This document shows positions 1 to 64,000 of a DNA stretch of 64,000 bases, piece after piece (the first letter of the stretch is position 1; the number at the start of each line of letters is the position of its first letter). The DNA lies in contig NC_133400.1 of assembly GCF_047511655.1 (NCBI RefSeq), positions 315,001 to 379,000 of the forward strand, read 5' to 3'. A program made the position numbers and the translations under genes. The notes beneath the pieces were generated by a model. That model saw nothing but the letters and a program-made list of their open reading frames with translations. It was not told the origin of the DNA and made no database searches. The stretch comes from Castor canadensis. Taxonomy: Eukaryota > Chordata > Mammalia > Rodentia > Castoridae.

Positions 1-1718
<1,718 letters not shown>

Positions 1719-3347
1719 CTGTGCCCTCCATGGATGGCGCCTCCCCTGCCCTGTGATGTGTTGGAGGCTCCTGCGCCCCTCCTCCCCCACTCCACTGAGC
1801 TCACCTTCCTCTGACCCTGCAGAGCTGCACAGAAGCCTGGCCTCAGCTCCTCCCACCTGCCCAGTCAGGTGCCTCAGAACTGATCCTGTTTCTTTTAGGT
1901 GTAGGTGGATCTTTGTCCTGTTGTTGAGTTTGCACAAACTTATGTGTGTGACTCTGTAACTCTGAGCCACAGCTGGGAGATTGACAGGCCCCCTGTATCC
2001 TCTGCCTGTGCGCAGTTGACAGGGTCTGGCCAGTGATGCATGTGGACTTCAGCCCAGTACTGTGGGGCCTTCTCCAGTGACTGCAGACCTGCTACTTGCT
2101 GTGGGTCAGTGAGGGCAGGGCTGCCCTTTGCCAGGCAGCATCTGGGGGCCTCTTTCTCTTCCCCTCGGCAGACAGAAGGTCCCACCACATGACACACAAC
2201 CCTGAGGAGGTGCCTGTGGACCTGTGTGTGCCGGAGGGTGTCCAGTGCCATCAACACTGTCCTGAGCCCTTTACAAACAACGACCCCCTCCTCCTTCATA
2301 GTTCCAGTGCTAGGGTCTTGGCTACCACTGCCAACTGGATGAGCCTTCTCGGGCTTCCTGCCCTTGGCGCCCTCACCCAGCCTACTGGGATAAGAATCGT
2401 TGCCCAATTCCAAGTTCAGGTGTGCCTACCTTAAGGGTCATCACCTTCATTTGTTGGCCACCCCTGGGGGTGCCTTGGGCCACTTGGGCTGAGCGTCTTC
2501 CGCAACCGGAACCAAGGCTCCTCAGCACAGGCTCCTTCTTTCCCAGGTCTTTCCTGGTGCCTGTCCTCAGTGAGATGCCATCGTGTCTCCTGTCTGTAAA
2601 TAACAGGTGCCTCACTTGGCTGCTACCCTCCTGCCTCACCGTGGAAGAAGAGCATCTGGCAAATGGAGCTTGGGACAGTCACCTTTGCCTCAGCCAGCAT
2701 GGGGGTCCAAGGACCACCTGAACAGTGAGGAGCCAGCTGCAGGTGATCATGAGGCTGCAGGAGTGTGCCCAAGAGGCTTTGGGCACAGGCTGCTGTTCTG
2801 TTTTTCCATTTGCTGAACTTCAGTCACGTTTTTGAAACTCGCAGGGTTTTGTTTCTTTGCCAAAGTAGAAAGAAAGCAGCAGATGGGCGTGTTGGGTCCA
2901 AGTCCTCTTCCCAGCATGAGTGGCGGTGTGATCGTTGCTGCCACCCCAAAGACTGCAGGGTTATCCACAGAAACAGGGATTTACTTCGAGTCGCTGGGTT
3001 TGTTTTTTTTCTATTCTGGGGTCCCTGTTTGTCCCATGCTGGGAGTTGGTGTTGGGGAGGAAAAGGGGTGGTATTGGAGGGTCCCAGATATGGGCATAAA
3101 GGTACTGTCTGGCCATGGTTTCCTCTAGGCTCCCTGAAAATAGACCCGCATTGTGGGTGTTGAGGACAGGAGCTGATGTCCCTCATGGGGAACATCCGGG
3201 GAGCTCCCTGGCTCTCGGGTTATAGATTTTTGTAGAGTACTCGTGGGGAGGGGGATGCCTAGGCCCAGTTCATCAAAAGAGAGCAGGCGTGATTGCCCTT
3301 TTCTTAAAATGCTGTTATAAGTAAATAAATGGATTCCTGAAAACTTT
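1719..3347 (+). other. CHMP1A: CHMP1A 3' untranslated region
   Basis: About 1.6 kb of non-coding sequence runs from the stop codon to just past an AATAAA. Short ORFs in it are inconsistent with each other and look like chance. The length fits the long CHMP1A 3'UTR. The exact cleavage site is inferred. Confidence 0.75.
3324..3329 (+). terminator. CHMP1A: CHMP1A polyadenylation signal AATAAA
   Basis: Canonical AATAAA within GTAAATAAATGG, about 1.6 kb after the stop. Cleavage would fall near 3345-3350. Confidence 0.75.
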
Positions 3348-3892
3348 CTCAAGCTTTGCTTTGGTGCCTTGGGTGGGGCTCAGAGCCACAAGCGAGACTC
3401 GTAGGAGGCTGAGTTCCGAAGGCAAGAGGGAAGGACACAAAATGTGCAAGAAATGCAGATTCTCAGGCCTTCTCGTAACAGTGGAGAGGGAATCTTCAAT
3501 TTTACACTTTTATTCTTTTATCTTGAAGTAATTTCCAGCTAACACAAAACTTAGAAAACCAGATTGTATCCAATTTGGGATGTTCAGTTTGGCTTACTGG
3601 AGGGGCTCCACCCTGCACCCTTGAGCGCTGAGCACTTCCTTCCTGCACGGCAGGCACTTGGCTCCTCAGGCTCACTTCTGCCCAGCTCAGTAGCAGCCAT
3701 TTCTCCATGCCCTTTAGAGGGGAGTGATGATTAGGGGTGCATTTCCTGCCTACAGGTGCTCACACTGCCAGGAAGCATAGCTGCCACAAATGCAGTACAT
3801 CCTTCTGCATGTGTCAGGTGCCATCATTGCACAAGCACACATTCACACTAATGCAGTGAGAATCACTCTAGCCTGCTCTGTTTATAACGTCT

Positions 3893-4110
3893 TTCTTTTT
3901 TTCTTGAGACGGTCTTGCTGTGTAGTGCTGGGATTGCAGATGAGCTCCACAATGCACAGCTCTTATCTGTAGCATCTTCGACAGTGAAAACCTGGTTCTG
4001 ACATTCACCTCTTTGCTCATTTTTGGTTTTGCTTATTAGTTTATTTGCAGTGCTGGGGCTTGAACACCACTCCTTTGTTTTGTATACAAAGTTGATTCAG
4101 AATTGCTAAC
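3893..4110 (-). repeat. Decayed B1-like and ID-like SINE fragments
   Basis: Antisense B1 wording (TTCTTGAGACGGTCTTGCTG, then a 'tgctgggattgcag' stretch) is followed by 'agtgctggggcttgaacacc', typical of an inverted ID unit. Both are short and eroded. Confidence 0.5.
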
Positions 4111-5424
4111 TCTACCAGCTCAGTAATATAGAACAACAGCTGTGTGTAGCACCAACCTTAGCAGCTACTCTGTAAACATAGTGGCTGGCCTTCTCTTCTG
4201 CACCCTGTTCTGGGTGGCCTTGTTCTAGAAGATGCCTTTGCATTCCATTGTGAGAACCTCTCCCTACCAGGCTGGTCCTAATGGCCCACTGTGCTGCAGA
4301 TGAGGAGGACAGAGGATCTGCCTGCATCCAAAGACTCTGTACTGTGGGGCGGGCTCCTGCTTCACCCCAACCCTCTCTCCAGTGGCCTGTGGAGGCCTGC
4401 ATATTTCAGAAGACTATCAGCTGGAGGTCAGAATGAGTGAAAAACATCTGCAGAAGCAGAAAGAACTCTCCAGAACCAGATGTTCTTCTGTATGGCAAGC
4501 CAGGTGTATTCTCTGGTGCTTTGGTGTGATATTACTGTAGCTAGATTATTTTAGGACCAATAGTAGCGCCTTTCTTGTGCAAAAATAGGTAATACTGCAG
4601 AAGCCCACCAGAGGGCCCTTTTCCACAGTCCTAGCCAGACACGGCACAGAAGCCCTTACTGGACCTTTTCCCTCTAACATTAATTGACCCTAAGTAGCCA
4701 GCAATGTCCCTATGGCTGCTTAGATTTGCCTGGGGATGGGGAAGTGCTGCTTGGGGTGCATTGTAGTGGGCACAAAGGCAGATTGAACCTGGTTCTGTAC
4801 TAAGGCCCACGGCCTGGTGGGGTGAGCAGGCCCCCGTCTCTGCATTCCTCAACTGGGTGGTGGCCTGGCCTGCTGGATGACCCTGTGCTCAGCCAATGCA
4901 GGCTACGGTCACCCTCTACCCAGGAGCTGAAGGAATGTGCAGCCAGGGAACTTCACATCTCCCAGGAAGGACACCCGAGGGAAAACGTCACATCAGAGAG
5001 GCTTTGCAGCCAGGCCTCTCACCCCATGGTGATCAGATGTGGCAGGTACTGGGGAGATACCCTGCTGGTATCCAGACAGAGTTGTCTATGGCTAAGGCCA
5101 GCAGGGGAGCAGCAGACATGTGCAGAGGTCCTGATCTGTGCTCTCACAAGGTTATTCAAGATCCACCATCAAATGTCCTCATGGGAAAGCCTGAGTCCCC
5201 ATCTCCACTAATGAAGAGGACATTGCTGGGCAGCCCACACTGAGACCACCTCTGTCTCTGTGGGTCTGCCAGGACCTGATGTTGGGTGTGTGAGGTGGCC
5301 GTGGAGCCCACCCCATCCAGATGTTACCCTCCCAGTCATCCAGAGGCTAGACCAGAGGAACGTCCTGCAAATGCTGATTCTGAGTCCCTCCTCAGATCCA
5401 CAGACCACAAGTGATCAGGGGTGG

Positions 5425-5612
5425 GTGAGTGCATGTGTCTCTCTGTTCAGACGTAGGAGTGCATGTGGTATATGTCAGGGTACTTATGTATGAGACTATA
5501 GATGTGTGTGTGTACCTGAGTGCACGCATGTGCACGTGTGGGATGTATGCACGAGTGTATTTATTGCAAGAGTACATGTATGTGGGGGTGTATTGTATGC
5601 CTGTGGTATGCA
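5425..5612. repeat. Degenerate (TG)n / purine-pyrimidine alternating tract
   Basis: A long run of interrupted TG, TATG and CATG alternation such as 'tgtgtgtgtacctgagtgc'. It is an old, heavily mutated dinucleotide repeat about 230 bp downstream of the DPEP1 poly(A) site. Confidence 0.65.
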
Positions 5613-5863
5613 CATTAGTGATGTGGAACGGTGGCCACTGGAGCCTGGACCACATCTCTTAGCAAAATCCGTGTAGAGCCCTTTTTAAGACCTTCTGAGC
5701 TCCCTCTGGCCCTCACCTTCCAGGACTCAGGCACTCCCATGCCCTTGTCCACTAGGGTCGAGTCTCACAAAACCTGCTCTCCAATACTCAGGAATGCCCC
5801 CCTTTTCCCCCCAGGTCGGGGCACTGATGACACATGCCCTCAGGACTTGAAGGGGCCGTTGCT

Positions 5864-5869
5864 TTTATT
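5864..5869 (-). terminator. DPEP1: DPEP1 polyadenylation signal (AATAAA on minus strand)
   Basis: TTTATT on the + strand within 'gcttttattgaagg', 175 bp beyond the DPEP1 stop on the coding strand. It gives a short 3'UTR of about 200 bp. Confidence 0.75.
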
Positions 5870-6043
5870 GAAGGTCTACTGTGTGTTGAATCTTGAGCTG
5901 TCTGTCCCTGGTGAGCCCAGTGCCCGCTCAGGAGAGGGTGGGCCTTGTGCATGAATAGCAGGGGCCTGGGGCCTGGGGGGTCTTGGTTCGGTCACTCTTC
6001 CCTGAGCTTCAGGAGCCTGAAGGAGGTCCTGGTTCCCAGGGTA

Positions 6044-6211
6044 TCACAGAAGATGAAGACTAAAGAACAGTGCAGCCAGTAAAGCCAGCAGGGCCCCCGG
6101 CTGGCGGTGGAGGCCAGGGGCCTCTGAGTAGCCATAGTTTGTCCTGCAGGAGCCATCCAGCTGGTCTAGTGGGATGGGTTCCTCCTCAGGAGGCTGCAGG
6201 TGATTGCTTGC
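6044..6211 (-). CDS. DPEP1: DPEP1 coding exon 10 (C-terminus, GPI signal, stop)
   Basis: Residues 356-410: [12 protein letters not shown], then C377 (interchain disulfide), then a hydrophobic tail. The TGA stop is at 6044-6046. The acceptor is CCCCAG. Human omega Ser385 is Glu here, with S384 next to it. Confidence 0.95.
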
Positions 6212-9200
6212 CTGGGGACACAGACACAGGTTAGGCAGCTGGCCCAGTGGCTGGGGAAGAGTGAGAAACATGGCTGGTCACCTCGCCCTCACCTTCTCTA
6301 CTTCTGAGAAGACCCTCAGCAGGTTGTCAGACAGCACACCCCTGACCTCCACCTCTGTCCAGTTCCTCCTAAGCAGCTCAGCAATCAGGTCTGGGTACTT
6401 GGAGACATCCTCCAGTCCCACAGGGAGCCTGTGCCGAGGCCAAGAGGATGGGTCAGGCCACTCCCAGGGCACCCGGAGGCCAATAGAGCAGGCTTATACC
6501 AGGATGTCCTGAGGCTCAGGACATCCTCCTCACCCCTCCATTCCCTCAGGACATTGATGAGGTCACAACCCCGCAGTTCATCACAGGACAAAGTCTCACA
6601 CTTACCTCTCAACACCATCATAGTCCCCTCCAAGGCCCACGGCCCTGGCGCCTGCCACCTTCTTGATGTGATCCAGGTGGTCTGTGGGGAGTGACAGGTA
6701 TAGATCTCATATGCGAGGCCTCCCCCTCTTGGCCACCACAGGGTCACAACCCACCTACCAGCCACTTGGGACAGGCTGGCCTCCTTCGTGCAGGACACAA
6801 AGTCGGTGTAGAAGTTCACCATCACCAGGCTTCCCGTGTCCTTCTGCTCAGAGAGAGGTGGGGGCTGAGAGCAAGCAAGAACCCATGGGAGGCAAGGGGC
6901 TCCCCTCCGCACCCCAGCCCCTCACCACAAGCTGGAGGACATCGTCAGGCACGTTCCGCCCACTTGGACACAGGCTGTAGGCAGAGGAGTGGCTGAAGAT
7001 GACCGGGGCCTTAGACAGCTGCAGGGCAGCCTTCATGGTATTCACAGACACATGGGCCAAGTCGATCATGATGCCCAGACGGTTCATCTCCTTCACCACG
7101 CGCTGGGGGAGGAGACAGGTCTGGGGTCCACCTCACTGCCCCCCAAGGTCAGGGCACAGGAGAGGCAGCACTGGACCAGGTGTTAATTAACCCTTCGATG
7201 GCTAGAAGTTTGGGACCCACTCAGGGTTCAGGGTTCTGAACTCCAGTGGGTTCCAGCAAGCTCTCCCTGGGGACAAGCACTGTAGCTCCATTTTACTGAC
7301 AAGGAAACAGGTCCTAAGAGGTAAGACACCCTATATTAGTCCCTCTCTGTACCTTCTCTGGAGACTGTGGTCCTTGCCCTTCCCCCTCACCTGTCCAAAA
7401 AGTGATAGCCCTTGGTTCTCAGCCTTGTCACTTCCTCCATCCATCTGCCAGTTTTCTGCCCTGGAGAGCAAAGTGCAGGTGTCTGAAGAGTGGGATGGAG
7501 GTCTTGGCCCCACCCTCACCCACTGGCTGACAAGACCTGGCCTAGAGGGGCCTTGGGAGAAGAGGAGGGCGCCCAAGGGATACGAGGGATAATGTTTGCT
7601 CACGCCCCTCATCTACAGCCCCAGGGTCCTCACAGTCAGGCACCCTTACCAGGGTGTGTCACAGTTGTGAGTGAGGGTCAGGTACCGCATGCCTAGGTGA
7701 TAGAGTGCCCGCAAGACACCCAGGCTGCTGTCGATGGAGTGACCGCCCTCCACGCCAATCAGACTGGCCACCTTCCCCTCCTGGAAGGCCTGCTGGACGC
7801 CTGCAGAGAACAGGGGATGGCAGCACTGGGTGTCCAGGGTCCAAGGTCCTGCCCCAGCATCAGCAACCCTACTTGAGAAGAAGCCTGGTGGGGAACTCGG
7901 GGGCCTAGGCTGGGACCCCACCTTCACTGCTGGTGACACAAAGGAAGGTCTCAGGGTATGTTTGGCACATGCGGTTTATGACGTCCATCTGCTCCAGTGT
8001 CCTCTTCACGGCGTCCTTGTTCTGGGTGTCGCAGGGTATATACGCAGACCAGAACTAGGGACAAAGGGGGAAGAAGCTGATGGCCCAGCACCCCCGTGTG
8101 TACATAATGTCCGGTCTGGATGCCCCGGTGTAACACATGCTTTTGCTGAGGAACACTGACTCCTCACTTGGCCCACAAATTAACTGAAAGCAGAATAAAA
8201 GCTAGCTGTCCCAGCCTGCATTTTAGATCTGTGTCCTTTGTTCTGATCTATTCTCTCATTGAAATCTTGGAAGAACAGGACAGATTGATAACATCTTTAT
8301 AACAAGGAAGAGCAGATCCTTCAGAAGATAGACCACCTGCCAGGTGTCAGTGACTCTTACTGTAACAAGGCCACATCTGACAGTCCTGGGACAATGAGCT
8401 ACCAGACCCCGCTGATACCTCTGACCACCAGAACACACCTGTGACTGAGACTATTTAATAATTGTGCATACCTCCCCCCTCAGTTCCTACCCCTATTAAC
8501 CCTAAAGCAAATGTCTAGAAGACAGAAGAAGTGCTTTCTTCCCATGGCTGCTATGTTGTGTGGTAAATTTCCTTTCTCTGTTCTTTGCTATTGCTCTGTA
8601 TTTGCCATACTGGAGTGAGTGACAAGCCCTGACCTATGGAACCCAGGAATTTGGGCCTGGTACCTAAAACCTCCTGTAACACCAGGGTGGCCCAAGTAGC
8701 TGTGCCCTGCTCCTGGGTGGCTCCACTGGCTGTGCCCTGTGTGTGTGTAGGGGTGGGGATGGGGGGCACGAGGCATGCCACACCAAGGAGGGCCACCTGC
8801 CCACGGGGGAGGTGCTGTGTACTCCCATGCAGAGAATGTGCAAGACAGAAAGGGCGTACCTGACCCCCCACAAAGCCAGCCTTCAGCTTGGGGATGTTGG
8901 TGTGAGTGTCAGTCAGTGTGGTCAGGTTGGCCCTCTGATCCTGCAGCTGGTTGTTGAACAGTTTCAGCAGTTGCCAGGGCAGGTCATTGTGCCTGGGGGA
9001 GGCAGAGGGATTCAAGGTAAGTCAAAGTATCCACTTGCACCTGGAACTTCTGAGCAACATAGTCCACAGGTTGTCCTCTCCACCTCCTGCTCCCATAGCT
9101 TAGTACATGGGGGTGAAGATTACACGTTACCTGAACACATCTGCCAAAGGTGAGTTTCCTAACTGTACCCCACCCCAGGCCAGGTAAGTGTGAGCTGAGC

Positions 9201-11484
9201 ATAGCTGGATGGGTCCCTGTCTTCCAAGACCTTTCTGGAAGGAGGAGAGGGTAAACGACTGCTCTGCTTCAAAATTGCCTGGGACTGGGAGGGAACCAGC
9301 TGAGACAACCTCCTAAACCTGACCTTCATAGCTTAAAGGTTAAATCTGCCCTTTCAGGGAGGGGACAGCCTGGCCCCATCTCCTCCCCTGCCCACAGAGC
9401 AGGACAGCAGGCAGAAGACTCTGGCTACCCAGGCCCCTCTGTTTCCTCTATCGCTAGGGGAAAGCCCTAATGAGCTCCCAGTCAAGTCTGTCTGCCTCTG
9501 CTGGCTGAGGTCCTCTCAGCTCCTCCCAGGAGCAGCTGGGGAAAGAGGGAGAGAGCTTCCATGAAGAAATGGGGAAGGCCATTCAGAGGTGGTGCTGAGT
9601 GGGCCTTGGGAGGGCCTCCAGCTCTGTCCAGGTAAGCCTGGGACCTACTCCTCCCTGAACTCCAGCAGATGGAGCCCAGGAACAGCCCAAGTCAGCAGTC
9701 ACTAGAAATGCACCCTGAGACCCAGCTCAAAGCTTGAGTTGAGATGTACACCTTGCTGATTTTCATGCACAGGATGGTTTGAGGAGGTGCTTGGGGCCCA
9801 GACAACAGATACCAGTGTCTGGGTGGTGTTGAGCTGGGGCCGCAGGTTCCCTGTAAGGTGGCCTGAGACCACCTCCCCTCCCCAGGTCTGGCTCCATCGC
9901 CCCTGTCTAGTAGTTTCCATCGTGAGTTCCAGTTCCCCTGTGCCTCGCTTTCCTCATCTGCTCTCCATATCATGGGATGTCTCAGTGTCTTCCTCAGAGA
10001 GTAAATTGTGGGGGTAAATGAGTAACTGGTAATACAGCCGTGTGATCCATTCATCCTGTGCAGCATCTTGGAAACTACCGCGCCTCTGTCATCCCCAGGG
10101 TTACAGCCACAGAGGCCTGTTGTCCCCCACACAGCCCCTGGTTCTCCCATGGTCAGCATGGGGACATGACTACAGCACCACATCATGTCACATTTGCTGA
10201 TGCTGCCACCATCAGTTCCCCTTTACCCTGACCCAAATCCACCACTTCCAGAGCCAGTCGACCCTCAAAGCTCCTTTGGGGAAACAGAGAGACATGCAGC
10301 CCTCCCTGGGCTGATGCCCCTAGGCAAAGAGGCACAGGCTTCAGTCTCCAGTGTGAAAATCAGTCCCCAGGAAAGGTGCCCTGAGGGTCTTGTCCGGTCC
10401 TCCTGGGGCCCCCACCACAGGTGTCATCTTCTGGAAATTGTGGGATTTGATAGTCTGAGCTGAGTTGCTGTCTCCAGCACTTGACAGGGTGATCAGGATG
10501 CATTTATCAAATGGATGAATGAGTGGTGGGTGACCGTGCACCAGCCAAGGGTAGCCTCACTGTGCAGGGGCAGGGCAAGGCAGGGCTCCAGGAAAGGGAC
10601 TTTAGTCCTTTGTCAGAGGACATGTACAACCTGTGTACTAGACAATCCGTCCCCAGCATGGGTGTCAGGGGGATGGGTGGGGCCCTTGGGACCCCAGGAG
10701 CCCCCCGGCAGCACTTAATGGCTGTCTGTGCTCCTCTTTCTTCATGCCTGTCCACCTTCCATGGAAAGACAAAATAGGAGGGCAGGGCCTCCTGTGTCCC
10801 AGGGAGACAGAGCCACCGCTACCTATGCCACTCAAACTGCACTTCTGGAGGCTGTGGGCCTTGGGGGCCGTCAGGGGGCTGGAGGGGAATCTATCAGAAG
10901 TCCCCATAGTGACGCAGAGTGGAAGAGGGTGGGGAGACAACTTGGAAAGGAGCAGGTAAAGGCCGCTAAGCAGCCAAGCAAGGTCAGAGGGCACAGTGAG
11001 GGCAGGATGGGCACGCACGCAAGGTCCCCCATGGCAAGAAAGAGAGGTGTTAGGGCATCTGCCACTGGGCCAGGCAAGAGAGAGGAAAGCCTTCTGCGAA
11101 CCTGTAAGGACGCCACCCTCACCTGCACTTCTGAGGGAGGGAGCTGAGGCCCAGACAGTTGACATGACTGGCTGGCCGTCCCCTGCCCCCACCCCACACT
11201 GAACTTGGGAGCCCTGGGAGGCAGGGACTTAGCCATGCCTCCTTTCTGCCCTATCCCAACAGACCCTCCTCCGCCAAAGCCTTTGGGGCCCTGAGAGATC
11301 CCACAGAGAAACTGAGCCCCAGCTAAGGCGAAGTGTGTGAGCCTCCCACCCACTCCCCCACTCAATAGGTGGCCACTCACCCATCAACAACAGGCGTGTC
11401 TCGCATGATTTTTTCTGCCTGTTCCCGGAATGAGTCTGCAGCACAGACAGCCAGGAGGGGCCAGAGCCACCAGCTGGTCCACAT
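6044..11484 (-). CDS. DPEP1: DPEP1, membrane (renal) dipeptidase 1, complete coding region in ten exons
   Basis: DPEP1 is a GPI-anchored zinc dipeptidase of kidney brush border and other epithelia. It cleaves dipeptides such as Cys-Gly from glutathione breakdown, converts leukotriene D4 to E4 and hydrolyses carbapenems. Coding exons on the minus strand are 11381-11484, 8860-8992, 7922-8054, 7650-7800, 7391-7460, 6926-7102, 6759-6843, 6606-6681, 6293-6428 and 6044-6211. They join in frame into 410 aa (human 411) with GT/AG at every junction. A signal peptide, [16 protein letters not shown], leads. Zinc ligands are all present: H36 and D38 (GHNDLPW), E141 (GVEGGHS), H214 (DLAHVS) and H235 (FSHSS). 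Cysteines C87/C170, C242/C274 and the dimer cysteine C377 are kept. The tail ends in a hydrophobic GPI signal ([16 protein letters not shown]). Differences from human: Glu at the omega position 385, two fewer N-glycosylation sites and an extra C118. It looks intact. Confidence 0.97.
6293..6428 (-). CDS. DPEP1: DPEP1 coding exon 9
   Basis: Residues 310-355: [20 protein letters not shown], the N332-W-T glycosylation site and [12 protein letters not shown]. The donor is GTGAGG. Confidence 0.95.
6606..6681 (-). CDS. DPEP1: DPEP1 coding exon 8
   Basis: Residues 285-310: [20 protein letters not shown], then DGVER. The aspartate of GGDYDG is part of the active-site wall in this family. Acceptor CCACAG, donor GTAAGT. 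Confidence 0.93.
6759..6843 (-). CDS. DPEP1: DPEP1 coding exon 7
   Basis: Residues 257-285: [18 protein letters not shown] and onward to LSQVA. C274 is kept. The human N-glycosylation site in this exon (NLS) is absent, reading ASLS here. Confidence 0.95.
6926..7102 (-). CDS. DPEP1: DPEP1 coding exon 6 (two zinc histidines)
   Basis: Residues 198-256, 59 codons. It contains zinc ligands H214 (IDLAHVSV) and H235 ([10 protein letters not shown]), plus C242. Confidence 0.96.
7275..7330 (-). repeat. MIR-like fragment in DPEP1 intron 5
   Basis: 'ccattttactgacaaggaaacag' is the recognisable core of the ancient mammalian MIR SINE. It is short, and its ends and orientation are uncertain. Confidence 0.45.
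7391..7460 (-). CDS. DPEP1: DPEP1 coding exon 5
   Basis: A 70-bp exon, residues 174-197: [20 protein letters not shown], then FGQ. It is the least conserved part relative to human but the same length. Confidence 0.93.
7650..7800 (-). CDS. DPEP1: DPEP1 coding exon 4 (zinc-bridging Glu)
   Basis: Residues 124-174, including [21 protein letters not shown]141 bridges the two zinc ions. C170 pairs with C87. Confidence 0.96.
7922..8054 (-). CDS. DPEP1: DPEP1 coding exon 3
   Basis: Residues 80-124: [20 protein letters not shown] and onward. C87 is kept. An additional cysteine at 118 (TFLCVTSS) replaces the human Tyr. Confidence 0.95.
8132..8640 (+). mobile_element. LTR of an unclassified endogenous retrovirus family (copy A), in DPEP1 intron 2
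   Basis: It shares an ordered series of blocks with the copies at 30.7-31.9 kb and 37.8-38.3 kb. These are a 5' start like TGTAA, 'actgactcctcacttggcc', 'aattaactgaaagcag', 'gaccacctgccaggtg' and a U5-like 'aaatttcctttctctg' near the end. It lies in sense orientation on the + strand, opposite to DPEP1. It is a diverged fossil with no coding region seen; the right edge is approximate. Confidence 0.6.
8860..8992 (-). CDS. DPEP1: DPEP1 coding exon 2 (first zinc ligands)
   Basis: Residues 35-79, [16 protein letters not shown] through GFVGGQ. Zinc ligands H36 and D38 and the N57-L-T glycosylation site are present. Confidence 0.96.
8993..11380 (-). other. DPEP1: DPEP1 intron 1 (between coding exons 1 and 2)
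   Basis: 2.4 kb of mostly unique sequence. Apart from a MIR-like piece near 9.93-10.05 kb I see no repeat or further exon. Confidence 0.7.
9925..10050 (-). repeat. MIR-like fragment
   Basis: 'gcctcgctttcctcatctg' followed by 'gggtaaatgagtaactgg' matches inverted MIR wording. It is ancient and eroded. Confidence 0.5.
11381..11484 (-). CDS. DPEP1: DPEP1 coding exon 1 (start codon, signal peptide)
   Basis: The ATG at 11484 sits in context CCTCACAATG. It encodes a 16-residue signal peptide and the mature start [15 protein letters not shown]. The donor is GTGAGT. This ATG is the one aligned with human Met1. Confidence 0.95.
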
Positions 11485-11560
11485 TGTGAGGTCCCCAGGG
11501 ATTTGCCTTCACAGCTGCCCTTGGAAAGGACAAGCTCAGGGCTGGGAGGAACAGCACTGC
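11485..11560 (-). other. DPEP1: DPEP1 5'UTR part of the first coding exon
   Basis: A strong minus-strand acceptor (TCTGTCCTTTCTCCTTGCAG) ends just above 11560. This leaves a 76-nt leader before the ATG and implies at least one upstream non-coding exon. Confidence 0.6.
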
Positions 11561-12614
11561 CTGCAAGGAGAAAGGACAGAGGCCTTTGGTCCAGGCGATC
11601 AATGCCAGGGGCTGTGCTGTTCACAGCTGTTTTGTTCAATAAGTAACCAGAGAGTTCCCTTCCAGGGTGGGTAGGATAGATAGTCTGAGACCCAAGGGCT
11701 GGGCGTTGCTGTCCAGACTAGGCAGAGGCATAGTAAGATACTGGAATCCCAGACCCAGGAAGGGGTGGGGATCCACAGGAAAGGACAAGGGCTTGGGAGT
11801 GGGCCAGCACAGGGCAGGGGTTAACAGACATTAGCTGCTACCTGGCTTGCTAGCATACCTGTCCCTGGACAGCATCAGACCCCCACCCAGATCAACCGTG
11901 CAGGGCCCAGCTCACGAAGGTGCCATAGCAATGACAGGCCAATGTCATGGGTCAGACCAGGTCCAACCAGGGCCCAGCCCTCTCCTTTCCTCCTGCCCCC
12001 TTAGAAGCAAGGTAAGAGTCAGCCCAGGCTCTGCCACCAGCAGCTGTATTTCCCAGGGCAGATGTCTGGGTCCCTGAACCTCAGTTTCCCTCCTGGTGAC
12101 AGCACCTCAAAAGGCTTCTGGGGGGACTGGGCCAGGTGGTAGTTGTCAGTGCCCCCTCCACCCCCATCTCTCTCCTCTCTTCACCCCCACCTGCCATTCA
12201 CAGCCAGGGTATGGAGCCAGGTTTGTGCCTTCCTCCCAGCCACTGCTGTCCCTCGGCCAGGAGACCCCTTCCCTGGAAATACCCCCATTGACAGACTCCC
12301 AAGGGACCTGGGCTCTCCTTTTGGGACATTGCCCTCTAAGAAGATCACCTAGGGGCCTGTAACCAAACTGATGGGGGAACATATCAGAGTGCCTGTCAGG
12401 CAGCCTGGACCCAGCTCAGCAGTGAACCCAGGGCCACCTGAGTCTACTCAGGTAAAGCCTGGACTCTGCATAGCTAAGAGGGTGATGACTTTGCCCTTTT
12501 GCAGGCACTGTGGGCCCCAGCACACCTCTCCTCCTCCTGGTGCCTGGTGTCCATTCATGCTCAGCCTCCCTGACCTATCTCAGACAAGAGGGGTGGGGCC
12601 CCTGATGGCCTTGG

Positions 12615-12815
12615 GCTTGCAAAAGAGGTTGATTTCTATGTAGCCTAGGCTGGCCTTGAAGTGAAGATCCTGTTGCTTCAGCCTCCCTAGCACTGGGATT
12701 GTAGATGTGAGTCACTACACCTGGATTGCATTTTCTTTCGGTGGTACAGAGGTTTGAACTCAAGGCCTCATGCTTGCTACGCAGGTGCTCTGCCACTTGA
12801 GCCATGCCCTGTGTT
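12615..12815 (-). repeat. B1-like and ID SINE units, antisense
   Basis: Antisense B1 ('tatgtagcctaggctggcc') is followed by an antisense ID unit ('ggtttgaactcaaggcctca'). Confidence 0.75.
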
Positions 12816-13047
12816 TTATTTTTCAGCTTGGTCTGACAATCTCTGCAAATAGGATAATCTAAGAAGTTCTGCCTGGTCTCCCCTCACTGGCCTATTCCAG
12901 TCGCTCTTTCTTGTACTCTCCCCAGGCCTCCGTCTCCAATTCTTGCTTTTACTACATCTGTCAAGTTATTCTTTCTCCAACTCCACAACTAGAACATTGT
13001 TTTTTATATCACTGTTTGCTAGCATTTTCCTTGCTTTTTAAATAGCC

Positions 13048-13262
13048 ATATATATAATCCATCAGGGCATGGCAGTCTGTAATCCCAGATACTCAGGAGG
13101 CAGAGGCAGGAGGATTGAGAGTTTGAGGTCAGCGTGGGCAAAATAGACTCTATCTCAAAATAAATAAATAAATAAATAAAGACAAAAGTGTTGGGAGCAT
13201 GGCTCAAGCATGAGGTCCAGTGTTCAAACTCCAGTACAGCAAAAAGAAAAGAAAAAGAAACA
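13048..13262 (+). repeat. Dimeric B1-ID SINE, sense
   Basis: A B1-like left part with 'gtaatcccagatactcagg', an internal (AAAT)n linker, then an ID right part ending in an A-rich tail. Confidence 0.8.
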
Positions 13263-13577
13263 ATACATTTCCCCTAGATTCATTGTTCCTTATGTATTTT
13301 CTTTTGAGGTATTTATTCTGATTTATGAGTCTTTTGTCTTCAGATCTTTCTTGGGAATCTTCCTCAGAAATGATGGGGTTTGTATCAAGTCTGAATTCTT
13401 ATGGGATGAACTGTCAGTACCATCCTGCGGTGGGTAGGCGGTCATGTTTATACATGCCCAGCATTGGATTGTGAATTTCTTTCCATGTTTGAATTTGGTT
13501 TTGTCTGAATTGTTTAATTTTAAAAAAAATTCTCTGGTCACTCTTTTGCAATAGTTTGTTGGTTTAAAAGCCCAAAA

Positions 13578-13800
13578 GAACCTGGCACTTGTGGCTCACA
13601 CCTGTAATCCTAGCTACTCAGGAGGCAGAGATCAGGAGCATAGAGGTTCAGGCTAGCGCAGGTAAAAAGTGAGACCCTGTCTCAAAAATACCCAGCACAA
13701 AAAAAGGGCTGGTGGAATGGCTCAATGGTAGAGCACCTGCCTAGCAAGCATGAGACTGAGTTCAAACCCCAATATTGTCAAAAAATAAATAAATAAAAAG
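13578..13800 (+). repeat. Dimeric B1-ID SINE, sense, nearly full length
   Basis: A textbook copy. The left part has 'cacctgtaatcctagctact'; an A-rich linker is followed by the ID part 'gagcacctgcctagcaagca'; it ends in an (AAAT)n tail. Confidence 0.88.
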
Positions 13801-13989
13801 TCAAAAGAAAAGGATTTATAACCAGCCCACCTTCCTCAGCCCTACCTGAGAGATAAATCTTTCGGACTCCGATAGCCTCCGCAGCTCTGAATAATGGCCT
13901 CCCAGTGTTCTTTCTTCATTCCTTACTTTATATGTTATCTACTGATGTCCTCTTTTTTTATGTTTTTGTGTTTGATTTTTTCTTTTTGT

Positions 13990-14072
13990 TTTTGCAGTGC
14001 TGGGATGGAATCAACACAGAGCCTCAATCATGCTGACAAGCATCCTTCTACTGAGCTACATCCCAGCTACTC
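13990..14072 (-). repeat. ID SINE fragment, antisense
   Basis: 'gcagtgctgggatggaatca' through 'ctactgagctacatcccagc' is a diverged inverted ID unit. Confidence 0.65.
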
Positions 14073-14810
14073 AATGCAAAAACATTTTAAATCTAAATTA
14101 ATGTAAAAAAATCCATGTGAAATAAAACACTTTAAATTTTTTAAATAAAGATGGGGTCAATGTTCAACTTTTCCTTTTACCTCTGCTTCCACATGGGAAC
14201 ATTCCCTATTGTTTTGTGACTTCAGCCTCAGATGGTTCTTGCCTCTGTGTGATAGGTCATTTCCAGGACTCCGCTGCCCATGACCACACGTGCTCAGGTA
14301 CCATGCAAAGCAGGGAGCTCAAGGCCAGCACACCACATGGGCCCAGGGCAGATGAGCAACACGCAGCCCACTCCCAAGCCTTAGGAGAACAAGGACAGAG
14401 CATGCTAGAGCAAGGGTCCTCTGAGCATGAGCCCAAATCCTGTCCTGCATGGTTGCAATTCATTTCACTCCTGAGGCTCAAAACCACCCAGCTTCATCTG
14501 ACATGAGCGTAACCTGGAGAGTCCTTGTGCCTTGGGTCAGATTGCTGGGTTCCCACTATTGCACTGGCGGATGGAGAGTATTGCAAGCTGCTCAGATTTC
14601 TCAGCCTGAGAGTCTTTGTAAAGTCAAAGTCATGGAAGACCTGCTTCTCAGTAGAAGTTAGGAGCAAAATGTGACACCCTTAGGGTCACTTGACTAGTAA
14701 CTAACCTGCCCTTTCGAAAGGGATTTGTTCTTTATCCTGGGGTTTCTAATTATCTGATTTTTATTATTATTATTACCCCATTGGGTAGTTATTATTTATA
14801 TTCTTACAAT

Positions 14811-14880
14811 CTTTTTTTTTTTGGTGGCACTGGGGTTTGAACTCGGAGCCCCTGTTTGAGTCTCTCTGCCAGCCTACAGT
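14811..14880 (-). repeat. ID SINE fragment, antisense
   Basis: A T-rich run, then 'ggtggcactggggtttgaac', the inverted ID 3' end. It is truncated. Confidence 0.7.
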
Positions 14881-15304
14881 CTTCTATTTTCTTAGCTGCA
14901 CAGCCTGCCCCTCCCACCGCCCAGCCTCTTCCTGCCCCTCCAGCTGCCCTCTCCAACTTTGCTGCCTTTCCCAGCTTGGAACCTACTCTTTCCTCTAAAT
15001 TTCTGTACTTTTAATCATCCTTCTTTTTATATATTTTTACTTATGATTGTATTAGCATATAATAGTTGTACAGGGGCTAATCTTCCGTCTTTTTGGCCCC
15101 TAGTCTTGTTTTGTTAGAACAAGTCCTGAGAGTCTGTCCTGGTCTCTTCTGCCCTAGGACCTGATCAACCGTGTTGCTGGGTTTGCAGTTCTGGGTTGTA
15201 AACCATTTTCCCCGAAATTGAAGGCTCCAAAGTCTGTCTCGCTTGAGCTGTTGGGGGAACATCAGGTCAGCTTACATTCCTGTTCTTTGCAGGTGACCTG
15301 CTTG

Positions 15305-15605
15305 TTCCTTTTTTTCCCCCCGCTGGCAGTACTGGGGTTTAAACCCAGGGCCTTGTGCTTGCTAGGAAAGCACTCTATTGCTTGAGTTACACCCATAGCA
15401 CTTTTTTTTTTACTTTAGTTATTTTTTGGATAGGATCTTATGTTTTTTTCCAGGGCCACACTGGACCATGACATGCTCCACTACCACTTGGCTCGTTTAT
15501 TGGCAGGGGGTCTTGCTAACTTTATGCCCTGGTTGGACTTGAACCTTGACTTCCTGATCTCTGCCTCCAGGAGGTGGGATTACAAGCACACACTTCTGTG
15601 CCTAA
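15305..15605 (-). repeat. Dimeric B1-ID SINE (with extra B1 material), antisense
   Basis: Inverted ID ('agtactggggtttaaaccca') is followed by inverted B1 ending 'gtgggattacaagcacac'. It is longer than the basic dimer and may contain two B1-like parts. Confidence 0.75.
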
Positions 15606-15883
15606 CCTATCATAAATAATCTTTCTTCTGCAGTCTGGAGTCACCTCCTCAGCCTGTGCATTACTTTAAGATAGTATTTTTCATTCACCAGCTTAGCATG
15701 TCAGGTTCAGTTGGCCAGGACACCTTCTAAGAGTTCTCCTCTCCTCTTGCCTTTCTGACCTCTTCCTTGCCCTTTCTCCAATACTGACCATCCTGGGTTT
15801 GTTCTTTATTCTCCTTTCTCAGGTTTCTTGTGCTTTCATTCTGCGTCCTGAGTGATTTCTTCCATTCTGTCCTCCGGCACTTC

Positions 15884-15972
15884 TTTTTTTTTTTTTCAGT
15901 ATTGGGGTTTGAACTCAGGGTTTCATGCTTCTTAGGTGGGCGCTCTACACTTGAGCTATGCACCCAGCCCAT
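15884..15972 (-). repeat. ID SINE, antisense
   Basis: A poly-T run, then 'agtattggggtttgaactca' and 'acttgagctatgcacccagc'. Confidence 0.8.
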
Positions 15973-16714
15973 GCCCCTCAACATTTTTATTTCATGTTTT
16001 CTTTCAGAAATTATATATTTGGCCTCCCAAGAGTGGCCTCTTGTTGCTCCTTCCCTTGGCATCTTGCTCTGGCTTAGGGAAGCCATATTCGTCTGACCCC
16101 AGTCAGCAAGCTGTTTTCTTTTGTTCTCTTTGGTTTACTGAATGGGCTCCAGCCTCCTTCTTCCTGTTTATCTGGACCTTTCATTGCATTTACAGCATTC
16201 CTCAACCAGCTGGCAATCCTTGTTGCTTTGTAAGACTAAGACTGGAGCAAGAGAAAAATGGGCTGTGCTGTACCTGTGTGGGAGGCTGTCAATCTAAGCT
16301 CAAATGCTGGAGGCTGGAGGGGAGCCGACTGCAAAGAAGGGGCTCGTGAAAGAGCGAATGCAACATGAGGGCTTTTGGAAATAGTCTGGTTCTCTCAGAC
16401 TTCCTGGTTCTCAGGGAAGCTCTCCTTGCCACTTCTCTTCTGCTGTGGCTGGGTTAGGATCCTGCATCTATGTGAGGCATCCTGGACTCTCGTCCCTGAC
16501 CCTGGCCGTCTGTCTCACTTCCACCCCACTTGCCTGTGCTGAGTGAGCTCCTCTCTGCCTTTGTTGGGTGGGTCAGCCTCCTGCTGCGGTGCTCCCCACA
16601 GGTTCTCCTACTTTGCTGCATCGGCTTTCTCCATCCAACTCTCCTTCCCAGAGTGTGTTGAAACCCTTGCCTGCTGGCGGGCTCTCTCTGGTCTTCGGTG
16701 TTTCAGATTCTGTT

Positions 16715-16806
16715 CTTTTGTTTCCTTCTTGGTGGTCCTAAAGTCTGAACTCAGGGCTTCACACTTGCTAGGTGGATGCTCTACGCTTGAGGCATGCCTC
16801 CAGCCG
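16715..16806 (-). repeat. ID SINE, antisense, diverged
   Basis: 'ctgaactcagggcttcacac' and 'gatgctctacgcttgaggca' mark an inverted ID unit. Confidence 0.7.
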
Positions 16807-16974
16807 GTGCTCCTGTTCTATTTCTCCCCTCCCAACCCTAATGGACAGGAGGAAATGTTTGTGCCCTGCTGATGCCTTGGCCTAGTTGATGCAGTGGGTG
16901 TGAAGGATCTGTGTTTCTGTTTTCAATTCTGTTCTGGGTATCAGGCATGTCATGGTTTCTTGCCTCCTCATTTT

Positions 16975-17060
16975 CTTTTTCTTTTTTTTTGGTGGCACTG
17001 GGGTTTGAACTCAGGGCCTCATGCTTGCTAGGCTGGCACTCTACCACTTGAGCCCCTCCT
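16975..17060 (-). repeat. ID SINE, antisense
   Basis: A T-rich tail, then 'ggtggcactggggtttgaac' and 'gcactctaccacttgagccc'. Confidence 0.82.
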
Positions 17061-17339
17061 CATTTTCTTGAATGACTTGAGTTCTCCTTCCTGCTCACCC
17101 TTCTAGCCATGGTGAGGCCCAGGGAGAGAGTGAGGGCTGGAGGACAGCAGCATGGTGGGGGTTGGTTAGCCAGGCCCCTTGCTACAGAATCATTAGGACA
17201 GCCTCAGGAGGCAGAAACATGCATTAAGAGCACAAACTTAATCAGACAGCCCTGAGTTCAAATTCCCAGCTGTGCCAAGGCCTCCCACCCTATATGCATG
17301 TGACTCTGTGAGAAACAGCCATACACAGAAAGGCAGGCA

Positions 17340-17640
17340 GGCAGGATGTTAAGTGGCTTCTATGTGTCACCTGGATGTCTCCTGGAACACTGCCCTGGAA
17401 ACCCAGCCACCACGTGGTGAGGAAGCCCTGTCCACATATATGGAAAGGTCCAGCTCAGTCACAGCTGACAGTTGGCCTTGAGTCTTTGGGAATTGCCAGC
17501 TGCACCTTCAAGTCTTCCAGAGAACAGTGGCCTGGCTGGGCCATGCTAAATTCCTGGCCCAAGAGATAATGGATAATGGCTGTGTGCCAAGCCACTAAGT
17601 TTGGGGTAATTGTTACTTAGCAGCAGAGAACTAATATTTT
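17340..17640 (+). mobile_element. MaLR (MLT1-type) LTR fossil
   Basis: The end 'aagccactaagtttggggta' followed by 'cagcagagaactaatattt' is the characteristic 3' terminus of old MaLR LTRs. It is an ancient, diverged solo LTR; the left edge is approximate. Confidence 0.6.
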
Positions 17641-18529
17641 GGCTATTTTCCCAGACTAGTGACTTTGGCTTTCTTGAATGTCAAAGGGGTGAGTTCTCCT
17701 GACTTTGGGGGGCTGTTGTGAGGCAGTGACTCCCCACATCAGCCTTCAGGGTGCCTCCCTTTATAGCTGTCCCTTATGTGTGCTCCACGGCTGTTTCACT
17801 GCCTATTCACGCTGCCCAGTCTCACCAGACTGAGCTGACAGCATCTTGGCCACCTGCTGGTGTGTGATCCTCACTGGGTCAGAAGGCAATGGGAAATGTA
17901 GTGCCAGGTGTCCCTGGGAAGGCCACCCCATAAGACCAGATATCCCAACAGGGCTGTTTCCCACAGTGGAGACCACTGCGAAGATGCCTTTGGCACAATG
18001 GTCACTTAAGAAGGAAGGGGCATTCAGCTCTTGCCTCAAGCTCTGCTTTCAAACTTCTTAACAGCTCGGCTCAAATGTAAATGCAGAGGATAGTGTTACT
18101 CTCAGCCACACTGAAGGTGACGTAAATGAACACGCAAAGCCTAAGCAGTGCTATTAAACCCTAACCAGAGCAACAGAGAGGCAGCGTGCAGAACTCCCAT
18201 GGATCATCTCCCCACCCAGCTGGCAGAACATCCTCACTGCGGTGTGGGGTGGGAGCACCCCAGTGGCCTGGAGTTACCACTTTCCATCACGGAAGCCCCT
18301 GGAATGAATTATCATCCGGAGGAGTCATGGCTTATTCTACCAGGCCACATTGTGACAAGAGGCTCTTAGGAAGCAGTCCTGAGCTTCACTTGCCATTCAA
18401 GCCCCAAGTGGGCTGAGTTGAGACTGACCAGACCTGGAGATCCCTAAACCAACTAGCCACTGGGCATGGTTACACTACATAGCAGCATGGAGGCCACAGA
18501 TCCTTTATGAACACACGCATGAAGCATGT

Positions 18530-18790
18530 GCAAACGACACGCACATGCCTATGTGAGCCATATATGCACACATTACACCCTACACACAGTAAAAACATAC
18601 AGACACACCCCATATCCACATGAGTGGTTGTATATCCACACACACAACACAAAGGCACTCACACAAATATGTCCCCATGTGTGTGGATACCATCCATATC
18701 CATACCTGATATCACCACTCTGCACAAGAAGATACACACAGACATGGACAGCCATGCCCCTCACACTTGCACACACTTGCACGGATCACC
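18530..18790 (+). repeat. Degenerate CA-rich minisatellite-like tract
   Basis: Repeated 'cacac', 'acatac' and 'cacatg' words over about 260 bp without a clean unit. The long open frame across it is a by-product of the repeat. Confidence 0.7.
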
Positions 18791-19786
18791 ACAGGAAAGA
18801 ACACTCTTACGGGGCCAGATGTGTGCACACACGGAGGAATACAGGGAGTCCTCCACATAGGATAAGCAAACACATACTCAGATATCTGCCCACAGGAGCC
18901 TATCCTCTCTGCCTGTACACTGAGCACACAGCACCTGGCCATACTCATGTGCCCAGAGTAGGCACACCAGCCACTCCTGGAACCACACAGCACCTAGGTA
19001 TACCTTGGGTGCCTGGAGTGGCCCTAAGCTTTATCTGACCACTCATGGACTCTGGCACCCAGGGGCCCCCAAATTAATCTCCAGCAAGGACTGTGTAGGG
19101 GATAGTGACACACCCTGGAGGTCCCTCTCCCTGGAGAACCCAGTGGCTCACAGATGGCTTAGCAGCTCAGCCTTTCTCCCAGCTGCAGACCACACTGGGG
19201 GATCCTCAGGTCTCTCAAACCTCCAGACCCACCAGCAAAGCCACCACCTGACCTCTGCCCCCAAACCTCACTCCGGGCTGTCCAAGTTGGATGGCGCTTC
19301 TGCCACCAGGTCCCCAGGAGTTGCCATTTCTCCCTCACATCCAGGCTACCCTCAGTTTAATGGTTTCTCTGTGTCCCTCCTCAGGGCCCCTACTCTCCCC
19401 AAGATGACTGCACAGCCCTCAACTGGCTGCTCACGAATCTTCCTCATGCTTTGTCCCAGCTCAGCGTACATCAAGGACTCCCCTGACCTGCTGGTCCTTA
19501 GCCTTGCCCTCCCCTCACCGTACTCCAAACACAGCCACCCAGAAGTGACCCTCCCACCTCTCAGCCTGGGACTGATGCCTTCCTGCCCACTTCACCTGGA
19601 GCCCCTGGCTTTTCAGACCTCACGGCCTCCCACAATGGTACTTACTAGGCGTACAGTAGGTGCCCACTGTGAAGTTCCCCAATCACAGGGAGTTTCCTAA
19701 CCAAGGCCTGAGAGGAGAGGGGTTTTCTGTACTTCATTAAAACATGGCCTCCACCCAGCTCCACCTCCCAGCGCCCCAACACTCAC

Positions 19787-20015
19787 CACGAGCCAGTCAG
19801 GGTGCTAGCGCAGCCTGAGTCCCTGCAGCTGGAGCCCCTCTGCCCTCCAAGCTTAGGGGAGACGGACGGCCCCCTCCTGAGATTCCTCCTGGAGCCCTCA
19901 CAATGAGCCAAGGAGAGCAAACGGGCTAATGCCTCACACGTGTCAGCTGTTTCTTGTCTCAGAGACACGCATGCCCTCAGTTAGGCTGGGCGTCCGGCTG
20001 CCTGGCTCCCAGGAC
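19787..20015 (-). other. DPEP1: Candidate DPEP1 distal non-coding first exon
   Basis: On the minus strand a GC-richer unique segment ends in a perfect donor (CTCGTG followed by GTGAGTG) at 19787/19786. It could splice to the strong acceptor above 11560. A CTATTATCT TATA-like element and a GATA motif lie about 30-40 bp above the proposed start. The exon is inferred from signals only; the 5' edge is a guess. Confidence 0.35.
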
Positions 20016-20100
20016 GCCCGGCTGACCCAGGACAGGGCAGAGATAATAGGGTAACAAACCTTTGGGGGTCCCAGGCCGAAACCTAGGACGTCCATCGCAG
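20016..20100 (-). promoter_or_regulatory. DPEP1: Candidate DPEP1 promoter
   Basis: It contains AGATAA (20041-20046 on the + strand), a TATA-like CTATTATCT on the minus strand and a CCAAAGG half-site. It is supported only by its position upstream of a candidate non-coding exon. Confidence 0.28.
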
Positions 20101-21844
20101 GTACTGTGGCATCAGGTAGGGTACAGAGTTAAGAGGTAGGGAGAGGGCTTAGAGCCTCTTCCTGCCGAGTCTAGAGTCCCAGAGTGACCCAGGGATTCTG
20201 ATTCACATGCTCCATCTGACCCCTGGCCACCTGCTGAATTCTCTGGGTGAGAGTGACCTGTGCCCCCAAGTTGGAACCGCTCTCTCCTCAACCTGAGAAT
20301 GAGCCAGTTCTGACCTGCTAGGGCCTGGGGGCCCTTTGTTTCTTTATCTGAAGTTGGGGGAGGGTGGATTGCCCCCATCCCCAGCTACAAGGAAAATTAA
20401 AAGCAACCTTGGATTGGAATGTCCTCTGGCAGAACCACAGGACTTTTGAAACCGAGGGAGGGTCTGGTGGCCCAGCCTGAGCTGGAGGCTCAAGATTTCT
20501 GTGGTTACAGGGGGAGGGGAGTCCCTAGTGGGAGGAGAAGCCAGGGCTGTCACCAGCCCCACCCAAGGGGGGGGTCCCTCAGCTCTGTCCCTAAGCAGTC
20601 TGGGGTGGGACACAGTGCAGACACAGGGACACCACCCCTCCCCAAGCTGGCCCACCCTCTGGCCTGGCTGTGATTCCATGTGAGCCACTCCCCCCTGGAG
20701 CTGCCCTGTGTCTAAATGGGGGACAGTCTGTCTTCCAGAGACGCCATAGGAGTTAAGAAGGGGACACAATAGTGGGGCCCAGAGCCCAGGAAGGAAGCCT
20801 TCTCATCCCGTATTTCCAGGGGCTCTGGAGCAAGCAGCTGGGGACAGACAGGCAGAGCCCCTACAGGAACAGAGCACACACCTTGCACTTGCTGTAGAGC
20901 CAAATAACTAACAACCCCGACCCACCTGTGCCATGGTGCAGGTTGGTAAGGACCCTGCTGTCAAAGGTGCAGGGTGGGGTTCCCTTCCCTGGGCATCCTC
21001 GACCAGGGTCTGGGAGAGGAAGCCAGAGGAGGTGAAGGCTCAGGGCAGGGCTGGGCAAATGGCTTCTCATGTTTGGTGGTGGTGGCTCCAAAGTCTCTGC
21101 TGACTCTGGGCCCCCTCAGGATCTCCAGATCCACTTCTGGACCCTGAGCTCATTGTGGGGCTGTCAGGTGAGGTCTCCCATGTGCCCCTACCCCTGCCTT
21201 AGGGTTGGCCTCCCAGCAGGGTGGGAGTCTGGCAAGGGTGAGGGCACCTGGTCTCACAGCCCTGCCGCTGCCCCTGGGGAACATATTTATCTTTGTGGAC
21301 ATGCCCAGAGAGAGAACATCCAGAGATGCGGTTGAATGCGGTTGATATGGAGGATCTGAGATGAGTAAAGTAATCAAGGTGGATCTGCCAGCAGATGTAT
21401 CGTGTCTAGAGGATGTGCCTGTCCCAGGACTCTAGCCTCTTCTGGTGTTACATCCTCTAGGAGAGGGAGGAAGGGGCTGAGGAGACTCACCACTAGCCTG
21501 AGTGACCACCCAGGGCCAGAGAAGGGCCACCAGGCTTGTTAGATGGAGACAGTATTGCTTAGGACCAGGAGGGCCTGCATGCAAAACCCTGCAAAGCCCT
21601 GAGCTGGGCTCCATGCTCTGCGGCCACTGTCTTGAGATACTTAGTTTTATTTTTGACATGTTTTGTAAGCAAGTTTAATGTGATAAATTAAACACATGCA
21701 CGTAAATGTGCCCTACACTGCCCACCCCAGCTCATGGTGAACTTGGCACAGGTGTGTCCTTGTCTCTGTCTTCAGCAGTGCAGATAGGTGAGATTTCTTT
21801 CTGCTGACCAGATAGCCCAGGCCCTCTCAGTGGACACATCTTCT

Positions 21845-21965
21845 TTCTCTAATAATAACAAGGGCTCATGCTAATTGAGCAATTACTGTGTGCAGCCACT
21901 GTGTTAAGAGCTCACAGTGGCCTGTGAGTTAGGACTGCTTCTTCCTCCTCAGGGAACTGAGCCCT
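21845..21965 (+). repeat. MIR SINE
   Basis: 'aattgagcaattactgtgtg', then 'cactgtgttaagagctcac' and 'ctcagggaactgagccctg' follow the MIR order from centre to 3' side. Confidence 0.7.
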
Positions 21966-23019
21966 GGAGGGGGCTGGCGCTGCGCTCAGTGCCTCATCTC
22001 TTTTCCACCTGCATTCAGACTTTGCCTACCTCATTCTTTGCAGGTCACTACATGACTTCCTGTCCGTCTTCCAGCCTGGCTTTGTCAAGACTCTTGGTTT
22101 CAATGACAGAGGACTGTCTAAAACCCTGATCAAACAGCTCCTGGACATTCTACAGTGACCTTGTGCCCCTCTCGGCCACTCACTCCAGTGGGGGTCAATG
22201 GCATTGCTGCCTTAGACTTCTCCCAGGATGCAGCTCCTGCCCTCACTTCCTGTGGCCATAATAGCCCTTCTGTCTACCTTGTAAAACTATCACTTTTCTG
22301 CCAGTTTTGTGCCTGCACCATCCTCCCAGCTATCCCTACCAACAACACCACTTTACATTCATGATCACTCCTCAGGTGACCTCTTTAAGCCTCCAGGAAA
22401 CTTGTGCCTTGGGGTCTCAAGTGGTTTCTGGGCCAGGATGTCAGCCCCATCTGGGACTTTCCAGGGGGAACTCACCCTTGGAATCAGCACAAACTCTGGG
22501 TTTCATAGCCCTGGGTGTGGCGCTCCCCTGGTCCAGTACTGGACCTTGATCCCCTGTGCTCTCTGCACCAGGCTTGTATGAACCTTCCCAGCCCCGTCTC
22601 ACCCAGAGGCCACTCCTGTCCACAAAGCACATCTCTTCAGTGTGGCCTCTACATTGGCTGTTTCTCTGACCCTTTACCATTCATGCTTCATCTATCCTGG
22701 CTGCCTGAGTGAGCTACCTGTCTCAGAGTTCTGAATCCCACCTTTACTCTGATGATGCCCCATTTATCAGAATCCTCCCAGATTCTTCCTTAGTGTCCTC
22801 TTAGATCCAGCTACCTCCTGGGCATCTCCAGTTGGGGGTTGGGAGCATTTAAAACTCTGCCCAAACTAAGCACTGTCCTGACCTCTTCCCATGCCCCATC
22901 CTACTCCCCACTGTGGGAAGCTCCAGCAGAAGTACTGATAGTGTGCCAGTGCAGGGTGCCAGGCAGTTGTGCATTCGTCCTTCTGGGAGTGTGTGGTGTT
23001 TCTGGACGGAATTTTCCTT

Positions 23020-23312
23020 CACTCAGCAGGGTAAGTGAGGCAGATGCCTCTGCTGTGGGTGGGCTTCATTAGATCCATCAAGGGTCTGAGTGGTGGACAA
23101 AGGAGAGTTTGCTCCCTCTGCCTGCGGTCTGAGGGGGTCATTGTCTTCAGCTTTCCACTGGCCATGCTAGAGATGCTCCAACCCTGCTTCTGGCATCCAG
23201 CTTGCCAGCTGTGGACTTTGGGGTGTGTCAGCCTCCATGAGCAGTAGGCCAAGCCAATCTCTTTACATGTGTCCTCTGTTGGTTCTGCCTTTCTGGAGAC
23301 CCTGACTCACAC
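23020..23312 (+). mobile_element. Possible old MaLR/ERVL-type LTR fossil
   Basis: 'tgtgtcagcctccatgagc' and the terminus 'tctggagaccctgactcac' resemble the 3' part of ancient LTRs. It is diverged and the family is uncertain. Confidence 0.4.
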
Positions 23313-24939
23313 TGGGTCTTTCAGCAAACCCCCCAGCACTGACTGCTCTCACTCCTTACCTCCTGACCACCCCAACCTCTACCCAGCCTGGCCTCTTACT
23401 GTCTTCTCAACCTACCAGGCAGCTCCTCTGCTCAAAGTTCTTGGGGATCCCACCCCACAGGAGAAACCCTTAGGGGACACTCCAGTCTCCAGTGACCTCC
23501 AGCCCCAACACCACCTCCAGGCTCTCTGCTCCAGTTCATCCACCTGATCCTGTCTAACCCTCCAGGCATGCTTGGGTCCTCAGGACTTAAAGGTTCTCTT
23601 TTTAGAAACCCAGGGGCCCTGAGCCTCCCTCAGCATACTTTCTCATGCTCCCCAGGCCTCCCCAGTGTCCAACAGCTGCAGATTGCTCATTGTTTGCTTA
23701 TTGCCTGTGCCCCCAACCTCCCAAGAGAGACGCCCATGACCTCAGAGGTCTGATTGTGCATTCCAGTATGTCCCCAGCACAGAGTGGGTTATGGGGGAAA
23801 AGGAGTGAAATACAGAGCAGCAGGCTTTGCAAAGCCTGCTGGCCCCACCTCAGCCCCCATGCTTGCCTGGGACCACAGCAGAGCCACTGGGCTGTAGGTG
23901 GCTTTGAGGCAGATGGAGCCACTGAGGTGTGGCAGGTGGGAGGTTTGGCTTGTCCCAGAGGCTGCCTGCCTCTGTGGCTCTGGGCTACTCCTGGCAGCCA
24001 CCTGGGCTCCAACCTTAGCTCCTGGACCCAGGTCCCCTTGTGCACAACCAGGTGTTTCCAGTCTGCGTGCATGTGCTGGGCTTGGGACAGCCCAGAGGGT
24101 GAGATGTCTATAGGTGAGTTTAGAGAATGCTCATGTGTCCTATCAGGATTCTAGTCTGGTCCCATGGGCAATTCTGAGGCCAACCCAGGTCAAGGACCAC
24201 ATCTGTGAAGGCTACCCAGGGGTGGGGCAGAGCTGAGTATCTGCTGGCATTACTGCTGCTCTATCAGCAGATCCTCTCCTGATAAGGAACCCTGGCTATG
24301 ACCTCAGAAGCCAGCACAGCCTGGCCTCACACACTCCATGCCTGGAAGCAAAGTCAGTGGCCATAGGAACAGGACAGGGGAGGGCCTCCTGTGGCTGCTG
24401 GCTGGACCCTGGACTATAGGATAGGGAGAAGAGGAACTCTAAGTTGGAAGGAGGCACACATATGAAAATGTCTACAACTCCTCAGGCCTCAGCATCCTAT
24501 CTGTGAAATGGGCAGAGAGCCCAGACCACAGGCTGAGGCTGATAGGTGCTCAGTGGACAGACTAGGCAGTTAGGGTCAGTTGGGGGATGGTCCTAGTTCT
24601 CATACTTTCACCTCATGTGTGCAAGCCCCAGATGGAGATGAAACAGACCTGCCCAGACACTGGCTACTGTGGCTGCTGCCCTCTGGTGGCCACATGTAGA
24701 CCAGCCACGGTGGGAGGGGCCAGGGGAAGCTGTTCAGGGCCTTTCTGGCTCCTGCCAAGTGTGGCCATGGGATGTCACTTCACCAGGAGAAGCTGTTTCT
24801 CCTTTTCCACAGTGGACTTGGCCTGCAGGCTGGGATGACCCAGAGGACCACCTGTTGCTTGGAGCCATCATCTCCTCAACAATCCCTTCCCTCTGCAGTC
24901 CTGTGTTCTAACCCATGTCCTTGTGCCCCAGGAGCAAGG

Positions 24940-25040
24940 CTTGCTGCTTTCTATTTCCCAGCTCTGTAAACTGAGGTTCAGACAGCTAGTGCAGGGTGTG
25001 GGAGGCAGAGCCAGGATTTGCACCCACGCTACAGGTTTGA
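24940..25040 (+). repeat. MIR-like fragment
   Basis: 'ctctgtaaactgaggttcag' and 'ggcagagccaggatttgcac' are the MIR 3' core. Confidence 0.65.
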
Positions 25041-25689
25041 GGTTTCCAGACTTGCGCCTGGGCCCCTGTAATTGAGACTCTCAACCCTCATGAGGGGGAG
25101 AAGACCTAGCGTGGGTAGCCCTTGGTGCACCCTCTGCATCTTCGTTCCACCCCTACACACACCAAGCCCAAAAAGTGGCCTCCCAGAAGGACCCCTGCTG
25201 CTGCCACTCCTCTGTGGACACAGTCGTCATATGCTGCTGGACGCTCGCCTGGGCAGAGCGGGCTCCCACTGCTGCTCCTCCTGGGGGCTGATGCTGCCCT
25301 TTGTAGACAGGAGAATGAAGTCCAGAGAGCGCATGTCGGGGATATTTGCACTTCAGTGGACTGTGTGGATGTGCTCTCCTGCCCAGGACACCAAACAATT
25401 TGCCCAATCTCAGAGATGCTGGGGCTACCTCACCCCTGAAAACAGCTCACTGCATAAAGTAATACCGGAGCAGGCTAGTGACAGGGAAGTAATCCTCCCA
25501 TGGGACTCACCGCCCTGGAACATCCCAGTTGTAAATTTCTTTCAATCGTAAATTCCTTTGCAGATGGAAGTTCCCCAAAAGACAAGGGAGTCTGCTCCCC
25601 AGTTCAGACTGGAAAATGGCAGATGACCAGTAAAGGGGAATCTGCCTTCAGTCTGACCTCAGGTAAAGCCCTCTATTTAAGACCTTATG

Positions 25690-25912
25690 AAGCCGGACTC
25701 TGGTGGCTCACGCCTGTAATCCTAGCTACTCAGGAGGCTGACATAGGGAGGATTGCGGTTCAAAGCCAACCCCGGGCAAATAGTTCATGAGACCCTATCT
25801 TGAAAAAACCCATCACACATGCAAAAAAAAGGGCTGGTGGCGTGGCTCAAGGTGAAGGCCCTGAGCTCAAACCCCAGTACCACATACACACACACAAAAG
25901 AAGAAAAAGAAA
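25690..25912 (+). repeat. Dimeric B1-ID SINE, sense, full length
   Basis: 'tggctcacgcctgtaatcct' starts the left part, 'aaaaaaagggctggtggc' the junction, and 'gctcaaaccccagtaccac' the ID end, followed by an (AC)n/A-rich tail. Confidence 0.88.
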
Positions 25913-26024
25913 GAAATGACTGAAAAATAAAAATAACATTTAAAATATTATTTAGCTTGATTTGAGATCAAATCTATGACACTAATGACCACAGGTGACA
26001 CAAGGGAATGCTGACACGGTGCTT

Positions 26025-26098
26025 TCACCCCATGCTAGGGCCTATGCATGCTAGGCAAGTGCTCTACCACTGAGCCATGGCCCAGCCCTCATTTAGGG
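26025..26098 (-). repeat. ID SINE fragment, antisense
   Basis: 'gcatgctaggcaagtgctct' with 'ccactgagccatggcccagc' marks an inverted ID unit. Confidence 0.75.
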
Positions 26099-27477
26099 AG
26101 TCAGAGGCACCCAGAGGCCCAGAAGTGAAAGACATGTCTTTGCGTCATATGCAAAGAATACTCCCTGATTGTGTCTGATGCTACTGTGCAGCTGTTGCAG
26201 GATGATTGATTATGCCAGGAGGACAGAACATTTTGAGCTCAGCGAGACCAACACAGCCCCCGTCCTCCTGCCACAGAGGCCGGCAGTGGGCTGCTTTAAG
26301 TTCCCTCCAGTCACTAGCTCATTGATTCTACAAACCTTTCCTAGTGTGGAAATAACAGTGGCAGGACAAGGGCCCCACTTTCGGCTGGGCAGGGAGGCAG
26401 ACAAGTGAGCAGAAAATTCCAGAATAAATGAGAACCACTCGACCCTCACTTTGCCCACCCCCAGGAAGGCTTCCTGGAGGAAGGGACAAATTAGCCAAGT
26501 CCTGTGGGCAGGGAGGACAGCTCCAGAAGGAACTGAGGAAGGACATCCTAGACAGACAGAGAACAGCAGAGGAATAGAGGGGAGGCCGGAAGCCTAAGGA
26601 CAACAGAAAAGGGGTCACTGATTTGAGACAGAGTCTTGACTTCCTAACTGCAGGGGACAGTTCTCCCACCCTCTAGAATCTGTGGGTGACCTCAATGTTC
26701 CCTTCCCCACACGGCTGTGTCAAATCTCCAGCTGGGCCCTGCACACTCTGGACACCTAGGGTCTGGGAACACCAGACTATACAGCACCTCTCTGGCTGGC
26801 AGCTGTACCTCCCTCGGTGCTGGCTCCACCCAGCCACCTGCCTCTCCTCCCAGACACTCCCCAGGAAGTGAAAATGCCATGTCTGGCCTGTGCTCTTTGG
26901 ATGTAGAGAGAAGAGGGGAATGGGGAGGGGAGGATTGGAAAGAAAGGAAGACAGGTAGAAAGGGAGGGGACAGAAGGTGAAAACTTTGTGCTGGGGCCTC
27001 TTCTCCCTCCCCTCTTTCTCTTTCCCCCATCTTTTACTCCTGCCCTCCCTGCTCAGAATGGAAACCTCTTTCTTCTGCTGCCAGTTTCCTGTGAGCATCA
27101 CTAAGATGGCCTCACAGATGGGTGTGGATATGCCATTTCTCACCTAGAGTGCTGGACACCTTGGGCTGCTAGGTAGCACAATTTCACAACATCAGATCTT
27201 AGAGACTGAGCATAAGCCTTCCTTATTCTCTTATTACTCATTTCAGCTGTGAAAATATAACATATATAATGAAAAGTACATAAGACATAGATGTAAATCC
27301 ACATTGAAACTTGAACACAAATACTCATTATCATCCCCAAGTGCAAACAGCTCAGGTGTCACAGATGCAGCAGTACAAAGTACGGCCCATCCTGCAGTGG
27401 AGCCTCATTCAGCCATGGCAGTCATTCAATGGAGGTACCAAGGCATGCTTGCCACAACCCCATGGGATGGCACCGGG

Positions 27478-27605
27478 CAGGGGTTATTTGTGTTTTTGAG
27501 AGAGTCTCCCTATGTGGTCCATGCTGGGCTTGAACTCGCCATCTTCCTGTCTCAGCCTCCTGAGTGCTGGGATTGCAAGCTCAAGCCATCACTCCCAGTC
27601 CATTT
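27478..27605 (-). repeat. B1-like SINE, antisense
   Basis: 'gagagagtctccctatgtgg' through 'cctcctgagtgctgggattg'. Confidence 0.8.
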
Positions 27606-27614
27606 GGAATATTT

Positions 27615-27835
27615 CGGGGGTTTTATTGACAGCACTGAGGTTTGAACTTGGTCTCACACTTGCTAGGCAATTGCTCTTAACAGCTTGAGCCACTCCGACA
27701 GCCATTTTTTGTGATGGGTTTTTTTGAGATAGCGTCTTGCAAACTATTTTTCTGGGGCTGACTCTGAACCATGATCTTCTGATCTCTGCCTTCTGAATAG
27801 CTAGGATTACAAGCATAAGCCATAGGCACCCAGGT
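27615..27835 (-). repeat. Dimeric B1-ID SINE, antisense
   Basis: Inverted ID ('cactgaggtttgaacttgg') joined to inverted B1 ('gaatagctaggattacaagc'). Confidence 0.82.
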
Positions 27836-28737
27836 ATTTGGGTTATTTCTAATTATTTGCTGCCACAAAGCACGCTCCCTGAGAGAACTCTAGTCACCTA
27901 CACACCTGCTAATGTAATAAAGCAAAGTCCAGGAAGTATGATTTCTGGCCAAGGTCACACGCACTGCACAGTGGGACCAGGAACACAGCCCTATTGTCCT
28001 CCAAAGGCACTGTGCTCCCTGAAAAGCATGAATTACTCAGGGTGGCGAGGATTTCAATGCTCCAACCCCTTCCCTGGTTGATGAAGAGCCTGAGGCTGTA
28101 AGCCAGGCAGCCCATATGGGACAGGGAGCTGGGGAATCAGTCCCTCTGGAGTTACAGAAATCCACAGCCCAACTCCCTCTCCTTTCTGGGCCAATTTGTC
28201 CCCACAGAATTCTTCACAGGTGCAGTGGGTCCCCTCACAAATTCATTTTTCCCAGTACTGGTCAAGTCCAGTTTGTCTTCTGGACCCTCCCAGGGTGTGT
28301 GGAAAGGAATACCCTAAATTCCAAATGCCCTCTAATTTCAATCTTGTAACCCTTTGAATACATCCCCCTTCCTAAACCAAGGCGGGCAGACATTTTCCAA
28401 CATCAGCACCTTGGCCCATGCCAAGTCATGAGGTTCTTTTGGAGTGCAGTGTGCTCCTCATGGGCCACACTGTGCCTTTTACCTTGAGGGTCTGCTAGAC
28501 TTAGGTCTAGTTACAGATCTAGCAGCAGAGTGGGACCAGAGGGGCAGCACGCTCAGCTTGGCAGCACCTCATGGGAGGCCAATGTGATTTCCCAGACAGA
28601 GCAGGGAGGCTCTGCCTGGGAGGTGGCAAAGGTGCCACTGAGAGTGGCAAAGGAAGACTTGTAAGGAAGCCTCAGAACTTAGGGACTCAGTGTGCCCTGT
28701 CCACCAGAGTCTTCCTATGTGTCCCCGTCCCCAGATA

Positions 28738-28848
28738 AGGCTAGAGGAGTGGCTCAAGTGGTAGAATGCCTGCCTAGTAAGCATGAGGCCCTGGTGAGTT
28801 CAAATCCCAGTACTGTCAAATAAATAAATAAATAAATAAAAATAAGAC
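28738..28848 (+). repeat. ID SINE, sense, with (AAAT)n tail
   Basis: 'gagtggctcaagtggtagaa', 'gcctgcctagtaagcatga' and a clean (AAAT)n tail. It lacks the B1 half. Confidence 0.85.
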
Positions 28849-28964
28849 CCTATTCTTTCCTACTCGTAAGATGAGATTCTGAGTTTCACTTCCAGCAACA
28901 ACTGTCCTAGGTTACAGGAGGTAAGGTCTCCTCAGGGCACACCTGGAAGGTCATTCCTGAGACT

Positions 28965-29285
28965 TTTTTTTTTTTTTGGTGGTACTAGAGTTTGAACTCA
29001 GGACCTCAAGCTTGAGAGGCAGGTGCTCTACCACTTGAGCCACTGCACCAGTCTTTTCTGCTTTAGTTATTTTTCAGATAGGGGCTCTTGTTTTGTCTAG
29101 GGTCAGCCTTGGATTGAGATCCAGATCCTCCCACCTAAGGCCTCCCTCATAGCTGGGACCACAGACAGGAACCACTCCATCTGTCTGCCTTACTGATTGA
29201 GATGGGTTCTCACTAACATTTTTGCCCCGGGATGCCATCTTTGGTCCTCTTGATTTCTGCCTCCCTTGTAGCTGGGAGCACTGGT
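28965..29285 (-). repeat. Dimeric B1-ID SINE plus further B1 unit, antisense
   Basis: A poly-T run with 'ggtggtactagagtttgaac', then two B1-like halves ending 'tgtagctgggagcactgg'. Confidence 0.75.
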
Positions 29286-29466
29286 TTTCCAAAAATGATC
29301 TGAAGTATCCCATACCGAGTCAGGAACAGTCAGTGCAGTCATCCTCATTGCCATATTATGCTGGAAATAGTCATTAGTGTCTGTGAATCTGAGCAGATCA
29401 GAGTGAATTCCAGAAGTACCAGACACAATTCAGAAAGCTCCACCCTTAAAATTCTGTTCCTCTAAG

Positions 29467-29685
29467 CTGTGCGTGGTGGTGCCTGCCTGTCATCCCGGTT
29501 ACTCAGGAGGCAGAGGTAGGAGGATCATGAGATCTAGACCAGCCTGGGCAAGGTTAGGGAGGCCCTATCTCAAAAATTAGAAAAAAACAAAGGGCTGTGG
29601 GTATGGCTGAAGTGGTAGAGTGAATGCCTTGCAAGTGCGAGGCCTTGGGTTCAACCCCCAGTATGGCAAACAACAACAAGAAAAG
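29467..29685 (+). repeat. Dimeric B1-ID SINE, sense
   Basis: 'gtggtggtgcctgcctgtca' is the left start; 'gaagtggtagagtgaatgcc' and a CAA-rich tail form the ID half. Confidence 0.85.
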
Positions 29686-29727
29686 CCCCTGTTTCTCTAG
29701 AAACTCTCCCTGTACCAAAATTTCTGT

Positions 29728-30000
29728 CTTAGTCACCTCGAATCGCTGTAATAAAGTACCTCAGACTGAGTGTTTTAAACAGTAAGTGTTTGTTTCCCAC
29801 AGTTCTGGAGGCTGGGAAGCTTGAGATGAAGGTGCTAGTGAGGACCCAATGCCTGGTTTGCTTCCTGTGTCGTCACAAGGTGGATTCTCATCCCTTTCAT
29901 TGGGGCTCCACTCTCACCACCTCCTAATACCATGGCACTGGGAATTAGGATTTTGACATATGAATTTTGAGGGGGACACAAATATCCAGTCCAGAACAGA
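29728..30000 (-). mobile_element. MaLR MLT1-type solo LTR fossil
   Basis: Read on the + strand it gives 'cacagttctggaggctggga', 'cacctcctaataccatggca' and 'atatgaattttgaggggg', the inverted MLT1 LTR. It is ancient, broken and without an internal region. Confidence 0.7.
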
Positions 30001-30004
30001 TGGT

Positions 30005-30265
30005 GAGTCATATCTCAACAAAGCTGTTACAACAGCGACTGATACAGCCGTAATGTCCACCGATGGTCGAATGGGTAATAAGTCATGGTATATCCATACA
30101 ATGGAATACAATACAACAGTGCAAAGGAGCTGTTGACGTGAAACAGAGTGGATGGACGTCAAAACCGACATGTGAGAGGAGCAAAGCCAGGCAAAAAAGA
30201 GGGTCCTGTTTATTAGTCTGTTTATGTGATGTTTCAGAATAAGTGAAATGTAAGAAACATTTGGC
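30005..30265 (+). mobile_element. Old L1 (LINE) 3' fragment
   Basis: 'catggtatatccatacaatg' followed by 'gaatacaatacaacagtgc' and 'caaagccaggcaaaaaagag' is the widely shared L1M 3' segment. It is truncated and eroded. Confidence 0.6.
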
Positions 30266-30714
30266 TCACAGGACATTTTATTCAAGGTGGAATAATCCAT
30301 GCCCTATTCACTGAAAACAGTGACCTCTGAAAACAGAGCACAAATAAGACGGGAATAGCTAACAGACTTAGAGTTTCTGTGTTGTAGGCTCCAGAAGTTT
30401 GCAAGTAAGAAACACTCAAACAAGACAAAGAAGTGAACCGAGCAACCAGGCAGGGCTGTGGCTGCTTGATTAGCACTTGCTCCTGTGTCCAAGTAGTTCT
30501 TTCTCTATCATTTCGGAGTCTTTACGGGGAAATAAGGGATGACCATTGCTTTATAGAAGTTATGGGAGGCAGGTGTTAAGTCTAGGGGCCCAGAGGAAGT
30601 TTCTGGGGGGCTTGAACCATTTTATATCTGTCATTCATGCAGGGCTTACAGGATGTGTGAAAAAGTGAAATTACTGAAGCTGAACTTCAAGAGAGTTTAC
30701 TTTTTTTTTTTTTA

Positions 30715-31873
30715 GTGATGAAATCAGAGTTTTGGTCCAGGCCCTAACTCTGGCCACTCTCCCCTATAAGCCATGTCTCTTTATAGAGACATGGTGAAGG
30801 GCAAAGAAAGGAAATTTATTAGTTGACCCAGGATGTGCATGGGAAAAGGCACAGCAAGCACTCAGCCCATCTTTAGCATCTTTGAGGTACAGACATGAGC
30901 TTTCGCTTTAAATACACAAAGCATTAGGGCAGAAGACAAAAGGCATTTAAGGGGAGCAATGACAGAGATGACTCCATTTTGGATGAGAGAGGCACTTTAG
31001 AAGCAGACATGTAAAAAGGTGTGGGAAACAACTGGCTTCTCAGGGAAATAAGCCTCACGCCAAAGGCACAAGATGCAGCTGCACAGTGTGGGTAGTGGGA
31101 TCCAAGGCCAGAATGAGCTGACCAGACTTTCAAGGCCAGGACAAGCTGACCAGACCTTCTGGAATGTCCAGTTCCATAACAAGAGGGGTGGACAGGTGGC
31201 TGAGTTCAGCGAGAAGCTGACCTCAACCAATTGAGGTGCCAACCAATCACGAATATAATTTCAAGGTAGAATAGTTGGACTGAAGCCAGGTAGCGCCCTG
31301 TATCACTCCTAGACTTTAGCTTTCCAAAACCCCTCCCGCACTAGGGAGCTTTTGCTATCCTTTCAATAAACTGTGCTTGCTTTACTCTTAACTCCTGGTC
31401 TGGAGTCTTCAACCATCGACTATGCAAGGACTCCAACTTGGGATCTACAATTCAGTTTCAGTATGAATAGTTAAACATAGTCACAGGTGAGGCCTTGTTC
31501 TTTGAGGTTCAGAAAAGTTATCACTGTCATCATTGTTATCTCTGTATCACTTAAGGGGACCAAGCTGGTTCCCAAGACATGATTACTCCTGCCTCATCAT
31601 TACAGGTATCTATCCTCATTGGGGGAGTGGTCTGTCCTACAAGATTCTGCTATCCCTTTGGGGAAGTTTCAGTCCCTAGTCACACAGAAGTTATCAGTCT
31701 GTCCTGTCCTTCCTTGACTCCAAGGTAGCTGCAGGAGAGGATGTCTCAGAGCAAAGGACAATGATCCACAATGGAGATGAAGACGCCAACCTTTTCTCCT
31801 GCTTTTAGTTAATTCATTGGACCAAGTAAAGAGTCAGTGCTTTACAGAAAAAGCTGTTTTAGCAGCTCTTACA
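30715..31873 (-). mobile_element. Unclassified ERV LTR (copy B), split by a younger LTR
   Basis: Its flanking halves (30715-30959 and about 31460-31873) align in order with the copy at 37.8-38.3 kb. Shared blocks include 'cccatctttagcatctttg', 'gaagttatcagtctgtcc' and 'tctcctgcttttagttaatt'. The minus-strand 5' end reads TGTAAGAGCTGCTAAAAC. A TTTATT (AATAAA on minus) lies near 30.82 kb. It is a broken fossil older than the element inside it. Confidence 0.6.
30960..31460 (+). mobile_element. ERV1-like solo LTR nested in LTR copy B
   Basis: Paired CCAAT elements ('caaccaattgagg', 'caaccaatcacg'), an AATAAA at about 31364 and a U5-like end 'tggtctggagtcttcaacc' follow gammaretroviral LTR order. 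It interrupts the older LTR, so it inserted later. No internal region is seen; the exact termini are uncertain. Confidence 0.55.
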
Positions 31874-31925
31874 ATACTGGGGTTTGAACTCAGGGTCTTG
31901 CACCTGCTAGACAGAGCTTGACATT
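31874..31925 (-). repeat. ID SINE fragment, antisense, abutting LTR copy B
   Basis: 'actggggtttgaactcaggg' and 'cacctgctagacagagctt'. It begins exactly where the LTR terminus ends. Confidence 0.7.
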
Positions 31926-32384
31926 TGTTTCTCTGGGACATGAGTCATGGGTTGATTCTGGGAAAATCAGTAAATGAGGACCAAAGGCTGGAAGTACCCT
32001 CTCTAGATGTCGAGCAAGAAGAAGTGGCTGCCAGGGTTAGGATGTACTTTGTGAGTTTTCAAATAAGGAAGGGCAAAGACTCAAACACCTGTGCCTTTTC
32101 CTGGGACCTGTAGATACAACTGACCTCCATGAGAGAGATGGAGGCAGAAGCCAAGGGGCCAGCTGCCAGAGGCCTCACAGCAGGCTATGCCCTGCAGTGT
32201 GCCATTGAAGAAGTCTGAAGAACAGACACAGCAGGTGTGAGCTCTGGGTTTGGTTCTGCCCCAGAGCCACATCTGCTTCTAGTGAGGACCAGAGCAGTCT
32301 TGTGCTCAGATTGACCAGCCTGTGCTGGTCCATCTGTCCCCCATCCATACACAAGCTTCAGTCACCTTTCAGTCTCTCTCTTTC

Positions 32385-32490
32385 TCCCACTCCTCGGTGG
32401 AGACAGGGACTCACTATGTAGCCCAGGCTCCTCCAGCCTCAGCCTCCTCAGTACTAGGATTACAGGCATGAGATACTGTACCTCACCATC
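32385..32490 (-). repeat. B1-like SINE, antisense
   Basis: 'gagacagggactcactatgt' through 'tactaggattacaggcatga'. Confidence 0.8.
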
Positions 32491-32861
32491 TCACTTGCAC
32501 ATCATTTACTTATTTCTCTCCCCACCAGGAGCCCTGGCAGTCCAGGAAGAGTGTGATTGCTCCCACCACGCCTAGGGCTGAAGCAGTGCTGTACTCTGTA
32601 GTTATTCAATGAACGTTTGCTGCATAAGGCTCTGCAGCTGTCCAGGGCCAGGTGCAGTTCTGCTCCCTCCTCTCTCTCACACAAGGGGTGCCCGGAAGGG
32701 TAGGGGAAGGAGGAGGCCCCTCCAGGACAAGGGGGAGAGGCTTCCCTTGGGTCAGCTTTGCAGATTGGAAATTTTTCTAGACTACATTTGTTAACGGCTA
32801 AAGATGACTGCTACCAAATTTTCCCTAGGGTGAGAAGTTAGTTAAAAGGATGAATGAGGAG

Positions 32862-33125
32862 CCAGTGCTGGTGGCTCACACCTGTAATCCTAGCTACTCA
32901 GGAGGCTCGAGGTTCAAAGCCAGTCTGGGCAAATAGTTTGTGAGACCCTATCTCAAAAAAAAAAAAAAAAATCACTAAAAAGGACTAGTGGAGTGGCTCA
33001 AGGTGTAGGTCCTGAGTTCAATCCCCAATACCACAGGAAAAAAAAAAGATAAAAGAAGAGTGCTCGCTTTGCAAGCATGAAGCCCTGAGTTCAAACCCCA
33101 GTCCTACCAAAAAAAAGGAAAAAAA
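32862..33125 (+). repeat. B1-ID SINE with an additional ID-like 3' unit, sense
   Basis: The left B1 ('gtggctcacacctgtaatcc') and ID half ('gagtggctcaaggtgtaggt') are followed by a second ID 3' segment ('gctttgcaagcatgaagccc'). It is either a trimeric SINE or a tail-to-head insertion. Confidence 0.78.
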
Positions 33126-33829
33126 GCCCATTGCTCCAGGAAGGATCCCCACCCCTTCTTCTGTACCCTACCCCTCTCTCTGCACCCCACCCTCACCCCA
33201 AACAACCTCATCCGCCCAAAACCCAGTCTCTGCCTGTCAACTCTCTCTGCTCAGGGATCTGTTGTGCCCAGGGCAGGAGCAATCAGGTGCACCCCGGCTC
33301 TCACCTCTAAGCTCCACTCTTCTGCAAGTGAACCCGTCTCTGACGCCTACAAAGCCAGCAGTAGAGCTGGCTAGCAGCACTGGATGAGCACAAGGGTTCA
33401 GAGTTCACAGCGACCATTTCTGCTGCCCACTCCATCCCACAGGCTCTTGCCCCACTGCCTGTCCTTCCCTTGCTCAGAGTCTTCTCTTCGTGGTTGGCAC
33501 TAGCTGTTCCCAAACCCAGGGCCCAATCTTATCTGATCTGCTGATCCTCCTCCCTCCCTTTTCTCCTTGGCATTGGTGCTCAAACACACTTCTGTCTTTC
33601 GTCTGTTTTCTCTCTCTCTGGGAAGACACTCCTTGAGGCTTATATGGCTTGTTCTCTGCTGTGTCCATTGCAGGGCCAGGCACAGGGGAACACCACAGAC
33701 ACCTGTTGAATAAAGAATGGAGTTCTCTTCTTCCTGGGAGTCTTCTGGGAGTGCCTCAGACAGCAATCCTCCTTGCCACCTCTGGCCTTCCACTCAACTG
33801 GGATCACGGTCATGGACCACCATGTCCAG

Positions 33830-33940
33830 CTTATTGAGATGAGGTCTTGCTAATTTTGCTCAGGGTTGACTTTCCAGTCTCCCAATCTCTACCTCTGAAG
33901 TAGCTGCTATTACAAGCATGAGTCACTGCTCCCAGCCTCA
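33830..33940 (-). repeat. B1-like SINE, antisense
   Basis: 'gagatgaggtcttgctaatt' to 'attacaagcatgagtcactg'. Confidence 0.75.
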
Positions 33941-33969
33941 TGCAGTTACTTTTTAAAAAAATGAGGAGG

Positions 33970-34082
33970 TGAACACTGGTGGCTCAGCCTTATAATCCTA
34001 GCTACTCAGGAAGCAGAGATCAGGAGGATCAAGGTTCAAAGCCAGCCCCAGGCAAATATGCATGGACCCCTATCTCTCACTG
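33970..34082 (+). repeat. B1-like left half of the dimeric SINE, sense
   Basis: 'tataatcctagctactcagg' and 'ggttcaaagccagccccagg'. The ID half is missing. Confidence 0.78.
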
Positions 34083-34139
34083 CAACAGCATTGAAGAAAA
34101 CAAGATTCTTTTGTGTGTTTGTTGGCATCTATCTGCCTA

Positions 34140-35012
34140 GAGAGTGAAACTGGCTGTGATACAGGGAATGCCAGCTAGTCCTTATACAGCAGGGAAGAGA
34201 GAGAAAAGCCCTTCTGAGCTTTCTTTCCTGTTACAGTGTTCTCGTTTCTTTGTAACTTGGGTTAGGTTGAGAGCAGGCGAAAGAAAAGAAACAAAACAGA
34301 GAGGGAAAGGAAGAAAAGAGAGGTTGAAGAGAGGGGATTGGGAGTAGGGTGTGGGATCAGAGTCTAGGAGTCAGCCTGGGACCAGCTGCCGCTCCCCACT
34401 GCTTCCCAGGTTACATGAGGAGATACCCTGTTTCAGCACCAAAATGTTAGGTTCAAGAGCACCGAGAAAAGAAAAACGGAGAGTGGTGGCTCAACAGCAA
34501 CATAGGTTTATTTGAGAGCAAAACCCTACAGAGGGGGACAGCAGCCAAAACCAGAGCCTGAACTCCACTCACAAACCATGGCAGTTACAGGTTAATGGGG
34601 GTGCCTGCATGCTACTCTGGGTGGGGAGAAATTCTTTGAAATTCTTTGGGTTAGCAGCTCTGGGATTAGCTGTTGCTAGGATAGCAGTTCTTCAATTAAG
34701 CTACCTTTTATTTTTTGGCAGTGCTCAGGTTTGAACTCAAGGCCTCATGCCTGAGCCACTCTTACTGCTTGAGCCACTCCGCCAGCTCTTTTTTGTGTTG
34801 GGTATTTTCAAGATACCTGGGCTGGCTTCAAGCCAGGATCTTCCTGATCTCTGCCTCCTGAGTAGCTAGGATTACAGGCGTGAGCCACAGGTGCTCTGCT
34901 AAACCACATTCTTGCCAAACAGGATACCTGTGCTGCTGGGGGCTGTGTGGGCATTTTTCCACTATGACTTGTGACACACTGCAGGCATCTAAGATGGCGG
35001 GGGTCATGCTAA
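34140..35012 (-). mobile_element. ERVK/IAP-like LTR with primer-binding site and leader remnant
   Basis: The LTR spans about 34447-35012 with inverted termini TGTTAG and CTAACA. On the minus strand it opens TGTTAGCATGACCC and has AATAAA near 34.51 kb. Directly after the LTR, at about 34430-34446, lies TGGTGCTGAAACAGGG, close to the tRNA-Phe primer-binding site used by IAP-like betaretroviral elements. A purine-rich leader-like stretch continues to roughly 34.14 kb. No gag, pol or env is recognised; the element is a broken fragment. A dimeric SINE sits inside the LTR. Confidence 0.6.
34705..34893 (-). repeat. Dimeric B1-ID SINE inserted in the ERVK-like LTR, antisense
   Basis: 'ggtttgaactcaaggcctca' (ID) and 'ctgagtagctaggattacag' (B1). 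LTR sequence resumes on both sides, so the SINE is younger. Confidence 0.85.
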
Positions 35013-35329
35013 CAGTGAGGATAAATTGTATCCACTACTTACCACAAATATCTTTTTTAAACCCTATAAAAATTGTGGCTCTAGGATGACAAAGATGTGA
35101 TACTCTCTTCTGACCGGGACAAGACATTGGAAGGGTCCAGGATTGACCCCTTACAAGCCAGCCTCTTCCTCCCCTTTGCCCTTGAGCAGGTAGCATTTTT
35201 GTCGCAGGAAAACCACGTCAAGCTTTTGGAAATCAAACATACCCAACCATTTCTAAAATGCACGTAGGCTTGCTCAGAAGTGAATCTGTCTCAATGGTTA
35301 CCCGATCCCTTTCTTGCCCCTCCCCCCAG

Positions 35330-35400
35330 CAGAAATAGTGGGCGGGGAAGTGGGCGGGGCACAAGGAGATGTAGTCCTCTGACCCAGGCCCAGCCAACCT
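35330..35400 (+). promoter_or_regulatory. SULT5A1: Candidate SULT5A1 promoter (paired GC boxes)
   Basis: GTGGGCGGGG and GTGGGCGGGGC lie 12 bp apart, just upstream of a candidate non-coding exon. No TATA box is obvious. It is inferred from motifs and position only. Confidence 0.4.
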
Positions 35401-35485
35401 CAGGGTGGAGCCTCTTTTGAATTGCCCAAGTGGTGGGTGAGCCTGGCTGTGGTGAACAGCCAGGCACAGAGAGAAGGACCTTGTG
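35395..35485 (+). other. SULT5A1: Candidate SULT5A1 non-coding first exon
   Basis: It ends at a strong donor (CTTGTG then GTGAGTAG). The coding exon has its own acceptor at 35996, so an upstream leader exon is expected. The 5' edge is a guess. Confidence 0.38.
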
Positions 35486-35996
35486 GTGAGTAGGGAGAAC
35501 AGAAGGAGACAGGGGGTGGGACTGGTGGCAAGGGGTGGGCTGCTCCCAGACCCAGCCACATCACTGCATTCCTGCCAGCCCAGGCTGGGCTGCAGCTGCA
35601 CAAAGAAAGTTTCTGCCTGGTAGGTCGGGTCTCTGGGCAAAATTTAGCAAGCTTACTACCCCTGTCTTCTGGGACTGAGACGGAGTTTGCAAGGGAATAT
35701 TCACAACATGTAACGCCCACCAAAATTTGCTGCTCAAGTGCAGCCCAGCAAGTGGCCTTAGGCGGCTGATAGTTCTGCTGACCACAGGGTACCAAGCACT
35801 TGCCTCCCAGAGTGCCAGAGCCCAGAGCAGTCTCCCCTGAGGGACTGCAGCCTTCCCTGGCCTAAGTGACCAGGTCATTGAGGTGGCACCTGAAGAAAAT
35901 GGCCAGCATGGTGACATGGTGAGATGTCTGTGCCTGCTAGAGCCAGCCTGGGCCCCTGGTCAGGCAGGTGAGGGTAACTGATCCCCTTGCCTGCAG

Positions 35997-36033
35997 GAAC
36001 CTCAGACCATGTTCTGCCCCGCCAGCGTCCAGT
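35997..36033 (+). other. SULT5A1: SULT5A1 5'UTR part of coding exon 1
   Basis: A CTTGCCTGCAG acceptor ends at 35996, leaving a 37-nt leader. It contains one out-of-frame upstream ATG. Confidence 0.55.
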
Positions 36034-36175
36034 ATGAGCAATCACAGGGACGTCGTTGAGGTCTTCGATGGTATCCGCTTTCCTGGGTTCATGCACACCA
36101 CAGAGTCCCTGAAGGCGGCTTGTTCCTTTGAGTTCCAGGACACAGATGTCCTCCTGGTGACGTTCCCCAAATCAG
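36034..36175 (+). CDS. SULT5A1: SULT5A1 coding exon 1
   Basis: MSNHRDVVEVFDGIRFPGF through VTFPKS plus one base, donor GTGAGA. The ATG at 36034 is chosen because the nearest upstream ATG in the exon is out of frame and the in-frame one at 35968 lies before the acceptor. Confidence 0.88.
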
Positions 36176-39100
36176 GTGAGAAGCTGAAGCTGGGGCCCGG
36201 GCGAGACAGCCACACTGCTGCCACCCTCTGCCCACAGGGCCCCAGTCCCCGCCCTGACATGGGGAGTGGACCCCTAAAGTCCCTCCCTCTGTCACATATG
36301 GATCTAGCTTAAGCCCAGGGGCTGCCTCTCTGGCCTGAGTCTGCAGTGTCAAGTCCAGGTACCAGGCTGCACCCAGGGGCTGCATGGAGTCCCCCAGAGC
36401 CTTGCTGACAACTCCCCGCTCCCATCTGCAGGGCATCCTTAGCCAGGACTTCAGCAGGCCCTCCCCCTCCCTCCTGTTCCTTGATCTCGCGTGCTCCCCA
36501 TAATCTCTCTGGATTGTGTGAATGTGTGTCTCTGCAAGTCTAGGAAGGACGTGAACAGGGCTCTGGGGATGGCCTGGGGGTGTCAGGAAGGAGGTCAGCT
36601 CCACCTGGGGTCCTGGGGGTGGGGTGTGGCCTTTTATAACAGGCCCAGCTTCCTCTGAGCCATAGCAAGGTAGATTGTATTTGCCTCCCTCCCCTCTAAT
36701 GAGAGGTGAGAGTTTATGAGCTGTCAGGGACAGCTCAAGTCCTTCCTCCAATGCCACAGGTGCCAGCTCTACAGGACCCTGCATGGTCACCCTATGCATC
36801 CGAAGTCCGTACAGAACAGGCACCTATGGGGTGGGAGTCCAGTGGGGAGTGAGTCATAGCTGGCACCTTAGGAGAAAGGTGAAGGACCCATCCACCATAG
36901 CCTCCTGGGGACAGCACTGCTCCATCATGGAGTGGCTATAACCAGGTCCTGCCTCATCTGCCTAAAGGCCCAGGGCAATGGTGACCTACCTGAGGAGCAA
37001 TCCTCAACAGGCAGTGGCCTGGTGAAGACTGCCCCAGGGGACCCTCTGGCCAGGTGCCTCTCTTTCCCCCAGGGTGCAGAGTTGGGGATCTGTTGTGTTG
37101 CCCCTCCTAGGCCCTGACCTGCCCCAGTCCCTGTACCCACCAGCCATTGCCACCACGTGGACCTCCCTTGACCCCTTTCTCCCTGGTCCTAACCCCTCCC
37201 TTTAGGCCTCACTGTCCCCGCCCAGAGGCCAGGCCTGTGGTCAGTGCTTCCCACCAGGAGGGACTGGTGGGCTAGAATCTACCATCCACCATGTACCCTC
37301 CTATGCCTGGGGATAAGGGGAGTCATGGGCCCTGGGTCCTGAGGCCAGAAGTAATTTCTCTGTGTCTCTGTTCAGGTGCACCTTCCCTCAGGAGATTGTG
37401 TGAACAGAACCAGACAGAGCAGGATCTGGCTACAGGGACTGACCTGTGTTACCAGCCCCCTAACCAGTGTTTACCCAGAATGTGGGGAAGGGGCTGGACA
37501 GGATGGAGGCAGTGACATAGCAGAAGTCTTTGGAGTTGAGAGCTGGTAACCTGAGTGGTGACTGGGACAGAACAGGGAGGAGTGGACCAGGCTTTGAAGC
37601 AGTGGGGTCCCATTTGTTTTGTCTCCACTCACCCTGCAAGATAAGGTAAGGAAGAGTCCCTGTGTCCTCCCATCACCACACATCCAACCCAGGTGTCCAG
37701 GACCTTTGACATCTCCAAAGGTCACCCTAGGAAAGGGTGGTTCCTTTGGGCGACTGGATACCTCCTGCTACTGTCAGGAGCACCTCCTTGATGTCATGGT
37801 GAAATGGCCAAAATTTCTCAGAAGAAACTTTGGTCTGGCCAGGCCTGGTGAAGGCAGAGAAAGATTTATTACACTGCTCGGGAAGAGCCAGAGTAAGCGT
37901 TCAACCCATCTTTGGCCATCTTTAGGGTACAGAGATGAGCTCTAGGTTTAAATGGACCAAGAACTGGGGGGAGGGGACAAAAGGTATGTATAAACGGTTC
38001 AGTCACAGTGTGTTCTGGTTGATCATTATCTCAGTCCTGGTTCTGGGAGAGGTTGTAATCTAGATCAGTGTCACCTGGCAGGTGGTCCGTCCTGAGGAAG
38101 GTCTACTGTTGAGGGTAGTTTCTGTCCTTTGTCATGAAGAAGTTATCATCCCTCTTGCCTGGAATCCAGGGTGACTGCAAGTGACTGTGAAGAGAATGGC
38201 TTAGAGCAACCTCTAAGGAGGAGAGATACCATGCTCTTCTCCTGCTGTTAGTTAATTCGTGGCCCAAGAAGGAGTCAGTGCTCTTCAGCAAAAGCAGTTT
38301 GAGCACCTCTTGCAAAATATGTGAGGAAAGAAATGTAGGCTCAGTGGTAGACACTTGCCTCAGCATTGCACCCAGCATTGCAGAGGGAGATAGAGACAGA
38401 GAGAGAGAGAGAGAGAGAGGGAGAGGAGGAATGCTTTCTGGAAGATCCTCCTCACCACCAGGACTGGAACATTCCAGAACATCAGTCAAGAAGTTGTGGT
38501 CCCTGCTCCACGCTCAGGACACTTGGGCCTGGGACCCTGCAGTGCACCAGAGGCTCCCTGGGACTTGTGTGATGGCCCTGCCCCAGATATGCCACCCCTG
38601 GAGATCTGCATCCAACTGGCAGGGGGTGGCCATTCACAAAGAAGGCTTCTACAGATCCGGGGTAACAGTCTCCCCTCTTTCTGCCTCAGGTCCTCACCTC
38701 TGCCTTTCCCAGCAGAGCTCCTGTGGGGTCACACACGTACCCAAGAGGCTGTGGCCTTCCATGTGGTGAAGTACCCCATCTCAGACCAGGGCCCTCCCAC
38801 TGCTCTGCGCAGGAACTCGGGGTGTGGATGGAGAGTTCAACTCAGCAGGAAGGTGTGTGTGAGGACAGGGTCTCCCAGATCAGTTGGCTTTCTGCTTCCG
38901 CTGGGAGTCCCTCCCTGCCGTGAGCCTCTGCTGGCTCTTGTTGCTGTGTCTGATGCTCTTTGCAGACCCAGACTCTCTCCCCTCCCTGCCTGTTGATAGC
39001 CCAAGACACTCATGGCCTGATCGTGCTCGCATGCCACCACATGTGACAGAGGGACTTTGTGGCTGTGACTAAGGCAAGGTCTTGAGATGGGCATCCTCCT

Positions 39101-42100
39101 GGATTACCAGGAACCCCATCATCATAGGATCGTCAGGAGAGGGAGGCAGAAGCTCAGAGCTCGAAGAAACAGCATGGTGATGGCTGAGACCAGAACCAGA
39201 GAGGCGAAGATGCTTCCGTGCTGGTTTCCAAGGTGGCAGAAATAGCCGTGAAGGAATATGGTGACCCCTAGAAGCTGAAAAAGACAAAGAAACCGATCCT
39301 CCCGGAGTCTTCAACCCAGTGGGTGTTCTAGTTCTATTTGTTATAGTGGCTGCACCTGGAGGTCAGGAAGGCGCCTGAGGTCCCTCAGCCTCTCCACGAA
39401 CATGGAGCAGTCACAGGGCCCATCCTGGCCATGCCACACCCAGCACCATGCAGATGCTGAATACCTACAGCCTGGAGTGGCTGGAGCTTGAGCAAATGGC
39501 TGAGTTGAACACACAGCATGCTGCAGATCTGGCCTTTCTACAACAGAGCACAAAGGGCCCTCGGCATTTCTCTGCCATCCGCTGGGAAAACCTGCTCCTT
39601 GAGCCTGCACCTCACTATGTAGCTGCCCCTGTGTCCATCCATCCCAAGTCCCTGAATGCTTTCCTTTCCTCTTTTTGCAGTGAGGTCTATACTATGCACA
39701 GTGGTACCCTTATCTGTGGTCTGTTACCCATGGTCAACCACAGTCCAAAAACATTAAAAGGAAAATTCCAGAAATACACAATTTATACGCTAAATAATTT
39801 TTCTTTCTTTTCTTTCTTTCTTTCTTTCTTTCTTGTAGTTCTGGGGTTTGGACTCAGGGTTTTGTACTTGCTAGGCAGGCACTCTACCACTTGAGCCACT
39901 CCACCAGTCCTTTTGGTGTTGGTTATTTTTGAGATAGGGTCTTGCTTTATGCCCAGGCCAGCCTGGACCACAATCCTCCTATTTGTGCTTCCCTTCATAG
40001 CTGCAATGACAGGCATGTGCCACCATACCCTCTATTACAGTGCACTGTTGTAATTGTTACACTTTATTATTGTGGTCAAGCCATAATAAGGTATCTCTGC
40101 TGTAACAGTACTACTTTTCACTTTGTAATGAAAATATGTCCTATGGGGGATACTTTGAAACTGTTTTCTTGTCAACGTCCTCTCAAGGTCTTAGCATCCT
40201 TGGCTCCTTCCAGAACAATTAGTTTTAGCATCCCTGGCTCCTCTCAGAACAATTATCAGGGCAGTTTTCCAATGGGAGCCTTCTAATTCCACCCCTCTGT
40301 ACTTGGTCAGTAATCGAGGTGGTCAGCTTTCCATCACTCCAACAAATACCTGAGATGGTCAACTTATAAAGAGGAAAGGTTTATTTTGGTTCACAGTTCC
40401 AGTCCATATTTTGGGGCTGTGGTGGTACATTATTGAGGGGAATGCTTGGTGAAGCAAAACTTCTCACCTCACAGATGGGAAGGGAAAAAGAGAAAGGGGA
40501 AGGGACTGGGGTATAGCTCAGTGGTAGAGCATTCACCAAGTATGCATAAGGTCCTAGGTTCAATCTCCAGCACCACCGAAATAAGAGGAAGGGGAAGGAC
40601 ATTGAGGTCCTGCTACACCCTTGAGGTCCCACTACTTCCAGTAGAGACACTCTGGGGACCAAACTTCTAATGCCTGGGCCTTTCGGAGACATTTCAGATC
40701 TAAACTATAGCACTAGCTGACAAAGTACTGTCATAGTTTAATTTGCACTTCTCTAAGTTTGAGTGGGGTCAATAACATTTTCAGTGGGACTTAGACTATT
40801 GTCCAATATGCAATTTATAAAGGAATGTGACCATTTTTTCTTCTTGTACTTGGATGGTTGCAATTTTTACATTCAGAATCCCTGATTTATATGGAGTTTA
40901 CTCACATGCATGGTGTGAGGTCGGGATCTAATGTTACCTTTTGCTAAATGGGTACCTTGTTGCCCAGAGAGGCTGTCCTTGTCCAGAGCACAAGTGTTTC
41001 CATGCACCTGTGTCTACCACCGGGCTTCCTGCACAGGGTCAAATGCTTTGTTGGCTTTGTTCTGATGTCTAGAAGGCTAGTTTTTGTGTATTTGTTTTTA
41101 TGTAACTTAAGTATCTACTTGTCTAACTCTTTTATTAGGATTGGATTTGATTTACAGATTAATGTGGGAGAACTGGTTTATTTATTTTTTCAAGTCATCC
41201 TGTCTGAGGACAAAGGATTCTCTCCATCTGCCCAGCCCGCCCCGAGTCTTCACAGAGGCGTGAGCACTGTTCCGATGTAGGCATCACATGCTCACTCCCT
41301 CCTACGGCCTGCCTCTGTCCCTGTTGTGAGTGAGGTTTTCTCTGCTGTTATGCCCGCTAACTACCTACTATTTGTGCGTATGAGGACAACTGCTTTTCTT
41401 CTAAAACATACTTCTTCTTTTCTTTCTTTCGTTTGCTTTTTCAGTGATGGGGATGGAACCCAGGGCCACACAATTCTAGACAAGTGCCCTAACCACTGAG
41501 ACACACCCACAGCCCGAAACATATTTTTTCATAACCTGCTGGGATTCTAAGACAGAAATTAGCACTGAGATGTGGGGGGGTGCAGCTATAACAAGTTCTA
41601 AACTGTGGGTACAGTCTTGGAGCTAGAGGGAAGGAGGTGGAAGAGATTTGAGGTGCGTGCTAGAAATGGCACATGTTGTTAGGAGCAGATAATTCTAACT
41701 CAGAAAGAAAAGAGAAGGGTCCACTCAATGTAGAGTGCTTGCTTAGCACTTGCAAGGCCCTGGGCTCCATCCCCAGCACTGCTCCCCTCAAAAGAAATGA
41801 GGACTATTGTAGAGAACCCCAGTCTTCTTAGAAAATAAAATACTCAAGTGCTCAGGAACAGAATATTGGTAGAATATGGATGGCAGTGGCCATTCGATGA
41901 GGTCTCAGATGGAAATGAGAGAGGTGTCATTGGAAACTTGGGAAGAGGTGACCATTGTTACAAAGTGGCCGAGCACTTGCCTGAACTGGGCTCCTATTCT
42001 GTTTCTGGGAGGCAGAACTGTGAGTGACATTGGTAGGAGGAGCTGCAGTACCCCCATCGCCCACATTTCACTGCCTGCTCCACCTGGCTCCCACCCCTCA

Positions 42101-45100
42101 TGCCGCACGGGTACCACATGGATGCAGCAGGTTCTGAGTCTGATCTTCTGTGAGGGCAACTTGTGGCCCATTCGCCACCTCCCTAACTGGATCCGTGCAC
42201 CTCGGATAGAGCATATCTCCTTCAGCAGCCTCCTTGCCCAGTGGGACACCACCCGGCCGCCGCTGCTCACCACTCACCTTTGTGCCAAGGCCCTGGCCCC
42301 GGCCCTGATGAAATCCAAGACTCGGGTAAGAGAGAGTCCCCCTGCCCCATCCCAAGTGTCTCAGAATCAGAGCCAAGTCCTGGGGCCAGGCTCTCTGGAG
42401 CAAAACGGTGCTAGGGGGGTTTCACTTTACCCTCAAGTACTAGTACTAGTACACTGAGTACAAACGGGCAGAAATCCCAGCCCTGGCTAGAGCTGAGGAG
42501 CTGAGGCAGGGTCTATAGGGCGGAACCTTCTGTTTCATTGCTGGGTCAGGGGTACAGCACAGCATAGGTCACAGAGCAGCATAGGGTGGGTCAGGCAGGT
42601 CAGTCCATGATCCAGGGGAGGTGAAGGCCTGAGTCATCCATCTTGGCCTAGTAGATGGCTATGGGGAAAAGAGGTCCTTCTACACCTGGGAGGGTGTAGA
42701 AACAAATGGACCTTGCAGAGAGAGGTCCCTGCCAGAACCACTGGCAATGTCCAGGTCACTTGGATCTGGGTGGAGCCTAGACAGGTGAGGCCCCCACCTT
42801 GTGCTCAGAACCTGAGGGAATGAGTGAACTAATTACGATGTCACTTCTGCAGGGCTCAGCCTGTCCCTCTGTCCCTTGCTGGGAGTGACCAGTTCAGAGC
42901 AAAGAAGACTTCTTGCCTGCCTTTAGTTAAATCTGCTTTCAGGACAGCCCAGGGCCTGGCTCACCTGTTCACCAGCCACATGAGGGTTTTGCAGGCTGCT
43001 GCTCAGAAAGCCAGGTCTGTCCCAGGCTTCCTCTCCATGCCTGGCATTCACCTCACCACTCCTGGGTTGAGGGCCCCAAGCCAGAGCTGTGTGACTTTTC
43101 CCACCAACCTTCCTAGACAGGGCACTGCCACCAAGGTCACAGCAGGCAGGGAAAGTCCCAAGCCTGAAGGCATCAGGTTTGGGGCACACTCTGCACAGGT
43201 GGTGTACATGGCGCGGAACCCCAAGGATGTGCTTGTTTCCTTCTACCACTTCCAACGAATCGCCAACTTCCTGCCAGACCCCAGCTCATTCCAGGACTTT
43301 ATGGATGAGTTTCTTGAGGGCACAGGTGGGTTTCAGGGACTGAAAGTGGTGTCTAGGGCCCCCACCTCCTGTCACCAGGCTGGTGGGGCAGCCTTCATGT
43401 TCTGGCCACTTAAGAGGATACCCTGCTTTTCAGGGGCCCTGCCCAGTATGTTCCCTATCTCTTTCTTCCCCAGTCTTCTACGGCTCCTGGTTTGACCACA
43501 TGAAGGGGTGGCTGAGCCTCCAGAAAAATCTAAACATGCTTCTTATGACCTATGAGGAAATGCACCAGGTGGGTACCCCTCCCATGCAGCCCACCATCTC
43601 CAGCTGCTGAACCCTCTTCGGTCAAAGCCCTTGGGCCCCCAACTCTTCCAGAACATTTGTGATGCACTCTCGCCTGGGATAGGTCTTCCCAGAGATACCT
43701 TTAGACCTGTGATTGCTCCTGATTCATACTTCCCAAAACTAATGCCAACTGTCAGTTTGGAGTTTTGAGAATGGCTTTTGTGTGCACTTTAAATTTTAAT
43801 AGTTAATGTATTAATGATCTAAAATATAAATCCTAATTCTCCTTAAGTTATACATTCAAGTTTATAATTTTTTTTTTTGGGTATTGAGGTTTGAACTTAA
43901 GGCCTACATCTTGAGCCACTCCACCAGACCTTTTTTTGTGAGAGATTTTTCCAAGATAGGGTCTTGCAAACTATTTCCCTGGGCTGGCTTTGAACCGCAG
44001 TCCTCCTGATCTGTGCCTCCCGAGTAGCTAGGATGACAGGTGTGAGCCACCGACACCCGGCAAGTCTATGAATTTTATTATCCTGTTCATTGATCAAGGG
44101 AGTCTTTCACATTTGACTCCATCTATAACTTAGATCAGCTCCTATAAACATTTTTATGGCATTCATAACTTCAGTCTATTTGCTCCTAAGTCTAAGGGAA
44201 CAGACAGGCCTTCTGATTACTCAACCCACTCTGGCACAGCCACCAGTTTCCACGCATGACACTTGAGAACCTTGAGTTCTCTGAGCTGTTCCAATATCAT
44301 GTGTAAACAACAAGATTTCAACTCAGAATAACAAGTTGAAATTCACTTGATAGTATGTTTTAGTGTACGTCCACAAGGCTGACCTCTCAGAAGCCTACAG
44401 ACCTCATCCCCAATCCTTGGGGCCACATGTGCTTAAGTATTCAGGGTCACAGGGTCTTGGGACCACACACCTTCCACACATGCTGTGATGCGGCAGGGAC
44501 TGCTCAACAGACCCAGCAGACAGTACCACTTCTGCCTCAAGCCAGACAAAAATGATCACAGCCTCACATTACCGAGGCCAGGTTTTTCCAACCAAATGGG
44601 TTTTGGTACAAAAATTAACAACCAGTTCCCAAAGCTTTTGGATTTGGGAATGGTATTGGGATGTGTGGCCAATTCTGTAAAATACAAAGTTTTGTTCTTC
44701 AGAATGTCTATACTAAGTTTTTGGTCCTCTTAAGATTAGGGATGGTGCTGACCCCAGGTTGAACAGGGCTCAGGTCCTGGCATGTGAGTAGGGGCTGAGA
44801 TCAGACACACTGTAGTCGTCTCCTTTTTCACTGACTTTTTTTCTGTGTCCTCTGGGCTCAGACTTTACTACAGAAGCAATTTTTTCCTAGTCACTGATGT
44901 TTTCCCAGAACTTACAGTAGTGCCTGGTATGTGGTAGGTGCTAGGAATATGTTTGCTAAATGAATGAAAAACAGATGCTCATGCAGATGGAGGTGACAAT
45001 GAGGAGCCAGGTGACTTTAGGGCCTCCTTTCCAGTAGATGAGTTGTAATGTCCAGTGATATTGCCAGTGTGTGGCTGGAAATATCTTGGAGGATTCTGAG

Positions 45101-48100
45101 AGCAGTATTACCATCAGCAAACAGGATGGCAGCTGGCAGAGAGGCTCAAGTGATAAAGAGCCTGCTTAGCAAGTGAGTTCAACCACCTCCCCCCCAACAC
45201 ACACACACAAACACAGGATGGCAGTGCTTCAAGCTTCAAGAACGTTTGATCGTGTAGCTCTTGGGACCTATGGTTCGATTCATAAATTCATAGCTGTGCT
45301 AGGACCTCTGCCACCCCCATCAACTAACTGGGTCTTGTGTTTTTTTGGCTCTTAAGATAACTACCCAGCTACCTGTCCATTTATTTAACCATCCACCCCC
45401 ACCCATCTACTATCATCTACCTATCTCTCTATTCATCCATTAATTCACTCATCTGTCCACCATCCAGTTATCCATCTACCAACCATCAATCAATCCATCC
45501 ATCCATGTGTGTATCCATCTAGTTTTTTTTTTTAATTTTCTCTACTTTTACAAAGTGGAGCTTGCATTGCACATGCAACATTTTGCATCCTTTGTTTTTC
45601 CCTTAACATTTCAATGTATTATTTTCCCATGCATTTTGAGTGGCTACATAATACTCTATGATATAGATACATCTCGAATTTCCCTTCAGTGTTGGACATT
45701 TGTGCTGTTTCCAAGTTCTTGCCATAAAAAAACCGTGCTGATCTGAGCATGGTTGCTCACATTTGTGGTCACTTAGTGTATTATTTTAGGGTCCTAAATC
45801 TCTGTTGCACATATGTATCCTCCCTGTGTGTTTCCTCTCTGGGCCCAGGAACCTCGGGGCACCATCCAGAAGCTAAGTGACTTCTTGCAGCACCCGCTGG
45901 GGCCGGAAGAGAAGGACCTCATCATGAGGCACTGCAGTTTCTCCTTCATGAGCGGCGTAGTCAACTACAGTCTGGTATCCAAGGAAATCATGGACCAGAA
46001 CCGGGGCAAGTTCCTACGGAAAGGTACCAGGCCTTCCAGCCTCTGTTCAAACTGCTGCTGTTTCCTGGGCCCCATTCTTGGGCCAGTCAGCCCTTGTCCT
46101 CTCACACCTGGCTTCAGTTCCCACATCTGCCCTGTCTACTCACCTCCTTCACCTTCCTTTCTGGCTTTCATCTCTCTCCTCATGAGCCTGTCCTGGTAAG
46201 GGCTTTAGGTTGACACTACAGAATTGACACAAAACAAGAACACCAAAAGCCATTATCAGAGGGGAGTGTCAGCCTGTGGCATTCTCCCCAGTGGCTGTCA
46301 TCATCTTCAGACTGCAGCTCTGACTCAAACCTCTCTGTTCCCAGGGCCCCCAAGCCCGACTTTTTTTGATCCCCTCTATGAGGGAGCCTCAACTCCATCT
46401 CCTCCAAACTATTGCTGCTCTGAGGGAAGCCAGCCCTCGTTCATTATCATGGGGAGAATCTGTCACAGTCCAGTCCCCTCACCCCACCCCGGTTGGGCAC
46501 TGTGCATAGCTCTTTCACTATCCTGAAGGACATCTATCTGTAGGTACTACAACCTGCCCTCCACCCCATATGTCTGAGAAATGAGCAGCCTAACTGTCCT
46601 ATAGAGGAGGAAAGTAAGAAAAGTAACTTACAAAAAGACAAGTGTACAGTACAAAATGCTCAGCTCCTTCCACAGCAACAACTTACAATGGCACCATGAG
46701 GTCCGTGCCTCCCAGCTTCCTGCTCAATGGTGCTGCCACAGACCCAGACAGTACAGGTTCTAAAATGAAGACAGTGATTGGAGAAATTAGAACAAAATGA
46801 AACTCACCCTCACCTCGGTGACATGGCTGCTGAATTCTTGGGAAACTACGTACAAAGTGTCCTTAGGACCCTGTAGAAGGGAAGCTAGGCTCCAGGTGAA
46901 CATGGTTATGGATGGGGTTTAGGTCCATCCCAGTGTCTATGGGGTGTTTGGACACTGTGTGGGGCCATCTTAGCTTCACATCTCTGGTCCCACCGCATGG
47001 CAACTAAAAACATGGCCTGGGATTGCCACTGTCCCTGCTAAAACCCCTAGCTGGACCAGGACTCCACTGACATGTGGGACCTGGGGCCCTGTCTTCCACG
47101 ATGGCAGGTTTGCCGTCGCAGATATTACGGATGTCTGTATCCAAGGCATCAGCATGTCAAGTTCTTTGGTCGTGGTTGTTATTTGGTGGGACTAGAGTTT
47201 GAACTTAGGGCTTTGTCCTTACAAATCACGTGCTCCACTGCCTGAGCAGTCCATTTTTGGTCTGGTTATTTTGGAGATGGGTATCTCATGAACTATTTGC
47301 TGGGGCTGGCCTGGAACTGGGATCCTCCCTATCTCAGCTTCCTAAATAGCCAGAATTACAGGTGTGAGCCACCAGAGACAAGAGCTCACTCTGTAGCTAA
47401 GGTTGGCTTTATTTTTTTGTCAGTACTGGGACTTGAACTCAGGGCCTACACCTTGAGCAACTCCACCAGCCTGTTTTTGTGATGGGTTTTTTCAAGATAG
47501 GATCTTACAAACTATTTGCCCAGGCTGGCTTTGAACTGTGAGCCTCCTGATCTCTGCCTTTTAAGTAGCTAGGATTACTGGTGTGAGCCACTGGCACCCT
47601 ATCCAGGTGGGTTTTAAGCTTGTGATTCTCCTGCCTCAACATCCCAAGTGCAGCGCTTACAGGCATGTATCCTCACATCAGGCTCAACATGTCAAATTCT
47701 CAGGAAAGGTTCCAGTGGCCCCTCAGCCTCCTTGGCTCTAGAAGGAGCCAAATATGGCTGCAGGGTGGGATGGCTTCGGGTGACTGTTTCCTGTGGCTTC
47801 GACATGAAGAGCCACAGACAAGAGAAAACATCCCCTCACAATCCTGGAGGCCAGGGCTCCAAAATCATGGTGTCCTCAGGCCACGCTTCCTCTCAAGGCT
47901 CTGGGGAGGCTCCAAGCTGCCTCCTCCGTTCCCATGACAGTGACTCCAGCATTCTGGGGCCTGCAGCTACATTGCTCCAGGCTCTGCCCTATGGTCACTG
48001 GTTCTCTTCATGAAGACACAGTCATTGGATTAGAGCCCCTCATGACTGATGACACTGCAAAGGCCCTGCTTTCCCAGATAGCCAGGGCAGGACATGCACG

Positions 48101-48373
48101 CAGACTTCTGCAGGACACAATTCAGCTCATGGTGATGGGAGACAGTGGTCACCTCCTTCCCAGGGGCTCACAGAGACCCCTGGGGTGGGTGGTGTTTCTC
48201 CGAGTAGTTGATGTCTCCTCTCCCACGGCCTAACTCCTTTTTCTGTTTTCCCTGCAGGCGTAGTGGGGAACTGGAAGGAACACTTCACTCCAGAGCACAA
48301 TGAGAAGTTCAACGCCGTCTACAAGGCCAAGATAGGCGACTTTGGCCTTCGCCTACCCTGGACCATGGACTGA
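36034..48373 (+). CDS. SULT5A1: SULT5A1, cytosolic sulfotransferase family 5A member 1 (six coding exons; one abnormal acceptor)
   Basis: A cytosolic sulfotransferase moving sulfonate from PAPS to small acceptors; its substrate is unknown to me. Exons 36034-36175, 42111-42325, 43199-43325, 43474-43568, 45849-46023 and 48258-48373 join into 289 aa plus TGA. Lengths 127 and 95 bp are canonical for SULT genes. Motifs: P-loop TFPKSGTTW (43-51), catalytic His103 (LLTTHL), PAPS 3'-phosphate site ARNPKDVLVSFYHF (R125, S133) and the RKGVVGNWK signature (250-258). The Lys two residues before the catalytic His in SULT1 enzymes is Thr101. The dimer motif KxxxTVxxxE reads KEHFTPEHNE. Exon 2 is preceded by CCGCACGG, not AG, so the mRNA as written may not splice normally. 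Position between DPEP1 and CPNE7 matches mouse Sult5a1, which supports the name over other SULT families. Confidence 0.88.
37797..38314 (-). mobile_element. Unclassified ERV LTR (copy C), in SULT5A1 intron 1
   Basis: The best preserved member of the family also seen at 8.1-8.6 and 30.7-31.9 kb. On the minus strand it runs from TGCAAGAGGTGCTC through 'gaccacctgccaggtgac' to AATAAATCTTTCTCTGCC. It is a solo LTR fossil with no coding region. Confidence 0.6.
38393..38420 (+). repeat. (GA)n microsatellite
   Basis: An almost uninterrupted GA dinucleotide run with flanking GGGA units. Confidence 0.85.
39800..40028 (-). repeat. Dimeric B1-ID SINE with (TTTC)n, antisense
   Basis: A (TTTC)n tail complement, then 'ttctggggtttggactcagg' and B1 end 'tgcaatgacaggcatgtgcc'. 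Confidence 0.85.
40318..40713 (-). mobile_element. MaLR (MST/MLT-type) LTR fossil with an ID SINE inside
   Basis: 'cctgagatggtcaacttata' and 'gaaaggtttattttggttca' at one side and 'agacatttcagatctaaact' then 'atagca' at the other are an inverted MaLR LTR. AATAAA lies on the minus strand. It is ancient, broken and split by a SINE. Confidence 0.65.
40500..40592 (+). repeat. ID SINE of the older 'tagctcagtggtagagc' type
   Basis: 'ggtatagctcagtggtagag' with 'ttcaatctccagcaccacc' resembles the squirrel/common ID consensus rather than the local 'ggctcaag' dialect. It is inserted in a MaLR LTR. Confidence 0.82.
41435..41516 (-). repeat. ID SINE, antisense
   Basis: 'agtgatggggatggaaccca' and 'taaccactgagacacaccca'. 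Confidence 0.75.
41712..41792 (+). repeat. ID SINE, sense
   Basis: 'gtagagtgcttgcttagcac' and 'gggctccatccccagcactg'. Confidence 0.75.
42103..42112 (+). other. SULT5A1: Abnormal splice acceptor of SULT5A1 exon 2 (GG in place of AG)
   Basis: A pyrimidine-rich stretch (CTGCTCCACCTGGCTCCCAC) is followed by CATGCCGCACGG and then GTACCACATGG, which must begin the exon to complete GTTW. The last two intron bases are GG. No AG occurs between 42049 and 42111, and the flanking AGs checked would shift the frame. Confidence 0.8.
42111..42325 (+). CDS. SULT5A1: SULT5A1 coding exon 2
   Basis: Residues 48-119: GTTWMQQVLSLIFCEGNLWP and on to TTHLCAKALAPALMKSKTR. It completes the P-loop and carries catalytic His103. 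The donor is GTAAGA. At 215 bp it resembles the single fused exon of SULT2 genes. Confidence 0.88.
43199..43325 (+). CDS. SULT5A1: SULT5A1 coding exon 3
   Basis: The canonical 127-bp SULT exon, residues 120-161: VVYMARNPKDVLVSFYHFQR and onward. Acceptor CTGCACAG, donor GTGGGT. Confidence 0.94.
43474..43568 (+). CDS. SULT5A1: SULT5A1 coding exon 4
   Basis: The canonical 95-bp SULT exon, residues 162-193: VFYGSWFDHMKGWLSLQKNL, then MTYEEMHQ. Acceptor TTCCCCAG, donor GTGGGT. Confidence 0.94.
43868..44062 (-). repeat. Dimeric B1-ID SINE, antisense
   Basis: 'tattgaggtttgaacttaag' (ID) and 'cccgagtagctaggatgaca' (B1), in SULT5A1 intron 4. Confidence 0.85.
45130..45216 (+). repeat. ID SINE, sense, with (AC)n tail
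   Basis: 'gaggctcaagtgataaagag' and 'ctgcttagcaagtgagttca', then an ACACAC tail. Confidence 0.7.
45370..45515 (+). repeat. Degenerate (CCAT)n-type tetranucleotide repeat
   Basis: Repeated 'atccatc', 'ctatctc' and 'atccatccatcc' words over about 145 bp. Confidence 0.7.
45530..45770 (+). repeat. Old LINE-like fragment
   Basis: 'gagtggctacataatactct' and 'gtgctgtttccaagttcttg' resemble a common ancient LINE segment. The family is not fixed. Confidence 0.4.
45849..46023 (+). CDS. SULT5A1: SULT5A1 coding exon 5
   Basis: Residues 194-251: EPRGTIQKLSDFLQHPLGPE and onward to NRGKFLRK. It carries the first half of the RKGxxGxWK PAPS-binding signature. Acceptor GGCCCAG, donor GTACCA. Confidence 0.94.
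47175..47388 (-). repeat. Dimeric B1-ID SINE, antisense
   Basis: 'gggactagagtttgaactta' and 'ccagaattacaggtgtgagc', in SULT5A1 intron 5. Confidence 0.8.
47389..47690 (-). repeat. B1-like SINE interrupted by a dimeric B1-ID SINE, both antisense
   Basis: A B1 start ('gagctcactctgtagctaag') is broken by a full dimer (47410-47603, 'actgggacttgaactcaggg' to 'aagtagctaggattactggt'). B1 then resumes ('gattctcctgcctcaacatc'). Confidence 0.75.
47830..48135 (-). mobile_element. MaLR MLT1-type LTR fossil in SULT5A1 intron 5
   Basis: 'atcctggaggccagggctcc', 'cagtcattggattagagccc' and 'aggacacaattcagctcatg' follow the inverted MLT1 LTR order. It is ancient and diverged, with no internal region. Confidence 0.6.
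48258..48373 (+). CDS. SULT5A1: SULT5A1 coding exon 6 with stop
   Basis: GVVGNWKEHFTPEHNEKFNA through GLRLPWTMD and TGA at 48371-48373. Acceptor CCCTGCAG. It completes RKGVVGNWK. Confidence 0.94.
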
Positions 48374-48475
48374 CCCACCTGACCCACCCCAACCTGCTCG
48401 CTCTGGCCTGGCCTCATGACCTACACTGTACTTAACCCCTGGCCTGGTAATAAAAGCAGAAATTTCATGCTGCAT
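48374..48475 (+). other. SULT5A1: SULT5A1 3'UTR
   Basis: A short 3'UTR of about 100 nt from the stop codon to just past AATAAA. Confidence 0.7.
48449..48454 (+). terminator. SULT5A1: SULT5A1 polyadenylation signal AATAAA
   Basis: AATAAA in 'cctggtaataaaagcag', 76 nt after the stop codon. Confidence 0.8.
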
Positions 48476-49714
48476 AGACCCTGCTTCAGGTCTAACCTGG
48501 GCCTTTTGACTCTAGCACCCTTCTCCTTGGGACTTCACGGTGAATCCAGAGCCCCAGGACATCCTTTGCCCTCAAAAGCCTGGATACCTGCTGCACTGCA
48601 GGCCTCCCTTCCTCCCCCAGGGCCACAGCATGGAGGATGCAGGAGGGAGGGTCCTGCAGGCCATCTAGCAGCCTCCCCACTTGTCTGGGGGTGAGGGGAG
48701 CATATTTCACCCCAGAGAAGCTGAAATGAAGGGTTGGGTTGGGAGGTAGCACCCATCACCTTAAGTAATTAGAAGGGTCCCTGCTTCCTTCCTGGGACTC
48801 TAGAATGTGTGGGCAGTTCACCCAGCATGGCCCTTACCCCAGCCACAGATCTGCAATGGCCAAACTTCCATGCTCCAGGAGGAAGGCACCACTGGACCCC
48901 TCTTGGCCCTATGTTCTTCTATGGGACATTTCCAGCTACCACTGGCACACAATGGCTTACACCAAGAGGGAGTGCACTGGCCCGTGTTGCTGGCTCCAGT
49001 ATAGCTCAACTCAAGGCTCAGTCACTGTTTTAGGGCAAATGAGCCCGTTTTCACTCACTACCCACTGTCAGCCAACTCAACCCTCCCTGGACTCAAGGCC
49101 CAACCAGAGCCTTCAGCAGGATCCCTGGCCTTGGCTGAGCTGCTGGGGAGGGACCCTGGTTTGCATAGGGTAAGGCAGTATAATGTCAACTTTGGGCCTT
49201 AGGGTCAGCGTTCTGCCTGGAGGAGCCTTGAGACCCCACGAGACAGAAGACCCTGTAGAGTTAGGAACCCATTCCACAGACAGGAAACAGGCACACTAGG
49301 GAAGGAGGGAGGGGGCCAGTGTGAACCCAGCCCTCTGTGAGTGCAGAGCTAGCAGTTGTGCCCCTCTGCTTCTCTTCAAATGGAGAGCTGCAACCCCAGG
49401 GGTTAAGAATCACAAACCTGGCACTGAAGTGTACACTACCCACTGCTGAGCACTGGCCACAGCCCACAGGAACGAGGTGCCCAGTCTGCAACCGACTGCC
49501 AGGGTGGGTTGGGAGGAGGGCTCCCACTGCACGGCCCTACCTGTTGCAGTGCTGTCCTCATAGCCTGGGTGCACAAAGCCTAGCCTGGCTTGCTGTTGGT
49601 CCCAGGCCACCAGGGTCCACAGAGGACACCTTAGAAAAGAAATGCAAAGGCAGGAAAAGCTTGCCAAGGGAGGACAAACTGCTCTCCTCCCAGTTTTTTC
49701 TCCTGGACAAGAAT

Positions 49715-49795
49715 TTATTTTTTTAATTTTGGGGGGGTTTGAACTCGGATTTCTAGGCAGGCACTCTATCACTTAAGCCATTCCACCAGCCCTCC
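49715..49795 (-). repeat. ID SINE, antisense
   Basis: 'gggtttgaactcggatttct' and 'actctatcacttaagccatt'. Confidence 0.75.
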
Positions 49796-49937
49796 TAGGC
49801 AAGACTTTAGGTCCAGTGCCTAACCAGGCTCTGCCAATCCAGCAGAGGGGCCAGAATGGCCAAATTTCAATGTCCAGGAGTTAGAGGAGCCTGGGGTGTC
49901 AGCCAGGTGCCAAGGGTTGATTAGGAGTCTGACTGAC

Positions 49938-50155
49938 TTTTTCTTTTTTGGTGGGACTGGGATTTGAACTCAGGGCTTTGCACTTGCAAAACATACTCTG
50001 CCTCTTGAGCCATACCTCCAGTCCACTTTGCTCTGGTTACTTTGGAGGTGTGATCTCTCGAACATTTTGCCCTGGCTAACTTTGAACCGCAATCCTCTCC
50101 ATCTCAGTCACCCAAGTAGCTAGGATTTCAGGTGTGAGCCCTTGGCACCTGGCTC
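49938..50155 (-). repeat. Dimeric B1-ID SINE, antisense
   Basis: 'gactgggatttgaactcagg' and 'caagtagctaggatttcagg'. Confidence 0.85.
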
Positions 50156-50865
50156 AGACTGACTTCCTTAGGTGTAACTTTCATGGATTGAAGAATAGAA
50201 ATCTCAAGTAACGTAACTCAATGCCTCCCACATTTGAGCAAAGTCCATCACGTTGGGCGTTGACGTGTGTATGTATCTCCCCTGACCAGACCAGGACAGA
50301 GCACTTCCCTTGTGCTCTCATTCATATAATGGAATCACGTGACGTAGCTTCTCCCCCTCGTCCAGCTGTGAGGTTCAGGTGTCCTTCAGTCCAATTGCTG
50401 TAGACTGTCCCATGGTGCAGGCGCTCGTGATGCACACTCGCTTCTCTGGGCATGGCCCCCGGAGCAGAGTCTGCATCAGAGGGAGGCCCTCCAGCGAAGT
50501 CCAGCAGCACTGGGTTCCCCAAGAGGTTCACAAAGGGGTCAAGCACCCTTAGCGCATGTGGAGAGTCTAGTTGCTCACATCTTGCCCTCACTTGGCGTCC
50601 TCAGTCTTACTAATGTTGGCATTTGCTCATGGAGGTTCTTGAAGTCTTGGTTTGAACTTCGTTGATGCCAAGCACCTGTCCTGCTTAGCCGTGAGCTTTA
50701 GCTGTGGGCTTTAGCATTTTCTTCTGTGGATTCCCCTTCTAGCTCCCACAGCCCCAACTCCAGCTGTCCAAGGGGGAACCCTGGCCGTGAGGCCCCCTGC
50801 TGTGGTGAAAAGAGTTTGGGAGCACCTCCACACTCCAAAAAAAGCAATTACTTCACCTTTCCTTT

Positions 50866-51077
50866 CCTTTTTTTTTTTGGAGGCACTGGAGTTCAAACTC
50901 AGGGCCTACACATTTGCAAGGCAGGCACTCTTACTGCTTGAGTCACTCAACCAGCCCTTTTTTGTGTTGGGTTTTTTTGAGGTGGGGTCTTGCCTGAGCT
51001 GGCTTTGAATAGCGATCCTGCTGATCTCTACCTCCTGAGTAGCTAGGATTATAGACGTGAGCCACAAGTGCCCGGCT
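50866..51077 (-). repeat. Dimeric B1-ID SINE, antisense
   Basis: A poly-T run, 'ggcactggagttcaaactca', and B1 end 'ctgagtagctaggattatag'. Confidence 0.87.
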
Positions 51078-51599
51078 TGGCCTTTCTTTTCTAAAGGCAA
51101 ATTCCCTGGCTGTGCAGGTGAGGTAGGGCCAGACGGAGTCTTGGCTCACACATCAGTGATCCCCAAGACTGTGTGACTGTGCGATGGTCCAACCCAATGC
51201 TGTTTCTAGTCACTTAAAGCAAAGTGGGGCCAGGCGCCTCCCTCTCCTGGGGAAGAGACTGTGGGAGAAGCAAAACTGCCTGCTGGCCAGGACACAGTTC
51301 CCTTGGCCACCGTCTCCACCACCAGTTTCGGCATGATGTGATGTCCAGATGCTGTACTCAGGTGCCAATGCTGAGCAGTTATGCCATCAAAATGACTGGC
51401 CAGGAACAAACAGCCCTTGTGTTCCCCAGACACACCACTACCTTCACACTCCTTAATGAGTTGCTATGTCCTGTGGCCAGACCTCCTGGGCCATCTGGCT
51501 TGATGGTCACTGGGTCAGCGCTCTTGGGCAGAGAGGAAGACTCTGGAAGGACTGTGTAGCCTCTCCTCACGAGCTCATGAGGGGAAGGTTGTGCCCATT

Positions 51600-51790
51600 C
51601 TCACAAGAGGCATGAAATTGAACGTGAAATGCCTCGCTCCACTATGGACAGACCATGCAAGTGTGGTGGTTATGGCTTGCTTTTTCATAGCATCCCTAAA
51701 AGGGTAAAGGGTGACCCAAATGTCCATTGGTGGGTGACAAGGCAGTGAGTCATAAGCCCAGATAACACCAATTACCCACCGTACAGCCGT
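51600..51790 (+). mobile_element. Old L1 3' fragment
   Basis: 'gacccaaatgtccattggtg' and 'gacaaggcagtgagtcataa' match the conserved L1 3' wording also present near 30.1 kb. It is short and eroded. Confidence 0.5.
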
Positions 51791-53989
51791 AGATAGGGAT
51801 TGCCACGCCACCCTGACCACCAGCCAGCTGTGTCCATGTCCTGGAGCCTCACAGGATGGCTTTGGAATGTCCTTGAATAGGAACCCCTTTCCATATATCT
51901 TATCTGTCCACTCTGTGCCAAGGACCTGGTCGATTTCTCCCGAGCAACACTGTGTGTCATGGAGAGCTCAAAACAAAGCGAAAGGGATTGACAGAGGTGG
52001 CCCTGCTCGCCCTGAGCAGGGTCTGACTCTTGACTACTGAGTCAGTCCATACAGGCCGCACCACAATTCCATAGAGGGACTGTCCTGGCCCGGCCCCTGG
52101 CCTGGAAATCCAAGAGAGTCGAATGGTCATGGCCCAGAAAGAGGTGCCCAGGTCTCCTTGTAGACCCCCAACAGTGGTCCCAAACAGGGCAGAGTAGCCT
52201 TGGCCACTATGAAGTGTGCTCAAGAACCTTCCTCCATATTGTGGGGGAGGGGGTGAGGCTCCTGTGAGAATGTACCAGGGGCTTCCCAAAGGAACCCCCA
52301 GTGGCCTGTAAGCAGCTGGACATGTCCCTGACCTCAAGAGCCAAGGAGGAAATGCAAGTCAAGCCCCAGGACTTGCCACATCCACAGAAAGGCTGAGGTG
52401 AAAAGGACAAATTGCAGCATGTGCCCCCTGCAGACCCATGTGGCCATTTCTACTGAGTAGACTGCACTCATCCACATCTCTGGCCAGCAGGTCAGCTCTG
52501 AGGTACACACCTGCCAGAACTGAGTTTCAGAATGTCCAGAGCAGCTCTGCTCGTTAGAGTAGAGTGTAGACGAAAAGAAGGTGGACCTTGCCCATGGAGA
52601 GGACAAAAGATGCATGTCTCTCACCAGGACACAGCGAATCCCACAGACCAGTGAAAAAGGGCCACATGCCCATGACTCCTTCTCTATAAAGTTCAAAGCC
52701 CAGCAAAGTGTCTGGGGCACCTTGTGAGCAGTCAGGTGCTCTGTGAGCACAGAGAGGCACTTGCCCCAGGCCACAGAAATGGCTAGTGCGGCCAGAATAG
52801 ACCCCTGGTCTTCCTGGATGCACAGTAGGAGTGTCTAGGAGGGACCTGAGCCTGTCAAAGCAGATTCATTTTGTAACACAGGCTGGGACAAGGAATAAAC
52901 ATGGAAGGAAGGAATCCCAGTGGACCTGCAGGACTTGGTGGAGGGTTTTCCTTCCTGTGGTCCTGAGAGCCTGGACCATACACATCAGCATCACCAGCTG
53001 GAAGCACTTGACCCCAGGCTTGGAGCCTCAGAAAGAAAAAGGGAGCTCGTGAGCCACACCGACTCCGGCACTCTCTCACTTCCCCTTGACAGCTGCAGTC
53101 CTGGTGGCTCTTAGGCCTGAAGCCCCTCCAAGGATCGCCTGGGGTCTAGCAGGGGTAAGGGCCCTCACAGACTCAAGTCAGCAGCTCCAGAAAAATCTGC
53201 CTGTACCATCAGCTCCCAGTCAAGGTCAGGGTCGGAGTTGTGGCCCCTGCTGAGGGGGGAGTGCTGGGTAGAGGCTGGCTCTGGTGAATGTCCTAGGAAC
53301 AAGTCCCTGACTCTTGTCTTGGCTGCTGAAATGGATACCACAGAGGAAGGAGTACCACTGATTCCCACCCATGGGCCCAGAGCAAGGGAGGAGGCCCCTC
53401 TGTGCTACCCCAGGGCAGTTCTCAGGGACATCCTGGTCAACAGAGCTATCTTAGGAAAGTTCAGTGCATGGCAGGGCCTGCTATCCAGGTTCAAAAGCAA
53501 CACCCTGCACCCCTAGAAGCTCCCTGCCTTTCCTGCCCCCTCTGGCTGAGTATCCACCTATGGCTTTAAAATGGAACCTTCTGGAGGCTGAAGCGACCCA
53601 TGGGCAAGTGCTTCACACAACCCAACAGCCTAGTTTTCACCCATGTAACCAGAGAAACAGGCCTTCCCACACGTGCCCATCCCAGTGGGTTGTGGGTCTC
53701 ACCCAGAGCCAGAAGGTCACATGCTTCACTCCAATGACTGCCTATGATGGGCTGAAACCCCACAGAGTGGCCTGACCCCAAGTGTGGCTGGAGGTCTGCA
53801 ACAAAGTTTCAGTAGAACAACCAAGAACAGACTCCACCTCCAACCCTCCCTAGATGTACAGTGGGACAGCAATATGTGTGCACCCACATATGCACATGTG
53901 CACACATACATACATGCCTAAACACATATGCACAGTCAAGGGCTGAAGGCCTGGGGCCCGGGGAGCAAGGCCCAGCTCAGGACCCTGTT

Positions 53990-54130
53990 GGACATCCTAG
54001 GCCAAGTGGCTCAGTTTCTCTGAACTTCCCACTTCTGTGAAATGCACGCACAACAGGCCGCCACGTGGAGCTGTTGTGATGTTGTGAGAACTCAACATGC
54101 GATGTTTAAACCAAGCTCAGCGAGTACGAG
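53990..54130 (-). repeat. MIR-like SINE
   Basis: 'gtggctcagtttctctgaac' to 'gttgtgagaactcaacatg' follows inverted MIR order. Confidence 0.55.
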
Positions 54131-54189
54131 AACGAGCAGGGAAAGGAATACTGCACAGGATGCAGGCGCTGTCACTGTCTAGACCTTGA

Positions 54190-54250
54190 TGGAAGGAGAA
54201 GAGGGAGGGGAAGAAAAGAGGGAAGGGAAGGAAAGGAAGGGGAGGGGGTC
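54190..54250 (+). repeat. Short (GGAA)n-type purine tract
   Basis: A run of GGAA, GAAG and GGGA words of about 60 bp. Confidence 0.65.
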
Positions 54251-55077
54251 CCCGCTGGGCCCAGGTCCTGGGTGCCCACTCATGGAGGGGTCACCACACC
54301 GGAACAGGTGAGGGGCGGGAGGCGAGAGAAGCAGCCTGCCCACAGCCCAGGCGGCAGTGGGGTGGTGGTGCTCTGTCTGACAGCCCTGCGGCCCCCGCAC
54401 CAATTACGAGCACTTAGTCACAGGTTCCTCTCTGTGCTTCCTCTTGGCAGCAGGAGAAAGAACAGCCTTGATGGGACTGCCCTCTTCCCACTCCTCCAGC
54501 ACGCCTGACTCTAGGGACAGAGTGGGGACCAACCCGATGAGAATGACAACAAGTGCTTGGCCTCTGAGGCCCAGTGGGGTATCTGTGGGAGGTGAATGAT
54601 CAGCAGGGCAGGGAATGTTAGAGCACAAGGATGGAGCTGAAGCTGGCTGTTCCCTCAGACTGAGAAAGAGAAGCCATATGCCCTTCCTGTTTATTCATCC
54701 ATCAGGTGTCTTGTTCCAGGCCTGAGTGGCACCAGGCAGCCTGCACAGGATTCCTGTGAAGGCCGCTTCAGTTATATAGGGTACGCGGCAGCTCACACCA
54801 GAGCATGGTGATCAGAGTGCAGGAAACATGGATCTACTCAACCATTTCCTTGGGGCAGGAGCCAGAAGAAAGATGGCTGTATGGCTCTGGTCAGGGTCTC
54901 CTCTGAGTTTGCAGAGATGTCCACCAGGGCTTAGTTTCGACTACAGGCTCCCTGGTTCTAGGGGCCACTCTGAGGCAGTGGGCTGACTGGACTGGTTAGG
55001 CTGGGGACTCCACAGGTCTGGGGTGTCCTCCTCACTACAAGGGCTGCCTGAGTCTTCCAGCACCTCAGTGCTTGACT

Positions 55078-55315
55078 TCTTTTTTTGGGGGGTGGGGTGG
55101 GGTGGGGGGTGGAGGAGGAAGAGGGAGGTCAATACTGGGAAAGGAACCCAGGGCCTCAGTGCTACCATTTGAACCACACTCTCAGCCCATTTCCTTGTAT
55201 TTCGTTTCTGAGAGAGAGTCTTAGTAACTTTGCCCAGACTGGCCTCGAACTTTCTATCCTCCTGCCTCTGTCTCCTGAGTAGCTGTGATTACAGGCACAG
55301 CCACCAGGCCCAGCT
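55078..55315 (-). repeat. Diverged ID plus B1-like SINE with (GGGGT)n, antisense
   Basis: A GGGGTGGGG-rich start, 'aggaacccagggcctcagtg' and B1 end 'gagtagctgtgattacaggc'. Confidence 0.75.
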
Positions 55316-55942
55316 AGCATTTGATATTTTTATGACCTACTCTTGAAAATCACATTGAACCCCAAGTCTGCCCAGAGTAAAGCCAGCTCTCAGGACCACA
55401 CGTGAAAGCTGCCATTTTCCCTGTGCCAGACAAGGAATGAGGCTCGGAATCAATCCCACTGAGAGGACTTCTGAGACAGGCGTTCTAAGTGAGAGCCAGG
55501 TGTGCAGCCTGACCAGCTACACCTCCAGGCTGTATTCCCATCCCCAGTGCCTCAGAGGAGGGGTTGCTGGCTGCCAGTGGGCTGGGTTGCTTCACCTTCA
55601 GGGTTCTCATCTGCTTTACGATTCCTAGTTCTGCTTATTTAGAAAATTCTTATCCAAAGTGTGCAGCACATCTGCGCTGTTCTGAGCAAGAGTTGAGAGG
55701 TGCTGAAGATTCAGGGACTTGTCTTCTGTTTGAAGATTTGTCTGCAGGTTTCTATCTCACCAGCAGGATTTCTGACTGCCTTGGCTGGGCTGCCTTATCT
55801 GGGATGCCCTCCCTATGCCAGACCCAGATGATGCCTCTGTCAAAGCAGTGAAATGTGTAAAAACGGGACCTGCAGATTGGGTTCTGGTCCTGCCACCACT
55901 AGTCATGTGACCCAAGCAAGTCCCTCCACTCATCCAAACCTT

Positions 55943-56018
55943 GATTTTTTTTTTTTTTTTTTTAGTATTCAAATGCTAGACAAGTGCTCTACCACTTGAG
56001 ATACCACCCAACCCCCTC
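55943..56018 (-). repeat. ID SINE, antisense
   Basis: A long poly-T, then 'gctagacaagtgctctacca'. Confidence 0.75.
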
Positions 56019-56019
56019 C

Positions 56020-56212
56020 CCATTTTTTGTGGTACTGGGGCTTGAACTCAGGACCTACACCTTGAGCCACTTCACCAGCCCTTTTTTGTGATGATTTTTT
56101 TCAAGATAGGGTCTCACAAACTATTTGCCTGGCTGGCTTTGAACCTGGATCTTCCTGATCTCTGCCCCTGAGTAGCTGGGATTGCAGACATGAGCCATTG
56201 GCACCTGGCTTT
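56020..56212 (-). repeat. Dimeric B1-ID SINE, antisense
   Basis: 'gtggtactggggcttgaact' and 'gagtagctgggattgcagac'. Confidence 0.87.
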
Positions 56213-56230
56213 GAAGTCTTCCATTCTACC

Positions 56231-56350
56231 TTTTTTTTTTTAGCCCCTTTGTTTTGTATTTTTGTTTTTGAGATAGGGTCTTGCTAACTTTGCCTGGGCT
56301 GGCCTCCCAAGTAGCTGGGATTACAGGTGTACACTACTATGCCCAGCTAA
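56231..56350 (-). repeat. B1-like SINE, antisense
   Basis: 'gagatagggtcttgctaact' and 'aagtagctgggattacaggt'. Confidence 0.82.
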
Positions 56351-57214
56351 ACCTTGGTTTTCTTATCTGTGGAATGGAAGTCTGTGTCATTCTTCTAGAT
56401 CAGGATCTTCAGGTGGCAAACAACAGAAACCTCCTTCCTGCTTCCCAGGGATCCCGAGTGGCTCCATCCCTGAGAGCCACAGCTCTGGGAAGGACTCTCC
56501 TCCTTCCAAGGCCCTCTGGCCAAGGGCCACCCCAGGATCAGCCATGCTTCCCTCCAGCGAATGAAAGACCTTCTTCTGGTCTCTCTGTTACCTGCTGCCG
56601 TTGGGACCTTAGGACCCTTGACTTCATCCACATGGAACCCAGGACTGCCAGGTCCCTTCGGCCCTGGAACTGGCAGGGGACCAGGTCAGAACAGAGCTGC
56701 CACTTAATCTTCCGTGCCTGGGCCCTGCAGTTACAGATGCAAATGGAGGGAACTTTCTCTGGTGTCCTCTCTGTCCCCAAAGAGACCAACATCCATCGGC
56801 CCTTCCAGATCATAGCCAGGTTACCATGGCGATGTCTATTATCCCCGGCTTAACAGGAGATGAATCAGGAGCTAAAAATAGCCGAGTGGATGGATGGGTT
56901 GATGGGTGGGTGGGCCTGATTCAGTCGGGACAATTTGTTTTTCTCAGACAAAATAATTGAGAGGAAATCACAATTGGAAACCTGCCCCAAGGGGTTTGGG
57001 CACGTGGGAGCTGCCTGGCCTCTGGCTCACTGCCCTTTGCACATGGTGGGTCCTCCCTTTTAGAGCACCTGATTGCAGACGGAAGTCACTCAGTGCCCTC
57101 TCTGCTCAGCTACTTGAGCAGACCTGGGCTGCTGGGGCCTCAGAACTGGTGTGGGTGACCTGGCAAATCTGGCTCTGGGCCACCAGCACGGGTCCTCTGA
57201 GGTAGGAAAGACAC

Positions 57215-57742
57215 TGCAAGGGTCAGGGATACTTTATTAGTCCAGATCCCCACCCACAGACCCCATAGGCCCCAGGGTCACAAATACTGAGGTACAGGGT
57301 GGGTGATAAGGTGGGGTAGCCCCAGCTGGGTCAAAGAGGGACTCAAAGGGACAGAGTGTCTAGGCCTAGGTGTCCTCGGTGGCTGGGGTACTGCCCCTTC
57401 CCCACAAGGATCCCCAATCCCTCTCTCCATCATTTAGGAGAGGTCCCACTTGAAGGAGCTGCTGACCCCCTTCTGCTGTCTTAGTGACCGCCTTCCTACA
57501 CCGCCCAGGGTCAAGCACAGGGGACCACTGCTTTGGGTTCCCATAGGGTCTTGACTTCTTCATCTTCTACGTTGGGGGCCAGGCCACCGATCCAGGGCAG
57601 CAGGACCACAGGAGGACAAGGGGTGGGGTCTGGGCTGGGGGACGGAAGGCTTCTGGGGGTCTCAAGGGGCTTAGAGGCCCCAGAGGGTGCTGAAGATGGA
57701 GACCGTGTGGACACACTGCTCACAGCCTCTCTCCTGCTGTCC
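57215..57742 (-). other. CPNE7: CPNE7 3'UTR
   Basis: About 530 nt from the TGA at 57743 to the AATAAA region. Open frames here overlap the coding exon in a wrong frame. Confidence 0.65.
57234..57239 (-). terminator. CPNE7: CPNE7 polyadenylation signal (AATAAA on minus strand)
   Basis: TTTATT on the + strand in 'gatactttattagtcc', about 0.5 kb past the CPNE7 stop on the coding strand. Confidence 0.7.

Positions 57743-64000
<6,258 letters not shown>

What the first reader, a model, noticed from the sequence alone, without database searches (positions are those of the whole stretch)
42103..42112. SULT5A1 reads open throughout but its P-loop exon has GG instead of AG as acceptor
All six exons join to a 289-aa sulfotransferase with key motifs intact, and every other splice site fits the rule. 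Only the exon that completes the PAPS-binding P-loop (TFPKSGTTW) is preceded by CACGG. The nearest upstream AGs I checked (exon starts at 42037, 42040, 42043 and 42049) and the downstream AGs at 42127 and 42130 all change the reading frame. Either the gene has just been inactivated by one splice mutation, the species uses a rare GT-GG intron, or the base is an assembly error or a polymorphism. Human, as I recall, has no functional SULT5A1, so lineage-specific loss is plausible.
Basis: partly seen in the sequence, partly recalled or inferred. Interest (0 to 1): 0.75.

Follow-up and report, generated by a model that had tools for sequence, protein, structure and literature searches.

The report
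Beaver sulfotransferase gene with broken splice site
The American beaver's copy of the sulfotransferase gene SULT5A1 is otherwise readable but lacks the usual splice signal in front of the exon that completes its cofactor-binding loop, so it is most likely a recently lost gene: a tidy but ordinary kind of evolutionary event.

Summary
Six exons join to a 289-aa SULT5A1, and exon 2 is preceded by GG at 42109-42110. The other 13 introns checked (4 here, 9 in DPEP1) are GT-AG. The window is Castor canadensis: its DPEP1 exons match the beaver protein 410 of 410. The one beaver SULT5A1 row found (UniRef) is identical except at the P-loop, where it looks like a contrived GC-AG model. No NCBI beaver SULT5A1 was listed, though NCBI beaver DPEP1 is held. 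Beaver alone has W79R, R98P (119 of 119 other rows keep W and R) and a two-residue deletion. None of 92 in-frame AG alternatives restores PKSGTTW. Best reading: early unitary pseudogene (0.68). Signs of relaxed constraint are mixed: branch length is ordinary and four other rows carry equally severe changes. A working GT-GG intron (precedent BANP, PMC4176328) and polymorphism are not excluded. No reads or RNA could be examined.

The parts
36034..36175 (+). SULT5A1 coding exon 1 (142 nt), ends TFPKS-G; carries the Lys46 and Ser47 half of the 5'-phosphosulfate loop
   Evidence: homologue matches from 36013-36034 to 36177
36176..42110 (+). Intron 1, GT...GG; donor CAG|GTGAGA is strong, acceptor dinucleotide is GG
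42109..42110 (+). GG in place of the AG acceptor of exon 2; AG-free stretch of 60 bases upstream (20-57 at the four AG acceptors of this gene)
42111..42325 (+). Coding exon 2 (215 nt), completes the P-loop (GTTW) and carries beaver-only W79R and R98P
42010..42011 (+). In-frame AG upstream (exon start 42012), best-scoring AG alternative seen: would insert 33 residues inside the P-loop, 322-aa product
42126..42130 (+). AGCAG: two nearest downstream AG acceptors (exon starts 42128 and 42131), both frame-shifting
43199..43325 (+). Coding exon 3 (127 nt)
43474..43568 (+). Coding exon 4 (95 nt)
45849..46023 (+). Coding exon 5 (175 nt); in-frame 2-residue deletion after SFM relative to the 118 other rows aligned there
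48258..48373 (+). Coding exon 6 (116 nt) with stop; AATAAA follows at 48449

Best explanation
This is the SULT5A1 gene of the American beaver in an early stage of unitary pseudogenisation. An A-to-G change at the last-but-one base of intron 1 (inferred; no ancestral DNA seen) removed the exon 2 acceptor. The spliceosome would then use a neighbouring AG or skip the exon. The best-scoring nearby AG (42012) keeps the frame but puts 33 residues inside the loop that holds the sulfate donor PAPS. In neither case is a working enzyme expected. The frame has no stop or frameshift yet but has begun to change at otherwise invariant sites. Shown: the sequence, frame consequences, beaver-only changes, and no intact beaver protein among listed hits. 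Inferred: direction of the mutation, RNA outcome, fixation in the species, loss of activity.
For: GG present; with the normal donor the seven outcomes named above shift the frame and four are in frame but break the loop. Of 462 donor-acceptor pairs near the junction, 92 are in frame and open and 0 contain PKSGTTW. UniRef beaver protein P0001 (representative of a 3-member cluster; the other two not seen) matches outside the junction but has EKLN for TTWMQQVLS, compatible with a GC donor at 36188 joined to an AG acceptor at 42139, both poor (-7.3 and -5.6, recalled matrices). No NCBI beaver SULT5A1 among listed hits, although NCBI beaver DPEP1 from a 102.6-Mb contig is held. W79R: 119 of 119 other rows have W; R98P: 119 of 119 have R; the SFM..NY segment has 11 residues in 118 of 119 others (one has none aligned) and 9 in beaver. 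With one species per Glires lineage, beaver has 13 private cells, 5 radical (three substitutions and the two deleted residues, gaps scored -4); six others have 3-11, 0-1 radical. W79 aligns with Trp77 of human SULT2A1, a residue that stacks on bile acids (PMC8134075 passages). In one search's 120 listed rows the named placental ones are all Glires.
Against: No stop or frameshift in 867 nt. The beaver end branch is ordinary: 0.15 against 0.10-0.20 in five other rodents, 0.14. At 65 near-invariant columns beaver has 2 deviations, within the 0-2 of the 14 singletons, and four of the other 113 rows also carry a change scored -2 or worse there. In the 33-species set platypus and garter snake (5 each) have more private changes than beaver (3). 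Lys46, His103 and RKGVVGNW are intact. GT-GG introns can be spliced (BANP). No RNA data.
Confidence: 0.68

Rival explanations
1. Functional GT-GG intron: the major spliceosome still cuts after CACGG, the 289-aa enzyme is made, perhaps at reduced level, and W79R reshapes its substrate pocket.
For: Frame fully open; context of the site like the exon 3 and exon 5 acceptors (1.8 against 1.4 and 2.1), strong donor, AG-free stretch of 60 bases upstream; precedent BANP, a GG acceptor conserved in most vertebrates (PMC4176328 passages); branch length ordinary.
Against: Context weaker than the exon 4 and 6 acceptors (7.7, 9.1). Pairs other than GT-AG, GC-AG and AT-AC are put at 0.02% of human introns (PMC2882926 passage). 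BANP's GG is described as an alternative site. Radical private changes and a deletion. No intact beaver protein among listed hits.
Confidence: 0.12
2. Polymorphism: an AG allele segregates and the sequenced animals carry GG.
For: A single transition; no population data were available to exclude it.
Against: The UniRef model and the missing NCBI protein suggest GG in more than one beaver data set, if those are separate from the window; the other private changes are not explained by it.
Confidence: 0.13
3. Base-calling or assembly error at 42109.
For: The 2017 beaver assembly started from uncorrected long reads (PMC5295618, passages and listing); the source assembly of the window is unknown.
Against: That assembly was polished twice with short reads, and in the coding exons of 40 loci residual errors were put below 0.02%, with indels and no substitutions. 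DPEP1 in the same window is 410 of 410 identical with 9 GT-AG introns. The UniRef model also avoids the site.
Confidence: 0.04
4. Alternative gene structure: exon 2 is joined through the in-frame acceptor at 42012, giving a 322-aa protein with a 33-residue insert that serves some other function.
For: Open frame, the best-scoring AG alternative seen (3.3), 81st percentile acceptor context.
Against: The insert splits PKSG from TTW and should wreck PAPS binding (inference); none of the 40 other rows aligned shows an insert there (two are truncated there); no such protein among the 120 listed hits.
Confidence: 0.03

Closest known systems
Mammalian SULT5A1 (mouse Sult5a1 and orthologues)
   Same: Sequence, readable frame in six coding exons, and place in a supported SULT5A1 clade apart from 2B1-like paralogues (100/99)
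   Different: GG acceptor before the P-loop exon, W79R, R98P, 2-aa deletion
Lineage-specific loss of cytosolic SULT genes, such as SULT7A1 pseudogenes in primates (PMC10939482, passages) and loss of SULT5A1 in other mammals (PMC4591525, passage)
   Same: Loss of a phase II enzyme gene in one lineage
   Different: Very early stage: only one clear disabling site, frame still open
BANP GT-GG intron (PMC4176328, passages)
   Same: GT donor with GG acceptor; there derived from an ancestral AG
   Different: BANP's site has cDNA/EST support and is an alternative acceptor; no RNA evidence was available here

Membership tests
SULT5A1 | Sulfotransfer_1 domain and closest relatives are SULT5A1 | tested here: met
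   PF00685 255.4 bits; groups with Glires, marsupial, bird and fish SULT5A1 apart from 2B1-like paralogues
SULT5A1 | Complete 5'-phosphosulfate loop and catalytic His in a spliceable mRNA | tested here: inconclusive
   TFPKSGTTW reads through only if the GG acceptor is used; TTHL present on exon 2
Unitary pseudogene | At least one disabling change in the sole orthologous copy | tested here: inconclusive
   GG acceptor and no AG rescue with an intact loop; no second exon 2 in the window; rest of genome not searched
Unitary pseudogene | Relaxed constraint | tested here: inconclusive
   Private radical changes at invariant sites against an ordinary branch length and count
Unitary pseudogene | No functional transcript, fixed in the species | not testable with these tools
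   needs RNA and population data
Functional GT-GG intron | RNA joining the donor to the base after GG | not testable with these tools
   no RNA data held
Functional GT-GG intron | Otherwise U2-like acceptor context | tested here: met
   91st percentile context with a recalled matrix, though weaker than two of the gene's four AG acceptors

The most novel reading that the evidence does not exclude
Beaver SULT5A1 is still expressed through a beaver-specific constitutive GT-GG intron, and the enzyme has an altered pocket (W79R) with changed substrates, so the lineage combines a rare functional GG acceptor with new specificity.
Probability: 0.08. Interest if true: 0.5.

Novelty: new member of a known kind. 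Interest (0 to 1): 0.3.

Why it matters
If right, it adds beaver to the placental lineages without SULT5A1, catches the loss while the likely causal splice change is still visible, and gives a natural knockout of a poorly characterised phase II enzyme. If the GG acceptor proves functional, it would be a rare derived GT-GG intron in a mammal and a test of how much acceptor context can make up for a missing AG. It also shows an annotation hazard: the public beaver protein hides the defect behind what looks like a contrived GC-AG intron and lacks half of the cofactor loop.

Tried and rejected
Searched for a second exon 2 in the window with three rodent and one pika SULT5A1 protein: only the six exons match strongly, plus one inverted 3'-end fragment. 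Tried 42 GT or GC donors (36100-36419) against AG acceptors with exon starts 42000-42199: of 462 pairs 92 are in frame and open, 0 contain PKSGTTW, and of those 92 only the normal donor with 42012 scores above 3 at both sites. Looked for a long beaver branch as a sign of old loss: not found. A plain count of deviations at near-invariant columns did not single out beaver, and its severity there is shared with four other rows (P0014, P0089, P0100, P0109); beaver stands out mainly in the one-per-lineage Glires set. Looked for beaver among unnamed read-assembly ('lgn') rows: of seven, five are 94-99% identical to vole, gerbil or rat rows and two are nearest to fish. Literature listings: SULT5A1 (30 of 42 papers listed), with 'lost' and 'rodents', GT-GG, SULT gene loss, beaver genome (15 of 29 listed), Trp77; none of the titles listed is on beaver SULT5A1. 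No paper was read whole; passages only.

Timing, rough: with recalled substitution and indel rates, a frame with no further disabling hit points to loss within about 11.5-25 million years (95% bounds for three assumed rates). It is weak and depends on the rates.

Full report
Observation. The window reads ...CCGCACGG|GTACCACATGG at 42111, and six exons join to 289 codons plus stop with every other junction GT-AG. In-frame acceptors do exist with the normal donor, at exon starts 41922, 41946, 42012 and 42210; they put 63, 55 or 33 residues inside the P-loop, or remove 33 that include its second half. Of the 11 AG alternatives whose scores I saw, 42012 scores best (3.3; GG site -1.8; the four normal acceptors 5.4-13.1; recalled matrix).

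Species and sequence quality. The best protein match is UniRef A0A8C0X1P7 of Castor canadensis, identical outside the junction. On the minus strand the window encodes beaver DPEP1, 410 of 410 residues, with 9 introns that I read as GT-AG. A copine gene, by position CPNE7 (name recalled; the Copine domain is), lies on the minus strand at the other end. SULT5A1 thus sits between copine and DPEP1 on the opposite strand. A general sequence-quality problem is therefore unlikely.

What the databases say about beaver. The UniRef protein has EKLN for TTWMQQVLS, which is what a GC donor at 36188 joined to an AG acceptor at 42139 would give; those sites score -7.3 and -5.6, against 4.3 to 10.5 for the five normal donors and 5.4 to 13.1 for the four AG acceptors. 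I read this as an annotation program stepping around the missing acceptor. Its Sulfotransfer_3 match falls below the Pfam cut-off (22.3 against 27; the 289-aa reading gets 34.5). NCBI's beaver proteins are in the same database (DPEP1, on a contig of 102,610,517 bases), but no NCBI beaver SULT5A1 appeared (159-506 aa; best 120 of 862 listed) or (about 94-298 aa; 96 hits at E 1e-40 or better). The P0001 cluster holds three sequences, of which I saw one. I cannot tell from which beaver assembly the window comes, so these sources may not be independent of it.

Is the frame still under constraint? Among 121 aligned rows, beaver alone (window and P0001) has R at residue 79 (119 of 119 others W) and P at 98 (119 of 119 others R), and alone lacks two residues after SFM (118 of 119 others have the full segment; one has nothing aligned there). 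With one species per Glires lineage, beaver has 13 private cells, 5 of them radical (W79R, R98P, G162V and the two deleted residues); six others have 3-11 with 0-1 radical. Residue 79 aligns with Trp77 of human SULT2A1, which stacks on the bile acid (PMC8134075, passages). Against this: the beaver branch is not long (0.15 against 0.10-0.20 in five other rodents; 0.14); a plain count at 65 near-invariant columns (2) is within the range of 14 singletons (0-2); four of 113 other rows carry equally severe changes at such columns; platypus and garter snake have more private changes in the 33-species set (5 each against 3); and catalytic residues are intact. So constraint looks relaxed, but not for long, or only in part.

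Mechanism. The 5'-phosphosulfate loop is split by intron 1: Lys46 and Ser47 on exon 1, Thr49 and Trp51 on exon 2 (roles from PMC8134075 passages, by the alignment). Without the exon 2 acceptor the likely outcomes are use of 42012, with a 322-aa product whose loop is interrupted, or frame-shifting AGs or exon skipping with early stops. Either way no PAPS-dependent enzyme is expected. This is inference: no RNA was available.

Alternatives. A functional GT-GG intron is possible; BANP shows one conserved in most vertebrates, described as an alternative acceptor (PMC4176328 passages). The acceptor context here is like two of the gene's four normal acceptors and weaker than the other two. Rarity (other dinucleotide pairs put at 0.02% of human introns, PMC2882926 passage) and the other changes weigh against it. 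Polymorphism cannot be excluded. Sequence error is the least likely of these three.

Wider setting. SULT5A1 orthology is supported by a tree that separates it from 2B1-like paralogues (100/99). Of the 120 listed hits (of 862), all 25 named placental rows are Glires, while the 120 DPEP1 rows listed from the same database include primates, carnivores, elephants and others. That fits loss in other placentals, as PMC4591525 states (passage), except that its 'rodents only' is contradicted by rabbit, pika, marsupial and platypus rows. Beaver would be one more loss, caught early.

Verdict. Real, most likely an early unitary pseudogene (0.68); a new member of a known kind. Interest 0.3.

Noticed in passing
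window 42498-42659 (-) against 48314-48492 (+): Intron 2 holds an inverted, 73%-identical copy of the end of exon 6 plus 3'UTR (179-column alignment, E 4e-25). In a 15-residue comparison its decayed reading is nearer to 7 of 25 other rows than beaver's own exon 6, with 18 ties and none the other way. It could pair with the 3'UTR in the pre-mRNA; origin unknown.
   Followed up: partly
Marmot has a DPEP1 row but no squirrel-family SULT5A1 row is named among the 120 listed hits; possible independent loss in Sciuridae (cluster members were not seen).
   Followed up: no
literature, PMC4591525 (passage): Statement that SULT5A1 survives only in rodents among mammals conflicts with rabbit, pika, marsupial and platypus rows found here.
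   Followed up: yes
UniRef A0A8C0X1P7 (P0001): Public beaver SULT5A1 protein is probably a contrived model lacking the second half of the P-loop.
   Followed up: yes
window 6047-11484 (-) and about 58469-63539 (-): DPEP1 (exact beaver match) and a copine gene (Copine domain; probably CPNE7) flank SULT5A1 on the opposite strand.
   Followed up: partly
window 41873-42325 (+): The frame is open from 41873 straight through exon 2, so an alternative-first-exon product with in-frame ATGs (41876, 41897, 41909, 41915) is readable, but it lacks the PKS half of the loop.
   Followed up: no
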